Below are positions 1-64,000 of a stretch of DNA of 64,000 nucleotides, in pieces; the first letter of the stretch is position 1; the number at the start of each line of letters is the position of its first letter. Origin of the DNA: Rhodococcus wratislaviensis (GTDB lineage Bacteria > Actinomycetota > Actinomycetes > Mycobacteriales > Mycobacteriaceae); the NCBI RefSeq assembly GCF_900455735.1, contig NZ_UAUI01000029.1, positions 186,001 through 250,000 on the forward strand, written 5' to 3'. The translations under genes and the position numbers were made by a program. The notes under the pieces were generated by a model. It ran no database searches. It worked only from the letters and a program-made list of their open reading frames with translations, and was not told the DNA's origin.

Positions 1-144
1 GATCCGGCGGACGGCGGGGCGCGACAGTCCCGCTTCCGTGGCGAGTTCGGCGAGCGTGGGGTTCGGGCGTTGGGCGTCGAACGCCAGCAGCACGGCGAAA
101 CCGCGCTCGATGCTCTGGATGTAATCGCGATCGCTCTCGGTCAT
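1..144 (-). CDS. IclR-family regulator, N-terminal fragment (probable cat operon regulator)
   Basis: The 48 codons read leftward from the ATG at 144 and run off the window edge, so only the DNA-binding end is present. The residues (SIERGFAVLLAF, then LAELATEAGLSRPAVRRI) match the winged-helix start of IclR-family regulators of the PcaR/CatR/PobR type. The gene is divergent from catA with about 200 bp between them. That layout fits a local regulator of the catechol operon, as in other rhodococci. The effector domain lies outside the window, so inducer and mode of action cannot be judged. Confidence 0.85.
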   Translation of the reverse strand, partial: MTESDRDYIQSIERGFAVLLAFDAQRPNPTLAELATEAGLSRPAVRRI

Positions 145-222
145 TGCGGCCTCCACCAGCGATTCGTGTGCGTATTCGGACTCGGGGTTGACATTTCAAT
201 GTGACTGCGCGCACAGTAGTGA

Positions 223-1194
<972 letters not shown>

Positions 1195-1223
1195 CCCGTT
1201 CCACCCGTAGAGAAAGTGATCCG

Positions 1224-2345
1224 ATGACCGACCTGTCGATCGTTTCCGTCGAAACGACGATCCTCGATGTGCCGCTGGTGCGTCCCCACAAGTTCGCCAC
1301 CACGTCGATGACGGCGCAGCCACTGCTGCTCGTCGCCGTCACGACCGCGGGCGGCGTGACCGGCTACGGCGAGGGCGTCGTCCCCGGCGGCCCGTGGTGG
1401 GGCGGCGAATCGGTGGAGACGATGCAGGCGATCGTCGAGCGGTACATCGTCCCGGTGCTGCTGGGGCGGGGTGTCGACGAGATCACCGGCATCATGTCGG
1501 ACATCGAACGAGTCGTCGCCAATGCCCGTTTCGCGAAGGCCGCCGTCGACGTCGCTTTGCACGACGCCTGGGCCCGCAGCCTGGGTGTGCCCGTGCACAC
1601 GCTGCTCGGCGGCGCCTTCCGGAAGAGTGTCGACGTCACGTGGGCCCTCGGCGCCGCACCCGCCGAGGAGATCATCGAGGAGGCGCTCGGGCTCGTCGAG
1701 TCGAAGCGGCACTTCAGTTTCAAGCTGAAGATGGGTGCGCTCGATCCCGAGGTCGACACTGCCCGGGTGGTCCAGATCGCGCAGGCTCTGCAGGGCAAGG
1801 CCGGCGTCCGCATCGACGTCAACGCCCGCTGGGACAGGCTCACTGCGCTGAAGTACGTGCCCCGCCTCGTCGAAGGCGGCGTCGAACTGATCGAGCAGCC
1901 CACGCCCGGTGAGCAGCTCGAGGTCCTCGCCGAGCTCAACCGACTCGTCCCCGTCCCGGTGATGGCGGACGAGAGCGTGCAGACTCCGCACGACGCCCTC
2001 GAGGTCGCACGGCGCGGAGCCGCGGACGTCATCGCCCTCAAGACCACCAAATGTGGCGGCCTGAAGAAGAGCCGCGAGGTGGTCGCGATCGCGAAGGCAG
2101 CCGGAATCGCCTGCCACGGAGCCACGTCCATCGAAGGCCCGATCGGCACCGCGGCGTCCATCCACTTCGCGTGCGCGGAGCCCGGCATCGACTTCGGCAC
2201 CGAACTGTTCGGGCCGCTGCTGTTCAGCGAGGAGTTGCTGCAGGAACCGATCCGCTACGCCGACGGTCAGGTGTTCCTGCCCGAGGGACCCGGCCTCGGA
2301 ATCGAGCTCGACATGGACGCAGTCAAGACCTGGACCAGGAACTAA
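1224..2345 (+). CDS. catB: muconate cycloisomerase
   Basis: This 373-residue enolase-superfamily enzyme converts cis,cis-muconate to muconolactone. The N-terminal capping domain is followed by the barrel with the general-base lysine region FKLKMG and metal ligands in RIDVNARW, IEQPTP and MADESV. Length and order fit CatB rather than a dehydratase. The ATG at 1224 is 29 bp after catA; the in-frame start at 1191 would overlap catA and add residues not conserved in the family. It is cotranscribed with catA and catC. Confidence 0.95.
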   Translation: MTDLSIVSVETTILDVPLVRPHKFATTSMTAQPLLLVAVTTAGGVTGYGEGVVPGGPWWGGESVETMQAIVERYIVPVLLGRGVDEITGIMSDIERVVANARFAKAAVDVALHDAWARSLGVPVHTLLGGAFRKSVDVTWALGAAPAEEIIEEALGLVESKRHFSFKLKMGALDPEVDTARVVQIAQALQGKAGVRIDVNARWDRLTALKYVPRLVEGGVELIEQPTPGEQLEVLAELNRLVPVPVMADESVQTPHDALEVARRGAADVIALKTTKCGGLKKSREVVAIAKAAGIACHGATSIEGPIGTAASIHFACAEPGIDFGTELFGPLLFSEELLQEPIRYADGQVFLPEGPGLGIELDMDAVKTWTRN

Positions 2346-2360
2346 GGAGCACACCACCCG

Positions 2361-2642
2361 ATGGCACTCTTTCACGTCCGCATGGACGTCGCCATTCCCC
2401 GCGACCTCGACCCGCAGGTCCGGGACGAGACCATCGCCAAGGAGAAGGCGTACTCGCAGGAGCTCCAACGCTCCGGCAAGTGGCCCGAGATCTGGCGGAT
2501 CGTCGGGCAGTACAGCAACATCAGCATCTTCGACGTCGAGTCGGCCGACGAACTGCACGAGATCCTGTGGAACCTTCCACTGTTCCCGTACATGAACATC
2601 GAGATCATGCCGCTCACCAAGCACGGTTCCGACGTCAAGTAG
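2361..2642 (+). CDS. catC: muconolactone delta-isomerase
   Basis: The 93-residue product begins MALFHVRMDVAIP, typical of CatC, and has the usual family length. It isomerises muconolactone to beta-ketoadipate enol-lactone, the third step of catechol ortho-cleavage. It follows catB after 15 bp and ends the operon. The later pca genes (enol-lactone hydrolase and CoA transferase steps) are not nearby and must lie elsewhere. Confidence 0.96.
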   Translation: MALFHVRMDVAIPRDLDPQVRDETIAKEKAYSQELQRSGKWPEIWRIVGQYSNISIFDVESADELHEILWNLPLFPYMNIEIMPLTKHGSDVK

Positions 2643-2656
2643 GCCCTCCGGGCCCG

Positions 2657-2696
2657 TGCGTGGTTAGCGAGTCTCTGGACTCGTCAACCACGCACA
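2657..2696. terminator. long hairpin between convergent catC and ROK gene
   Basis: Two 18-base arms (2657-2674 and 2679-2696) pair with two mismatches around a 4-base loop TCTG. The element sits between the stop codons of the convergent catC and ROK genes and probably ends both transcripts. It has no T-tract, as is common for actinomycete terminators. Confidence 0.75.
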
Positions 2697-2710
2697 GGCG
2701 GCGGAGCCGC

Positions 2711-3907
2711 CTATTTCTGCTGCGCCAGCAGCTGGTCCACCGCGCGCACGCTGAGGACGTGGTCGAGTGCCATGGTGGCGCTGCCGACGACTCCCGACAG
2801 TTCCCCGTGCGTCCAGGGGAGGATCTGAAGCTGTTGGGTGGCAACGGCGATGGCGTTGCCGTACAGGGTTTCGCGTAGCCCGGCGACGAACGTGTCGTAG
2901 GCCTGCGCCATGTCACCGCCGACGATCACGACCTCCGGATTGAGGAGGTTGATCGCACCCGACAACACTTCGCCGATCTGCCGTCCGCTCTCGCGGATCA
3001 TCCGCCGGGCCTCGGCGTCCCCGGCCAGGGCGAGGGTGATCACGTCGCGGATGTGGGTGACTTCGCGTCCCTGCTCCTGCAGATTGCGGACCAGCGCCCA
3101 CCCGCCGGCGACGGCCTCGATACACCCGACATCACCGCAGCGGCACACGACTCCTTGTGCCGCTGCGGTTTTCGTGTGCCCGATTTCGCCTGCCGCGCCG
3201 AGGGCACCACGCTGGAGGACGCCACCGGACACGAGGCCGGCGCCCAGACCGGTCGACGCCTTGATGAGCAGCATGTCGGCGAAGTCGCGGCGTTCTCCGC
3301 GCCGCTCCGCCAGCACCATGACGTTGGCATCGTTGTCGACGAAGACGGGTGCGTCGGTGACGTCGGCGAGGAACGGCTGGAGGGGGACGCCGTCCCAGCC
3401 CGACATCATGGGGGAGTTCAGGCTGCACCCGCGTTCGGTGTCGACGGTTCCGGGGAGGCTGATCCCGATCCCGACCGTCCTGCCCGCGGTCTCGCCCAGA
3501 CTCTCGCGCAGTGCGATGAGGCGTTGCGCGATGACGGGCATCAGCTCGGCCGGGCTGGTGCCGATTTCCTGCTCCACGTCCTCGGCGACGATGACGTCGC
3601 CGGCGAGGTCGCAGATGGCCAGCTGGGTGCGGCTCCGGCCGATGGCCGCCGACAGCACGACACCGGCCTGTACGTGAAACGAGAGCTTCACCGGCGGTCG
3701 ACCCCCGGTCGAGACACCCTCCTCGCGTTCGACGACGAGCCCCGACGCCTGAAGCGAGGAGACCCGCGCCGCGACCGCGGTGCGGGAGAGGCCGGTGAGG
3801 GTGCCGATCTCGGTGCGCGTCGTTGCTTGCCCTGCACGAATGAGGGCGAAGACGTCGCCACCCGTCGCCGGGGAGGTCGTCGAGCGAGGCGTCCGCATGC
3901 AGGCCAT
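2711..3907 (-). CDS. ROK-family transcriptional regulator
   Basis: The 398-residue protein has an N-terminal winged helix (about residues 15-75, with TRTEIGTLTGLSRTAVAARV) and a C-terminal sugar-kinase-like ROK domain. The ROK zinc signature CRCGDVGCIE follows GEIGHT, and DNDAN marks the sugar-binding fold. Proteins of this architecture are sugar-responsive repressors (NagC/XylR type). It is divergent from zwf-edd-eda and probably controls that operon and itself. The start at 3907 or the ATG at 3898 is possible; neither has a strong ribosome site. Confidence 0.88.
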   Translation of the reverse strand: MACMRTPRSTTSPATGGDVFALIRAGQATTRTEIGTLTGLSRTAVAARVSSLQASGLVVEREEGVSTGGRPPVKLSFHVQAGVVLSAAIGRSRTQLAICDLAGDVIVAEDVEQEIGTSPAELMPVIAQRLIALRESLGETAGRTVGIGISLPGTVDTERGCSLNSPMMSGWDGVPLQPFLADVTDAPVFVDNDANVMVLAERRGERRDFADMLLIKASTGLGAGLVSGGVLQRGALGAAGEIGHTKTAAAQGVVCRCGDVGCIEAVAGGWALVRNLQEQGREVTHIRDVITLALAGDAEARRMIRESGRQIGEVLSGAINLLNPEVVIVGGDMAQAYDTFVAGLRETLYGNAIAVATQQLQILPWTHGELSGVVGSATMALDHVLSVRAVDQLLAQQK

Positions 3908-3961
3908 TCAACCAACCGGACACGCGTCTGACAACGTAAGGCCCGGATCTTTGTTCGCCGA

Positions 3962-3979
3962 AATACTTAAGTCTGTATT
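3962..3979. promoter_or_regulatory. inverted repeat AATAC-N8-GTATT in the ROK/zwf intergenic region
   Basis: AATAC (3962-3966) and GTATT (3975-3979) form a perfect inverted repeat, with ACTTAAGT as an inner palindrome. It overlaps the proposed -35 box of the zwf promoter. That is where a repressor such as the divergent ROK protein would act. The link to the ROK protein is inference. Confidence 0.5.
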
Positions 3980-4006
3980 GATCGAAAGCGAAAGGTCGCC
4001 TACTGT
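3978..4006 (+). promoter_or_regulatory. probable sigma-A-type promoter of zwf-edd-eda
   Basis: TTGATC at 3978-3983 and TACTGT at 4001-4006 are separated by 17 bp, close to the actinobacterial housekeeping consensus. The start codon of zwf lies 43 bp after the -10 box. The same -10 hexamer TACTGT occurs before the sugar porter gene at 9363. Confidence 0.55.
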
Positions 4007-4049
4007 CGTCTGTGACGGCCCACACATCCGGCTTTCAGAGGGAGATGAC

Positions 4050-5528
4050 ATGTCACCAGCGACCACCGTGGAACCGTGCGATTTCGTCGTGTTCGGCGGA
4101 ACCGGCGACCTGGCGGTTCGTAAGCTGCTTCCCGCGCTCTACCTGCGCGACAGGGACGGCCAGCTGCCCGCCGAAACCCGCGTGATCGGTGCCTCGCGAG
4201 CCGGTCTCGACACCGACGGTTACCGCGACAAGGTGCGAGGCGAACTCGCGCGGTTCGTGTCCGGCGATCAGCTGGATTCGGACACCTGTGAGCGATTTCT
4301 CAATCGCCTCGAATACGTCTCCGTCGACGCCGCGGACCCCACGAACTGGGCGGGCCTCAGCGAGTGTCTCGCCGCGCGGGAAGGTTCGATCCGGGTCTTC
4401 TATCTGGCGTGCGCTCCCGGTCTGTTCGGGCCGATCTGTGAGAACCTCGCCCTGAACGGTCTCGCCGACGCGCAGTCCCGCGTCGTGCTGGAGAAGCCGA
4501 TCGGACACGACCTCGCCTCGGCCCGCGCCGTCAACGACGCGGTCGGCGCCGTGTTCGAGGAGTCGCAGATCTTCCGCATCGACCACTACCTCGGCAAGGA
4601 GAGTGTCCAGAACCTCCTGGTCACGCGATTCGCCAACACGTTCCTCGAACCGCTGTGGAACTCCTCGTCGATCGACCACGTGCAGATCAACGTCGCCGAG
4701 TCGCTCGGAGTCGGCAGTCGCGGCGGCTACTACGAGTCGGCGGGTGCCCTGCGCGACATGCTGCAGAACCACCTCCTGCAGATGCTCTGCCTCGTCGCGA
4801 TGGAACCGCCCACCTACGTCGACCGCGAGACCGTGCGAGACGAGAAGCTCAAGGTCCTCCAGGCCCTCAAGCCGATGAGCCCGCAGGACGTCGAACGCTG
4901 CACCGTCGCAGGCCAGTACGGTCCCGGCCTCGCCGACGGGATCGCCGTCCCCGGATACCAGGAGGACGTCGAGAACCCGGAGAGCACCACCGAGACGTTC
5001 ATCGCCGTCAAGGCCGAGATCCAGAACTGGCGTTGGGCCGGCGTGCCGTTCTACCTGCGCACCGGCAAGCGCATGGACCGGCGCTGCTCGGAGATCGTGG
5101 TGCAGTTCAAGCCCGTCCCGCACCCCATGTTCCCCGGCAGCGAGGGCCACAGCGAACCCAACCGCCTGGTGATCCAGTTGCAGCCCCACGAGGGCATGCG
5201 GCTGCACATGACGGCGAAGGAACCCGGCCCCGGCGGTATCCGGCTCAAGCCGGTGTCGTTGGACCTCAACTACATCGAGACGTTCAAGCGTCCGTCACCC
5301 GACGCCTACGAGCGGCTGCTGATGGATGTGGTCCGGGGTAACCCGACCCTGTTCATGCGCCGCGACGAGGTCGAGGCCGCCTGGGAGTGGGTCGAGCAGA
5401 TCCTCGTCGGCTGGGAGAAGTCCGAGCGCGCCCCGCGCCGCTACCCGGCGGGCACCAACGGACCCACCGACGCAACCACCCTGATCGAGCGCGACGGCCG
5501 CGCCTGGCACGAAGGAGTCACCGCATGA
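4050..5528 (+). CDS. zwf: glucose-6-phosphate 1-dehydrogenase
   Basis: The 492-residue enzyme oxidises glucose 6-phosphate to 6-phosphogluconolactone with NAD(P)+. The Rossmann motif [17 protein letters not shown] is near the N terminus and the active-site signature RIDHYLGKE is at about residue 178. The ATG at 4050 follows GAGGGAG, and the much longer open frame upstream has no homologous start. It overlaps edd by ATGA. Placement ahead of edd and eda commits glucose 6-phosphate to the Entner-Doudoroff route; no lactonase gene is in the window. Confidence 0.96.
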
Positions 5529-7378
5529 CCGACGCACCCACACCGACGGCCGACGTGCACCCCGTCCTCGCCGCCGTCACCGAACGCATCATCGAGCGCA
5601 GCAAGCCCGAGCGCACGATCTACCTGGACCGTATCCGTCAGGCCGCCGACCGCGGTCCGGCGCGCGGCAAGCTGGCCTGCGCGAACCTCGCGCACGGATT
5701 CGCCGCGTCCGGCCCGGCCGACAAGAAGGCGCTGCGCAGCTTCGTCAAGCCCAACATCGCGATCGTCTCGTCGTACAACGACATGCTGTCGGCGCACCAG
5801 CCGTTCGAGCACTTCCCGCGGCAGCTGAAGGCCGCGGTCATGGAAGCCGGCGGCATCGCCCAGTTCGCCGGTGGTGTCCCCGCGATGTGCGACGGCATCA
5901 CCCAGGGCCGCGACGGCATGCAGCTGTCGCTGTTCAGCCGCGACGTCATCGCGATGGCGACGGCGATCGGACTGTCCCACGACATGTTCGACGGTGCCCT
6001 CATGCTCGGTGTGTGCGACAAGATCGTGCCGGGAATGCTCATCGGCGCCCTGGGTTTCGGTCACCTCCCGACGATCTTCGTCCCGGCCGGGCCGATGACG
6101 TCCGGTCTGCCCAACAACGAGAAGTCGCGCGTGCGGCAGTTGTACGCGGAGGGTAAGGCCGATCGCGAGGAACTGCTCGACGCGGAGGCGGCGAGCTACC
6201 ACGGTGTAGGCACCTGCACGTTCTTCGGCACGGCCAACTCCAACCAGCTCCTCATGGAGGTCATGGGCCTGCACCTGCCCGGATCGAGCTTCGTGAACCC
6301 GGGGACCCCGCTGCGCGAGGCTCTCACGTCGGAGGCGGGAAAGCGCGTCACCGGTCTCACCGCGCTCGGCGACGACTACACGCCGGTCGGCGAGGTCGTG
6401 GACGAGAAGGCCGTCGTCAACGGCTGCGTGGCGCTGCTCGCCACCGGCGGTTCGACCAACCACACGATGCACCTCGTGGCCATCGCCCGCGCCGCCGGAA
6501 TCACCCTCACGTGGGACGACCTGTCGGAACTGTCCGCGGTGGTGCCGCTGCTCGCCCGGATCTACCCCAACGGCTCCGCGGACGTGAACCACTTCCACGC
6601 GGCCGGCGGCCTCGGCTACGTCGTGTCGTCGATGCTGGACGCGGGACTGCTGCACGAGGACGTGAAGACCGTCGTCGGCCCCGGGCTCCGCCGCTACACG
6701 GAGGAACCGAAGCTGTCCGGCGAGGGCGTCGAATGGCAGCCGGGCACGCGAATCAGCCTCGACACCAGCGTGTTGCGCGGACCGGAAGATCCGTTCGACG
6801 TCAACGGCGGCCTCAAGATGCTGACCGGAAACCTGGGTTCGTGCGTGATGAAGACGTCGGCCGTCCACCCGGACCACCGTGTGGTGACCGCTCCGGCCAG
6901 GGTCTTCGACGATCAGCTCGACTTCCTGGCCGCGTTCGAGGCGGGCACGTTGACCGGTGATTTCGTCGCCGTGCTCCGGTACCAGGGCCCGCGCGCCAAC
7001 GGCATGCCCGAATTGCACAAGCTCACACCGGTACTCGGTGTTCTGCAGGATCAGGGCCGGAAGGTCGCGCTGGTCACCGACGGCCGGATGTCGGGTGCCT
7101 CCGGGAAGGTTCCCGCGGCCATCCACCTCACCCCCGAGGCGGCCGCGGACGGACCCCTCGCGCGGGTGCGTGACGGCGACGTCCTCACCGTCGACGCGGT
7201 GACCGGATCCGTGAACGTGCACCTCGACGACGAGGAACTGGCCGCCCGCCCGGCGACCGGTCGTGCGCTCGGTGCCGACGAATGGGTCGGCACGGGGCGC
7301 GAACTCTTCGCCGGCCTGCGAGCCGCTGTCGGACCGGCGACCCAGGGCGCCAGCGTTTTCCACCCCCAACCCGTCTAA
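5525..7378 (+). CDS. edd: 6-phosphogluconate dehydratase
   Basis: This 617-residue IlvD/Edd-family iron-sulfur enzyme dehydrates 6-phosphogluconate to 2-keto-3-deoxy-6-phosphogluconate. Cluster cysteines are visible in [17 protein letters not shown] and [11 protein letters not shown], and [18 protein letters not shown] is a family signature. The length agrees with Edd (about 600 residues) rather than IlvD (about 560). The ATG at 5525 overlaps the zwf stop by 4 bases. The eda gene follows after 10 bp, so the three form one coupled operon. Confidence 0.95.
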
Positions 7379-7388
7379 GGAGTATTCA

Positions 7389-8015
7389 GTGACGAACAGC
7401 CCCTCCCTCCTCGACCGCGTCCCGGTCATCCCCGTCGTCGTCGTGGACGACCTCGGCGACGCAGTGCCGGTGGCCCGCGCGCTGGTGGCCGGCGGCATCC
7501 CGATGATCGAACTGACCCTGCGCACGCCCTGCGCGCTCGACGCCATCAAGGCGATCGCGAGCGAGGTGCCGGAAATCTGCGTCGGCGCGGGCACGATCGT
7601 GGAACCGGTACAGGCCGCGCAGGCGGCCGACGCGGGAGCGCAGTTCCTGGTCTCGCCGGGGAGCACCGAAACTCTGCTGAAGGCCATGACGGACACCGGA
7701 CTGCCGCACCTCCCGGGTGCGGCGACGGTCTCCGAGGTGCTCTTCCTGCTCGAGCACGGCTACCGCGAACTCAAGTTCTTCCCGGCAGAGGCGTCGGGTG
7801 GCGCGAAGTTCCTCGGCTCGATCCACTCACCCGTTCCGGCGGCACGGTTCTGCCCCACCGGCGGCATCTCGACGTCGAACGTCGGCGACTACCTGTCGCT
7901 GCCCAACGTCGGCTGTGTCGGCGGATCCTGGCTCACGCCCGCCGACGCCGTGAAGCTGAAGGACTGGGACCGGATCAGCGGACTCGCGCGTGAGGCGGCG
8001 GCACTCGCCCGGTAG
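7389..8015 (+). CDS. eda: KDPG aldolase
   Basis: The 208-residue class I aldolase splits 2-keto-3-deoxy-6-phosphogluconate into pyruvate and glyceraldehyde 3-phosphate. The Schiff-base lysine sits in ELKFFPAE, and IELTLRTPCAL, GAGTI and PTGGIS are family landmarks. The GTG at 7389 is preceded by AAGGAG at a normal distance, starting just past the edd stop. It completes the Entner-Doudoroff pathway begun by the two upstream genes. Confidence 0.95.
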   Translation: MTNSPSLLDRVPVIPVVVVDDLGDAVPVARALVAGGIPMIELTLRTPCALDAIKAIASEVPEICVGAGTIVEPVQAAQAADAGAQFLVSPGSTETLLKAMTDTGLPHLPGAATVSEVLFLLEHGYRELKFFPAEASGGAKFLGSIHSPVPAARFCPTGGISTSNVGDYLSLPNVGCVGGSWLTPADAVKLKDWDRISGLAREAAALAR

Positions 8016-8044
8016 CGGGGGAGGCGGCGCGGTACGGTGATGTC

Positions 8045-9223
8045 GTGCGCGACAGTGACAACGGTGACTCCCAGCGGCCGGGTTCTCAGTCCTCGCTGAA
8101 GTCCGCCAACCAGCACCGTGTGGTCCGCGCACTCCAGACGTCGGGTGAGCTCACCCAGGCGGAGATCGCGCGTCGCACCGGGTTGGCCCCCGCCACCGTC
8201 TCGAACATGGTCAAGGAATTGACCGCGGCCGGGATGGTCGCCGTGCCCGGCGGCGACCACCCGGGCCAGCGGGGCCGTGCGGTGAAGCTGACCCGCAAGA
8301 TGGGGCTCGCGGTCGGGATCGACTTCGGGCACCGCCATCTCACTGTTGCCGTCGCCGACATGGCCCACCAGGTGCTGGCCGAGGAGCGCGTCGAACTCGG
8401 CGCGGGGCACCGCGCCGAGGACGGCGTGGTGCAGGCGGGCGCTCTTCTGGACGCGGCCCTCGATCGCCTCGGCTGCGACCGTACGTCCGTTCTCGCGGTC
8501 GGCATGGGTCTGCCGGCGCCGCTCGAGACCGATACCGGTGAGGTCGGCGGCCCGTCGATCCTCCCGGGGTGGGTCGGTGTCGACGCGGCAGCCATCGCGT
8601 CGGAGTATCTCGGCACCGCGGTGCACGTCGACAACGATGCGAACCTCGGCGTGCTCGCCGAACACATGTGGGGAGCGGGCCGGGGAACCACCGATCTCGC
8701 CTACATCAAACTGTCCGACGGAGTGGGTGCCGGACTCGTCCTCGACGGCCGGCTGTACCGCGGAAGAGGCGGCACCGCAGGCGAAATCGGCCATCTGACA
8801 CTCGACGAGTTCGGTCAGGTATGCCGCTGCGGCAACCGCGGCTGCCTCGAGACCCTCGTCGCCTCGCACGTCGTGATCGGCCTGCTCGCACCGAGCCGCG
8901 GCCCCGACCTCACCATCGCCGACATCGTCGCGATGGCCGAGGGCGGAGATGCCGCCTGCATCCGGGTGCTCGCCGACACGGGACGGCACGTCGGCGTCGC
9001 CGCAGCGAGCCTGTGCAACCTCGTCAATCCCGAACGTCTCGTCATCGGCGGTGAACTCGCGCTGGCCGGGGAACTGCTGCTCGGGCCGATGCGTGAGGTG
9101 GTCGGACGATATGCGGTGCCCAGCGCGGTCCGTTCCCTGGACATCCGCGTCGCCGAACTCGGTCCCCGGGCGCAGGTGCTCGGTGCCGTCGCGCTGGGTC
9201 TGCGATCCGCGCTTCCGGCCTGA
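8045..9223 (+). CDS. ROK-family transcriptional regulator
   Basis: The 392-residue protein has an N-terminal helix-turn-helix (TQAEIARRTGLAPATVSNMV, about residues 38-57) and a ROK sugar-kinase-like domain. The zinc motif CRCGNRGCLE, GEIGHLT and DNDAN are present. It starts with GTG at 8045, 29 bp after eda, and is probably cotranscribed with the Entner-Doudoroff genes. It is also just upstream of the sugar porter. It is a different subfamily from the ROK protein at 2711, so the island has two sugar sensors. Confidence 0.88.
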   Translation: MRDSDNGDSQRPGSQSSLKSANQHRVVRALQTSGELTQAEIARRTGLAPATVSNMVKELTAAGMVAVPGGDHPGQRGRAVKLTRKMGLAVGIDFGHRHLTVAVADMAHQVLAEERVELGAGHRAEDGVVQAGALLDAALDRLGCDRTSVLAVGMGLPAPLETDTGEVGGPSILPGWVGVDAAAIASEYLGTAVHVDNDANLGVLAEHMWGAGRGTTDLAYIKLSDGVGAGLVLDGRLYRGRGGTAGEIGHLTLDEFGQVCRCGNRGCLETLVASHVVIGLLAPSRGPDLTIADIVAMAEGGDAACIRVLADTGRHVGVAAASLCNLVNPERLVIGGELALAGELLLGPMREVVGRYAVPSAVRSLDIRVAELGPRAQVLGAVALGLRSALPA

Positions 9224-9287
9224 CTGTTCGCCGCTGAATTCTCACATCAGTTTGTGGGGTGAGCGCTGCGCTCGTGACGGTCAGTTC

Positions 9288-9301
9288 GTTCATTAATGAA
9301 C
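9288..9301. promoter_or_regulatory. 14-bp perfect palindrome upstream of the sugar porter
   Basis: GTTCATTAATGAAC is a perfect palindrome located 38 bp before the -35 box of the sugar porter promoter. It is a candidate operator for one of the two ROK regulators. A second, shorter dyad (GAGCGC-T-GCGCTC) lies at 9261-9273. No further evidence is available in the sequence. Confidence 0.5.
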
Positions 9302-9338
9302 ATTTGCGCGGTGATGTTCGCCTATTTGTGTTCACATC

Positions 9339-9368
9339 TTGACGGTTCCCTATTCCGTTGCCTACTGT
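9339..9368 (+). promoter_or_regulatory. probable promoter of the sugar porter
   Basis: TTGACG (9339-9344) and TACTGT (9363-9368) are separated by 18 bp. The gene starts at 9451, leaving an untranslated leader of roughly 75 bases. Box sequences match the zwf promoter closely, suggesting the same holoenzyme. Confidence 0.55.
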
Positions 9369-9450
9369 GTTCCACACCACAACGAATGCGCTCTCGCGCA
9401 GGCCTCGGCTCGATCCGAGACTCGTCACCCCCTTGCTCACGAGGAGACCC

Positions 9451-10902
9451 ATGACTGAAAACGTCCTGTTGCCCGGTGCGGAATCGCCCGGCGACACAGC
9501 AGAGGGCACTTCGGTTCCCGTCCGTATCGCGGTCGTCGCGGCACTCGGCGGGTTGCTGTTCGGCTACGACAGCGCGGTGATCAACGGTGCGGTGTCGGCG
9601 ATCGAAGGCAAGTTCCAGGTCGATTCCGCTCTCCTCGGATTCGCGATCGCCTCGGCACTGCTGGGCGCCGCGGCGGGAGCGATGCTGGCCGGGCGGATCG
9701 CCGACCGGTACGGACGCCTCGTCACCATGCGGGCCGCTGCCGTGATGTTCCTGCTGAGCGCCATCGGCACCGGATTCGCGGCCAACGTCGAGATGCTGGT
9801 GACGTTCCGGATCGTCGGCGGCATCGGTGTGGGGCTGGCCTCGGTCATCGCACCCGCCTACATCGCCGAGATCTCGCCCGCCCGGGTGCGCGGACGTCTC
9901 GGGTCGCTGCAGCAACTCGCGATCGTCACGGGCATCTTCGTCTCGCTCCTGGTCGACTACGCCCTCGCCGCCCTCGCCGGTGGGTCGCAGGAAGAACTGT
10001 GGTTCGGGCTCGAGGCCTGGCGCTGGATGTTCCTCGCGATGTGCGTGCCCGCATTGGCCTACGGACTGCTGTCGCTGACGATTCCCGAATCCCCGCGCTA
10101 CCTGATCGCCCAGGGCCGCCTCGGTGAGGCTCGCGGCATCCTCGCGGTCCTGCTCGGCGAGAAGGGTCTGGACCTCAAGATCGAGAGCATCCGCTCGACG
10201 CTGGCCCGTGAGACGCAACCGTCGATCCGTGATCTGAAGGGCTCCGCGTTCGGCCTGATGCCGATCGTGTGGATCGGCATCGGACTCTCCGTCTTTCAGC
10301 AGTTCGTCGGCATCAACGTCATCTTCTACTACTCCAGCGTCCTGTGGCAGGCCGTCGGCTTCGACGAGGGCAGCTCACTGCAGATCACGGTCATCACGTC
10401 GGTGGTCAACATCGCCACCACCCTCATCGCCATCGCCTACATCGACCGGGTGGGCCGGCGACCGCTGCTGATCATCGGCTCCGCCGGCATGGCCGTGACG
10501 CTCGCGACCATGGCGTTCATCTTCGGCACCGCGTCCACCACCGTCGTGGACGGTGTCGCGACGCCGCAGCTGACCGGACTGCAGGGCCCGATCGCGCTCG
10601 TCGCCGCCAACCTCTTCGTGGTGGCCTTCGGAATGTCCTGGGGCCCTGTGGTGTGGGTCCTGCTCGGCGAGGCGTTCCCCAACCGCATCCGGGCCGCCGC
10701 CCTGTCGCTCGCCGCGGGCGCCCAGTGGGCGGCGAACTGGCTGATCACTGTGACGTTCCCGTCCATGAAGGACTTCTCGCTGGGAATCGCGTACGGCTTC
10801 TACGCTGTGTGCGCCGTGCTGTCACTCGTCTTCGTGTTGCGCTGGGTCAAGGAGACGAAGGGCGTGGAACTCGAAGCGATGCATTCGGATTCGGCCGCGT
10901 AG
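9451..10902 (+). CDS. MFS sugar porter (sugar:H+ symporter)
   Basis: The 483-residue protein has the 12-helix sugar porter layout. Visible signatures are GGLLFGYDSAVINGA in helix 1, RIADRYGR, PESPRYL at the end of the first half, QQFVGINVIFYYSS in helix 7, and RVGRRPL. It resembles glucose/xylose/arabinose permeases. Its context in an Entner-Doudoroff island favours glucose or a related hexose. The ATG at 9451 follows GAGGAG by 5 bp. The ROK gene upstream suggests control by sugar; substrate is inferred from context only. Confidence 0.9.
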   Translation: MTENVLLPGAESPGDTAEGTSVPVRIAVVAALGGLLFGYDSAVINGAVSAIEGKFQVDSALLGFAIASALLGAAAGAMLAGRIADRYGRLVTMRAAAVMFLLSAIGTGFAANVEMLVTFRIVGGIGVGLASVIAPAYIAEISPARVRGRLGSLQQLAIVTGIFVSLLVDYALAALAGGSQEELWFGLEAWRWMFLAMCVPALAYGLLSLTIPESPRYLIAQGRLGEARGILAVLLGEKGLDLKIESIRSTLARETQPSIRDLKGSAFGLMPIVWIGIGLSVFQQFVGINVIFYYSSVLWQAVGFDEGSSLQITVITSVVNIATTLIAIAYIDRVGRRPLLIIGSAGMAVTLATMAFIFGTASTTVVDGVATPQLTGLQGPIALVAANLFVVAFGMSWGPVVWVLLGEAFPNRIRAAALSLAAGAQWAANWLITVTFPSMKDFSLGIAYGFYAVCAVLSLVFVLRWVKETKGVELEAMHSDSAA

Positions 10903-10916
10903 TACCGACCGCATCA

Positions 10917-10961
10917 CGAAGAAGGCACCCGCGAGTACGTCACTCGTGGGTGTCTTCTTCG
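10917..10961. terminator. 20-bp stem terminator after the sugar porter
   Basis: Arms at 10917-10936 and 10942-10961 pair over 20 positions with two G-U wobbles and a 5-base loop. It lies 14 bp beyond the porter stop and overlaps the last codons of the convergent GntR gene (stop at 10940). It probably acts on both transcripts, mainly the porter. Confidence 0.8.
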
Positions 10962-11671
10962 TCCTTCATCTGCTCGACTGCCGTCGCGGATTCGCTCACG
11001 ATCGCGCGCATGGCCGCCTCCGCCGCATCGGCGTCGCCCATCTGGATGGACGACGCCACCACGCCGTGCAGGCGGATGGCTTCGGTCTCGGCGACGTGCG
11101 GCATCAACGAGTGCCGGGTGCGGCCCTCGAGCACCTCCACGACGATCTGCGACATCGCGCGCAACAGCGGATTCCCCGACGCGGTCAGCAGTGTGCGGTG
11201 AAAGTCGGAGTCGTGAGCCAGGTAGGCGTCCGTGTCCGCCGCGCGGGACGTCGACGACATTCCGATGACGGCCGCCGTCAGCGCCCCGCACTGTTCCGGC
11301 GTCGCCCGCGTCGCTGCGAGACGCGCGGCGAGAGGTTCGATGCCCGACCGTAGTTCGCTCAGGCTCGACAGCTGCTCGAACCGCTGTGGGCCGGCCAGCT
11401 TCCACCGAATCACGCTCGGATCCAGCGAATTCCAGTGCTCCTCACCCAGCACGGTGATCCCGACGCGACGCCGCACGGCCAGCAGCCCGAGGGATTCCAG
11501 GACGCGGACCACCTCGCGGACGACGGTGCGGGAGACGGCGTACTGGGTGACCACGTCGTCGGCGGAGATCCGGGTGCCGGGTGCGACGACCCCGGCCACG
11601 ATGTCGCTACCCAGTCGATCGAGCACCGTCTCGTGCAATTGCCGGTACTCGCCGCCGTCTGCGTTGGTCAT
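10940..11671 (-). CDS. GntR-family regulator, FadR subfamily (probable gluconate regulator)
   Basis: The 243-residue protein has a winged helix at about residues 10-75 (TQYAVSRTVVREVVRVLESLGLL) and an all-helical FCD ligand domain. The FCD metal-site residues are recognisable in HDSDFHRTL, in ARHSLM-like helices and in the RLHGVV segment. It is divergent from the GntP permease and gluconokinase genes, so gluconate or 6-phosphogluconate is the likely effector. The 3' end carries the right arm of the porter terminator. Confidence 0.9.
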   Translation of the reverse strand: MTNADGGEYRQLHETVLDRLGSDIVAGVVAPGTRISADDVVTQYAVSRTVVREVVRVLESLGLLAVRRRVGITVLGEEHWNSLDPSVIRWKLAGPQRFEQLSSLSELRSGIEPLAARLAATRATPEQCGALTAAVIGMSSTSRAADTDAYLAHDSDFHRTLLTASGNPLLRAMSQIVVEVLEGRTRHSLMPHVAETEAIRLHGVVASSIQMGDADAAEAAMRAIVSESATAVEQMKDEEDTHE

Positions 11672-11729
11672 CCGCCGATGTTCCCACGGTTAGCCCCATT
11701 GAACACACGTTGGCGCGCGATTCAGACTC

Positions 11730-11742
11730 TAAGTAGTACTTA
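11730..11742. promoter_or_regulatory. TAAGTA-G-TACTTA dyad, candidate GntR operator
   Basis: A 13-bp perfect dyad lies in the 167-bp region between the divergent GntR regulator and gluconate permease. Short palindromes with a TAC/GTA core are typical of FadR-subfamily operators. Assignment to the adjacent regulator is inference. Confidence 0.6.
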
Positions 11743-11838
11743 ATTGGGTTCGGCCTTGAAATCATATGGTTTATGAGGCAGAGTGACCTGAGTCACGAAC
11801 AAGGGTCATTCCATCACCGATCTCCCTGGAGCAACAGA

Positions 11839-13233
11839 ATGAGTACCGCGTCACTACTCGCAGCGGCCGACAGTGCCGGCCACGACGCGCGGCTGATCAC
11901 GGCCGCCGTCGTCGGCGTCGCCGTGATCATCGCGCTGATCACCTGGCTCAAACTCCACCCGTTCCTCGCGCTGTCGATCGGCGCCGTCGGCGTCGGCATC
12001 GCCGCAGGTCTGGGTGGGCAAGACTCGGTGAAGTCGTTCGTCGAGGGCTTCGGGGCCACGATGGGCAGCGTCGGAATCCTGATCGGGTTCGGTGCCATGT
12101 TCGGCAAGTTGCTCGCCGATTCCGGTGGCGCCGACCGCGTCGTCGACACCCTCGTCGGACGAGCGGGCCCGCGGTCGCTGCCGTGGATGATGGCGCTGGT
12201 CGGCGCCGTGATCGGCCTGCCGATGTTCTTCGAGATCGGCCTCGTGCTGTTGATGCCCGTCATCATCCTGGTCGCACGGCGTTCGGGACTGTCGCTGATG
12301 CGGATCGCGATTCCCACGCTGGCGGGTCTGTCGGCCATGCACGGTCTCGTTCCGCCGCACCCCGGGCCACTGGTCGCGGTCGCGGCCCTGAACGCCAACC
12401 TCGGACTCACCCTCGCGCTCGGCGTCCTCGTCGCGATTCCCACCGTCGTCATCGCCGGGCCGCTGTTCAGCAAGCTGGCGGCACGCTGGGTGGACGTCCC
12501 CGTTCCCGAGCTCTACGTGACCGTCGAGGACCGGGAAGGCGCCGAGGCCGCCGCCGAGCGTCGCCGGCCCAGCTTCGCGGCCACCCTGTCCGCCATCCTG
12601 CTTCCTGTCGTCCTGATGCTGGGCAAGGCGATCGCCGACGTCGTCGCCGCCGACTCGGAGTCGCCCGCGAAGGCGCTGCTCGACTTCCTCGGAACACCGG
12701 TCGTGGCCCTCGGACTCGCGGTGCTCGCCGGGATGGCGCTCCTCGGCCGGGGTGGCGGCATGGACCGCAAGGCCATCGCCGTCTCGCTGGAGAGTTCGCT
12801 GCCCCCGATCGCCGGGATCCTCCTCATCGTCGGCGCGGGCGGCGGATTCAAGCAGGTCCTGATCGACACCGGCATCGCCGACGTGATCGCCGACGCGATC
12901 AAGGACAGCGCCCTTCCCGTGCTGTTCCTCGCCTGGCTCGTGGCCGTACTCATCCGCGTCGCCACCGGATCGGCCACCGTCGCGACGGTCACCGCGTCCG
13001 GAATCCTCGCACCCGTCGCCGCCGAACTGACCTCCACGCACGTCTCGCTGATGGTGCTGGCGATCGGGTCCGGCTCGCTGTTCCTGTCGCACGTCAACGA
13101 CGCGGGCTTCTGGCTGGTGAAGGAATACCTCGGCGTCACGGTGGTACAGAACCTGAAGACGTGGACGGTGATGGAATGCATCATCTCCGTCACCGGTCTG
13201 GCCGGTGTCCTCGCACTGAGCGTATTCATCTAA
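11839..13233 (+). CDS. gluconate permease, GntP family
   Basis: The 464-residue integral membrane protein has about 12-14 hydrophobic segments. Family hallmarks include SFVEGFGATMGSVGILIGFGAMFGKL, GLPMFFEIGLVLLMPV, LVPPHPGPL and ATGSATVATVT. It is an H+ symporter for gluconate or a related sugar acid. The start at 11839 gives the normal family length; the open frame extends upstream without homology. Gluconokinase follows after 13 bp, which supports gluconate as substrate. Confidence 0.93.
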   Translation: MSTASLLAAADSAGHDARLITAAVVGVAVIIALITWLKLHPFLALSIGAVGVGIAAGLGGQDSVKSFVEGFGATMGSVGILIGFGAMFGKLLADSGGADRVVDTLVGRAGPRSLPWMMALVGAVIGLPMFFEIGLVLLMPVIILVARRSGLSLMRIAIPTLAGLSAMHGLVPPHPGPLVAVAALNANLGLTLALGVLVAIPTVVIAGPLFSKLAARWVDVPVPELYVTVEDREGAEAAAERRRPSFAATLSAILLPVVLMLGKAIADVVAADSESPAKALLDFLGTPVVALGLAVLAGMALLGRGGGMDRKAIAVSLESSLPPIAGILLIVGAGGGFKQVLIDTGIADVIADAIKDSALPVLFLAWLVAVLIRVATGSATVATVTASGILAPVAAELTSTHVSLMVLAIGSGSLFLSHVNDAGFWLVKEYLGVTVVQNLKTWTVMECIISVTGLAGVLALSVFI

Positions 13234-13246
13234 AGGGGGCCGAGAA

Positions 13247-13819
13247 ATGTCGAGTGAGGTTGGTGAGATGCACGTGAGTACGCGCGAACCTGCAGGACGC
13301 ACGCCGCAGACCGCGGATCCGGTCCTCGTGCTGATGGGGGTGTCCGGGTCGGGGAAGTCGACGGTCGCGGGAATCATCGCCGGCGCCATGGGCTGGGACC
13401 TGCAGGAGGGAGACGCCCTGCACCCACCCGCGAATGTTGCGAAGATGGCATCGGGGCAGCCGTTGACCGATGAGGACCGCTGGCCGTGGCTCGATGTCGT
13501 CGCGGGGTGGATTCGGGAACACACCGAGAACGGTCTGCCCGGGGTCATCACCTGCTCGGCGCTCAAGCGCAGCTACCGCGACGTGCTGCGGGGCGACAAC
13601 GTCGTCTTCGTGCATCTCGCCGGGTCGCGGGCGCAGATCGGGGAACGGCTGACGGCCCGGCTCGACCACTTCATGCCCCCGTCGTTGCTGGACACACAGA
13701 TCTCGACGCTCGAACCGATCGAGCCGGACGAGGACGCGATCGTGGTGGACGTGGGCGGATCACCCACCCAGGTGGCGACCGAGATCATTGCCCGGCTGGA
13801 GGAGCGACTGGCTCGGTGA
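13247..13819 (+). CDS. gntK: gluconokinase
   Basis: The 190-residue kinase has the P-loop MGVSGSGKST at about residue 30, and EGDALHPPANVAKMASGQPLTDEDR, which is diagnostic of GntK (shown here in parts: EGDALHPPANV and SGQPLTDEDR). It phosphorylates gluconate to 6-phosphogluconate, the substrate of Edd encoded 6 kb upstream. The first 20 residues are an extra leader relative to many GntK proteins, so a later start (M8) is possible. Confidence 0.94.
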   Translation: MSSEVGEMHVSTREPAGRTPQTADPVLVLMGVSGSGKSTVAGIIAGAMGWDLQEGDALHPPANVAKMASGQPLTDEDRWPWLDVVAGWIREHTENGLPGVITCSALKRSYRDVLRGDNVVFVHLAGSRAQIGERLTARLDHFMPPSLLDTQISTLEPIEPDEDAIVVDVGGSPTQVATEIIARLEERLAR

Positions 13820-13846
13820 ACCTCGGGCAATCGGACGAAAATCCGT

Positions 13847-13874
13847 CGAAGTCGCTCGGCAACGGGCGACTTCG
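13847..13874 (+). terminator. hairpin downstream of gntK
   Basis: CGAAGTCGC (13847-13855) and GCGACTTCG (13866-13874) form a perfect 9-bp stem with a 10-base loop, 27 bp beyond the gntK stop. Confidence 0.6.
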
Positions 13875-13948
13875 TCCTACCGTGGCGGGAGGTCTCGGGG
13901 AGCGGACGTGACGGTTTCGGGTGCGTTTCTCTCCGGATCGCCCTAGGG

Positions 13949-13966
13949 TGTCCAGTTGGCTGGACA
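13949..13966. promoter_or_regulatory. TGTCCAG-N4-CTGGACA dyad upstream of the hydrolase gene
   Basis: A perfect inverted repeat with 7-base arms and 4-base spacer lies 25 bp before the hydrolase start. It has the form of a TetR-type operator. No regulator gene is adjacent, so the binding protein is unknown. Confidence 0.5.
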
Positions 13967-13991
13967 AGCGTCCGATACAACGGAGGGCAGT

Positions 13992-14963
13992 ATGCGAACG
14001 CGTGAATCGATCGTGTGGCACTGGGATGTCAGTCGGCGGGCGCGCATGACGTTCTGGTTTGCCAGGGCGTTCGTCAAACCGCTGTTCACGATATGGCCGA
14101 CGACGGACCGCGGCATCGAACTGCTGGCGACCCTCGACGAGCTGATCGACCGGCTTCCCAAGCCGAAGGGCCTCGACATCGAGGCGATCTCGCTCGGCGG
14201 GGTGCCGTGCGAGAAGATCACTCATCCGCGACCCACGGTCACGTCGATGGACGGCGCCACCATCCTTTACTTTCACGGCGGTGGATTCGTGTTCTGCGGG
14301 CTCGCCACCCACCGTGCACTGTGCGGGTTGCTCGCCGCGCGTTCGGGTTCGCCCGTCGTCTCCGTCGAGTACCGGCAGCTTCCCAAGGGGGCGATCGGGG
14401 CGTCGCTGGTGGACGCCATGACCGCGTACACCGAGGTGCTGAAGGTCTGCGACGACCCCACCAGGGTGATCGTCGCGGGGGACTCGGCGGGCGGATACCT
14501 GGCGATGAAGGTCGCGGAAGTTGCCGCGTTGCGGGGCATCACCCGCCCGGCGGCCGTCATCGGATACTCCCCGCTGCTCAACCTAGACCTCGAGGATCAC
14601 GACCCCGATTTCATGAAGCGTGATGCGTACCTGCCGATGTCGCAGGTGGCCAAGCTGAAGGACCGCTGGCTGGCCGGGCCCGATCAGATTCCGGGTGCCC
14701 AGTCGCCGGTGAACGCGGATCCGGCGCTGTTCCCGCCCGTCTTCCTCACCGCCGCCGAATACGAAATCATGCGGCCCGACGTCGAGATCATCACGGACAG
14801 GTTCGATCGCGAGGGACGGCAGATCGAGACCCACATCTGGAGTGGGCAGATCCACGCATTTCCGGTGATCGGCAAGGTGCTGCGGGAGAGCCGCACGATC
14901 ATCGGGCTCACCGTCGACTTCGCGTCGCGCGCGCTCACGGAATCGAAGCGGCACTCGGCCTGA
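13992..14963 (+). CDS. alpha/beta hydrolase, hormone-sensitive-lipase type
   Basis: The 323-residue esterase/lipase carries the HSL oxyanion motif FHGGGFVF at about residue 95 and the nucleophile elbow VAGDSAGG at about residue 160. An Asp in the MRPDVE segment and a His in GQIHAFPV complete the triad near the C terminus. These enzymes hydrolyse short- to medium-chain esters. The ATG at 13992 follows GGAGGG. It is a single-gene unit ended by a perfect hairpin. The natural substrate is not evident. Confidence 0.88.
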   Translation: MRTRESIVWHWDVSRRARMTFWFARAFVKPLFTIWPTTDRGIELLATLDELIDRLPKPKGLDIEAISLGGVPCEKITHPRPTVTSMDGATILYFHGGGFVFCGLATHRALCGLLAARSGSPVVSVEYRQLPKGAIGASLVDAMTAYTEVLKVCDDPTRVIVAGDSAGGYLAMKVAEVAALRGITRPAAVIGYSPLLNLDLEDHDPDFMKRDAYLPMSQVAKLKDRWLAGPDQIPGAQSPVNADPALFPPVFLTAAEYEIMRPDVEIITDRFDREGRQIETHIWSGQIHAFPVIGKVLRESRTIIGLTVDFASRALTESKRHSA

Positions 14964-14970
14964 ACGACTG

Positions 14971-15012
14971 AACGGCAGAACGGGTGGGCCTGTGCCCACC
15001 CGTTCTGCCGTT
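14971..15012. terminator. perfect 19-bp stem between convergent genes
   Basis: Arms at 14971-14989 and 14994-15012 are fully complementary with a CTGT loop. The element fills the space between the hydrolase stop (14963) and the stop of the leftward MFS gene (15019). It should terminate transcription from both sides. Confidence 0.88.
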
Positions 15013-15018
15013 CCGGGC

Positions 15019-16479
15019 CTATGCGGGGTTGAGGACCCTGCGCAGCAGCGGTGACACCGTGATAAGCAGACCCAGCAGCGCGACTCCCGTGACGAGCACG
15101 AGGCCGGAGTGGAACTGGTGGAATCCGGCGCCGCTGACACCGGTGGCCGTGTGCGAGCCGGCGGTGACGAGCGCGGTGGTGAGTGCCAGCACGAGCGCGG
15201 CGCCCACCTGCGCGGACGTCTGCACGAGGCCCGACGCCAACCCCTGCTCGGAGTCGTCGACGCCCGACGTGGCCTGGGCCATGATCGACGTGAAGCCCAG
15301 TGCGAAACCGACGCCCAGCAGCAGCACGCTCGGCAGGATCGCGACCGCGTAGTGGGGCTGGTCGCTCCCCGCGAAGAGGAACCACAGGTAGCCGAGGCTC
15401 AACGAGGTCAGTGCCGCGATGATCATGCGTGCCGTGCCGAACGCGTCGATCAGGCGTCCGACGAACGGCGATCCGAACGCCACGATGATGCCGGCGGGCA
15501 GGAGTCCCAGCGCCATCTCCAGCGGCGACCATCCGAGCACCGACTGCAGGAAGATGGTCATCATGAACTGGAAGCTCAGGTAGGAGCCGAACAGCGCGAC
15601 GATGCTGAGGTTCGCCCGCACGATCGACCCGGCCCGGAGGATGCTCAGACGCACCAGCGGGTGCGCCACCCGGTTTTCCGCGACGAAGAACGACGCCAAC
15701 AGGGCCGCGGCCAGTGCGAACGAGCCCAGCGTGAGCGGATCGGCCCAGCCGCGGGCCGGTGCCGACACGACGGTGTAGACGGCGAGCAGCATTCCCGATA
15801 CCAACGTGGCGGCGCCTACGATGTCGTGTCCGCCGTTGTCGGCGGCGCGGTCGCGGGGGATCAGGACGGCACCCGCGACCAGGGCGAGGACCGCGAACGG
15901 CACCGGCATCAGGAAGGTCCAGCGCCACCCGGCGCTGGTCAGCAGTCCGCCCAGGATCAGGCCGGACGAGTAGCCGCTCGCTCCGAAGACGGAGAAGATC
16001 GAGAGGGCCCGGTTACGGGCGGGCCCTTCCTTGAACGTGGTGGTGAGGATCGACATCGCGGTCGGCGCGGTGAACGCGGCGGCGAGGCCCTTCACGAAAC
16101 GACTCGCGATGAGCAGCGTGCCGTTGTCGACGAGCCCGCCGACCAGGGACGCGATCGCGAACACGGTGAGTGCGATCAGGAAGACGCGGCGGCGTCCGAG
16201 GAGGTCGGCGGTGCGTCCGCCCAGCAGCAACAGACCACCGAATCCGAGTACGTATCCATTGATGATCCATTGGAGCGAGGTGGTGGACAGCCCCAACTCG
16301 GTTCCGATGGAGGGCAACGCAACACCCACCATCGAGACGTCGAGACCGTCGAGGAACATGACGAGGCACAGCACGGCCAGGACGCCCCAGAGGCGGGGTG
16401 TCCAGGCCTGGTCGGTCGACGGGGTGGCGGTGGCGCCCGACGAGGGGGCGAGGTCCGGGGTGGCGTCGCTGATAGTCAC
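15019..16479 (-). CDS. MFS drug efflux transporter, EmrB/QacA-like
   Basis: The 486-residue protein has a 14-helix DHA2-type layout. LDGLDVSMVGVALPSIG in helix 1 and LLLGGRTADLLGRRR in the loop after helix 2 are the family motifs. It probably exports hydrophobic compounds by proton antiport. A divergent MarR gene 100 bp away is the probable repressor. The GTG at 16479 is the best start; a TTG further upstream would add an implausible cysteine-rich leader. No strong ribosome site is seen for either. Confidence 0.9.
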   Translation of the reverse strand: MTISDATPDLAPSSGATATPSTDQAWTPRLWGVLAVLCLVMFLDGLDVSMVGVALPSIGTELGLSTTSLQWIINGYVLGFGGLLLLGGRTADLLGRRRVFLIALTVFAIASLVGGLVDNGTLLIASRFVKGLAAAFTAPTAMSILTTTFKEGPARNRALSIFSVFGASGYSSGLILGGLLTSAGWRWTFLMPVPFAVLALVAGAVLIPRDRAADNGGHDIVGAATLVSGMLLAVYTVVSAPARGWADPLTLGSFALAAALLASFFVAENRVAHPLVRLSILRAGSIVRANLSIVALFGSYLSFQFMMTIFLQSVLGWSPLEMALGLLPAGIIVAFGSPFVGRLIDAFGTARMIIAALTSLSLGYLWFLFAGSDQPHYAVAILPSVLLLGVGFALGFTSIMAQATSGVDDSEQGLASGLVQTSAQVGAALVLALTTALVTAGSHTATGVSGAGFHQFHSGLVLVTGVALLGLLITVSPLLRRVLNPA

Positions 16480-16493
16480 AGGGAGAATGTAGA

Positions 16494-16503
16494 TGCACGT
16501 GCA
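16494..16503. promoter_or_regulatory. TGCACGTGCA palindrome in the MFS/MarR intergenic region
   Basis: A perfect 10-bp palindrome lies just upstream of the MFS start, in an unusually A+T-rich stretch. Several GCAAGC/GCTTGC and TTGCA elements follow between 16503 and 16550 and form further inverted repeats. This is the expected place for MarR binding sites. Which repeat is the true operator cannot be decided by eye. Confidence 0.5.
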
Positions 16504-16579
16504 ATCAATGCGCAAGCACTAATTTCGTTTGCATTTAATTCGCTTGCACCTTTTGCGTACGCGCGCTAGGGTGCGGGAC

Positions 16580-16960
16580 ATGAGCTCTGAAGCAGACCTG
16601 CGCGGCACGTGGCGGCTGCTCGCGAGCAGATACAACTCGATCGCCTGCGAATTGGATCGTGAGATGCAACACGCTCACGGCCTGAGCATGAGTGATTTCG
16701 AGACGCTCGACCGACTGATGGACGCCACCTGCGAGCGACCGCGGATGCAGGACCTGGCGGCCGAGATGTACCTCAGCCCCAGCGCCCTGTCCCGGAGCGT
16801 GGCCCGGCTGGAGAAGGCGGGCCTGGTCGCGCGGGCGCTGTGTGAGGCGGACCGGCGAGGCGTGTTCGTCGACGTCACCGACGCCGGCCGCGAGGTGCAC
16901 TCCGACGCCAAGAAGATTCAGGTGGGCGTGCTTACCGAAAGGCTTTCGGACGCAACCTGA
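16580..16960 (+). CDS. MarR-family transcriptional regulator
   Basis: The 126-residue protein has the MarR winged helix, with LAAEMYLSPSALSRSVARLE as recognition region and DRRGVFVDVTDAGRE as the wing. It is divergent from the MFS exporter and is likely its ligand-responsive repressor. It ends 4 bp from the convergent transglutaminase-like gene. Length is slightly short for the family (typically 140-150 residues), with a reduced C-terminal dimerisation helix. Confidence 0.88.
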   Translation: MSSEADLRGTWRLLASRYNSIACELDREMQHAHGLSMSDFETLDRLMDATCERPRMQDLAAEMYLSPSALSRSVARLEKAGLVARALCEADRRGVFVDVTDAGREVHSDAKKIQVGVLTERLSDAT

Positions 16961-16964
16961 TCCG

Positions 16965-17768
16965 TCAGGTCAACGAGGTGGGTGTCGCGTAGTCGTCGGA
17001 CGGGAACTCGCCGTCGACGACGGCGGTCACCACGGTGTTCTCGAGCGTGATCGCCCCTCCATGGTTGTCCAGGAATGCGGTGTCCGCGGCGTCGCGACCC
17101 GTCGCGATCCGCAGCAGTGCCGAACGCGGGGCCAATCGGGTCGCGTCGACCACACGCCATTCGTCATCGACGAACGCCTCGACGACAGCATGGAAATCCA
17201 TAGGGTCGCACCCCGGCGCGTACACGGCCACCAGCCGCGCCGGAATGGTGACGGCCCGCAGAAGCGCCACCGTGAGGTGAGCGAAGTCACGGCACACGCC
17301 CGCCCCGGACAGCATCGTGTCGACGGCGCTGTCGGTGGATCTGCTCGAACCCGCCTGGTACAGCAGCCGCGACCCCACCCACGTGGTGATGTCCTGCAGC
17401 AGTTCCGGGTGCGGCTTGGACAGATTGAATTCACCCCCGGTGAAGCCGAAGAACTTGTCCGCCTCCGCATATCGGCTCGGGCGCAGATACTTCGACAGGT
17501 CGTAGTCGGTGACCGGAGGCGAATCAGCTTTACCCGCAACCGAAGCCGAGTACTCGACGTGCAGCGATCCGGGTTCGCTGTCCAGGAGGTGGACGCGAGT
17601 GCCGTGCTCCGCCACCATCTCCCGTGCCTCGACACGGTTACCGTCGAGGGTGAACGTCAACGATTCCGACAACTCCGAACCGGGCGTCCGGGCAACCGCG
17701 ATCTTGAATTCGAGACTGGTGGCGTCGGTGACCGCGATGTCGAGAGTGGCGCTGACGTGACGTTTCAT
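16965..17768 (-). CDS. transglutaminase-like protein
   Basis: The 267-residue protein has an N-terminal beta domain and a transglutaminase-like cysteine protease core. The triad is visible: Cys in GAGVCRDFAHL, His in MDFHAVVEA and Asp in WRVVDATRL. Such bacterial proteins are probably peptidases or amidases; the substrate is unknown. It is last in a leftward series of P450, FAD oxidoreductase and lipase genes, 51 bp after the lipase. A shared function with them is not evident. Confidence 0.85.
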   Translation of the reverse strand: MKRHVSATLDIAVTDATSLEFKIAVARTPGSELSESLTFTLDGNRVEAREMVAEHGTRVHLLDSEPGSLHVEYSASVAGKADSPPVTDYDLSKYLRPSRYAEADKFFGFTGGEFNLSKPHPELLQDITTWVGSRLLYQAGSSRSTDSAVDTMLSGAGVCRDFAHLTVALLRAVTIPARLVAVYAPGCDPMDFHAVVEAFVDDEWRVVDATRLAPRSALLRIATGRDAADTAFLDNHGGAITLENTVVTAVVDGEFPSDDYATPTSLT

Positions 17769-17819
17769 CAGCCCATCCTGGCACCCATCGTCCGGGGGTG
17801 CAGAACACCCCCGCCGAAA

Positions 17820-18659
17820 TCAGGCCTGCACGCGCGGCCGCAACCACTCGACGAGGTCGTCGAGAACCTCCTCGTTCTCCGGTTCGTTGAACACCTCGTG
17901 GAACAGGTTTTCGTAGATCTCCACCGTGAGATCCTCCGAACCGACGTACTCGGCGATGAGTTCCGTGCCGTGCACACTCGCGAGTCCGTCATCCCGGCCG
18001 TGCTGGAGCAGCAGGGGAACTGTCAACGACGGCAGACGCTCCGGCAACCGTTCGGCGGCGAGGATCATCCCGCGCGCAATCCCGGCCGGGACCTTGCCAT
18101 GGTGGACGAGGGGATCCTCCTCATAGGCCGACACGACCGCAGGATCGCGGGACACCAGCTTCGCGTCGAGCGACTCGACGGGCACCCCGGGGAGGAAGCG
18201 CCCCACCAGCTTGCCGATCTCGACCACGATGCGCGGCGTGCCGCTCGTCACGTCGACCGCAGGCCCGGACAGCATGAGTGCCTTCAGATCCTGCTGATGG
18301 TCGAGTGCGTAGGTCAGCGCGATGGACCCGCCCATGCTGTGCCCGAGGAGGAACCGGTCGGTGCCGGGCCAGTCCGTCGACGCGATGCCGAACAACTGGT
18401 GCAGGTCGTCGGTGAACTCGGTCCAGTCCTTCAGATGGACCCGTTTGCCGCCCGACCGCCCGTGCCCGCGGTGGTCGGGCGCGTAGATCGCGAGGTCGAG
18501 TTCCCCGAGCCGCTCGATCACATGGTCGTAGCGCCGGGCATGCTCGCCGAAGCCGTGGCACAGAACCAGCACGCCGCGCGGGCGCCGCTCGGGGAGCCAG
18601 ACGTCGTAGACGATGGGAATTCCGCCGACGCCGGCGAAGGATGATTCTCGATGCTGCAT
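17820..18659 (-). CDS. alpha/beta hydrolase, monoacylglycerol lipase type
   Basis: The 279-residue protein matches monoglyceride lipases: HGFGEHARRY near residue 35, DHRGHGRSGG, the nucleophile elbow LGHSMGGSIAL at about residue 110, Asp in LLLQHGRDD and His in NLFHEVFNEPE. It should release fatty acid and glycerol from monoacylglycerols. The ATG at 18659 follows AAGGGG and is preferred over the in-frame start at 18683. It lies 82 bp after the FAD oxidoreductase gene in the same direction. Confidence 0.9.
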   Translation of the reverse strand: MQHRESSFAGVGGIPIVYDVWLPERRPRGVLVLCHGFGEHARRYDHVIERLGELDLAIYAPDHRGHGRSGGKRVHLKDWTEFTDDLHQLFGIASTDWPGTDRFLLGHSMGGSIALTYALDHQQDLKALMLSGPAVDVTSGTPRIVVEIGKLVGRFLPGVPVESLDAKLVSRDPAVVSAYEEDPLVHHGKVPAGIARGMILAAERLPERLPSLTVPLLLQHGRDDGLASVHGTELIAEYVGSEDLTVEIYENLFHEVFNEPENEEVLDDLVEWLRPRVQA

Positions 18660-18741
18660 GATGCCCCTTCGTGGTCCGAACACGACGACTCAGATCATTG
18701 CACGGTGAGGTACCCCGGCACGGGACAAATTAGGGTATCGG

Positions 18742-20328
18742 TCACTTCGACAACAGGTCGATCACGGCGCGCGAGGTGCGTCGCCGCAGCCACCCACGCG
18801 GTCCGTCCTCGCCCAGCGCGGCGCGGGCGGCGTTCAGGCCCGACACCCCGTGTACGCCCCCACCCGGGTGCGCCGAGGCGCTTCCCAGGTACAGGCCCTG
18901 GACCGGGGTCTCCGAACGGGACGTGCCCGGTCCCGGCCGGAACACCAGTTGTTGATGGAGTTGCGCCGTTCCGCCGTTGACGGCGCCACCCACGAGATTC
19001 GCGTCGGCCGCTTCGAGATCCGACGGGCGCTGTACGACGCGTCCGACGACCCGCTCCGAGAAACCCGGTGCGTGTGCCTCGAGGACGTCGTCGACGCGCG
19101 TCGCGAGCAGATCGGCGGACGCGTCGTCGGTGATGTCCCGCGGTAGATGTGTGTACGCCCAGGCGCTTTCGGTGCCCTCCGGTGACCTGCTGGGGTCCGC
19201 GGTCGTCATCTGCCCGAACAGCAGGAACGGGCTGGCCGGAATGGTGCCGGTGGTCAGGTCGGCCATCCAGCGGACGAGCCCGTTGTCGTCGGCGCCCAAG
19301 TGGACGGTGCCCGCACCGCTCAGGCTGGGGGACCGCCACGGGATCTTCTCCGACAAGGCGTAATTGACCTTCAGCACGGGCGTGTCCCACTCGAAGTGGT
19401 CGAGGTCGGCGCGCACGCGGGCAGGGACGGCGTGGTCCGGAAGCAGCGACCCGTACAGGGCGGGCGCGGACACGTCGGCGATCACCGCCCGACGAGCCGT
19501 GTAGCGGACACCCGACGCCGTCCGAACACCCACAGCTTTACCCGACCGGACGTCGATCCCGGTCACGGCGTCGCCGTAGTGGAAGTGCGCACCGGCGTGC
19601 TCGGCGCGGCGCACCATCGCGGCCGACAACTCGCCCGCCCCGCCCACCGGAACGGGGTAACCGCCGTCCTGGGCGAGCATCGTCAGGATGTAACCCATGA
19701 CACCGCTGCCCGGTGCGTCCGGCGGGGTGTCGGCGTGCATCGCGTTACCCAGCAACAGAAGTCGAGCCGCCTCGCTGCGGAACAGTTCATGCGCCATCCG
19801 CCGTGCGGGCAGGAGGAGGAACCGGGCCAGTCGCAGCGACTCGGCCGTGCCCAGTTGTCGCAGCAGTCGGCTCGGACCCCGCACGGGCGGGAACGGGCTG
19901 AACAGGGTGCTCAGCAGCGGCTCCTTGACGTCGTGCCACTGCTCGACGAGCGCCGTCCACGCGGCACCGTCCCCAGGTTGACGGCGTTCGAGATCGGCGG
20001 CCGTGTCCGCGGGGTTCGGGTAAATCACCGGCGCGTCCTCGTCGGCAGCCGAGCGGGCGTGACCGAGCGCTCTGGGTGCATGACTCCACCGCAGGCCGTG
20101 CGACTCGAGGTCGAGACCGCGGAGCGCGGGCGACACGGTGGACAGGGGATAGAACGCGCTGAACAGGTCCGAGGTGAAGCCGGGGACGAGTTCTGCCGAC
20201 CTCACCGCACCGCCGGGCGTCGGCTGCGCCTCCACGACCGCGACGTCCCAGCCCGCGTCGGCCAGGGTCGCGGCCGCGACGAGTCCGTTGGGACCGGATC
20301 CGATGACCACTGCGTCGACGTTGTTCAC
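18742..20328 (-). CDS. FAD-dependent oxidoreductase, phytoene-desaturase/PYROXD2-like
   Basis: The 528-residue protein starts with the dinucleotide-binding motif VIGSGPNGLVAAATLADAG and VVEAQPTPGGAVRS. It ends with LYLGSASAHPGGGVHGVSGLNAA-type FAD contacts (read as YLGSASAHPGGGVHG). This is the carotenoid-desaturase-related amine-oxidase clade. No other carotenoid genes are nearby. It follows the P450 gene by 33 bp, so the two are probably cotranscribed, perhaps acting on the same lipid or isoprenoid substrate. Function is otherwise unknown. Confidence 0.85.
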   Translation of the reverse strand: MNNVDAVVIGSGPNGLVAAATLADAGWDVAVVEAQPTPGGAVRSAELVPGFTSDLFSAFYPLSTVSPALRGLDLESHGLRWSHAPRALGHARSAADEDAPVIYPNPADTAADLERRQPGDGAAWTALVEQWHDVKEPLLSTLFSPFPPVRGPSRLLRQLGTAESLRLARFLLLPARRMAHELFRSEAARLLLLGNAMHADTPPDAPGSGVMGYILTMLAQDGGYPVPVGGAGELSAAMVRRAEHAGAHFHYGDAVTGIDVRSGKAVGVRTASGVRYTARRAVIADVSAPALYGSLLPDHAVPARVRADLDHFEWDTPVLKVNYALSEKIPWRSPSLSGAGTVHLGADDNGLVRWMADLTTGTIPASPFLLFGQMTTADPSRSPEGTESAWAYTHLPRDITDDASADLLATRVDDVLEAHAPGFSERVVGRVVQRPSDLEAADANLVGGAVNGGTAQLHQQLVFRPGPGTSRSETPVQGLYLGSASAHPGGGVHGVSGLNAARAALGEDGPRGWLRRRTSRAVIDLLSK

Positions 20329-20361
20329 CCGACCAGGCTGTCAGAAAAGGCGGCGCTCTGC

Positions 20362-21585
20362 TCAGATGGGCGAGGGCGTGAACATCACCGGCATGTGCTT
20401 CAGCCCGTTGATGAAGTTGGAGCGCAGGCGCTGGGCCGGCGCGGTCTGCTCCATGTCCGGCATGCGACGCAGAATCTCACCCAGCATCACCTTCATCTCC
20501 GCCCGAGCGAGGTTGGCGCCGAGGCAGAAATGGTGACCGCCACCACCGAACGCAATGTGCTGGGAGTAGTGGCCGGTGGGCCGGTCGATATCGAACGTGT
20601 AGGGGTCGTCGAAGACCGCCTCGTCGCGGTTTCCCGACATGTGCCAGATGACCACGCGGTCGCCCTCGGAGATCTCGACGTCGTGCAGCACGGTGTCCGT
20701 GGTCGCCGTCCGCCGGAACTGCATCACCGGTGTGGCCCAGCGCAGCCCCTCCTCGATCAGAGCGTCGAGTTTGGACGGATCCTCGAGCACCTTCCTGCGC
20801 TCCTCGGGATGCTCCATCAGCGCCAGCTGGGTGTGGGAGATGGCGTTGCGGGTGGTCTCGTTGCCCGCGACCGCCAAGAGCATGAAGAACATGTTGAAAT
20901 CCAGTTCGCCCAACTTCTCGCCGTGCACGTCGGCCTGGATGAGAGCTGTCGCGATGTCGTCGCGCGGGTGCTTCTTCCGATCCTCGAACATCTCCAGGCT
21001 GTACGCGAACATCTGGGCCGCCGCCGCCCGTTCCTGCCCTTCCTCGAGATGGAATTCCGGATCGGACGAGCCGATCATCTGATTCGTCAGGTCGAAGATC
21101 AGCTTGCGATCTTCCTGGGGCACGCCCAGGAAATCGGCGATCGCCTGAAGCGGGAGTTCGGATGCGACGTCGACGACGAAGTCGCACTCGCCGCGCTCGA
21201 TCACCGCGTCGACGATGGTCGTGGCCCGCCGCGCGAGAATCTCGTGCAGCTGGCCGATGCGGCGGGGCGTGAAACCCTTGCTCACGATCTTCCGCAGCGC
21301 CGTGTGGTCGGGCGGGTCCATGTTCAGCATCATCAACTGCTGGCCCGCCAGGTCATCCGGGCTCAGGTCGTCGATATAGGTGGCGCCCCGCCACGACGAG
21401 TACGTCTCGGCGTCCCGGTTCACCGTCACGATGTCGGCATGACGGGTGACACACCAGAACGGGACGCCGCGCTCGTCAAGGTGCCGGTAGACCGGTGCCT
21501 CCCGCCGCAACACGGCGAACATCTCGTGGGGCACGCCCTTCGCGAAGGTGTCCGGGTTGTAGAGATCGACGTCGGCGAGCTGCAC
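20362..21585 (-). CDS. cytochrome P450, CYP124/125/142-like
   Basis: The 407-residue P450 has the oxygen-activation helix AGNETTRN, the ExxR helix EEGLRWATP, and the heme loop FGGGGHHFCLGANLAR with the ligand cysteine. The segment MLNMDPPDHTALRKIVSKGF resembles actinobacterial CYP124/125, which oxidise terminal methyls of steroids and methyl-branched lipids. It is shorter at the N terminus than CYP125. No ferredoxin gene is adjacent. A KstR-like palindrome lies upstream, supporting a steroid or lipid role. The exact subfamily is uncertain. Confidence 0.88.
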   Translation of the reverse strand: MQLADVDLYNPDTFAKGVPHEMFAVLRREAPVYRHLDERGVPFWCVTRHADIVTVNRDAETYSSWRGATYIDDLSPDDLAGQQLMMLNMDPPDHTALRKIVSKGFTPRRIGQLHEILARRATTIVDAVIERGECDFVVDVASELPLQAIADFLGVPQEDRKLIFDLTNQMIGSSDPEFHLEEGQERAAAAQMFAYSLEMFEDRKKHPRDDIATALIQADVHGEKLGELDFNMFFMLLAVAGNETTRNAISHTQLALMEHPEERRKVLEDPSKLDALIEEGLRWATPVMQFRRTATTDTVLHDVEISEGDRVVIWHMSGNRDEAVFDDPYTFDIDRPTGHYSQHIAFGGGGHHFCLGANLARAEMKVMLGEILRRMPDMEQTAPAQRLRSNFINGLKHMPVMFTPSPI

Positions 21586-21609
21586 GGTCCCTCCTGAGGC
21601 CTCACGTAC

Positions 21610-21623
21610 AAGAATACGTTCTA
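21610..21623 (-). promoter_or_regulatory. KstR-like palindrome upstream of the P450 gene
   Basis: Read leftward the sequence is TAGAACGTATTCTT, which matches the KstR consensus TNNAACNNGTTNNA except for one core base and the final base. It lies 25-38 bp before the P450 start codon. KstR represses cholesterol-catabolic genes in Rhodococcus and Mycobacterium. The match is imperfect, so this is a candidate only. Confidence 0.4.
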
Positions 21624-21648
21624 GTCCTGGAGGATGTGGAACAACGAA

Positions 21649-21684
21649 AAACGGCTCCGGAGAAATGAATCTCCGGAGCCGTTT
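21649..21684 (-). terminator. perfect 15-bp stem terminator downstream of tRNA-Met
   Basis: Arms at 21649-21663 and 21670-21684 are fully complementary with loop AATGAA. Read leftward, a T-rich run (GTTTTTCG) follows the left arm, giving an intrinsic terminator shape. It starts 5 bp beyond the 3' end of the tRNA. Confidence 0.85.
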
Positions 21685-21689
21685 CCACT

Positions 21690-21766
21690 TGGTAGCGGGG
21701 ACAGGATTTGAACCTGCGACCTCTGGGTTATGAGCCCAGCGAGCTACCGAGCTGCTCCACCCCGCG
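21690..21766 (-). tRNA. initiator tRNA-Met (CAT)
   Basis: The 77-base leftward gene folds as a full cloverleaf with encoded CCA and anticodon CAT. It begins CGCGGGGTGGAGCAGC like bacterial formyl-methionine tRNA. Two initiator hallmarks are present: an unpaired first position (C1 against U72) and three G-C pairs next to the anticodon loop (CTGGG/CCCAG). Confidence 0.95.
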
Positions 21767-21827
21767 TTGCATTGACAACACTACACCCTTCCCGGAGTGC
21801 TCTTGACCAACCCCGGGGAGGGCTAGG

Positions 21828-22466
21828 TCACATCAGCCGGAACTGGACCATTTCGATGGCGTTCTCGATCGCCTCGGAGACCTCGCGCAAGCGTTCGTCT
21901 GCGCCGGCCGCAGCGAGGATCTGCAGGCGGTCGGCGTCCCCCATCGGAATGTAGGTGGCGATCTCGTAGAGCCTCGTGCCGAGCGACCCGCGGAAACCGC
22001 CGATGACGGGAACATCGGGCGGAACGTTGCCGGTCTCCGTCGCGAGACGGCGGAGAAGGCCGTACAGGAATTCGAGTCTCTCGATGAGGGACGGGAATTC
22101 GTAGTCCGCTGTCTGAGTGCCGGTGTTCTCGTCCGGCCACACATCCACCTCGGCGATCGGATATGGGTTGTCGGGCAACCACTTCGACACCTTGATCCGT
22201 TCCTCCGTGCGGCAGAACAGCTCGTACCGCCCGTCGCCGATCGAGGCGTGGGATTCGATCCGCGCGATGGTGCCGACATCGTGGCGGACGTCGCCGCCCC
22301 CCACCTCGTTGCCGCGGGCAATGAGAACGACCCCGAAACGGGGACCGTCCGGTGCGTCCAGGCAGTCGCGAACCAGTTCCTGATAGCGGGGTTCGAAGAC
22401 GTGGAGGGGGAGCTGCTGACCGGGCAGCATCGTCGAGCCCAGCGGGAACATGGGGAGCAGAGTCAT
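21828..22466 (-). CDS. LON-domain (substrate-binding) protein
   Basis: The 212-residue protein begins MTLLPMFPLGSTMLPGQQLPLHVFEPRY, the characteristic start of the Lon N-terminal domain, and has no ATPase or protease domain. Such stand-alone proteins are common in actinobacteria and their role is undefined. The ATG at 22466 overlaps the stop of the DUF309 gene by one base, so translation is coupled. The upstream in-frame extension is out of register with any homology. Confidence 0.88.
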   Translation of the reverse strand: MTLLPMFPLGSTMLPGQQLPLHVFEPRYQELVRDCLDAPDGPRFGVVLIARGNEVGGGDVRHDVGTIARIESHASIGDGRYELFCRTEERIKVSKWLPDNPYPIAEVDVWPDENTGTQTADYEFPSLIERLEFLYGLLRRLATETGNVPPDVPVIGGFRGSLGTRLYEIATYIPMGDADRLQILAAAGADERLREVSEAIENAIEMVQFRLM

Positions 22467-22939
22467 CAGGGGATTCTCAATCGGGGTACGGGCGTCGCCG
22501 GCAACGGGTCGACGCGATCGATCTCGTCCGTGAGGTGTTCCGACCACGTCAGGAGGCCGGCGATGTCGAGGCCGTGCGGCGCCTCCACCTCGTAATGCCG
22601 GATCCGATCGTGGCCTTGGCGCAGCAGCGACCGCGCGCCGGTCTTGTTGCCCCGCATCAGGTGGGTGAGACCCACCGCGAGCTGTGCGAGCCCCTGCCAT
22701 AGTTCCCGCTCGTCCTCGGGGGCGATCTTCCACGTACCCTCGAGGATCTCGTGGGCGTGGAACGGCATGCCGTGGTCGAGCAGCCGCTGAGCCTCGGTGA
22801 TCGCCTCGTCGGGTGGTAACCGCAGGTCATCGGGGATGCGGGGCACACCCTCGGCGTCGTGCGGCAGGGGGCGGCCGAGTTCGTCGCGGGGGCGTGCATT
22901 GAGGGGTTTCCCCGCCCCGTCCCTGTCCCGATCGGTCAT
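22466..22939 (-). CDS. DUF309 family protein
   Basis: The 157-residue helical protein contains the DUF309 core: GMPFHAHEILEGTWK, then ERELWQGLAQLAVGLTHLMRGN. These conserved His/Glu/Trp positions define a family whose biochemical role is unknown. The ATG at 22939 gives the family-typical N-terminal region. It precedes and overlaps the LON-domain gene and lies 16 bp after the EspG-like gene in the same direction. Confidence 0.88.
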   Translation of the reverse strand: MTDRDRDGAGKPLNARPRDELGRPLPHDAEGVPRIPDDLRLPPDEAITEAQRLLDHGMPFHAHEILEGTWKIAPEDERELWQGLAQLAVGLTHLMRGNKTGARSLLRQGHDRIRHYEVEAPHGLDIAGLLTWSEHLTDEIDRVDPLPATPVPRLRIP

Positions 22940-22955
22940 GGGACAAGGGTAACGC

Positions 22956-23705
22956 TCAGCCGCGGGTCGGCGAAGCGTTGGCGAGGGCCGCCGACACGCG
23001 TTTCGACAGCTCGTCGCGAACCAACCGGACTGTCGCGGACCGCAGGTGAACACGGTCGTCCTGGTGATAGAGATACCGGCCGTCCGCTTCGACGTCGATC
23101 CAGGTCAGTTCACCCAGAACGGGCTCGTCGAGGCCGCTGCGAGCACCACGGATGCAGATGTATCCGATTCCGGTCCGCGGCCGGCCCACGATCCTTCGCA
23201 GGAGAGTGCCGTCGGAGGCTCGGGCGTTCTGCAGGACGGAACTCCCGCTGCTGCGGTTCTCGAGGTCGTCGGGGTGCGCGGTCAGAGACGGGGTTCGTCC
23301 GGGCGGACAGTCGGGCAAGTCTTTCAGGAGTTGGGTGGTCAGCCAGTCGACGCCCTCGGTGCCGGCGGCGATCCGGATGTCGCCGCGGCCCGGTGCTCCA
23401 CGCAGCTGTTCGGCGACGACCGCGATCCGGCCACGGATGCTGCCCCTCCGGCGAAGCCCGGAGTCGAGTTCGGGGGAGGGGGCGAGCACCGTGACGGACA
23501 GTTGCGGATCCCGGAGCGCCTGGATCGCGGCGACCAGTTTCGGTTCGTCGAGCGCGGTCCGCCACTGCTCCAGCTCGCGTTGCTGGACGGCGTACCGATC
23601 TTCCGTCGCAGCCGCCGATCGGTATTGCAGCGGGTACGGCATCCGGTCGAGATCGGTTGCCTCCCAGAGACACATGAATTGGGCTGACGTCAGCCGCCAG
23701 TTCAT
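22956..23705 (-). CDS. EspG-like ESX secretion-associated chaperone
   Basis: The 249-residue protein starts NWRLTSAQFMCLWEATDLDRMPYPL, the N-terminal pattern of the EspG family, with a two-layer alpha/beta body as expected. EspG proteins are cytosolic chaperones that bind PE-PPE-type substrates and deliver them to the type VII machinery. The start overlaps the stop of the PPE-like gene (ATGA), consistent with a dedicated chaperone-substrate pair. No ESX core component is in the window. Confidence 0.75.
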   Translation of the reverse strand: MNWRLTSAQFMCLWEATDLDRMPYPLQYRSAAATEDRYAVQQRELEQWRTALDEPKLVAAIQALRDPQLSVTVLAPSPELDSGLRRRGSIRGRIAVVAEQLRGAPGRGDIRIAAGTEGVDWLTTQLLKDLPDCPPGRTPSLTAHPDDLENRSSGSSVLQNARASDGTLLRRIVGRPRTGIGYICIRGARSGLDEPVLGELTWIDVEADGRYLYHQDDRVHLRSATVRLVRDELSKRVSAALANASPTRG

Positions 23706-25033
23706 GCGCCGATCACCGGGGGTGCGACGGGGTCGAGTGTGCCGATCAGTTCGTTGCCGTTGTCGACGGTGACGAGGTAGCTCGGCGTCTGGTGCTCCGT
23801 GTCGCTGTCGCCGTTGCCGCCTGCTCGGCCGGGCGCACCCATCATCCCAGGTGCCATACCCATTCCGGGACGACTCATGCTCGGTTTCACCGGAGTCGCC
23901 GCCGCAGCAGCGGCAGCCGCCCCGGCGCCCGCTGCGGCACCACCGGACGGAATCGGGCCACCCGGAACCACACCGCTCGAGTTGGCTTCCGAGTCGCGCT
24001 TGTCGTTCTTGCGGCGCGCGCTCGACGCCGAGCCGCCGATGCCCGATCCGCCGACACCGGACCCTCCGCCTACTCCGCCGTAACCCCCGGCGCCAGCCCC
24101 CGTGCCCGTGCCCAGCTGCGAACCGGCACCGGCTGCGTTCTGCGCATTCGCGGCGGCAGTCTGTGCGGCTGAGCCGGATCCGGCCCCCGCGCCCTGATTG
24201 GCAGCGGCTTCGGCATTCGCGGCAGATGTAGTCGCGGCGTCATCCGCTGCGGACTCCCCGTCCGCCGGGTTCTCGCCGTTCGCGGACGAATCGCCCCCGC
24301 CCTCGCCCGACGCGGAGGAGGTCTTGCTGTCGGTGGTGCCCCAGGAACCGGTACCGCCCGAGTTCGGCGCAGCGGCGTTCGGATCGACGAAATCGGCCCT
24401 GTCGTTGGGTGAGTGCGGTGCCGGGAGGACGGGCACATTCGTGCCCACGTCCTGGTAATTCGGGACGTAGATGTTCTGCAGCTTTCGAATGGCCTCTTCC
24501 CTTGCCGCATCCCGCGCTGCTTCTCGAGCTTCGGCGGCAGTGGGTGTCAGGGGGAGAAGGCTCAGTGGTTGCTCCGACATCGGTGCTGGGATGCTGTTTT
24601 TCACATCCTGCGCAGCACTGCTGAGAATGTCGAGCTTCACGCCAATCGCTTGCACACCCGAGGTCAATTGGTCACTCGCGCCCGCAAGGTTTTCTGTCGC
24701 CGCGAGCGCTGCGTCGGCGGCTGCGCCCTCCCATTTTTCGGCAATCGTGTTCTTGAGAAGGGCGAACCCGAAGCCGATGGGTAGTGAGCCGACGATGGCG
24801 TGGCAAGCCTGAGCGAGTCCGCCGATGTCGTCAGGGTTCATTTCCTGCGTCTTCGCGTGGATCTCCGAGTGCTGCCAGCCCTCGAAACATTCCATCGTGG
24901 TGATGTAGGGCGGGTCGATCGCATCTGACCCGAGTTGCTCCGCCGACCTCTGCAGCTTGGTGCGGTGCTGATCGCCGGCACCATTGGGCAGCACGGCATC
25001 GAAGAAGGGAGCGAGCGGGTCTTTCGGTGCCAT
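23702..25033 (-). CDS. PPE-like protein with long low-complexity tail
   Basis: The 443-residue protein has a helical N-terminal domain of about 160 residues (with QHSEIHAKTQEMNPDDIGGL and WEGAAADAALAATENL) resembling PPE/WXG100-type ESX substrates. About 250 residues of Ala/Gly/Ser/Asn-rich disordered sequence follow, including GAGAAAAAAAA and GMGMAPGMMGAPG. The C-terminal 30 residues are ordered and conserved-looking. It is likely a cell-envelope or exported protein handled by the EspG-like chaperone encoded next. It lies 3 bp after the lipoprotein gene. Confidence 0.72.
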   Translation of the reverse strand: MAPKDPLAPFFDAVLPNGAGDQHRTKLQRSAEQLGSDAIDPPYITTMECFEGWQHSEIHAKTQEMNPDDIGGLAQACHAIVGSLPIGFGFALLKNTIAEKWEGAAADAALAATENLAGASDQLTSGVQAIGVKLDILSSAAQDVKNSIPAPMSEQPLSLLPLTPTAAEAREAARDAAREEAIRKLQNIYVPNYQDVGTNVPVLPAPHSPNDRADFVDPNAAAPNSGGTGSWGTTDSKTSSASGEGGGDSSANGENPADGESAADDAATTSAANAEAAANQGAGAGSGSAAQTAAANAQNAAGAGSQLGTGTGAGAGGYGGVGGGSGVGGSGIGGSASSARRKNDKRDSEANSSGVVPGGPIPSGGAAAGAGAAAAAAAATPVKPSMSRPGMGMAPGMMGAPGRAGGNGDSDTEHQTPSYLVTVDNGNELIGTLDPVAPPVIGA

Positions 25034-25036
25034 CGG

Positions 25037-25627
25037 TCAGTCCTCCTTCGGAATGAGCGGCTCGTAGGTGCGGGCTGTGTCTTCGAGGCCTCCGCACCAC
25101 TCTGGTACCGATACGGGGCCAGCGTGATCGGCAAAAATGCTTCGCGTGAATCCGAGAACACCGTATGGAGTTTCGACACTGAGTTCGCAGTAATCCCTCA
25201 CCGTGCTGTCGAAGATCAGGAGGGCTCTTCGGCCGTTGATCTCGATAGGGGTGGAGTGATCCTTCTTCTTCTCTTGTTCTTCGGCGAAGCTGATGTTTCC
25301 CGACAGGACATTCATGCCGTAGTAGAAGCCCTCCGGCTTGTGAAAGCTGTCGTAGCTGCACCCTAGGAAGGTGTAGCTTCCCCCCGTGAAGTCGGCGTTC
25401 TTTTCGCTCGTCGGGTCGTAACCGGCGGCGGTCAGTGTCGAATCAGGGATGTCGAGGCAGGGATCGAATGTGACCTGCGGTCGGTCAGATTGATCGACAT
25501 GTCGAGGCACGCGAACAGTCGAACTGGGCAATTCCGTCGGAGTGGCTTCTCGGCTTGCTGCATGGGTGCTGCATCCTGCGAGCAGGAGGGAAACCGCGGC
25601 GACTCCGCATAATGCATTGCGCGTCAT
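25037..25627 (-). CDS. DUF3558 lipoprotein
   Basis: The 196-residue protein has a lipoprotein signal ending in SLLLAGCSTH, so cysteine 19 is the probable lipidation site. The mature part has the DUF3558 pattern (FDPCLDIPDSTLTAAGYDP, then FLGCSYDS) with paired cysteines. DUF3558 lipoproteins occur widely in mycolic-acid actinobacteria, often near ESX-linked genes; function is unknown. The ATG overlaps the stop of the upstream WXG100-like gene by 4 bases. Confidence 0.85.
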   Translation of the reverse strand: MTRNALCGVAAVSLLLAGCSTHAASREATPTELPSSTVRVPRHVDQSDRPQVTFDPCLDIPDSTLTAAGYDPTSEKNADFTGGSYTFLGCSYDSFHKPEGFYYGMNVLSGNISFAEEQEKKKDHSTPIEINGRRALLIFDSTVRDYCELSVETPYGVLGFTRSIFADHAGPVSVPEWCGGLEDTARTYEPLIPKED

Positions 25628-25965
25628 TGATCGACTCCTGTTCGAATACCAGAGAGTGCCAGGCTGATCGCGCTGTCGGTATCGGAAAATTCCTCGCCTC
25701 CCGCGGCAAATGTGTCACGCATAGTGATGATCACATCGCGGAATTCCCTCAGGCGCTCGCGTACAGAGCCAGAACCGTCGCCACCATTGAACTTGTCGTT
25801 GTATCGCGTCTGCAGTTGTTTCGCCGAGTCGAAGCCGCCGAACCCAGAAATGTACTTCAACTGGTCGGCGTTCTTAATCGCCTGATCCATCTGATCGATC
25901 ATCGTGTTGCAGATGCCGACGCATCGTTGGATTGCGTCATCTTCCAGACGCAGTGTTTTGCTCAT
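25624..25965 (-). CDS. small WXG100-like helical protein
   Basis: The 113-residue protein is mainly helical, with a heptad-rich first helix (RCVGICNTMIDQMDQAIKN), a turn at SGFGGFDSA, and a second helix. Size and helical-hairpin shape resemble ESX-type small substrates, but the WXG motif is not literal. It is first in a four-gene coupled set with lipoprotein, PPE-like and EspG-like genes. Three possible starts (25980, 25971, 25965) cluster behind a G-rich ribosome site; 25965 is chosen for spacing. Confidence 0.65.
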   Translation of the reverse strand: MSKTLRLEDDAIQRCVGICNTMIDQMDQAIKNADQLKYISGFGGFDSAKQLQTRYNDKFNGGDGSGSVRERLREFRDVIITMRDTFAAGGEEFSDTDSAISLALSGIRTGVDQ

Positions 25966-26063
25966 TCCCATCCCCCCCACTACTCGACAGGACCCCCACG
26001 GCCGCGTGCGGAGATGCTACCGCACAGGTGTGTCACTCGGTGTAGTGCGCAGCGACCCGATGT

Positions 26064-27407
26064 TCAGGCCGCGTGGAGGTATTCGATGAGGATGCGTTCC
26101 ACCGGTGAGCTGATCTGAACCTCGCGGAACGGCAACGGTTTCGGTAGTGGTGGTGCGGTTGATCGGTACCGGTGTCCGGTGGGGGTGTGGATCTCGATCT
26201 TGTGCAGTCCGCCGGGCAGCTGGTGGGGCTTGGCGTTCCGCCCTGCGCCTTGCTTGGCGTAGTTGCAGGCCGCGCACAGGCCGGCGCCGTTGTGTGCGGT
26301 GGTCGGGCCGTCGTGTTCGCGGGGTTGGATGTGGTCGTGGTGCCGGATCGGCGCATCGCACCACGGTGTCCGGCAGGTTCGATCGCGCAGATCGATCAGC
26401 CTAGCCAACCCGGCGGGGAAACAACGGGCCTGGGACTCGGTCGCCGTCAGGGCTCCGGAGTGCGGGTTCGCGTACAGACGGCGCAGAGTCACCCGTGCCT
26501 CGTCCCCGGTTTCCGGATCTATCGTGGCCTGGACTGCCTCATTTATCCAGTGCCCCGCCAGTGCCGCGGGGACGGGCCCGTACCCCTGCGCGTAGGCGGG
26601 TTCGGACCCCCGGTCGAGGAGCGCGCGGTCGGAGATCACGAGGTTGACAGTGATCGGAGGTGCCGTCGCGGTGTGGGGCGCGCCGGTCACTCGAGAGACG
26701 AGCAGGTCGGCCATGATCTGCGACCGCGTGCGCTCGTCACCGGCGGCAAGGATCGAATCGGCGTCACGGGCGAGAGTCGCGTGCACCGCGACCCCCTGTG
26801 CCACCGGCAGCAGGGCGCTGACGTAGGCCATCGTGTCCGGTGCGGGACGGGACGTGACCCGCCTGTCCGATACCGCTTTGCGGGCCCGTCGTACGACGGC
26901 CTCGGCGTCGACTTCTGCAGCGGCCGCGCGCACTTTCGCGCAGACGGCCTGGTCGCCGAGTCCGTCCAAAGTTGCCGGGTCGGCGCACAGCGCGTAATCG
27001 AGTTCGGTGCGGTCTTCTCGGGTCAGGCACGCCGTTTCGCGGACGAGAATCGTTGCCCGCCACTCGCTGAGCACCCCTCGTTCGAGCAGCGCCAAGGTGC
27101 AGGGCATCTCGTGGACCAGAGCGGTCGCCATGCCGAGATGACGGCCACCTCGAAAGGGTGAGTCCCGTCGTGCCAACGCCACCTGGTTGGCGATACCTCG
27201 CCCGCGCTGTGCGACCGGCACGTCGCGGTCTGCTCGTTCGGTGCGGATGGAGGCGTCGAGGTCTGCGGTCACCCGGGCTTGGACACCCGCGCAGGCGGCT
27301 TTCACCTCTTCGAGTGCGCGGAGCACATCGATGCGCGTCGCATCGTCGATGGCCCGGTCGAGTTTCGGTAACTCGGCCAGAAACTCGGTCACCGCTGCTA
27401 TATCCAC
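26064..27407 (-). CDS. DUF222/HNH endonuclease-domain protein (13E12 REP-like)
   Basis: The 447-residue protein has an N-terminal DUF222 domain (to about residue 300) and a C-terminal HNH nuclease domain. The HNH core reads CRTPWCDAPIRHHDHIQP, then HNGAGLCAACNYAKQ, with zinc cysteines and the catalytic His. Members of this family form the 13E12 repeat family of mycobacteria. The GTG at 27407 is chosen because an earlier start would run through the LexA box. It is transcribed alone behind that box. Confidence 0.87.
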   Translation of the reverse strand: MDIAAVTEFLAELPKLDRAIDDATRIDVLRALEEVKAACAGVQARVTADLDASIRTERADRDVPVAQRGRGIANQVALARRDSPFRGGRHLGMATALVHEMPCTLALLERGVLSEWRATILVRETACLTREDRTELDYALCADPATLDGLGDQAVCAKVRAAAAEVDAEAVVRRARKAVSDRRVTSRPAPDTMAYVSALLPVAQGVAVHATLARDADSILAAGDERTRSQIMADLLVSRVTGAPHTATAPPITVNLVISDRALLDRGSEPAYAQGYGPVPAALAGHWINEAVQATIDPETGDEARVTLRRLYANPHSGALTATESQARCFPAGLARLIDLRDRTCRTPWCDAPIRHHDHIQPREHDGPTTAHNGAGLCAACNYAKQGAGRNAKPHQLPGGLHKIEIHTPTGHRYRSTAPPLPKPLPFREVQISSPVERILIEYLHAA

Positions 27408-27440
27408 ACCGACCCCCCGGTTACCGTCGATTCCCCCGAA

Positions 27441-27456
27441 TCGAACACATGTTCTA
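27441..27456. promoter_or_regulatory. LexA (SOS) box upstream of the DUF222-HNH gene
   Basis: TCGAACACATGTTCTA matches the mycobacterial/actinobacterial SOS box TCGAAC-N4-GTTCGA at 11 of 12 fixed positions. It lies 34 bp before the proposed start codon. In Mycobacterium tuberculosis several 13E12-family genes are known LexA targets, so function and site agree. Confidence 0.8.
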
Positions 27457-27487
27457 CAGTAACCGACCCTGTGGGAGCTGGCAATAC

Positions 27488-28087
27488 CTAGCCGGCACCC
27501 ACCATGCGCATCGCGAGGTCGGCGTAGAGGTCTGCGACAGCCTCCGGCTCGGTGTAGGCGCCTGCCGGGAACCAGCGGCAGATGTCGACGCACAAAGACA
27601 TGAGGGCGAGGGTGACGCCTTCGCCGTCGGGCACCGTGAATTCGCCGGATGCAGCCCCGGCGTCGACGACGGCGCGGACGATGTGGGTGATGTCGCGGCG
27701 CAGTTTGACCACGTCGCGGTAGTGCTCGGGCGTGAGGGCGTTGAGTTCGTACTGCACGACGCGAGCCTGTGCGTGGTGCGTGGCCTGCCAGCTCGCGAAC
27801 GCGCCGATCAGTGCTTGGAGCCTCGTCGAGGGCGCCTCGTCGGGGAGGTCTGCACTCACGACGACGTCGAGTGCGGCGGTGTGGCCTTCGTAACTGATCG
27901 CGAAGAGCAGCTCTTCCTTGGATCGGTAGTGCGGGTACATCGCGGCGGGGCTCATGTCGAGGCGGGCGGCGATCTCGCGGGTGGTCGTGCCCCCGTAACC
28001 GCTGGTCGCGAACGCGTCGACGGCTGCGGCTCGGATGCGGGCGGCAGCCTTCGACGGGCTGATCACCTGGTTCGGTGATTCGCTCAT
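27488..28087 (-). CDS. TetR-family regulator
   Basis: The 199-residue protein has a TetR DNA-binding domain (FATSGYGGTTTREIAARLDMSPAAMYPHYRSKEEL, given as its core TTTREIAARLDMSPAAMYPH) followed by a helical ligand domain. The ATG at 28087 follows GGAGAAAG. It is divergent from an acyl-CoA dehydrogenase/SDR operon, with two identical operator-like dyads between. It probably represses that operon and itself, with an acyl-CoA or related ligand as inducer. Confidence 0.9.
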   Translation of the reverse strand: MSESPNQVISPSKAAARIRAAAVDAFATSGYGGTTTREIAARLDMSPAAMYPHYRSKEELLFAISYEGHTAALDVVVSADLPDEAPSTRLQALIGAFASWQATHHAQARVVQYELNALTPEHYRDVVKLRRDITHIVRAVVDAGAASGEFTVPDGEGVTLALMSLCVDICRWFPAGAYTEPEAVADLYADLAMRMVGAG

Positions 28088-28144
28088 GTCTTTCTCCATC
28101 CTCGGCTGCGCGGCTGTTGACAATACCGCGCCGCACGATCAGTA

Positions 28145-28158
28145 TAAGCAAGCGCTTA
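28145..28158. promoter_or_regulatory. TAAGC-N4-GCTTA operator candidate, copy 1
   Basis: TAAGCAAGCGCTTA is a perfect 5-base-arm dyad in the region between the divergent TetR gene and the acyl-CoA dehydrogenase gene. It is the first of two copies, spaced 19 bp centre to centre. Confidence 0.7.
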
Positions 28159-28163
28159 GAAAA

Positions 28164-28177
28164 TAAGCACACGCTTA
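28164..28177. promoter_or_regulatory. TAAGC-N4-GCTTA operator candidate, copy 2
   Basis: TAAGCACACGCTTA repeats the same arms and spacing as copy 1, with 5 bp between the two sites. Two adjacent identical palindromes suggest two TetR dimers binding side by side. Confidence 0.7.
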
Positions 28178-28225
28178 CATGGGCGTGGATACACACCACA
28201 GCTGGATTTCGACAAAGGAGCGGTC

Positions 28226-29371
28226 ATGCGACGCACCCTGTACGGCCCCGATCACGAGGCATTCCGCGAATCGGCCCGGGAGTTCGTGAACCGCAACCTC
28301 CTGCCGGTGGCAGACAAGCTCATCGAGCAGCGCTTCATCGACCGCGAGATCTGGCTCGAAGCGGGACGCAACGGATTCCTCGGCCTCGAGGTCCCCGAGG
28401 CATACGGCGGAAGCGAAGCCGGCGACTACCGGTTCAACGCGGTGCTCGCCGAGGAGCTTTCGCGGGCGAGCGCCGCCGTGTCGTCGAGCTTCGGCATTCA
28501 CGCCGACGTCGTCGCGCCGTACCTCGTGCAGCTCACGACCGAGGAGCAGAAGCAGCGCTGGCTGCCCAAGTTCTGCACCGGTGAACTGCTCACCGCGATC
28601 GGCATGACCGAGCCCTCCGGCGGTTCCGACCTCGCCTCGCTCAAGACCACCGCGGTCAAGGACGGCGACGACTGGATCATCAACGGGTCCAAGACGTTCA
28701 TCACCAACGGTTACAACGCCGACCTGGTGATCGTCGCGGCGCGCACCAGCCCTGAGAAGAAGTCCAAGGGCATCACGCTGTTCGCCGTCGAGACCGGCAT
28801 GGAGGGCTTCGAGCGCGGACGCAAGCTCGACAAGGTCGGCCAGCACGAGTCCGACACCGCCGAGCTGTTCTTCGAGAACGTGCGTGTGCCGTCGACGAAC
28901 ATCATCGGTGAGATCGACCGCGGATTCATCCACATGATGGAGATGCTTCCGCAGGAGCGTGTCGGTGCCGCCGTCTCGAACATCGCGCACGCCGCGCCGA
29001 TCCTCGAGGAGACGATCCAGTACGCGAAGGACCGCAAGGCATTCGGACAGCCCATCGGCTCGCTGCAGTGGAACAAGTTCCTCCTCGCCGACCTCGTCAC
29101 CCGCGTCGAGGTGACCCAGGCCTACGTCGACAACTGCGTCGCCGCACACGCCGACGGTGAGCTCACCGCAGTGGACGCCGCCAAGGCCAAGTGGTGGACT
29201 GCTCAGGTGCAGAACGAGGTCCTCGACCACTGCGTGCAGCTTCACGGCGGCTACGGATTCATGACCGAGTATCGTGCCGCCCGTGCGTGGATGGATGCCC
29301 GTGTCACCAAGATCTGGGCCGGTTCCAACGAGATCATGAAGGAACTGATCGGCCGCGACCTCGGCCTCTGA
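28226..29371 (+). CDS. acyl-CoA dehydrogenase
   Basis: The 381-residue flavoenzyme has the family signatures AIGMTEPSGGSDLASLKT for flavin binding and QLHGGYGFMTEYRAARAWMDAR near the C terminus. The loop that carries the catalytic Glu in medium-chain enzymes reads WAGSNE, so it lacks that residue. A Glu in the MLPQERVG helix suits the long-chain/isovaleryl-type position instead. That points to a branched or long-chain substrate. It begins an operon with the SDR at 29412, under the divergent TetR regulator. Confidence 0.9.
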   Translation: MRRTLYGPDHEAFRESAREFVNRNLLPVADKLIEQRFIDREIWLEAGRNGFLGLEVPEAYGGSEAGDYRFNAVLAEELSRASAAVSSSFGIHADVVAPYLVQLTTEEQKQRWLPKFCTGELLTAIGMTEPSGGSDLASLKTTAVKDGDDWIINGSKTFITNGYNADLVIVAARTSPEKKSKGITLFAVETGMEGFERGRKLDKVGQHESDTAELFFENVRVPSTNIIGEIDRGFIHMMEMLPQERVGAAVSNIAHAAPILEETIQYAKDRKAFGQPIGSLQWNKFLLADLVTRVEVTQAYVDNCVAAHADGELTAVDAAKAKWWTAQVQNEVLDHCVQLHGGYGFMTEYRAARAWMDARVTKIWAGSNEIMKELIGRDLGL

Positions 29372-29411
29372 ACCCGGTACCCGTAGCCCGACGACAAAGG
29401 AGTCGCTTCGT

Positions 29412-30173
29412 ATGTCCGTTCTCGACAAGTTCAGCTTGACCGATCGGGTGGTCGTCGTGACCGGTGCGTCGTCGGGCCTCGGGGTCGCGTTCGCGCAGGC
29501 CGCGGCGGAGGCAGGCGCCGACGTGGTGCTGGCAGCACGCCGCACCGACCGTCTCGAGAAGACTGCCGAACTCGTGCGGGCCGCGGGACGTCAGGCGCTG
29601 TGCGTCGCGACGGACATCGCCGACCCGGCTCAGGCGCAGAACATGATCGACGAGGCCATGGAGAAGTTCGGTCGCGTGGACGTGCTCGTCAACAACGCAG
29701 GCGTCGGTACGGCGGTCCCCGCGACGCGGGAGACGCCGGAGCAGTTCCGGCAGGTCGTCGACATCAACCTGAACGGTTCCTACTGGGCGGCGCAGGCGGC
29801 GGGCAAGGTCATGAAGCCGGGCAGCGCGATCGTGAACATCGCGAGTGTGCTCGGCCTCACCACCGCGGGACTTCCGCAGGCCGCGTACGCCGCGAGCAAG
29901 GCCGGGGTCATCGGTCTCACCCGCGACCTGGCACAGCAGTGGGGTGCCCGCAAGGGCATTCGCGTGAATGCGATCGCTCCCGGATTCTTCGAGACGGAGA
30001 TGACGGACCAGTACCAGGACGGGTACCTCGAATCGATGAAATCGCGGCTGGTTCTCGGTCGCCTCGGTGACCCGGAGGAGCTGGCCGCGACCGTCGTCTG
30101 GCTCGCTTCGGACGCCGCCGCGTACGTCACCGGTCAGACGATCGCGGTGGACGGTGGCATCACCATCACCTGA
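29412..30173 (+). CDS. SDR-family oxidoreductase
   Basis: The 253-residue short-chain dehydrogenase has the TGASSGLG cofactor motif, NNAGV, and the catalytic YAASK. An arginine after the second beta strand (AARRTDR) favours NADP(H). It probably oxidises the 3-hydroxyacyl intermediate downstream of the acyl-CoA dehydrogenase 40 bp upstream. The C terminus (GQTIAVDGGITIT) is typical of classical SDRs. Confidence 0.9.
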   Translation: MSVLDKFSLTDRVVVVTGASSGLGVAFAQAAAEAGADVVLAARRTDRLEKTAELVRAAGRQALCVATDIADPAQAQNMIDEAMEKFGRVDVLVNNAGVGTAVPATRETPEQFRQVVDINLNGSYWAAQAAGKVMKPGSAIVNIASVLGLTTAGLPQAAYAASKAGVIGLTRDLAQQWGARKGIRVNAIAPGFFETEMTDQYQDGYLESMKSRLVLGRLGDPEELAATVVWLASDAAAYVTGQTIAVDGGITIT

Positions 30174-30217
30174 GCGTCGGGTTGGGCGGGGCTGCCGTGC
30201 TGGCGTATAAGTAGGAA

Positions 30218-30913
30218 ATGACCACGCGCACCGTCCATGAAGAGTGGGACGACCAGCCCGCCCCGTCGATGGCGGCGACCGATCTGTTGCGGGAGCCTCC
30301 GGCGACCCCGCGTGGTGCACGCACGCGCGCGGCGTTGGTGGCGGCCGCGCGGACGGTGTTCGAGCGCTCCGGGTACCTCGATGCCCGGCTCACCGACATC
30401 ACGAAGGAAGCCAACTGCTCGACGGGGTCGTTCTACACGTACTTCGACAACAAGGAGCAGGTGTTCGCCGCCGTGCTCGAGGTGGCGCAGGAAGACATGA
30501 TGCACCCGGGCATGAAGCGGGTGCAGGACACCGACGACCCGTACGCCGTCCTGGAGGCGAGTAACCGCGCCTACCTGGAGGCCTACCGGCGCAACGCCAA
30601 GCTGATGGGGCTGCTCGAGCAGGTCGCGCACATCGACCCGGCGTTCGCGGACCTACGGCGTCAGCGGGCCGACGCGTTCATCGCGCGCAACGCGCGGGGC
30701 ATCGCGGAGTTGCAGGCGCGGGGCATCGCCGACACGGAACTCGACCCGATGCTGGCGTCGCGGGCGTTGTCGGGGATGGTCAGCAGGCTGGCGTACAACG
30801 TGTTCGTGGCCAGCGTGAACGGGACCGACGGCACTCCCGTCGACTTCGACGACGTCGTGTTCACCACGACACGTATCTGGGCGAACGGACTGAGGTTCCC
30901 CGAGCGGAGCTGA
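30218..30913 (+). CDS. TetR-family regulator
   Basis: The 231-residue protein has a TetR helix-turn-helix (LTDITKEANCSTGSFYTYFD) after a 30-residue N-terminal extension, and a helical C-terminal domain. It lies between the first acyl-CoA dehydrogenase/SDR unit and the next SDR, on the same strand as both. It may control the downstream genes from 31037. Its ligand is unknown. Confidence 0.88.
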   Translation: MTTRTVHEEWDDQPAPSMAATDLLREPPATPRGARTRAALVAAARTVFERSGYLDARLTDITKEANCSTGSFYTYFDNKEQVFAAVLEVAQEDMMHPGMKRVQDTDDPYAVLEASNRAYLEAYRRNAKLMGLLEQVAHIDPAFADLRRQRADAFIARNARGIAELQARGIADTELDPMLASRALSGMVSRLAYNVFVASVNGTDGTPVDFDDVVFTTTRIWANGLRFPERS

Positions 30914-31036
30914 GCGCCACATGACGGCGTGAGCGTGCGGGACACCCAGGTCGGCGAAACTGAATCCGACACCGGGTTCAGGTGATTTCTGTGGAAGACT
31001 GGGGTCACGTCCGTGTCCCCTCGAGGGAGGAATCTC

Positions 31037-31846
31037 GTGCAGGTTGCGCAGAAGGTTGCCATCGTCACCGGTGGCGGTGGTGGAATCGGCGGTGCACTCG
31101 CGGAGCGGCTCGCCGCAGAGGGTGCCAGGGTCGTCGTCACCGATCTCGACGGCACCGCGCTGGAATCGATCGTCCGAAGAATCGACGCAGAGCACCCCGG
31201 CGCTGCGCTTGCGGTGCAAGCCGACGCGTCCGACGATGCACAGATCGCCTCGGTCATCGACGCCGCGGAGAATGCCTTCGGCCCCGTCGACCTCTACTTC
31301 GCCAATGCGGGCGTCGCAGCAGGGGATGACCTCGAGCCCGACGACGCCGTGTGGGACCTCGCCCTCGACGTGAACGTCCGTGCGCACATCCGGGCCGCAC
31401 GCCGCCTGGTCCCCGGCTGGATCGAGCGCGGCGAGGGGTACTTCGTCAGCACGGCCTCGGCCGCCGGGCTGCTCACTCAGATCGGTTCCGCCCCCTACTC
31501 GGTGACCAAGCATGCCGCCGTCGGATTCGCCGAATGGCTGTCCGTCACGTACGGCGACAAGGGCGTCCGCGTCAGCTGCCTGTGCCCCATGGGCGTCAAC
31601 ACCAAGCTGCTCACCGACGACGCGGCCCTGTCGGCCACCGCCGCGCGCGCCGTCACCACCGCGGGTTCGGTGCTCGAACCGTCCGAGGTGGCCGAATGCG
31701 TGCTCGCCGCAATGGAAGCCGAACAGTTCCTGATCCTTCCGCACCCCGAAGTGCTGGAGATGTACCGGCACAAGGGCGCCGACTACGACCGATGGATCCG
31801 GGGAATGCGCCGCTACCAGGCCACGCTCCTCGCCCAGCCGTCCTGA
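31037..31846 (+). CDS. SDR-family oxidoreductase
   Basis: The 269-residue protein has [15 protein letters not shown] as cofactor motif, ANAGV, and YSVTK as catalytic Tyr-Lys. DLDG after strand 2 favours NAD(H). The GTG at 31037 is preceded by GAGGGAGG; an in-frame ATG at 31013 has none. It starts a run of four rightward genes (SDR, acyl-CoA dehydrogenase, SDR, quinone oxidoreductase), so it probably acts in the same acyl-CoA catabolic route. Confidence 0.87.
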
Positions 31847-31868
31847 CCCGACCGCACGAGGAGTCCGA

Positions 31869-33110
31869 ATGTCGCTGTTCGACCTATCCGATCGCGCCCG
31901 GCAATACCAATCCGATCTGCTGGAGTTCATGGATTCGCATGTGTATCCGGCGGAGGCGGTGTACGAGGAGCAGATGCGGGAGTCGGGTGATCCGCATTTC
32001 CAGCCGCCGGTGTTGGAGGAGTTGAAGGCGGAGGCGCGGCGTCGGGGGTTGTGGAATTTGTTCCATCCGCATCCGGGGACGGGTGCGGGGTTGACGAATC
32101 TCGAGTATGCGCCGTTGGCGGAGATCATGGGGCGCAGTCATATTGCGTCGGAGGCGTGTAATTGCAATGCGCCGGATACGGGCAACATGGAGGTGCTCGA
32201 GTTGTTCGGTACGGCCGAGCACAAGGAGAAGTATCTGAGGCCGTTGCTGGAGGGGACGATGGCGTCGGCGTTCGCGATGACGGAGCCGGCGGTGGCGAGT
32301 TCGGATGCGACGAATGTGGAGTTGTCGATGGTGCGGGACGGTGAGGAGTATGTGCTCAACGGCCGGAAGTGGTTCGCGTCGAATGCGTTGCATCGTAATT
32401 GCAAGGTGTTGATCGTGATGGGGAAGACGGATCCGTCGGCGGCGCCGCATCGGCAGCAGTCGATGATGGTGGTGCCGATCGATGCGCCGGGGGTGACGGT
32501 GATGCGGGGGTTGCCGGTGTTCGGGTATCAGGATCGTGAGGGGCATGCGGAGATCGATTTCGCGGATGTGCGGGTGCCGGTGGCGGATGTGCTGAAGGGT
32601 GAGGGGGAGGGTTTCGCGATTTCGCAGGCGCGGTTGGGTCCGGGGCGGATTCACCATTGCATGCGGGCGATCGGGATGGCGGAGCGGGCGTTGGAGTTGA
32701 TGTGTCGTCGGGCGTCGTCGCGGGTGACGTTCGGCAAGCCGGTCAGTGAGAATGCGAATGTTCAGGATTGGATTGCGGAGGCGCGGATCGAGATCGAGAT
32801 GATCCGGTTGTTGACGCTGAAGGCGGCGTATCTGATGGATAGGGTGGGCAACAAGGAGGCGCGGACGGAGATCGCGGCGATCAAGGTGGCGGCTCCGAAT
32901 ATTGCGTTGAAGATTGTGGATCGGGCGATTCAGGTGCACGGTGGGGCCGGTGTCACCGACGACTTCCCCCTCGCCATGATGTATGCCCATCTGAGGACTT
33001 TGCGTCTCGCGGACGGACCGGACGAGGTCCACAAAATGTCCATCGCGAGAAGAGAACTGCGCAAATACCGTACGAAGACCGAGAACAACCAGCATGGAGG
33101 AAACAAGTGA
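31869..33110 (+). CDS. acyl-CoA dehydrogenase, ACAD10/11-like, with anomalous codon use
   Basis: The 413-residue protein has [16 protein letters not shown] for flavin binding and ends [20 protein letters not shown], then [18 protein letters not shown]. The DGPDEVH loop is typical of the ACAD10/11-like clade rather than classical dehydrogenases. From about 31925 to 32935 codons end mainly in G or T (GCG, TTG, GTG, CCG, GAT, CAT, AAT). The first 20 and last 55 codons use C as the neighbours do. The protein is intact across both boundaries. Confidence 0.88.
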
Positions 33111-33865
33111 GTCAGGAACGTAGAACCGCCATCGTCACCGGATCGGCCCGCGGGATCGGTGCCGCCGTCGCGAAGCGACTGGCCGACGACGGCTACGCGG
33201 TCGCCGTCCTCGACCTCGACGAGGCCGCATGTGCCGGGACCGTCGACGCGATCAAGTCCGCCGGTGGCGAAGCGCTGGCCGTGGGCGCGAACGTCGCCGA
33301 CGAGGCGTCGGTCGCTGCCGCAGTCGAGCGGGTGGCGAATGAACTGGGCGCCCCGACCATTCTGATCAACAATGCCGGGATCACCCGCGACAACCTGCTG
33401 TTCAAGATGACCGTCGACGACTGGGACGCGGTCATGAACGTGCACCTGCGCGGTGCGTTCCTGATGTCGCGGGCCGTGCAGAAGCACATGGTGGACGCGA
33501 AGTTCGGCCGCATCGTCAACCTGTCCAGCACCTCGGCGCTCGGCAACCGCGGGCAGGTCAACTACTCGGCCGCCAAGGCCGGTATGCAGGGCTTCACCAA
33601 GACACTGGCGTTCGAGCTCGGCAAGTTCGGTGTCACGGCGAACGCGATCGCGCCCGGCTTCATCGAGACCGAGATGACCGCCGCCACCGCCGAGCGGGTG
33701 GGTGTCGGCTTCGAGGACTTCAAGAAGGCGGCGGCGTCGCAGATCCCGGTGAACCGCGTCGGGCAGCCCGAGGACATCGCACACACCGCATCGTTCTTCG
33801 TCAGCGAGGGCGCCGGATTCGTGTCGGGTCAGGTCGTCTACGTCGCCGGTGGACCGAAGGACTGA
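33107..33865 (+). CDS. SDR-family oxidoreductase, FabG-like
   Basis: The 252-residue protein resembles 3-oxoacyl-ACP/CoA reductases: [29 protein letters not shown], and [13 protein letters not shown] with the catalytic Tyr-Lys. It begins with GTG at 33107, overlapping the dehydrogenase stop by 4 bases, behind GGAGG. In this operon it more likely serves beta-oxidation than fatty acid synthesis. Confidence 0.88.
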
Positions 33866-33868
33866 TCG

Positions 33869-34858
33869 ATGAAGGCGTGGCGTGTACACGAATTGGGGCA
33901 GCCGAGGGACGTTCTGACGTTCGAGGACGTCCCCGACCTCGAACCGAAGCCCGGGGAGTTGCTGGTCAAGGTTCTCTCGGCGGCCGCCAACTTCCCGGAT
34001 GTGCTGTTGTGCCGCGGTGAGTACCAGATCAAGCCGCCGCTTCCGTTCACTCCCGGTGTGGAGCTGTGCGGCGAGGTGGTGGGGCTCGGCGACGGTGTCA
34101 CCGAGTTCTCCGTCGGCGACCGGGTGATCGGCATGCCGAGCCTGCCGAACGGCGGGTTCGCCGAGTTGGCCGTCATGTCCTCGGCCACCGCATTTCCCGC
34201 CCCGGAGGCGCTCGACGACGCCGAGGCGTCGGCGCTGTCGATCGGGTACCAGACGGGATGGTTTGCGCTGCACCGCAGAACGCAGATCCAGCCCGGCGAA
34301 ACGCTGCTCGTGCATGCTGCGGCAGGCGGTGTCGGCAGCGCGGCCGTGCAGCTGGGTAAGGCGGCAGGCGCCACGGTGATCGGCGTCGTCGGCGGGCCCG
34401 AGAAGGCGGCCTACACGCGGGAACTCGGGGCCGACCTCGTGATCGACCGGCACAGCGAGGACTTCGTCCAGGCCGTGAAGGACTTCACGGACGGTCGCGG
34501 TGCCGACGTCGTGTTCGATCCGGTGGGCGGCGACTCCTACACGAAGTCGACGAAGTGCATCGCATTCGAGGGTCGCATCATCGTGATCGGATTCGCGAGT
34601 GGCACCATCCCGTCACCGGGGCTGAACCATGCGCTGATCAAGAACTACTCGATCATCGGGCTGCACTGGGGGCTGTACAACGCCTACAACCCCGCTGCGA
34701 TCCGGGAGTGCCACGACGAGCTGACGAGGATGGCCGCCGCCGGCGAGATCAAGCCGATGATCAGCGAGCGGCTCGGGCTCACCGACGTCGCGGACGGCAT
34801 TGCGCGACTCGGCGAGGGAACGACGGTCGGACGGCTGGCTTTCCTGCCCGGCCGCTAG
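33869..34858 (+). CDS. NADPH:quinone oxidoreductase, MDR family
   Basis: The 329-residue medium-chain reductase has the nucleotide-binding run VHAAAGGVGSAAVQLGKAAG and FTPGVELCGEVVGLG. Zinc-ligand cysteines of alcohol dehydrogenases are absent, so it is a QOR/enoyl-reductase-type enzyme. It starts 3 bp after the SDR gene and closes the operon. Its stop TAG lies inside the same CTAG as the stop of the convergent SRPBCC gene. Confidence 0.9.
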   Translation: MKAWRVHELGQPRDVLTFEDVPDLEPKPGELLVKVLSAAANFPDVLLCRGEYQIKPPLPFTPGVELCGEVVGLGDGVTEFSVGDRVIGMPSLPNGGFAELAVMSSATAFPAPEALDDAEASALSIGYQTGWFALHRRTQIQPGETLLVHAAAGGVGSAAVQLGKAAGATVIGVVGGPEKAAYTRELGADLVIDRHSEDFVQAVKDFTDGRGADVVFDPVGGDSYTKSTKCIAFEGRIIVIGFASGTIPSPGLNHALIKNYSIIGLHWGLYNAYNPAAIRECHDELTRMAAAGEIKPMISERLGLTDVADGIARLGEGTTVGRLAFLPGR

Positions 34859-35313
34859 CGGTTGCGCTTCGCGTACAGCTCCTCGAGGTTGTGCCGCAAG
34901 GTCGCCTCGGTGTTCTTCACGGCCGTTTCGACGAACGGTTCGACGATGAGACCGAGGGCCTTGCCGGCGAGACCGCCGGGGAGTTTGTACGCGAAGTCGA
35001 CGCTGATCTCGGTCTTGTCCTCACCGTGAGCGGTGAACTCCCAGGTGGAGGAGTTGGCGGCGCCGTCGAGCGACGCCAAGGTGATGACCCGGTCCTGCTC
35101 CCACTCGGTGACCTCGAGCCGCGACCGCAGGGTGCTGGGGCCGATGTGGATCGCGGCGTCGAAGGTCGACTCCATCCCCTGGTCGAATTCCCCGATCGGA
35201 CGGAACTCCGAGACTCCGAACATCCAGTCGGGGACCGTCCGGTAGTCGTCGATGTACGCGAACGCCACGTGGATAGGCACGGCTGCGATCGCGGAGTGAC
35301 GGACGTGGATCAT
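34855..35313 (-). CDS. SRPBCC (START-like) family protein
   Basis: The 152-residue protein has the single-domain helix-grip pattern: a start with VPIHVAFAYIDDYRTVPDWM and a long C-terminal helix (VEPFVETAVKNTEATLRHNLEE). Such domains bind hydrophobic ligands. No catalytic residues are evident. It is divergent from the TetR gene at 35433 and convergent with the quinone oxidoreductase, sharing the CTAG that holds both stops. Confidence 0.83.
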   Translation of the reverse strand: MIHVRHSAIAAVPIHVAFAYIDDYRTVPDWMFGVSEFRPIGEFDQGMESTFDAAIHIGPSTLRSRLEVTEWEQDRVITLASLDGAANSSTWEFTAHGEDKTEISVDFAYKLPGGLAGKALGLIVEPFVETAVKNTEATLRHNLEELYAKRNR

Positions 35314-35432
35314 CAGGTGGTCCCTGGCTCTCTGTCGGAGAAGGCTGTCGATCTGGGCGACCTCGTTCGACTCTAGTCAACTCCCGCGACCACAGCAGGG
35401 GAGCGGCGGGTACCTGTTCTACCGTAGGACCC

Positions 35433-36053
35433 ATGACGGTAGAGGGCACCCAGCGTGGCAGTTCCTGGCGTGAGTACACCGACCAGGGGTTGTCCAAGGT
35501 TCTGGCCGCGGCGCTGGCGGCGTTCGTCGAGAAGGGATACGACGGCGCGTCGATCCGTGAGATCGCATCGCGCGCCGGGCTCTCGGTCCCCGGTCTCTAT
35601 CACCATTACCCCTCCAAGCAGGCGCTGCTGGTGGGGCTGACGAACGCGGTGATGCGTGAACTCCTCGATCGCAGCCACGCGGCTGTGGCCGAGGCGGGCC
35701 CGACACCGGGGGAGCGATTCGACGCGGTCATCGAGTCGCTGCTGCGGTTCCACATGTACCGGCGCGAGCAGGCCTTCGTCGCGTCCCGTGAGACGCGGAG
35801 CATGGAATCGGAGAGCCGGAAGGCGTACATCGCGCTGCGCGACGAGCAGCAGGAGATGCTGGACGACATCGTCCGTGAGGGAGTCGCCGCCGGGCTGTTC
35901 CGTACGCCGTTCCCGGAGGACGCGAGCCGTGCCGTCGTCACGATGTGTGTCGCGGTGTCCACCTGGTACCGGGAGGACGGTCCGCTGTCGCCCGACGAAC
36001 TGGTCGAGCGGTACCTGGCGATCGCGAGGAGCACGGTCGGCGCGTCCGACTGA
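35433..36053 (+). CDS. TetR-family regulator
   Basis: The 206-residue protein has a TetR DNA-binding domain (ASIREIASRAGLSVPGLYHH) and a C-terminal ligand domain. It lies just upstream of the ACAD-kinase-SDR operon in the same direction. A perfect TetR-type dyad sits in the 99-bp space before that operon. It is the probable local regulator, with an acyl-CoA as plausible ligand. Confidence 0.88.
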   Translation: MTVEGTQRGSSWREYTDQGLSKVLAAALAAFVEKGYDGASIREIASRAGLSVPGLYHHYPSKQALLVGLTNAVMRELLDRSHAAVAEAGPTPGERFDAVIESLLRFHMYRREQAFVASRETRSMESESRKAYIALRDEQQEMLDDIVREGVAAGLFRTPFPEDASRAVVTMCVAVSTWYREDGPLSPDELVERYLAIARSTVGASD

Positions 36054-36097
36054 GTCTTGACCGGCTTCCGAAGGTGTGGAATTGTCGGGGACGACTT

Positions 36098-36119
36098 CGA
36101 CCGAGCGAGTGATCGGTCG
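36098..36119. promoter_or_regulatory. CGACCGA-N8-TCGGTCG dyad, candidate TetR operator
   Basis: Two perfect 7-base arms (36098-36104 and 36113-36119) lie 34 bp before the acyl-CoA dehydrogenase start, just after the TetR gene. ACCGA/TCGGT arms are common in actinobacterial TetR operators. Confidence 0.6.
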
Positions 36120-36152
36120 GTACTGGAGTCGCCGTACTGACTGGAGGAAGTT

Positions 36153-37364
36153 GTGGCGATCGATCTGTCCTACGCACCCGAGGTGACCGCGCTCGTCGAG
36201 AAGACCGAGGCGTTCACCCGCGAAGTCGTGCTGCCCATCGAGGACGAGCACGGCGGCGACATCACAGCGGCCGGTGGCGACACCCTGCGCGTGGAGCTGC
36301 AGAAGGCGGCCAAGGACGCCGGTGTCTTCGCCCCCCACGCACCCGTCGAGTACGGCGGACACGGTCTGAACATGACCGATCGCGCGCCCGTCTTCGAGGC
36401 TGCGGGCTATTCGCTGTTCGGTCCGACGGCCCTGAACATCGGGGCACCCGACGAAGGCAACGTCCACATGCTCGCGCACATCGCCAGCCCCGAGCAGAAG
36501 GAGCGGTTCCTCGCCCCGCTGGCGCATGGCGACATGCGGTCGGCGTTCGCCATGACCGAGCCGTCGCCCGGGGCGGGCTCCGACCCCTCGGCGCTGACCA
36601 CGCGCGCCGAGAAGGTGCCGGGCGGGTGGAAGATCAACGGCCACAAGTACTTCATCACCGGCGCCGACGGCGCGGGGTTCTTCATCATCTTCGCCCGCAC
36701 GTCCGGCGTGCCCGGCGACCGCGGCGGCGCCACGATGTTCCTCACGCCGGCCGACGCCGAGGGGCTGACGGTGGGTCGTCACATCGACACCCTCGACAGG
36801 GCAATGATCGGTGGGCACTGCGAGGTGTTCTTCGAGGATCTGTTCGTCCCCGACAGCGGGGTTCTCGGCGAGGTGGACCAGGGATTCGCCTACGCCCAGG
36901 TCCGGCTCGGGCCCGCGCGGATGACGCACGTCATGCGCTGGCTCGGCGCGGCGCGCCGCGGCCACGACGTCGCGGTGGCACACGTCGCGCAACGTGACGG
37001 TTTCGGAGGCAAGCTGGGCGATCTCGGCATGGTCCAGAAGATGGTCGCGGACAACGAGATCGACATCGCGGCAACCCGGGCACTGTTGACGCGGGCGTGC
37101 TGGGAACTCGATCAGGGCGGCCACGCGAGCAACTCCACGTCCATCGCGAAGACCTACGCGTCCGAGGCCATCTTCCGCATCGTCGACCGCTCCATCCAGA
37201 TGTGCGGCGGTCTCGGCGTGTCCGGCGACCTGCCCCTCGCCCGGCTGTCCCGCGAGGTGCGACCGTTCCGCGTCTACGACGGACCGTCCGAGGTGCACCG
37301 CTGGGCCATCGCCAAGCGTGTCGTGGGTGCCGCGAAGAAGGCCGCACGGGAGGCAGGCGCATGA
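36153..37364 (+). CDS. acyl-CoA dehydrogenase, ACAD10/11-like
   Basis: The 403-residue protein has AFAMTEPSPGAGSDPSAL for flavin binding and MCGGLGVSGDLPLARLSREVRPFRVYDGPSEVHRW near the C terminus, here best summarised by YDGPSEVHRW. That loop is the ACAD10/11-like signature. The GTG at 36153 follows GGAGGAAG. The stop overlaps the start of the APH-like kinase gene, so dehydrogenase and kinase are made together. In ACAD10/11 these two domains are fused in one protein and act on 4-hydroxyacyl-CoA. The substrate here is inferred. Confidence 0.9.
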   Translation: MAIDLSYAPEVTALVEKTEAFTREVVLPIEDEHGGDITAAGGDTLRVELQKAAKDAGVFAPHAPVEYGGHGLNMTDRAPVFEAAGYSLFGPTALNIGAPDEGNVHMLAHIASPEQKERFLAPLAHGDMRSAFAMTEPSPGAGSDPSALTTRAEKVPGGWKINGHKYFITGADGAGFFIIFARTSGVPGDRGGATMFLTPADAEGLTVGRHIDTLDRAMIGGHCEVFFEDLFVPDSGVLGEVDQGFAYAQVRLGPARMTHVMRWLGAARRGHDVAVAHVAQRDGFGGKLGDLGMVQKMVADNEIDIAATRALLTRACWELDQGGHASNSTSIAKTYASEAIFRIVDRSIQMCGGLGVSGDLPLARLSREVRPFRVYDGPSEVHRWAIAKRVVGAAKKAAREAGA

Positions 37365-38386
37365 GCGAACATCGGGGGCTCGACCTCGTTGCGCTGCGGA
37401 AGTTCCTGTCCGAGTCGGACGTTCCTCTCGACGGTGAGTTGCGGGCCGACCTGATCTCAGGCGGCAAGTCCAACCTCACCTACGCCATCTTCGACGACTC
37501 CTCGCGGTGGGTGCTGCGAAGGCCGCCCACCGCGGGGCTCACACCCTCGGCGCACGACGTGGCCCGCGAGTTCCGCATCACGTCGGCGCTGCAGGGCACC
37601 GACGTCCCGGTGGCCGCCACCGTCGCGCTGTGCGAGGACGACAGTGTGATGGGCGCGCCGTTCACCGTGGTGGAACACGTGACGGGCCAGGTGATCCGGA
37701 CCAAGTCGGATCTCGAGGCGCTGTCCGGCGACGACATCGACTCGTGCACCGACGAACTGGTCCGTGTGCTCGGCGCTTTGCACAACGTCGACTACGACGC
37801 CGTCGGACTGGGCGCGCTCGGCCGCCCGGACGGCTACGTGGCCCGGCAGGTCACGTTGTGGGCGAGTCAGTGGGGGCGGGTGAAGACGACGGACTCCGCG
37901 GACGTCGACCGACTGCATGCCGCGCTGGTCGAATCGATTCCGCAGCAGTCGGAGTCGTCGATCGTGCACGGTGACTACCGCATCGACAACACCATCCTCG
38001 CGGCCGGCGACGTGAGCACCGTTGCGGCGGTCGTCGACTGGGAACTCTCGACCCTCGGCGACCCGCTCACCGACGTCGCCCTGATGTGCGTCTACCGGCA
38101 TCCGGCTCTCGACCTGGTGCTCGGCGAACCGGCGGCCTGGACGAGCCCTCGACTGCCGTCTGCCGACGATCTCGCGCAGCGCTACACCGTGGCATCGGGG
38201 CGCGAACTGGTCCACTGGAACTTCTACCTGGCGCTCGCGAACTTCAAACTCGCCGTCATCGCCGAGGGCATCAACCACCGCTACCGGGTCGGCGCCACCG
38301 TCGGTGAGGGTTTCGACAAGGCGGGCGACGCGGTGCCCGAATTCATCGCGGCCGGCCTGCGCGCCTTGAAAGGACAGACCGTATGA
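37361..38386 (+). CDS. APH-like kinase, ACAD10/11 N-terminal-domain family
   Basis: The 341-residue protein has the aminoglycoside-phosphotransferase fold: GGKSNLTYAI in the N lobe, the Brenner motif VHGDYRIDNTI (catalytic Asp and Asn) and VVDWELSTLGDP (metal-binding Asp). Homologues fused to or beside ACAD10/11-type dehydrogenases phosphorylate the 4-hydroxyl of hydroxyacyl-CoA. That is far likelier than antibiotic resistance. It overlaps both neighbours by ATGA. Confidence 0.88.
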   Translation: MSEHRGLDLVALRKFLSESDVPLDGELRADLISGGKSNLTYAIFDDSSRWVLRRPPTAGLTPSAHDVAREFRITSALQGTDVPVAATVALCEDDSVMGAPFTVVEHVTGQVIRTKSDLEALSGDDIDSCTDELVRVLGALHNVDYDAVGLGALGRPDGYVARQVTLWASQWGRVKTTDSADVDRLHAALVESIPQQSESSIVHGDYRIDNTILAAGDVSTVAAVVDWELSTLGDPLTDVALMCVYRHPALDLVLGEPAAWTSPRLPSADDLAQRYTVASGRELVHWNFYLALANFKLAVIAEGINHRYRVGATVGEGFDKAGDAVPEFIAAGLRALKGQTV

Positions 38387-39120
38387 GCCGCACCGCGCTG
38401 ATCACCGGCGCCTCGCGTGGCATCGGACTGGGCATTGCCACCCGCCTCGCCGAGCAGGGGTACGGGCTGACGATCACCGCCCGCGATCGCGAGCGGCTCG
38501 AGTCGGTGGCCGCCGAACTGCGGACCGCGGGAGCGAAGGACGTCGTCGTGGTCGCAGGTGACCTCGCCGACGAGGAGTCGGCGGGACGCGTCGTCGAGGC
38601 GCACGCCGACGCCTTCGGCTCACTGAACGCACTGGTCCTCAATGCCGGGGTGGGAACCGCAGGCGCCATCGGCGAGTTTCCCATGCACCGATTCGACAAG
38701 AGCCTCGAAGTCAACCTGCGGGCGCCGTTCAGCCTGCTGCAGCAGTCGCTGCCGCTGCTCCGGACCGGTGCGGCGGAGAACCCGGGACGGGGGTCCAAGG
38801 TCGTGGCCCTGGCGTCGATCACCGGCGTGTACGCCGAAGCGGGGCTCGCCGTCTACGGGGCGACCAAGGCCGCGCTGATCTCCCTGACCGAGACGTTGAA
38901 CGTGGAGGAGTCGGGCAACGGCGTCTCCGCGACCGCGCTCGCCCCGGCGTACGTCGACACCGACATGTCCGCATGGATCCACGACACGATCCCGCCCGAG
39001 GCGATGATCGAGGTCAACGACATCGTCGAACTCGTCGACGCCCTGCTGCGGCTGTCGTCGCGTGCGGTGGTCCCGAAGATCGTCGTCGGACGCGCCGGAA
39101 CAGACGGCTACCGCGCCTAG
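38383..39120 (+). CDS. SDR-family oxidoreductase
   Basis: The 245-residue protein has TGASRGIGLGIATRL, LNAGVG, and YGATKAALISLTE with the catalytic Tyr-Lys. ARDRER after strand 2 favours NADP(H). It is third in the coupled ACAD-kinase-SDR operon and would oxidise or reduce a hydroxyacyl product. Its TAG stop shares CTAG with the stop of the convergent hypothetical gene. Confidence 0.88.
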   Translation: MSRTALITGASRGIGLGIATRLAEQGYGLTITARDRERLESVAAELRTAGAKDVVVVAGDLADEESAGRVVEAHADAFGSLNALVLNAGVGTAGAIGEFPMHRFDKSLEVNLRAPFSLLQQSLPLLRTGAAENPGRGSKVVALASITGVYAEAGLAVYGATKAALISLTETLNVEESGNGVSATALAPAYVDTDMSAWIHDTIPPEAMIEVNDIVELVDALLRLSSRAVVPKIVVGRAGTDGYRA

Positions 39121-39668
39121 TCCTCGTCCTCCTGCGCCTCGCCCCGCTTGCGGAAGAACTTGAAACCGGGCACGCCCTGGATCGCCTGACGCACGCCCTG
39201 AACCTCCTCGAGGAGCTGGTGGATCTCCGGCGACACTGTGTCCAGGGTCGCCAGGATCGGCATCAGCCCCTCCATGCGCAGGGTCAGCTCGGGCAGGTGG
39301 TTCACCAATCCGATCGCGGCGTGAATCTCCTCCTCGGTGAGATCGTCGACGAACCGCTGGGCCAGTGGGGCGGCCTTCGTCGCCAGCGGCTCGTACAGAC
39401 CGATCAGGGTCTGCGCCGACGCGGACGTGTGCCCGGCGGTGGAGACCACGGTGGCTGCCGCCTCCGCAACCGCGTTCGCCTTCGCCACCGCGATCTCGGC
39501 GCCGTCGCTGATCGCCTCGATGCGGGAAATCAGCACCTCGACCTGGTCCAGAAGGACGCCGATCCGGCCGGGAAGGGAGACGACGAGTTCAGCGGTGTCC
39601 GCCGACCACCGGGCGATCCCGGTGAGGGTATGCACCAGGTCGCGGGTGCCGAGTTGTACGAGAGCCAT
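39117..39668 (-). CDS. hypothetical helical protein
   Basis: The 183-residue protein is almost wholly helical, with alternating hydrophobic repeats such as [20 protein letters not shown] and [20 protein letters not shown]. It ends in a charged tail [14 protein letters not shown]. No catalytic motif or signal peptide is visible. The pattern suggests an apolipoprotein-like or coiled-coil membrane-associated protein. It is convergent with the SDR gene and divergent from the repair operon. I do not recognise a characterised family. Confidence 0.7.
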
Positions 39669-39762
39669 CGGCCCATCCTGCCTGATGCATTTCGCACCTC
39701 ACGTTTCGGTCGTGGCAGACGTCTACCTTTCAGAGACCCGCACACCTGGAAGGATTGGCACC

Positions 39763-40269
39763 GTGAATGCCGACCGCGCAGCACACACAGTCATCGATTC
39801 ACCGATCGGCCCCCTGACGCTGGTGAGCGTCGACGGGGTGCTGAGCGGCATCTACATGGTCGAACACCGGCATCAGCCCAATCCCGCGACGTTCGGGGAG
39901 CGTGACACCGCAGGATTCGACGAGGCCACCACCCAGCTCACCGAATACTTCGACGGCCGGCGCACCGACTTCAGTGTCCCGCTCGCCGCGCGAGGCACCC
40001 CGTTCCAGCAACGGGTGTGGGACGCCCTGCGCACCATCCCGTACGGCGAGACGTGGACGTACGGTCAGCTGGCCGACTCCCTCGGCACCCCGACCGCGGT
40101 TCGCGCGGTGGCGGCGGCGAACGGCAGGAATCCGATCAGCATCATCGTTCCGTGCCACCGCGTCATCGGGAGCAACGGCAGCCTGACGGGGTACGCGGGC
40201 GGGCTCGACCGCAAACGGTTCCTGCTCGAACGCGAAGCGGAACGGGCAGGACTCCGGCTGAGCCGATGA
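39763..40269 (+). CDS. ogt: methylated-DNA-[protein]-cysteine S-methyltransferase
   Basis: The 168-residue protein carries the active-site cysteine in [14 protein letters not shown] and the DNA-binding [15 protein letters not shown] motif. It transfers O6-alkyl groups from guanine to itself in a suicide reaction. There is no Ada N-terminal domain. The GTG at 39763 behind GGAAGGA is chosen; the open frame runs far upstream without homology. It is the first gene of a six-gene overlapped repair operon. Confidence 0.94.
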
Positions 40270-40757
40270 CCCTGAAGCCGTTCGAAGACATCGTGGCCGA
40301 GCACGGCCCGACAGTGCTGCGAGTCTGCCGGGCCGTGGTCGGTCCGGTGGACGCCGAGGACGCCTGGTCGGAGACGTTCATCGCCGCGATGCGGGCGTAC
40401 CCCGAGCTGCGTCCGGGGAGCAACGTCGAGGCATGGCTGGTCACGATCGCGCACCGGAAAGCGCTCGACCACATCCGCGCGCGTGACCGGCGGCCCGTCC
40501 CCACCGACGAGCTTCCCGAGCAGACCACCGACCGCGGACTTCCCGGCGGTCACGACCCCGAGTTGTGGAACGCGGTCGGCGCCCTGCCGATGAAGCAGCG
40601 GGCAGCGGTGGCGTATCACTACCTGGCCGGGCTGCCGTACGCCGAGATCGCGGTGATCCTCGGCAATTCCCCGGACGCGTCGCGGCGGGCGGCCGCCGAC
40701 GGCATTACGGCGCTACGCAAGACCCTCTCGATCTCTGTGAGTGGAGACATCACATGA
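40266..40757 (+). CDS. ECF-like RNA polymerase sigma factor
   Basis: The 163-residue protein has a sigma region 2 ([19 protein letters not shown], then [20 protein letters not shown]) and a region 4 helix-turn-helix ([20 protein letters not shown], then [20 protein letters not shown]). No anti-sigma gene follows. Start and stop overlap the two methyltransferase genes by ATGA on each side. It probably directs transcription of this alkylation-repair operon; regulation without an anti-sigma is unexplained. Confidence 0.88.
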
Positions 40758-41356
40758 ACATCCCCGACATCGTCTACGCCCTGTCCACGTCGGACTCCGC
40801 GGTCGAGCAGAATCTGCGTGAGCGCCTCGCCGCCCTCGCCGCCGAAGCTGGGCTCCTCGACGTCGCGTACCGGACACTCGATACTCCTGTCGGTTCGCTC
40901 CTGCTCGCCGCCACCGATCGCGGGCTCGTGCGGGTCGCCTTCCCCAACCAGGATCACGACGCCGTACTGCAGACCCTCGCCGAGCAGATCAGCCCCCGGA
41001 TCCTGCGTGCACCGGCCCGGCTCGACCGGGTGGCCCACGAGATCGACGAATACTTCCTCGGCGAGCGCACGAGCTTCGACATCCCGCTGGACTTCAGGCT
41101 GTCCAAGGGATTTCGGCTCGAGGTTCTTCACCATCTTCCCGAGATCGACTACGGGCACACCGCGAGTTACGCCGCAGTCGCGTCGGCCGCGGGCAGTCCG
41201 AAAGCAGTGCGCGCGGTCGGAACGGCCTGCGCCCTCAACCCGCTCCCGGTCGTCGTTCCCTGCCACCGGGTGGTCCGCAGCGACGGCAGCATGGGCCAGT
41301 ACGCGGGTGGGCCGGAGGCCAAGTCGATACTGCTGACATTGGAGGCAGCGGCATGA
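40754..41356 (+). CDS. second methylated-DNA cysteine methyltransferase
   Basis: The 200-residue protein has the active-site VVVPCHRVVRSDGSMGQYAGG and the preceding FRLEVLHHLPEIDYGHTASYAAVA region. The DNA-binding helix is more divergent than in Ogt (LSKGFRLEVLHHLPEIDYG against the usual FQxxVW). A 35-residue helical N-terminal extension is present. It is probably a paralogue with altered DNA or lesion preference. It overlaps the sigma gene and the following 2OG-oxygenase gene. Confidence 0.88.
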   Translation: MNIPDIVYALSTSDSAVEQNLRERLAALAAEAGLLDVAYRTLDTPVGSLLLAATDRGLVRVAFPNQDHDAVLQTLAEQISPRILRAPARLDRVAHEIDEYFLGERTSFDIPLDFRLSKGFRLEVLHHLPEIDYGHTASYAAVASAAGSPKAVRAVGTACALNPLPVVVPCHRVVRSDGSMGQYAGGPEAKSILLTLEAAA

Positions 41357-42063
41357 CTACCGTGACGCAACGCGTGGACGACCTGGATTGGCAGGGTCTC
41401 CACGCCGAGACCGATGCCGCGGGATGCGCGCAATCGGAGCAGATCCTGACCGCCGAGGAGTGCGGTCGGATCGCGGACATGTACGAGGAGGTCGAGCGTT
41501 TCCGGTCCACCGTCGACATGGCCCGGCACCGTTTCGGCTCGGGACAGTACCGGTACTTCGGCTACCCGCTACCGGAGGTCGTGGCCGAACTGCGTGCCGC
41601 CTTCTACCCGAAACTGCTTCCCGTGGCTCGGGACTGGGCCGCCAAGCTGAGGCAGCCCTCGCCGTGGCCGGACACATTGGACGAATGGCTGGACATGTGC
41701 CACGACGCCGGTCAGAAACGGGCCACACCGATCCTGCTCAGCTACCGCACGAACGACTGGAACGCCCTGCACCGCGACCTCTACGGTGACCTGGTGTTCC
41801 CGTTGCAGGTGGTGATCGGCCTCGACCGTCCGGGAGTGGACCACGAGGGCGGCGAGTTCATGCTCGTCGAGCAGCGGCCCCGCGCCCAGTCCCGGGGCAC
41901 GGTGACGACGCTGCAGCAGGGGCACGCGCTGATCTTCACCACAAGGGACAGGCCCGTGCGCTCGACCCGCGGTTGGTCGACGGGACCGGTACGGCACGGT
42001 GTCAGCACCGTCCGGCGGGGCACCCGCCGGACGCTCGGCCTGGTCCTGCACGACGCCGAGTGA
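41353..42063 (+). CDS. 2-oxoglutarate/Fe(II)-dependent oxygenase
   Basis: The 236-residue protein has the double-stranded beta-helix metal triad: HRD (NALHRDLYGDLVFPLQ) and a distal His in GPVRHGVSTVRRGTRR, with the following Arg as 2-oxoglutarate contact. It is not AlkB-like in the substrate lid. Placement between a methyltransferase and alkB makes a second oxidative DNA- or nucleotide-repair activity plausible. The exact reaction is unknown. It overlaps the previous gene by ATGA. Confidence 0.85.
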   Translation: MTTVTQRVDDLDWQGLHAETDAAGCAQSEQILTAEECGRIADMYEEVERFRSTVDMARHRFGSGQYRYFGYPLPEVVAELRAAFYPKLLPVARDWAAKLRQPSPWPDTLDEWLDMCHDAGQKRATPILLSYRTNDWNALHRDLYGDLVFPLQVVIGLDRPGVDHEGGEFMLVEQRPRAQSRGTVTTLQQGHALIFTTRDRPVRSTRGWSTGPVRHGVSTVRRGTRRTLGLVLHDAE

Positions 42064-42068
42064 CTGTG

Positions 42069-42725
42069 ATGTCCGCCCTGATACCCCGCCCCCGAACCGT
42101 GGTGGCGCCCGGCGCTGTCCACGTCCCCGACTGGCTCACGCCGGCCGAGCAACGCCACCTGGTGGTCGAATGCCGGCGCTGGGCCACCGCACCGGTCCCG
42201 ATGCGGGCAGCGCGACTGCCGACGGGTCACAGCATGTCGGTGCAGACGGTGTGCCTCGGCTGGCACTGGAAGCCGTATGCCTACTCGCGTACCGCCGACG
42301 ACGCGGGCGGCGGCCGTGTCGCGCCGGTGCCCGACTGGCTGGTCGAACTCGGCAGGCGGGCGGTGAGCGCGGCCTACGGGCAGCCCGCCGACGGGTACAC
42401 ACCCGATGCCGCGCTGATCAACTTCTACGACGACACCGCGAAGATGGGCATGCACCAGGACAAGGAGGAGCGGTCCGATGCGCCCGTCGTGTCGTTGAGC
42501 ATCGGCGACACATGTGTGTTCCGCTTCGGCAACACCACCACCCGCACCAAGCCGTACACCGACGTCGAGTTGCTGTCGGGCGACCTCTTCGTGTTCGGCG
42601 GCGAGTCGCGCTTCGCGTATCACGGAGTGCCGAAAGTGTTTCCCGGCACGAGCGATCCGGACTGCGGACTGACGACCGGCCGGCTGAACATCACGCTGCG
42701 GGTGACGGGACTCGAGGACACATGA
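42069..42725 (+). CDS. alkB: AlkB-type alkylated DNA dioxygenase
   Basis: The 218-residue protein has the AlkB metal site (MGMHQDKEE with HxD, and FAYHGVPKV with the distal His) and the RLNITLR 2-oxoglutarate/DNA signature. It oxidatively removes 1-methyladenine and 3-methylcytosine lesions. NFYDDTAKM and a substrate lid of normal length are present. The ATG at 42069 is chosen; a GTG 3 bases earlier is possible. It overlaps alkA by 4 bases. Confidence 0.93.
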   Translation: MSALIPRPRTVVAPGAVHVPDWLTPAEQRHLVVECRRWATAPVPMRAARLPTGHSMSVQTVCLGWHWKPYAYSRTADDAGGGRVAPVPDWLVELGRRAVSAAYGQPADGYTPDAALINFYDDTAKMGMHQDKEERSDAPVVSLSIGDTCVFRFGNTTTRTKPYTDVELLSGDLFVFGGESRFAYHGVPKVFPGTSDPDCGLTTGRLNITLRVTGLEDT

Positions 42726-43573
42726 GAGTGCACCTGCCATACCGGGGTCCGTTCACCCATGCGCCGTTGTGGGGCGCGCTCCGCGCCCACACCGTGTCCG
42801 GGCTCGAGCGACACGACCCCGACGGAACCCACACCCGGGTGGTGAACGGTCCGCGCGGGCCCGCGCTGGTGTCCGTCGTCGTGCGTCCCGCCGACGGGTA
42901 CGTCGAGGCGCACCTGACACCGGCGGATCCGGGGGATGTCGAGGCGCTGACCGCCGCGGTCCGGCGCTGGCTCGACCTCGACGCGGATCCACTGCCGATC
43001 GATGCCGCATTGAGCCGTCACCCTCAACTGGCACCGCTGGTGGCACTACGGCCGGGTCTGCGGCGCCTGGGGAGCGTAGACGGGTTCGAAACCGCGGTTC
43101 TGACCGTTCTCGGACAACAGGTTTCGCTGGCGGCGGCCCGGACGTTCGGCAGCCGACTCGTGCACGCGTACGGCAGGCCGGTGCACGACGGATTCTTCGC
43201 GTTCCCCGAACCGGAGACGCTCGCGGCGCTCTCACCCGAACTGTTGCGCTCGACCCTCGGCCTCACCGGCGCCCGGGCAAAGACGGTGCTCGCGCTGGCC
43301 GAGGCCGCGTCCGACGGTCTGCGCCTCGGCGCGGACACCGACCCGGCCGAGTTCCGGGCCGGTCTGCTTGCACTCCCCGGCATCGGTCCGTGGACGGCGG
43401 ACTATCTGACGGTGCGGGTGCTGGCCGACCCGGACGCGTTCACCCCCGACGACCTCGTCCTCAAACGCGCGCTGGGGGTCAGGACCGGCAGGCAGGCAGC
43501 GGAACTCGCCGAGTCGTGGCGACCGTGGCGGGCCTACGCGCTGTTCCACCTGTGGACGGCCGAAGCGTATTAG
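42722..43573 (+). CDS. alkA: DNA-3-methyladenine glycosylase II
   Basis: The 283-residue protein has an AlkA N-terminal domain and the helix-hairpin-helix-GPD motif LPGIGPWTADYLTVRVLADPD (core LPGIGPWTADYL). The catalytic aspartate follows in FTPDDLVLKRAL. It excises 3-methyladenine and other N-alkylated purines, leaving abasic sites. It completes the operon and its stop overlaps the stop of the convergent MMPL gene by 4 bases. The fused Ada domain seen in many actinobacterial AlkA proteins is missing. Confidence 0.93.
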   Translation: MRVHLPYRGPFTHAPLWGALRAHTVSGLERHDPDGTHTRVVNGPRGPALVSVVVRPADGYVEAHLTPADPGDVEALTAAVRRWLDLDADPLPIDAALSRHPQLAPLVALRPGLRRLGSVDGFETAVLTVLGQQVSLAAARTFGSRLVHAYGRPVHDGFFAFPEPETLAALSPELLRSTLGLTGARAKTVLALAEAASDGLRLGADTDPAEFRAGLLALPGIGPWTADYLTVRVLADPDAFTPDDLVLKRALGVRTGRQAAELAESWRPWRAYALFHLWTAEAY

Positions 43574-45792
43574 TCCTTGGCCTTCGCCAGCGCCGACGGC
43601 CACCAGATCTTCTTGCCGATGTCGTGGGAGAGCGCCGGGACGAGGATGCTGCGCACGATGATCGTGTCGAGCAGCACACCGAACGCGACCGCGAAACCGA
43701 CCTCGGCGAGGAACACCAGGGGAAGCACGCCCAGCACCGCGAACGTCGCGGCGAGCACGACACCGGCCGACGTGATGACACCGCCGGTCACCGCCAATCC
43801 GCGCAGCACACCGGATTTTGTGCCGTGTTCCTCGGTTTCCTCGCGGACCCGGGTCATCAGGAAGATGTTGTAGTCGATGCCGAGCGCCACGAGGAACACG
43901 AACGCGAACAGCGGGAACGCCGGATCTGCGTTCGCGAAATGGAAGACGTGGGTGAAGAAGAGTCCGCACACCCCGAGGGTCGCCGCGAACGACAGGACCA
44001 CGGTGGCGATGAGGATGATGGGCGTGAGCAGTGCGCGGAGCAAGAGGGCCAGCACGACGAAGATGACGACGAGAACGATCGGGATGATCAGGTTCCGGTC
44101 GTGCACCGACGCCGTCTGCACATCGAGAGTGGTTGCCGTGCTGCCACCGACGAGCGCGTCGGCACCGGGCACGGCGTGCGCCGCGTCGCGCAGGCGTTTC
44201 ACCGTTTCGAGGGCTTCCGGGGAATCGTACGAGTCGGCGAGTGTCACGTTGACGACCATCTGCCCGTCGATCGGTGCGGCCGTGAGGAAGTCGGGTGCAC
44301 ACCCCTGCCCGGCCGCCGACGCCACCGCGGCCGGGTTCGACTTGACGAGTGCGGACAGCTTCTCGACGTCGACCTGCGGGCACACGGCGCCGGGGTCCGT
44401 CGACACCCCGTCCACACCGCTCACCGCCGCGATGACCGCATCCGTCTGATCGGCATTGGTAACGATGACGGCGGGCGCGCCTGCACCCGGATCGAATTTG
44501 GAGTCGTACAACTCCTGACCGACGACGGCGTCGGGTCGGTTGGTGAAGTTCTCCGACGACGACAGCCCGTCCGTCTTCAGACTGCCGATGCCGACGAGGA
44601 ACAGCACGGCCAGCAGCACTGTCGTACCGATCCAGAGGGGGCGGTCCTTGCTTCCGACCTGGGCGGCGATCCTGCCCCACAGACCGTGCGTGGTGAGGTC
44701 CGCGGCCTCGTCCACCTTGGGTTTCCGCGGCCAGAACACCCACCGTCCCGCCGCGGACAGTGCGACGGGCAGGAACGTCATCATCACGAGGTACGTGCAC
44801 GCGATGCCGATCGCGGCGACCGGCCCGAGGCTCTTGTTGGAGTTCAGTTCGGAGAACGTCAGGCACAGCAGGCCGAGGATGACGGTGACCGCCGACGCGG
44901 TGATGGCGGGGGCGGATTCCTTCCACGCCTTGACCATGGCGTCGAACCGGCTGGGGTAGAAGTGCAATTCTTCCCGATATCGGGAGATCAGGAGCAGCGC
45001 ATAGTCGGTGCCCGCACCGATCACGAGGACGAACAGGATGCCCTGACTCTGTCCGGTGAGCGTGAGCACCTCCGCCTTGGCGAGGAAGTAGATGACCATC
45101 GACGCCAGGCCGAGCGCGAGTAGCGCCGAGAAGAGCGGGAAGAACCACAGCACCGGGGAGCGGTACACCACCAGCAGGATCAGGACGACCACGAGCAGAG
45201 CGGCGCCCAGCAGTGCACCGTCGAGCCCGGCGAACGCGTCGATGAACGCCACCAGAAGCCCACCGGGACCGGCCGGAAGCACCTCGAGCCCGGCCGCCGC
45301 GTCCTTCGCTGCGGTGAGGACGTTCTCCTCGGTGACGGCGAGCACGTCGCCGGCAACCGCGGTGCCGTCCTCCTTTGCGACGAGGGGAACGAAGACCGAC
45401 GCCGTGGTGCCGTCCTCGGAGAACTGTGGCTGGGACATCCCTTCGGCGTCGACGCCGTCTACCGCCGCGATGGCCTCACGGGCCTGGGCGACGGCAGCCT
45501 TGTCCTGCTCGGTGAGCGGAGCGTCGCTGTGGAACAGCACGAAACCGGGGATGGTTTCGACCGTGAGGAACTTGGACGATTCGTTGGTGACGATCGTTGA
45601 TTCCGCGGAACTCGACAGGTAGGCGGCGTTGTCGTTCTTCTGGACCTCGGTGAGCTTTCCCTGGAACGAACCCCCGAATCCGCCCGCGAAGAAAGCGATG
45701 ATCGCAATGGCCACGATGGTGAACGCAGGCCAGCGGAATCTGCGCGGCGTCTCGCCGCTGGTGCTCGAGTCCGTCGAATCCAGCTTCGTCAT
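43570..45792 (-). CDS. MMPL-family RND transporter
   Basis: The 740-residue protein has two repeats of one helix, a large extracellular loop and five helices. GAGTDYALLLISRYREEL in the first half and FLVALGIDYNIFLMTRVREE in the second are the MMPL signatures containing the proton-relay Asp-Tyr pair. It is shorter than MmpL3, lacking the cytosolic tail. Substrates in this clade are lipids or drugs. The ATG at 45792 follows GAAGGAG; the longer open frame upstream is spurious. Confidence 0.92.
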   Translation of the reverse strand: MTKLDSTDSSTSGETPRRFRWPAFTIVAIAIIAFFAGGFGGSFQGKLTEVQKNDNAAYLSSSAESTIVTNESSKFLTVETIPGFVLFHSDAPLTEQDKAAVAQAREAIAAVDGVDAEGMSQPQFSEDGTTASVFVPLVAKEDGTAVAGDVLAVTEENVLTAAKDAAAGLEVLPAGPGGLLVAFIDAFAGLDGALLGAALLVVVLILLVVYRSPVLWFFPLFSALLALGLASMVIYFLAKAEVLTLTGQSQGILFVLVIGAGTDYALLLISRYREELHFYPSRFDAMVKAWKESAPAITASAVTVILGLLCLTFSELNSNKSLGPVAAIGIACTYLVMMTFLPVALSAAGRWVFWPRKPKVDEAADLTTHGLWGRIAAQVGSKDRPLWIGTTVLLAVLFLVGIGSLKTDGLSSSENFTNRPDAVVGQELYDSKFDPGAGAPAVIVTNADQTDAVIAAVSGVDGVSTDPGAVCPQVDVEKLSALVKSNPAAVASAAGQGCAPDFLTAAPIDGQMVVNVTLADSYDSPEALETVKRLRDAAHAVPGADALVGGSTATTLDVQTASVHDRNLIIPIVLVVIFVVLALLLRALLTPIILIATVVLSFAATLGVCGLFFTHVFHFANADPAFPLFAFVFLVALGIDYNIFLMTRVREETEEHGTKSGVLRGLAVTGGVITSAGVVLAATFAVLGVLPLVFLAEVGFAVAFGVLLDTIIVRSILVPALSHDIGKKIWWPSALAKAKD

Positions 45793-45875
45793 GGGTTCTC
45801 CTTCGCCGCCCCCGCCAGCAGTGCGTCCCAGTACACCATGTCGAGAGCGCCGGCGACACCGGAAATCCGCGCGCG

Positions 45876-47417
45876 TCAGGCCTCGTCGGACGTTTCGGCG
45901 TAGCAGTCCCGCACCGCCACATCCATCGGGAACCGCACCCGCGTCTCGCCGAACAGCAACCGGGTGGCTACCTCGACCGCGCCCAGCACGTGCCGCGTCG
46001 CCGACTCGGGGTCCCGGGTATGCACCATCACCTCGTCGTGCTGGAAGAAGACGAGTTCGCTGTCCGGGTCGTCGGCCAGCCGGCGCCGCAGGTCCGCGAG
46101 AACGCACAGTGCCCACTCGGATGCCGTGGCCTGCACCACGAAGTTTCGGGTGAATCGGCCGCGGGAACGCGCGTCGCCGTGCGACCAGAAATCGGGGGAC
46201 GGGGGCGGGCACGCCCGGCCGAGCCACGAGTGCACGACCTCGCCGCGTTCACCGGCGCGGGCCGCCCTTTCCACATATTCGACGGCGACGGGAAAGCGGG
46301 TGCGCAGCAGGGTGAGCAGGGAACGGGCCTCACCCGCGGTGGCGCCGTACAGGACACCGAGGATCGCGACCTTCGCCTTGCCCCGATCGCCGTCGAACGT
46401 CTCCGCCGCGACCGGTGCGTACAGGTCGTCGGCGCCCGCGGCGGCCACCATGCGGGCGTCACCCGACATGGCGGCCAGGATGCGGGGTTCGAGTTGGCCG
46501 GCGTCGGCGATGACGAACGTGTGACCGGGGTCGGCGATCACGCTCGACCGCAGCGGTTTCGGAATCTGCAGTGCGCCGCCGCCGCGGCTCGCCCAGCGGC
46601 CGGACACCACGCCGCCGGGGACGTACACGGGCCGGAAACGGTCGTCGCGGACCCAACTGTCCAGCCACTGCCATCCGTTAGTGCTGAACAGCTTCGACAG
46701 ATCCCGGTGGCGCAGGAGCGGCGGCACCGCGGGGTGATCGACCTCGCGCAGCAGGTGCTTGCGGGTCGACGCGAGTTCGATGCCCTCACGGCGAAACGCG
46801 TCGACGACCTCGACGTGGGACGCCGGGTTGATGCGACGGCCGAATGCTGCCCCGATCTCCACGGTCACGTCCTGGATGCGCTGCGGGAGGTCGTACCCGG
46901 CCGGCCGCGGCCCGAGCGCCGCCTCGAGGAAGGTGCGATGGGTACGGCTGGAGAACGGCAGCCCGTCGAAACTCATCTCTGCGGCGGCCAGCGCTCCCGC
47001 GGATTCGGCGGCCACCAGCAGGTCGAGCCGTGCATCGTCACCGATCGTCTTCCGCTGTTCCGCGAAGTCCGCCACCACCTGCGCCGGATCCGTGGTGGGT
47101 GTGGTTTCGAACAGGCCGGGGCGTTCGTCGACGGGTTCGTCCGGCGGTGGCGCGGGAACACCGTCGCGCATGCTGAGGATGGCTTGGGTGAGCGCGAGGT
47201 CCTGGCAGCGCCGCACCCGCACCCCCGCCCGCATCAGCGCCGGGTAGACGGCCGCGGTACTCGTCCAGACCCAGCGGGGATGTTCGGTGACCTCGATGTC
47301 GCGGACCGCCGCCACGACGTCCGAATGGCGACGGGGTGACTCGACCGGAACGCCCGCAGGATCGGTGCGAACGGTCGTCGCGCCACCATCGGCGTCGGGA
47401 ACCAGGACCACTCTCAC
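45876..47417 (-). CDS. family-A DNA polymerase (exonuclease-polymerase-like)
   Basis: The 513-residue protein contains all three family-A polymerase motifs: IADAGQLEPRILAAMSGD (A), KAKVAILGVLYGATAG (B) and FFQHDEVMVHT (C), with both catalytic Asp residues. The N-terminal 170 residues occupy the place of a 3'-5' exonuclease, but its DxE metal motif is not obvious. It is much shorter than PolA and lacks the 5' nuclease. Annotation databases call such proteins bifunctional exonuclease/polymerase. The GTG at 47417 is tentative. A repair or bypass role is plausible. Confidence 0.88.
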   Translation of the reverse strand: MRVVLVPDADGGATTVRTDPAGVPVESPRRHSDVVAAVRDIEVTEHPRWVWTSTAAVYPALMRAGVRVRRCQDLALTQAILSMRDGVPAPPPDEPVDERPGLFETTPTTDPAQVVADFAEQRKTIGDDARLDLLVAAESAGALAAAEMSFDGLPFSSRTHRTFLEAALGPRPAGYDLPQRIQDVTVEIGAAFGRRINPASHVEVVDAFRREGIELASTRKHLLREVDHPAVPPLLRHRDLSKLFSTNGWQWLDSWVRDDRFRPVYVPGGVVSGRWASRGGGALQIPKPLRSSVIADPGHTFVIADAGQLEPRILAAMSGDARMVAAAGADDLYAPVAAETFDGDRGKAKVAILGVLYGATAGEARSLLTLLRTRFPVAVEYVERAARAGERGEVVHSWLGRACPPPSPDFWSHGDARSRGRFTRNFVVQATASEWALCVLADLRRRLADDPDSELVFFQHDEVMVHTRDPESATRHVLGAVEVATRLLFGETRVRFPMDVAVRDCYAETSDEA

Positions 47418-47534
47418 GGGCCCAGTCTGCTCTGCGCCACCGACAGTCGATAATCCGCCGCCGGACGAGGGCAAACCCGCAGGTCGGCACTACACTGAAA
47501 CGCAGACGCTTCTCGCCGGAAGGAGGGGCATCCG

Positions 47535-47744
47535 ATGGCAACCATCGAAGAGTTCGAGCAGAAGGTGACCGACAAGGTGATCGCCGGACTGCACGACAAA
47601 TTCGCCGACTACGAGCGCCGCGGAGTCGGACTCGCCGAACTCGGCGACCCCGATCGGTTCGTCGAACGGATCCTGGCGGCGATGCCCGCCCCGCATCCCT
47701 GGTACGAACAGTTCGGCACGGCCTGGTCGTCCACGCCCGCGTGA
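47535..47744 (+). CDS. small conserved hypothetical protein
   Basis: The 69-residue product is preceded by a strong GGAAGGAGG ribosome site. It starts MATIEEFEQKVTDKVIAGLH and ends with PHPWYEQFGTAWSS. It is probably a soluble helical protein; no motif is recognised. It is divergent from the polymerase gene, with 117 bp between, and its end abuts the convergent YhgE-like gene. Confidence 0.72.
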   Translation: MATIEEFEQKVTDKVIAGLHDKFADYERRGVGLAELGDPDRFVERILAAMPAPHPWYEQFGTAWSSTPA

Positions 47745-47745
47745 C

Positions 47746-49089
47746 TCACGCCCCTGCTGCGTCCACCGGTTCGGGTTCGGTCTGCGCCTTGTGGCGGCGA
47801 TGCAAACCCTTGCGGTCGTAGAACCGGGTGATGACGGCACCGAAGACGAGGCCGATGACGAGGCCGGCGAGGGTCATCCACACGGCGTGGATGAGCCCTG
47901 CGTCGCCCGCGGCGCCGAAGAACATGATGGCGCGAACCCCGATATAGATCTGGTGCATCGGTTCGAACTCGCCGAGCCAGGTGTACAGCCGCGGCGCCGC
48001 CTCGAGCGGGATCGTGCCGCCCGACGATGGCAACGCCAGGACGACGAACACCAGCAGGTTGATGAGCAGGCCCAGGTTGCCGAATGCGGCCATCACGGAC
48101 ATCGCCGTGATCCCGACGGCGGCGATCGCGAAGGCGCCGTACTCCCACAGGGCGAGCGGGTCGGTGATCGGCAGGCCCAGGGCGGAGCTGATCCACAGGT
48201 ACAGACCCGACACGATCATCGCCAGCAGCACCATCACCGCCCACTTGATCAGCAGGGTGTTGAAACGTGAGATCGGGACCGCCTCGTTGTGCAGGTACAG
48301 CGGCCCGACCTCGGTCGGAGTGAATCCGAGCATGCCGTCGATGAGGGTGCTCGCGATGGTCGCACCGGTGAAACCGGCCAGGACGATCAGGAGCGCGTAG
48401 TAGAACGCCGCCAGGCCGAAACCGGTGCCGTCGGGCAGCGGGTTGTGGGCCACGACCCGCACGTCGATGGGGTCGTCGAGTACGAGCCGGCTGGCCCCCG
48501 ACAGTTGGAGGTCGGGGGCGGTCGCCTGGAGTTGCTGCGTCACCTGGGTGGTGAGCTGCTCGCCCATCGTCTGATTGGCCTTGTCCAATGCCATCTCACC
48601 GATGTTCTGGACGAGGTTCGCGCTGATCGTGCCCGCGCGGGGGTTCGTGTAGATCGTGATCACCGGACGTTCGACGTCCCCTGGGATCACGCTCGCCTGG
48701 GCAAGGATGAAGGTGCGCTTCGTGAAGTCGCTCGGTATGACGATCGCGCCGTAGATTTCCCCGTTGTCCAGCGCGGACTGGGCCTGCGCGATCCCGATCT
48801 GCCGGAGGTCGACCTTGTTCGGATCGACACCCTCGACGAGCCCTGCGGCGATCTGGTCGCCGAAATTCTGCTGCTGCGGCGGATCGGAGTTGGGCATGGT
48901 GTCGCCCTCGTCCTGATTGACGAGGGCGATGGGGAAGTGGTTGAGATGCTTGGGGGGATTGAGCATTCCCCCCATGTACAGCGCGGCGAGCAGGGACATG
49001 ACGACGGAGACGAGGAGCAGGGGAGCGATCCAGAACCGTGGTGTCCGGAGCACGCTCATCCTGCCTGCACCGCTGGTTTCGTGAGCCAT
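47746..49089 (-). CDS. YhgE/Pip-like membrane protein (DUF3533/ABC-2-type)
   Basis: The 447-residue protein has one N-terminal helix (FWIAPLLLVSVVMSLLAALY), a 190-residue extracytoplasmic region, and five C-terminal helices. NPPKHLNHFPIALVNQDEGD after helix 1 is characteristic of the YhgE/Pip family, as is DNGEIYGAIVIPSDFTKR. Members include phage-infection protein and ESAT-6/type VII secretion accessory proteins; transport of an unknown molecule is likely. The ATG at 49089 is chosen over one at 49101, whose ribosome site would have no spacing. It lies 75 bp after the carrier protein gene. Confidence 0.82.
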   Translation of the reverse strand: MAHETSGAGRMSVLRTPRFWIAPLLLVSVVMSLLAALYMGGMLNPPKHLNHFPIALVNQDEGDTMPNSDPPQQQNFGDQIAAGLVEGVDPNKVDLRQIGIAQAQSALDNGEIYGAIVIPSDFTKRTFILAQASVIPGDVERPVITIYTNPRAGTISANLVQNIGEMALDKANQTMGEQLTTQVTQQLQATAPDLQLSGASRLVLDDPIDVRVVAHNPLPDGTGFGLAAFYYALLIVLAGFTGATIASTLIDGMLGFTPTEVGPLYLHNEAVPISRFNTLLIKWAVMVLLAMIVSGLYLWISSALGLPITDPLALWEYGAFAIAAVGITAMSVMAAFGNLGLLINLLVFVVLALPSSGGTIPLEAAPRLYTWLGEFEPMHQIYIGVRAIMFFGAAGDAGLIHAVWMTLAGLVIGLVFGAVITRFYDRKGLHRRHKAQTEPEPVDAAGA

Positions 49090-49164
49090 GTCCCCTCGCA
49101 TCCTCCCGTGTCCGGGCCGACCCTGGGATCGACCAGCCGGATCAAGAGTAGGCGGTGGAACCGT

Positions 49165-49413
49165 TCATCGCGCTGCCGTGACCTCGAACCAGGCGTCGAG
49201 TGTCGGCTCGCCGACGAGGTCCACGAGATCCACCTGCACGCCGTCCGCTCGCCATCGTTCGACCAGCGCCATCACGCGCACGGAGTCCATTCCCTCGTCG
49301 AGAAGGTTCGCGGAATCGTCGATCTCGGCGACCGGGACGTCGAGCACGTCGGCTACGTCGGCGCGGATTCGGTCGCGGGTCGGAACTGTGCTGGGAGCGG
49401 AACTCACTGTCAT
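49165..49413 (-). CDS. stand-alone aryl/acyl carrier protein
   Basis: The 82-residue protein is a phosphopantetheine carrier. The attachment serine is in LLDEGMDSVRVMALVERW. It most resembles the ArCP domain fused to the C terminus of EntB/DhbB isochorismatases (also seen in VDLVDLVGEPTLDAWFEV). Here it is a free gene, while the isochorismatase at 59146 lacks a carrier domain. It probably holds the dihydroxybenzoyl starter. An IdeR-like box lies 60 bp upstream, shared with the divergent exporter. Confidence 0.85.
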   Translation of the reverse strand: MTVSSAPSTVPTRDRIRADVADVLDVPVAEIDDSANLLDEGMDSVRVMALVERWRADGVQVDLVDLVGEPTLDAWFEVTAAR

Positions 49414-49473
49414 CCTCCGGTGCGTCGTCGAACCGCGGCCCGTTGAGCCGATTCGACGACATGGGGTAGGTTG

Positions 49474-49492
49474 CTGGGTTAGTGAAGCCTAA
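49474..49492. promoter_or_regulatory. IdeR/DtxR-type iron box, carrier protein/exporter
   Basis: The 19-mer CTGGGTTAGTGAAGCCTAA matches the consensus TTAGGTTAGGCTAACCTAA at 13 positions and keeps the TTAG/CCTAA dyad. It lies between the divergent carrier protein and exporter genes. It is the weakest of the three boxes of this locus. Confidence 0.6.
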
Positions 49493-49552
49493 GCATAGTT
49501 GCTCTCCGCGCGAACGGCGAAACGGAGAGCTGTTGCAACCGAATGTGAATGG

Positions 49553-50824
49553 ATGACAATGGCCGGATTATCGCGATACGCAATCGACTTGACGCCTCTA
49601 CGGACGAGTCGCGAGTTCCGATATATCTTCATTGCCCGCACAATCTCCATCTTCGGTCTGGGTCTGCTGCTGGTGGCGGTGCCGCTGCAGGTGTACGACA
49701 TGACGAATTCCACACTGGCAGTGGGCGCGGCCAGCATCGTCGTGGGCTCGTCGGTGTTCATCGGCACCCTGTTCGGCGGCGTGATCGCCGACCGGTACGA
49801 CCGCAGGCCGGTCATCTCGCTCGCCCGCGCCGCAGCGGGTGTGGCCTTCGCGATTCTCGCGGTCAACGCGTTCCTCCCCACACCCCAGTTGTGGATCATC
49901 TACCTGTGCGGCGTGATCGAGGGGCTCGCCGGCGGCATCTCCGCGACCGCGCTGATGGCGGTGATCCCGTCGCTGCTCCCCAAGGACAAGATGGCCGCCG
50001 CCGGTGCCCTGATGACCGTGATGGCCGACCTCGGCACGGTCGCGTCACCAGCCATCGGTGGTGTGATCATCGCGGCAACGTCCGTGGGCACCAACTACGT
50101 TCTGGCCGCGGTGTCCTCGGGAATCACCGCGTACTGCATCGCCAGGCTGCCGTCGCTGCCGCCGCCGGTCAAGAACACCGAGAGTCCGCTCCGGTCGATC
50201 GCCAGCGGCTTCACCTACGCCGCCAAGGACTCCGTCGTCGGCGGGACGCTGCTGGTCGGGTTCTGCGCCATGATGCTGACCGGCTGGAACGTGCTGCTGC
50301 CCGCCTACGCCAGCCAGGTCCTCCACGCCGGCCCGGCGGCGACCGGACTGCTCTACAGCGCCCCCGCGGTCGGAGCCCTCACCGGATCACTCACGAGTGG
50401 CTGGACGGGAACTGCTCGTCGCGGTGGCCTGATCGTGTTCCTCGCGGCCATGATCGCGTCGGCCGGGCTGATCGGCGTCGGCGCCGTCCCGCTGATCGCG
50501 GTCACGTTCCTCGGGCTCGCCGCACACGGATTCGGCCGCGTTCTCGGTGACATCCTCCGGTACGCGGTCATCCAGACCGAGACGCCCGAGGAATACCGCG
50601 GACGCGTCGCCGGTGTGTGGGGCGCCCAGATCTCCACGGGGTCGGCTGCCGGAGCGCTCGTCGCGGGTGCCGTCGGAGCCGCGGTGGGTCCGCGTGAGGC
50701 GTTCCTGCTCTACGGGGCGGGCGGCATCGTGGTGCTCGCGGTTCTCGCGCTGACCTTGAAGGGGTTGCGCACCTACAGCAGTGCCGCTGCCGAGGAGGAC
50801 GACCTCTCGGCAGCGGCACAGTGA
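49553..50824 (+). CDS. MFS siderophore exporter, EntS-like
   Basis: The 423-residue 12-helix transporter resembles enterobactin exporter EntS: a start with FRYIFIARTISIFGLGLLLV, GGVIADRYDRRPV in the loop after helix 2, and ETPEEYRGRVAGVWGAQIS in the second half. It probably exports the catecholate siderophore made by the NRPS. Two start codons (49553 and 49559) are adjacent; the first is used. An IdeR-like box lies 60 bp upstream. It is convergent with the binding-protein gene. Confidence 0.85.
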   Translation: MTMAGLSRYAIDLTPLRTSREFRYIFIARTISIFGLGLLLVAVPLQVYDMTNSTLAVGAASIVVGSSVFIGTLFGGVIADRYDRRPVISLARAAAGVAFAILAVNAFLPTPQLWIIYLCGVIEGLAGGISATALMAVIPSLLPKDKMAAAGALMTVMADLGTVASPAIGGVIIAATSVGTNYVLAAVSSGITAYCIARLPSLPPPVKNTESPLRSIASGFTYAAKDSVVGGTLLVGFCAMMLTGWNVLLPAYASQVLHAGPAATGLLYSAPAVGALTGSLTSGWTGTARRGGLIVFLAAMIASAGLIGVGAVPLIAVTFLGLAAHGFGRVLGDILRYAVIQTETPEEYRGRVAGVWGAQISTGSAAGALVAGAVGAAVGPREAFLLYGAGGIVVLAVLALTLKGLRTYSSAAAEEDDLSAAAQ

Positions 50825-50840
50825 CGCTGTCGGCTGGGAA

Positions 50841-51901
50841 CTAGCTGGCCTGAGCGTTGTTCGCAGCCTGCGACAGCTGCGGAAGCAGCTTGTCCATCAG
50901 CCACGGCATGCTGAGCACGTTCGGTGAGCTCGACGCGAACACCAGCGGCGGATCGGTGAGGCCGACGTAGGCGTTGTCGCGCACGGCCTTCATCCCGGCG
51001 AACAGCGGGTTCGACTTAACCTCGTTCTGCAGCTCGGGCGACAGGTACCAGGCGAGCAGCACGTCCGGGTTGTACGTCGGCAGCAGTTCCAGGCTGACGG
51101 GAGCCGCGAACTTGGTCTGGTCACTGCTCTCGCGCAACTGCTGAGCAAGCGGGTCGACCGTGAAACCGAGGCTTGCCAGCATCTTCAGGCGAGGATCGGT
51201 GTCGAAGTAGAAGTTGTACGATCCCGGCTCGGTGCCGCTACCGAATGCCACCGTCTTCCCGGCGAACTCGGGGTGCTGCGACTTCGCCTGCGCGAGGGTG
51301 TCCTGAGTCTGGGTCACCAGTGCCTCGGCCTGTGCCGAGCGGCCGAGGGCCTTGCCGACGGTGGTGATCTGGTCTTCCCAGCTGGTCGCCCAGCGACGCT
51401 CCGGGTACGCCACGGTGGGGGCGATGGCCGACAGCTTGTCGTACTGCTCCTGGTTCACGCCCGAGTGCACGGCCAGGATCACGTCGGGGTTGAGCGCCGC
51501 GATCTGCTCGTACGGCATCTCCTTGCTCGACGCCGTCAGCAACGTGGGTTCCGCGTTCGGATCGAGCTCTTCGAGCTTCGCCCGCGACCACGGCAGCAGG
51601 CCGTCGTCGGTTCCCGTGTCCGACTTCATGTTCTGCACGGCGACGGGCACGACGCCGAGCGACAGTGCCGCGTCCTCGCTGCCCCAGCCGAGCGTGACGA
51701 CACGTTCCGGGGCCTCCGTGATCTCCGCGGTGCCGAGCGCCGACGGAATCGACACGGGGAAGGCCGGCGCGTCGGCCTGTCCGGTGGCGGATCCCGCCGC
51801 GTCGGTCGAGTCGGAAGTCGACTCGCTGCAGGCACCCGCGAACAGCGCGGTTGCCGCCATCATCACGATTCCGGCTCTACGCCAGTATCTTCCGGACGTT
51901 T

Positions 51902-51905
<4 letters not shown>
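50841..51905 (-). CDS. iron-siderophore ABC transporter substrate-binding lipoprotein
   Basis: The 354-residue protein has a lipoprotein signal with ATALFAGACSES, the cysteine being the lipid site. The mature part is a FepB/FecB-type class III binding protein (VTLGWGSEDAALSLGVVPVA, YEQIAALNPDVILAVHSG). It would capture the ferric siderophore outside the cell. The ATG overlaps the NRPS stop by 4 bases, coupling uptake to synthesis. No permease or ATPase genes are adjacent, so they must be elsewhere. Confidence 0.9.
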
Positions 51906-58984
<7,079 letters not shown>

Positions 58985-59052
58985 CTAACAGGCACTCCTG
59001 ATGCTTTCGGCTTTCGGGCTTGGGGCTTTCGGGCTTTCAGCTACTCAGCGTG

Positions 59053-59071
59053 TCAGGTTAGCCTAACCACA
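59053..59071. promoter_or_regulatory. IdeR/DtxR-type iron box upstream of the NRPS
   Basis: TCAGGTTAGCCTAACCACA matches the iron-box consensus TTAGGTTAGSCTAACCTAA at 16 of 19 positions, including the full inner palindrome GGTTAGCCTAACC. It lies 69 bp before the NRPS start. Under iron limitation release of IdeR should turn on the NRPS and binding-protein genes. Confidence 0.88.
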
Positions 59072-59145
59072 TGGGCTGTGGTGATCCGACACCGGCGCAG
59101 GCTTCGGAACGAAGCGCTGCGCCGGAGTGGGGTCTTCGGGGCGGC

Positions 59146-59793
59146 TCAGCCGACTTCGAGCGGCGAAAGCGCGGAGACCAGCGCATCCGTGGTGGTCACC
59201 GAACCGCAGCGCTTCGCCGCGTAGGTGAGGGCCATGAGGTGCTCGTCACGGCTGAAATCCGCGGTCGCGTCGGAGACCAGGAACGGCTGCACGTCCGACA
59301 TGAACGCCTCGGCGGCGCTCAGCATGCAGCCCATGTGCGTGTAGACGCCCGTGACGATCAGCTGGTCGCGGCCGTGGTGGCCGAGCAGCTGCCGGAGGTC
59401 GGTGCGCTGGAACGCCGAATACCGCCATTTGGTCACCTGGATGTCGCCCTCGCGGGGGACGAGCGGCTCGACGACCTCGGTATCGCGACCCGACGTCAGT
59501 CCAGGGCCCCAGAAGTCGGCGAGGATGCCGCGGCGCGACGGGTGCTGGTCGCCCGGCTGCATCGTGTAGATCACGGGAATCCCGGCTTCCGAGCACAGTT
59601 CGCGGATCCGGACCATGTTCGCCATCGCAGTCGACATCGGCTCCGACCGCACGTCGTACGCGTCGATGAAGTAGTTCTGCATGTCGTGGACCAGCAGTGC
59701 GGAACGTCGGGGGTCGAGGCGCCAGGACACCTTCGATTCGGGGACCTCGTGAATCTCCGGGATCGTGTAGGTCGAAATAGGCGGGATAGCCAT
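59146..59793 (-). CDS. isochorismatase without carrier domain
   Basis: The 215-residue protein has the isochorismatase core: Asp in [12 protein letters not shown], Lys in [14 protein letters not shown], and [18 protein letters not shown] around the third active-site position. It cleaves isochorismate to 2,3-dihydro-2,3-dihydroxybenzoate and pyruvate. Unlike EntB it ends at the catalytic domain; the carrier is a free gene 10 kb away. The ATG at 59793 follows AGGAA and is preferred over the GTG at 59805. It has its own IdeR-type box. Confidence 0.92.
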
Positions 59794-59882
59794 ATGGTTC
59801 CTCACTGTCGGTCTTGTCGACGTCTGGGCGTATGCCGCGCGAATCTCGGTGAACGACAGCGCTCCGCCCCACCGCTCGCGCG

Positions 59883-59901
59883 TTCGGTTAGGCTAGCCTT
59901 T
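59883..59901. promoter_or_regulatory. IdeR/DtxR-type iron box upstream of the isochorismatase
   Basis: TTCGGTTAGGCTAGCCTTT matches the iron-box consensus TTAGGTTAGGCTAACCTAA at 15 of 19 positions. It lies 90 bp before the isochorismatase start in the divergent space toward the DUF4178 gene. Confidence 0.82.
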
Positions 59902-60016
59902 GCTACCTGGCTCTGCAATCGCTAGGTGTGTGGGCGCGCGGCGCACAGTAAGGTGACTGACCGGTGGGGGCCGGGCGCCGGTCTCCCGTGCCGGAGCCGC
60001 TGACCAGGAGAGACTG

Positions 60017-60613
60017 TTGACCACGCTGCTGATACTGCTGCTGATCGTCGTCGTGATCGTGGGCATCGTGCTGATCCTGCGGAATCGGGCCGGGAAGAAC
60101 GCCACTCCCGCTGCCCGGGTCGATCCGCTTGCCGACTACCCGGAGGTCTACGACCCGTACAAGATCGGAGTCGGCGACATCATCACGTACGCCGGAATCG
60201 ATCACGTCGTGCGCGGCACCATCACCCTCGACGAAGAGGGATACATCTGGCACGAACACCTCCTCGACGGGTCGACCGGTCAGCGGTGGCTGACCGTCGA
60301 GAACGACGAGGGCAACCTCGACATGACGCTGTGGATGCGCCGCGAGGGCACGGGGCTCGAACCGGACGGTGACGTGATCCTCGACGACAGGGTGCACCGG
60401 CAGATCGAGCGCGGCACCGCCTCGTTCACCGCGGAAGGCACCACCGGGACGGCGCCCCAGGGCATCGTCGACTATGCCGACTACGAGACGGCCGACAAGA
60501 CCGGCCTGCTGTCCTTCGAGCGCTGGGCGCGGACGCAGTCGTGGGAGGTCTCCACGGGCCGCGCCGTCACGCGCGGTGAACTCACCGTGATCCATTCCGG
60601 TCCGCCGCAGTGA
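60017..60613 (+). CDS. DUF4178 protein with N-terminal membrane anchor
   Basis: The 198-residue protein has one N-terminal helix (LLILLLIVVVIVGIVLILR) and a DUF4178 domain of about 140 residues (KIGVGDIITYAGIDHVVRGT, then YIWHEHLLDGSTGQRWLTVE). The domain should lie in the cytosol. Initiation is at TTG 60017 behind AGGAGAGA. It is first of five genes ending in a membrane spermidine synthase, a recurrent set in actinobacteria. The biochemical role of DUF4178 is not established. Confidence 0.85.
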   Translation: MTTLLILLLIVVVIVGIVLILRNRAGKNATPAARVDPLADYPEVYDPYKIGVGDIITYAGIDHVVRGTITLDEEGYIWHEHLLDGSTGQRWLTVENDEGNLDMTLWMRREGTGLEPDGDVILDDRVHRQIERGTASFTAEGTTGTAPQGIVDYADYETADKTGLLSFERWARTQSWEVSTGRAVTRGELTVIHSGPPQ

Positions 60614-61116
60614 CGCTGCACGTCCTCGACATCGAGTCGCGTGATGTGACGGCCGAGGCGCTCGGTCTCGTCGTGAACGCCGAAACACCGCTTCCGCTGG
60701 CCGAACTCACCATCACGCACGGTGACGACCGGGTGACGCTCGCAGTTCTCGGGGCGTCGCACGCGGTGACGGCGTCCGCCGCGGGAAGCCGGATCACCGA
60801 ACAGGTGTCGTGCGATGCGATCCGGGCCGGCGGCAGGCCGCTGCCGGTATCCGACAGCGCGAGCGGATACCGGTTCGACTCGACCACCGACACCGTCGAC
60901 CGCACCCACCTCGAGCAGACCGCCGACTGGCTGCGGCGCCAGGCCACCGAGGTGGACGGGTGGATCTGCGGGACGTTCCCCGGCGACCACACCGCACTGA
61001 CCGCGCTCACCGCGACGCGTGAACATTCCGGCGGATGGGCCTGGCAGACCTGGCATCTGTACCCAGGAGACAAGGGTGGGGTGATCGTGAAAACTCGAAG
61101 CAGGTGGCAGCCGTGA
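60610..61116 (+). CDS. DUF2617 family protein
   Basis: The 168-residue soluble protein matches the DUF2617 pattern, with the WICGTFPGDHTALTALTA segment and a C-terminal WAWQTWHLYPG. No catalytic residues are clear. It begins with GTG overlapping the DUF4178 stop and ends overlapping the DUF4247 start, so all three are coupled. Homologues occur in the same spermidine-synthase-linked operons. Confidence 0.8.
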   Translation: MTLHVLDIESRDVTAEALGLVVNAETPLPLAELTITHGDDRVTLAVLGASHAVTASAAGSRITEQVSCDAIRAGGRPLPVSDSASGYRFDSTTDTVDRTHLEQTADWLRRQATEVDGWICGTFPGDHTALTALTATREHSGGWAWQTWHLYPGDKGGVIVKTRSRWQP

Positions 61117-61526
61117 CCCGGTTCAGTGCGCGCATGCGGCTCGCCCCGATGCTGCTCCTGGTTTTTGCCGCGACCGCGTGCGGAGGCGGTGTCCGCGACT
61201 ACATCGCCGACGCGTACGCCCTGCAGAACACCGCAGGCGACGCGAAGACATACACGTCGAACGACCCGGTGGGGACGACCGTCTCGAACATCGTCGCCGA
61301 GGAGGAACCGGCAGCACGGAAGGCGGACGGCGGCAGCGAATACCTGCGCTACGACGACGACATCGTCACGGTCAGCGCCGGACCGGGTGGCGGGAGCCTC
61401 GTCCGCGTCGAAGACATCGACGGACGCTACCGGAGCGGTGGGTTCGCCTATCTGGGGCCCGGTTTCAACCCCGGTTCGCCTGCGGGCGGCGCCAGCGGCA
61501 GCGGCGGATCCGGGAGCGCGAAATGA
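61113..61526 (+). CDS. DUF4247 lipoprotein
   Basis: The 137-residue product has an export signal with a lipobox-like end LLLVFAATACGGG, so it is probably anchored outside by lipid. The body has the DUF4247 pattern (YLRYDDDIVTVSAGPGGGS, then VEDIDGRYRSGGFAYLGPGF) and ends in a flexible Gly/Ser tail. The GTG at 61113 overlaps the DUF2617 stop. It gives the operon an extracytoplasmic component. Confidence 0.8.
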   Translation: MTRFSARMRLAPMLLLVFAATACGGGVRDYIADAYALQNTAGDAKTYTSNDPVGTTVSNIVAEEEPAARKADGGSEYLRYDDDIVTVSAGPGGGSLVRVEDIDGRYRSGGFAYLGPGFNPGSPAGGASGSGGSGSAK

Positions 61527-61554
61527 CAGAGAACACTCGACTCGGGAGAAGCGC

Positions 61555-62025
61555 GTGAACACCACCTACACGGCGGCAGCAACGGAAATCGGCACGGTCG
61601 ACGTCGGACTGCTCGCCGTCGGCATGCTCGGCACCCTGGCATACTTCGTCATCGGCATCGCCGTCCTCGGAGTCGGCTTCGCGGTACTCGACCTCGCCAC
61701 CCCCGGCAATCTCCGGCACCAGGTGTACGTCGACAAGAACCCCAACGCGGCAATCCTGCTGGCGTCGAACCACCTCGCCCTCGCCGTCGTCGTGGTCACG
61801 GCGATCCTCACCAGCTCCGACGGATTCGCGCAGGGACTGGCCGATTCCGCGGTCTACGGCCTCTTCGGGGTGCTGCTGCAGGTCATCGCGCTGCGCCTGA
61901 TGAATCTGCTGCTGCCGGGGCAACTCGTCGGTCTGGTGGGGAACCCGCAGATGTGCGGTGCCGCGTGGGCGGTCGGTGCGAGCCTCTTCGCCATCGGCCT
62001 CGTGAACGCCGCCGCACTCACCTGA
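61555..62025 (+). CDS. DUF350 membrane protein
   Basis: The 156-residue protein has four hydrophobic helices and the DUF350 conserved loop KNPNAAILLASNHLALAVVV. Relatives include E. coli YjfL. DUF350 proteins often occur with spermidine-synthase-like and DUF4178/DUF4247 genes. It begins with GTG at 61555 and the synthase gene follows after 4 bp. Transport or membrane sensing is a guess only. Confidence 0.82.
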   Translation: MNTTYTAAATEIGTVDVGLLAVGMLGTLAYFVIGIAVLGVGFAVLDLATPGNLRHQVYVDKNPNAAILLASNHLALAVVVVTAILTSSDGFAQGLADSAVYGLFGVLLQVIALRLMNLLLPGQLVGLVGNPQMCGAAWAVGASLFAIGLVNAAALT

Positions 62026-62029
62026 TCTC

Positions 62030-63601
62030 GTGACCACCACAGCGGCAGAGCCGAATTCCTCCACCACCCGCGCGCTCGGCGGGCGGGCCAGGGCGTTCCT
62101 GCTCGCCGCGGTGGCCGCGTGTGCGGCGTGCGGGCTGATCTACGAACTCGCGCTGCTGACACTGTCGGTCAGTCTGACCGGCGGCGGAATCACCCAGACG
62201 TCGCTGATCGTCGCGGGTTTCGTGGCCGCACTCGGGGTGGGTGCCCTCGCCGCCAAGCCGCTCCTCTCCACCGCGGCCGCGTCGTTCGTGGTCGTCGAGA
62301 TCGTTCTCGGACTCGTCGGCGGGTTCAGTGCAGTGACCCTGTACGTGACGTTCACGTTCTTCGGTTCCAGCGCAATCGTTCTGGTACTCGCCACCGCGCT
62401 GATCGGTGTGCTGGTGGGCGCCGAGGTGCCGTTGCTGATGACGCTGCTGCAGTCGGGCCGCAGCGACACCGACGCCGAGAGCACCGGAAAGGTGCTGGCG
62501 AACCTCAACGCCGCCGACTACGCAGGTGCCCTGGTCGGTGGCCTGCTCTGGCCGTTCGTCCTGCTGCCGATCGCCGGGATGATCCGCGGCGCCGCGATCA
62601 CCGGCATCATCAATCTCGTCGCCGCCGCAGTGGTCGCGCTGATCCTGCTGCGGTGGCAGTTGAGTCTGCGCACCCGATTGCTCGCGGTCGTGGCGCTGCT
62701 CGTCGCCGCCGCGTGCATCGCGGTACTGCTGGTGCGCGCCGACGGCATCGAGACCACGTCGCGGCAACGTCTCTACACCGATCCCGTCGTCGCCGCGGAG
62801 AGGTCGCAGTACCAGGAGATCGTCGTCACCGAGCGTGAGGGAGACGTGCGGCTCTTCCTCGACGGCGACCTCCAGTTCTCCAGCATCGACGAACATCGGT
62901 ACACCGAATCCCTGGTGTACCCCGCGATGGCGGACGACCCGAAACGGGTACTGATCCTCGGCGGGGGCGATGGCCTCGCCGCCCGAGAGGTCCTGCGACT
63001 GTCCGGGGTCGAGGAGATCGTGCAGGTGGAACTCGATCCTGCGGTCATCGAACTCGCGAACACCCGGCTGTCCGGGCTGAACCAGGGAGCGCTGCAGAAC
63101 CCGCGCGTGCACGTGGTCCTCGACGATGCGTTCCGGTGGTTGCGCGACGCACCGGACTCGGGATTCGACGCCGTCATCGTGGACCTCCCCGACCCCGACA
63201 CCCCGGCGCTCGGGCGCCTGTACTCCACCGAGTTCTACGGTCTCGCCGCCGCCGCACTGAACCCCGGCGGACTGATGGTGGTGCAGTCGGGAAGCCCCTA
63301 TTCGACGCCGGACGCGTACTGGCGCACCACGTCGACCGTCGCGTCGGCGGGTCTGGCCGTCACGCCGTACCACGTGCTGGTGCCGAGCTTCGGGGACTGG
63401 GGTTACGTCCTTGCCCGGCGCGGACCCGAACCGCCGGCCCTGCGCCTGCCCCACGACGCCCCCGAACTGCGCTTCCTCGACGAGCCGACCCTCGCCGCGT
63501 CCGCGATCTTCCCGCGCGACCGCCCCCGTCGCGAGCTCGAGCCCTCGACCCTCGACCGCCCGCGCATCGTCGACGACATGCGGAAGGGCTACGAGCGCTG
63601 A
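62030..63601 (+). CDS. membrane-fused spermidine synthase-like protein
   Basis: The 523-residue protein has seven or so N-terminal membrane helices (residues 20-230) and a C-terminal polyamine aminopropyltransferase domain. The SAM/dcSAM-binding run VLILGGGDGLAAREVLRL, then VELDPAVIELAN and VIVDLPDPDTPALG, is intact; the Asp of the synthase active site is in VDLPDPD. A soluble spermidine synthase lacks such helices, so the reaction is probably at the membrane. Starts at GTG 62030. It ends the five-gene operon. Confidence 0.87.
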   Translation: MTTTAAEPNSSTTRALGGRARAFLLAAVAACAACGLIYELALLTLSVSLTGGGITQTSLIVAGFVAALGVGALAAKPLLSTAAASFVVVEIVLGLVGGFSAVTLYVTFTFFGSSAIVLVLATALIGVLVGAEVPLLMTLLQSGRSDTDAESTGKVLANLNAADYAGALVGGLLWPFVLLPIAGMIRGAAITGIINLVAAAVVALILLRWQLSLRTRLLAVVALLVAAACIAVLLVRADGIETTSRQRLYTDPVVAAERSQYQEIVVTEREGDVRLFLDGDLQFSSIDEHRYTESLVYPAMADDPKRVLILGGGDGLAAREVLRLSGVEEIVQVELDPAVIELANTRLSGLNQGALQNPRVHVVLDDAFRWLRDAPDSGFDAVIVDLPDPDTPALGRLYSTEFYGLAAAALNPGGLMVVQSGSPYSTPDAYWRTTSTVASAGLAVTPYHVLVPSFGDWGYVLARRGPEPPALRLPHDAPELRFLDEPTLAASAIFPRDRPRRELEPSTLDRPRIVDDMRKGYER

Positions 63602-63607
63602 GCACCC

Positions 63608-63647
63608 GTGAGTACTTGTCAACCGCCGGGCGTTAACAAGTACTCAC
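63608..63647. terminator. long hairpin between convergent synthase and IclR genes
   Basis: Arms at 63608-63623 and 63632-63647 pair over 16 positions with one mismatch and an 8-base loop. The element fills nearly all of the 49 bp between the two stop codons, so it should end both transcripts. The outer 12 bases of each arm pair perfectly (GTGAGTACTTGT). Confidence 0.8.
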
Positions 63648-63650
63648 AGG

Positions 63651-64000
63651 TCAGCGCAGCAGGTTGCCGAGCGTGCGGGCGGCGTCCACGACCGCTGAAC
63701 CCAGCGACTCCTCGTCGGGCATCTCGAAGATCGACACGCCCACGCTCGCGAGTGCATCGCCGCGCCGCCCGGAAATGGCCGCGGAGACACCGAGTACGGA
63801 CGGGATCACCTCGCCGTCGGTGACGGCGTAGCCCCTAGCTCGGGCCACGGTCACCTCTTCGCGTTCACCCTCGACCGCGGGGAGCGCGGCGAGGATCGCC
63901 AGTCCCGCCGAACCGCGGTCGACGGGATCGACCTGGCCGGGACGGAACGCGACGTGAACCTTCGCGCTGCGCGGTTCCACCACCATCAGGGCCCGGACTT
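63651..64000 (-). CDS. IclR-family regulator, C-terminal part (truncated by window end)
   Basis: The frame stays open leftward from the window edge to the stop at 63651. The visible 116 residues match the end of the IclR effector domain, with GSAGLAILAALPAVEG, ARARGYAVTDGEVIPSVLGV and ASVGVSIFEMPDEES. The helix-turn-helix lies outside. A methionine at 63986 is internal. Its target genes are not visible. Confidence 0.8.
   Translation of the reverse strand, partial: VRALMVVEPRSAKVHVAFRPGQVDPVDRGSAGLAILAALPAVEGEREEVTVARARGYAVTDGEVIPSVLGVSAAISGRRGDALASVGVSIFEMPDEESLGSAVVDAARTLGNLLR

Follow-up and report, generated by a model that had tools for sequence, protein, structure and literature searches.

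Beside TM-SpeE, a 7TM-spermidine synthase and thus a membrane-bound relative of spermidine synthase, the protein family DUF2617 and S-adenosylmethionine (AdoMet) decarboxylase (AdoMetDC, SpeD) exchange for each other, and DUF2617 is presented here as a candidate replacement for AdoMetDC. The operon in question lies near the end of the window, i.e., the whole stretch of 64,000 nucleotides that was analysed, and encodes five families of which DUF2617 and TM-SpeE are the most widely retained pair.

The operon and its membrane-bound synthase

Positions 60017-63601 of the window hold five co-directional genes on the + strand, the first three of which are joined by GTGA overlaps (60610-60613 and 61113-61116), while gaps of 28 and 4 bases follow the DUF4247 and DUF350 genes, respectively. 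The gene products are as follows; each exceeded the curated cut-off of its Pfam profile.

60017..60613, + strand: DUF4178 protein, 198 aa, TTG start, with an N-terminal membrane segment at residues 3-21 (Pfam 107.1 bits; hydropathy)
60610..61116, + strand: DUF2617 protein, 168 aa, soluble, proposed to be pyruvoyl AdoMet decarboxylase-like (Pfam 159.5 bits; model pLDDT 94)
61113..61526, + strand: DUF4247 lipoprotein, 137 aa, with a lipobox-like ATAC at residues 20-23 (Pfam 103.7 bits; hydropathy)
61555..62025, + strand: DUF350 membrane protein, 156 aa, with four membrane segments (Pfam 79.6 bits; hydropathy)
62030..63601, + strand: TM-SpeE, 523 aa, with seven membrane segments followed by an aminopropyltransferase domain containing Asp314, Asp385 and Asp388 (Pfam, NCBIfam, hydropathy)

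The set agrees with an earlier note on this DNA in coordinates, overlaps and all five families, now matched by profile. Its topology (anchored DUF4178, soluble DUF2617, lipoprotein DUF4247, four-helix DUF350 and membrane-fused synthase) was likewise borne out by hydropathy, which placed one membrane segment in DUF4178, none in DUF2617, four in DUF350 and seven ahead of the synthase domain of TM-SpeE.

TM-SpeE scored 122.9 bits against Pfam Spermine_synth (PF01564; cut-off 22.9) and 650.5 bits against the NCBIfam polyamine aminopropyltransferase PRK03612 (cut-off 472). Asp314, Asp385 and Asp388, which we take to be the aspartates for donor binding and catalysis in aminopropyltransferases, were kept in 66, 67 and 67 of the 67 alignment rows from fuller operons, and in 38, 35 and 32 of the 38 rows from loci without DUF350. 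By profile and by these aspartates, TM-SpeE bears the sequence marks of an aminopropyltransferase.

The recurrence of the gene set was examined in 80 DUF2617 loci, retained from among 558 confirmed relatives. TM-SpeE adjoins DUF2617 in 79 of the 80, and all five families occur together in 37, contig ends having cut some loci; the co-occurrence of DUF2617 with TM-SpeE and the operon families thus exceeds chance. Only DUF2617 and TM-SpeE were found in 10/29 loci of one set and in 30/80 loci (TM-SpeE being frame-split in 2 of these 30, and some loci being cut by contig ends). In suggesting a single machine built from all five proteins, the earlier note goes too far; these pair-only loci lead us to reject an obligate five-part assembly.

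The operon itself is not new, since the gene set has already been published, with a functional guess, as a variant of PspA-linked operons (excerpts of PMC11237479), and its former description as undescribed in function needs to be qualified to that extent. The features of the PSP-linked DUF4247/DUF2617 variant are present here, namely a SpeE-type domain with N-terminal helices, DUF350, DUF4178, DUF4247 and DUF2617. The link to PspA and an aminopropyl acceptor other than free polyamine, both proposed in those excerpts, are plausible. What is new is the proposed role for DUF2617, to which no reaction was assigned in the excerpts returned by a literature search of open-licence PMC papers. The undetected AdoMetDC, the donor gap and DUF2617 as a candidate replacement did not figure in the earlier note.

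Exchange of DUF2617 with AdoMetDC

An aminopropyltransferase requires decarboxylated AdoMet. AdoMetDC (PF02675) had no match in the window's genome, which is 99.99% complete, and its synthase is therefore left with no known donor source. Class-2 AdoMetDC (PF01536) was matched in 0 of 30 genomes, although no control matched this profile either.

Among 394 genomes of the class to which the window's organism belongs, 97 encode TM-SpeE, and DUF2617 is present in 94 of these. The remaining three lack DUF2617 and encode AdoMetDC with intact Ser, His and Cys; their operon is otherwise unchanged, in that DUF4178, DUF4247 and DUF350 stay, and Asp314, Asp385 and Asp388 are all kept in TM-SpeE (3/3). In the TM-SpeE tree, these three genomes sit among the DUF2617 operons and mark two switches that took place separately. 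In the genus of genome G031, DUF2617 was found in none of 59 genomes, AdoMetDC in 58 and TM-SpeE above cut-off in 18, with a second SpeE-type match beside AdoMetDC in 11 of those 18.

Eleven TM-SpeE loci on plasmids of other phyla have SpeD within 6 kb in 8 cases and DUF2617 in none, and a plasmid search with DUF2617 gave no match at E 1e-3. SpeD was absent within 6 kb of the Tritonibacter plasmid locus, and Tritonibacter was absent among the 33 records listed by a plasmid-wide tblastn with SpeD, which covered plasmids only. Of 14 control genomes, 10 had a PRK03612-type match; eight of these match AdoMetDC, and the other two match DUF2617.

Residues of DUF2617 and its possible likeness to AdoMetDC

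Across 109 DUF2617 loci, Ser50, His51, Glu64, Thr131, Thr147 and His149 were invariant, a conservation that is partly a selection effect, since 80 of the loci had been selected by patterns containing Ser50 or His149 and 29 by Pfam profile only. The codons of the three residues of most concern are the following.

60757..60759, + strand: Ser50, the putative pyruvoyl-forming residue (Ser in 109/109 loci)
60811..60813, + strand: Cys68, a putative catalytic Cys (Cys in 108/109 loci; Tyr in locus L062)
61054..61056, + strand: His149, in the motif TWHxYP (His in 109/109 loci)

These residues may correspond to the self-processing and catalytic residues of AdoMetDC, and Ser, Cys and His stand in the order of class-2 AdoMetDC. 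Several sequence and profile comparisons of DUF2617 with known AdoMetDC gave no significant homology; with hhalign, E was 0.08-0.17, and 16 of 200 shuffles scored equally high. It is to be noted that class 1 and class 2 AdoMetDC share little to no sequence similarity with each other (excerpts of PMC10407285). No match came from a viral scan that used a single SpeD; with an alignment instead, the scan gave 80 SpeD loci, which served solely for building a profile. Foldseek with the DUF2617 model on PDB and BFVD returned no match at E <= 0.001, and no AdoMetDC was among the 50 matches listed, which does not amount to evidence against a structural likeness. VIA on the window's DUF2617 model listed AdoMetDC at rank 45 only, with a weak score. 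In such weak alignments, the position directly following the DUF2617 Ser is matched to the one that follows the pyruvoyl site of AdoMetDC, in one entry from one DUF2617 model and in five from the other. DUF2617 is accordingly proposed to work like AdoMetDC, and is not classed as a member of that family.

VIA also listed EagT6, DcrB and PsbP-type folds with a Z as high as that of AdoMetDC, as might be expected if DUF2617 were an accessory, chaperone-like stand-in for the CesT/Tir-PspA dyad, the donor coming from another enzyme and the SpeD pattern reflecting lineage history. In excerpts of PMC11237479, DUF4247 and DUF2617 do occupy the dyad's position, and within the class the exchange rests on two lineages; however, the same excerpts term DUF2617 a predicted enzymatic domain, it has conserved Ser, His, Glu and Cys residues, and the two separate losses removed DUF2617 alone, leaving DUF4178, DUF4247 and DUF350 with AdoMetDC present. 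We consider the accessory role unlikely.

Proposed mechanism and related systems

We lean, with modest confidence, towards the operon being a self-supplied membrane aminopropyl-transfer module, in which DUF2617 is the donor-making enzyme for TM-SpeE. DUF2617 would cleave itself before Ser50 to generate a pyruvoyl group, and would then decarboxylate AdoMet, taking over the job of AdoMetDC (SpeD). The SpeE domain, anchored by seven membrane segments, would pass the aminopropyl group not to free putrescine but to a probably membrane-borne acceptor, held on or within the membrane, that could be a lipid or a protein partner. DUF350, DUF4178 and the DUF4247 lipoprotein, dispensable in some lineages, may present or sense it. 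The directly computed basis of this scheme consists of the gene content, the AdoMetDC that was not found, the co-occurrence pattern in which DUF2617 and SpeD replace each other, and the conserved residues.

TM-SpeE could instead be an ordinary spermidine synthase, membrane-anchored by chance and producing free spermidine from a donor that DUF2617 or some other source provides, as would suit its NCBIfam name. Spermine synthesis is reported in Streptomyces and Mycobacterium according to the introduction of PMC11841054, whereas M. smegmatis had no detectable polyamines (excerpts of PMC8503589), which would count against free spermidine if that species carries the operon. We regard an ordinary synthase as very unlikely, considering that the second SpeE-type match beside AdoMetDC in the genus of G031 looks as if spermidine were made elsewhere. 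Moreover, such SpeE membrane fusions are said, by Li et al. in 2019, not to substitute for spermidine synthase. Highly improbable, lastly, is that TM-SpeE takes AdoMet itself for 3-amino-3-carboxypropyl (or methyl) transfer, with DUF2617 acting elsewhere and perhaps decarboxylating the product: spermidine synthase-related enzymes that use AdoMet exist, and the window's genome has no known source of the decarboxylated form, but the aminopropyltransferase aspartates are kept and relatives in other phyla mostly lie near SpeD on plasmids.

Many actinobacteria, including mycobacteria, possess a 'spermidine synthase' gene and no known donor-making enzyme. If DUF2617 does supply the donor, this contradiction in actinobacterial metabolism would be removed, DUF2617 would gain a reaction, and the hunt for the real aminopropylated product could start from a defined donor and enzyme and from a specific gene to delete. 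DUF2617 would then constitute a third, so far unrecognised kind of AdoMet decarboxylase, roughly half as large as the eukaryotic enzyme and found in actinobacteria and an archaeon. It would feed a dedicated membrane aminopropyltransferase whose target is an envelope component, and organisms classed as lacking the pathway would make decarboxylated AdoMet after all, though not for spermidine. This picture is tentative, and we give it slightly less than an even chance.

Among known systems, the soluble spermidine synthases and aminopropyltransferases (7xif, 1uir, 3anx) have the catalytic domain and aspartates in common with TM-SpeE, which adds seven N-terminal membrane segments and the fixed neighbour DUF2617. 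AdoMetDC of class 1b (T. maritima type) and class 2 (eukaryotic type) also serve SpeE, as proposed for DUF2617; the conserved Ser, Cys and His follow the order of class 2, and weak structural alignments with AdoMetDC bring the DUF2617 Ser level with the pyruvoyl-forming one. In contrast, AdoMetDC has Glu before the pyruvoyl Ser where DUF2617 has Ala, and DUF2617 has 168 residues compared to 334-354 for the human AdoMetDC proenzyme chains listed. The neofunctionalised SpeD ornithine/arginine decarboxylases (excerpts of PMC10407285) are a precedent for AdoMetDC-fold members changing substrate; they were found by sequence, whereas DUF2617 was not, and DUF2617 accompanies SpeE where SpeD is absent. 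Finally, the PspA-linked SpeE-7TM/DUF350/DUF4178 operons comprise the same families, CCP45394.1 (DUF2617) with CCP45395.1 (DUF4247) being the variant seen here; in the excerpts of PMC11237479, DUF2617 carries no reaction and its exchange with AdoMetDC is unmentioned.

Gene content of the operon and its surroundings

The five-gene operon proposed in the earlier note was indeed borne out: coordinates, strand and two GTGA overlaps were confirmed, the Pfam and NCBIfam names agreed with its families, and membrane segments and a lipobox were predicted accordingly.

Features of the operon and the gene upstream
59146-59805, minus strand: isochorismatase-domain protein (126.3 bits), adjoining a large NRPS gene
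60017-60613, plus strand: DUF4178 (Pfam), one membrane segment by hydropathy
60610-61116, plus strand: DUF2617 (Pfam), neither membrane segment nor lipobox
61113-61526, plus strand: DUF4247 (Pfam), lipobox-like site
61555-62025, plus strand: DUF350 (Pfam), four membrane segments
62030-63601, plus strand: spermidine synthase-type protein fused to membrane helices (TM-SpeE; Pfam and NCBIfam), seven membrane segments

The host genome comprises 7.78 Mb in 29 contigs, and the closest named DUF2617 locus, among the 80 kept of 558 relatives, is that of Rhodococcus opacus (93% identical). The isochorismatase-domain gene appears to belong to a siderophore cluster that runs divergently from the operon. 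Upstream of the NRPS gene (51902-58984) there is an iron-box-like palindrome at 59053-59071, which we take to be of the IdeR/DtxR type, with 3 mismatches to the pattern used and 0 such matches expected; a weaker one near 59884-59904, in the gap separating the operon from the isochorismatase-domain gene, exceeds the 3-mismatch limit. Because of these palindromes, iron control of the NRPS gene, the operon or both is possible.

The operon belongs to a known kind. A 2024 study of PSP systems (PMC11237479) describes operons with a spermine/spermidine-like synthase-7TM fusion, DUF350, a lipoprotein and DUF4178, one variant having DUF4247 and DUF2617 in place of a CesT/Tir-PspA dyad, and cites Li et al. 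2019 for a polyamine-independent role of AdoMet decarboxylase (AdoMetDC, or SpeD); since it was already published there, neither the operon nor the general idea of the earlier note is new. New and testable are the exchange of DUF2617 with AdoMetDC and the AdoMetDC-like set of conserved residues that DUF2617 bears.

Exchange of DUF2617 and AdoMetDC

Decarboxylated AdoMet is the substrate of aminopropyltransferases. No match to the AdoMetDC profile PF02675 turned up in a search of the genome holding the window (99.99% complete). The class-2 profile (PF01536) matched none of 30 genomes, this one among them, and no control genome either. The sole PF01564 match of the genome is TM-SpeE itself. Its Asp314, Asp385 and Asp388, placed by alignment to solved aminopropyltransferases, are the aspartates that mark these enzymes. 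Where a locus has DUF350 they are kept in 66, 67 and 67 of 67 rows, respectively, and where it has none, in 38, 35 and 32 of 38. Judged by sequence, TM-SpeE looks active, yet without a known donor.

Among the 148 genomes sampled first from the window organism's class, DUF2617 occurred in 27 and PF02675 in 6, and TM-SpeE adjoined DUF2617 at 29 of 29 places. A sample of 394, in which the earlier hits recur, had DUF2617 in 96, TM-SpeE (NF002956 above cut-off) in 97, both in 94 and PF02675 in 18. Two genomes have DUF2617 and no TM-SpeE above cut-off: in G234 the SpeE frame adjoining DUF2617 is partial, and in G329 (locus L247) none was found within the 12 kb examined. Likewise, a Mycobacterium asiaticum locus has DUF2617 and no TM-SpeE found in the stretch examined; these last two may be remnants, or DUF2617 may serve a second purpose there.

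The genomes with TM-SpeE and without DUF2617 (G031, G107 and G078) all carry PF02675, with Ser, His and Cys kept in each; PMC10407285 describes these residues (S63, H68, C83) as essential to the T. maritima AdoMetDC. PF02675 matched in 8 of the 94 genomes carrying both DUF2617 and TM-SpeE: the active-site Cys is absent from G018, G112, G261 and G317 and the His from G197 and G291, G391 is intact, and G390 has an in-frame stop and no match to the SpeD profile built here. Fisher tests of DUF2617 status among TM-SpeE genomes, which treat genomes as independent although they are not, gave p = 0.0011 when every PF02675 match counts and 2.7e-5 when the triad must be intact (6.8e-5 with G390 counted intact). 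In the Streptomyces-type G112, G018, G261 and G317 (loci L152, L153, L238, L239), the PF02675 protein has SASH for ESH and Tyr for the catalytic Cys and is unlikely to be an ordinary AdoMetDC; DUF2617 has a similar Ala-Ser-His.

In G031, G107 and G078 the operon keeps DUF4178, DUF4247, DUF350 and TM-SpeE, DUF2617 alone is missing, and AdoMetDC sits elsewhere in the genome. In the TM-SpeE tree (62 rows), loci L146 and L147 group with a DUF2617 row (97/94) and L148 with L250, a DUF2617 row of its genus (100/99); the starred branches imply at least two separate changes, and the warnings on long branches and composition affect mainly plasmid rows. The genus of G031 (59 genomes) has DUF2617 in 0, PF02675 in 58 and TM-SpeE above cut-off in 18, including the one genome without PF02675 (G536, 85% complete). 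A second SpeE-type match adjoins AdoMetDC in 11 of these 18; the other 7 have none among the matches listed, save a 62-bit fragment in G509. Frequently in this genus, a single open frame of about 406-416 aa holds both AdoMetDC and a soluble SpeE-type match (e.g. locus L149, 6828-8048); it looks like a SpeD-SpeE fusion and in some genomes adjoins a separate TM-SpeE operon. In the family of G078 (149 genomes), TM-SpeE exceeds the cut-off in 2, accompanied by DUF2617 in the first case and by AdoMetDC in the second.

TM-SpeE in other phyla

TM-SpeE matched in 11 plasmid records, 0 of them actinobacterial and some near-duplicates; SpeD lay within 6 kb in 8 and DUF2617 in 0. Three Burkholderia records have SpeD about 3 kb away on the opposite strand. 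The annotated order in Novosphingobium sp. ES2-1 is SPFH, DUF4178, DUF4178, short protein, DUF350, polyamine aminopropyltransferase, FAD-dependent oxidoreductase, speD; the oxidoreductase (L253, 7247-8863), between TM-SpeE and speD, could act on an aminopropylated product. The three records without nearby SpeD are one Rhodovulum (SpeE frame short) and two Tritonibacter; the T. mobilis operons (L255, L261) have DUF4178 genes and DUF350, while no SpeD or DUF2617 lies within 6 kb of them. Of 14 named control genomes, 10 matched NF002956 (1 over its cut-off): 8 have PF02675, and the remaining two, Corynebacterium glutamicum and Haloferax volcanii, have DUF2617 somewhere in the genome. PF01564 adds an eleventh, Lactococcus lactis, with neither.

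Proposed role of DUF2617 and comparison with AdoMetDC

Most likely, DUF2617 would decarboxylate AdoMet, and a membrane-located acceptor would receive the aminopropyl group from TM-SpeE; confidence that DUF2617 is the decarboxylase feeding TM-SpeE is moderate. DUF2617 and TM-SpeE stand alone, with DUF350, DUF4178 and the lipoprotein not found, at 10 of 29 and 30 of 80 loci; therefore, the other three probably tune or present the acceptor. An accessory role for DUF2617 is unlikely. Work by Li and colleagues from 2019 is said to support a product of TM-SpeE-type proteins other than free spermidine. Polyamines are undetectable in M. smegmatis according to PMC8503589, a statement on the species rather than on operon carriers, which likewise argues against free spermidine. 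Ordinary spermidine synthesis by TM-SpeE, favored by the spermine synthesis that the introduction of PMC11841054 mentions as reported in Mycobacterium, is quite improbable. Direct use of AdoMet by TM-SpeE is slightly less probable still.

The case for DUF2617 as decarboxylase draws on its residues. Gly48, Ala49, Ser50, His51, Glu64, Tyr87, Thr131, Trp145, Thr147, His149, Tyr151 and Pro152 are invariant at 109 of 109 loci, of which 29 were chosen by Pfam profile and 80 by patterns containing LGASH or TWH, so that conservation there is partly by selection; Glu64, Cys68, Tyr87 and Thr131 are absent from all selection patterns. Cys68 is kept at 108, being Tyr in L062, where TM-SpeE is split. In AlphaFold models (pLDDT 94 for the window's protein and 94 for its Streptomyces albus homolog), Ser50 is predicted directly before a strand, Cys68 directly after the next, and His149 inside a second-half strand. 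A loose three-motif pattern, composed after viewing both families, fits 105 of the 109 DUF2617 frames; among 7,997 other frames, many of which are not genes, it fits 1 (1 of 3,490 at 160 aa or longer). Since no significant sequence similarity to AdoMetDC was found for DUF2617, we describe it as working like an AdoMetDC rather than class it as one. Solved class-2 AdoMetDC carries VLSES ahead of a strand, followed by KTCG and, in its second half, TIHITPE; the T. maritima enzyme has ESHLTIHTWPE and FTCG, and the DUF2617 motifs run VLGASH, ExVxC, TWHxYP.
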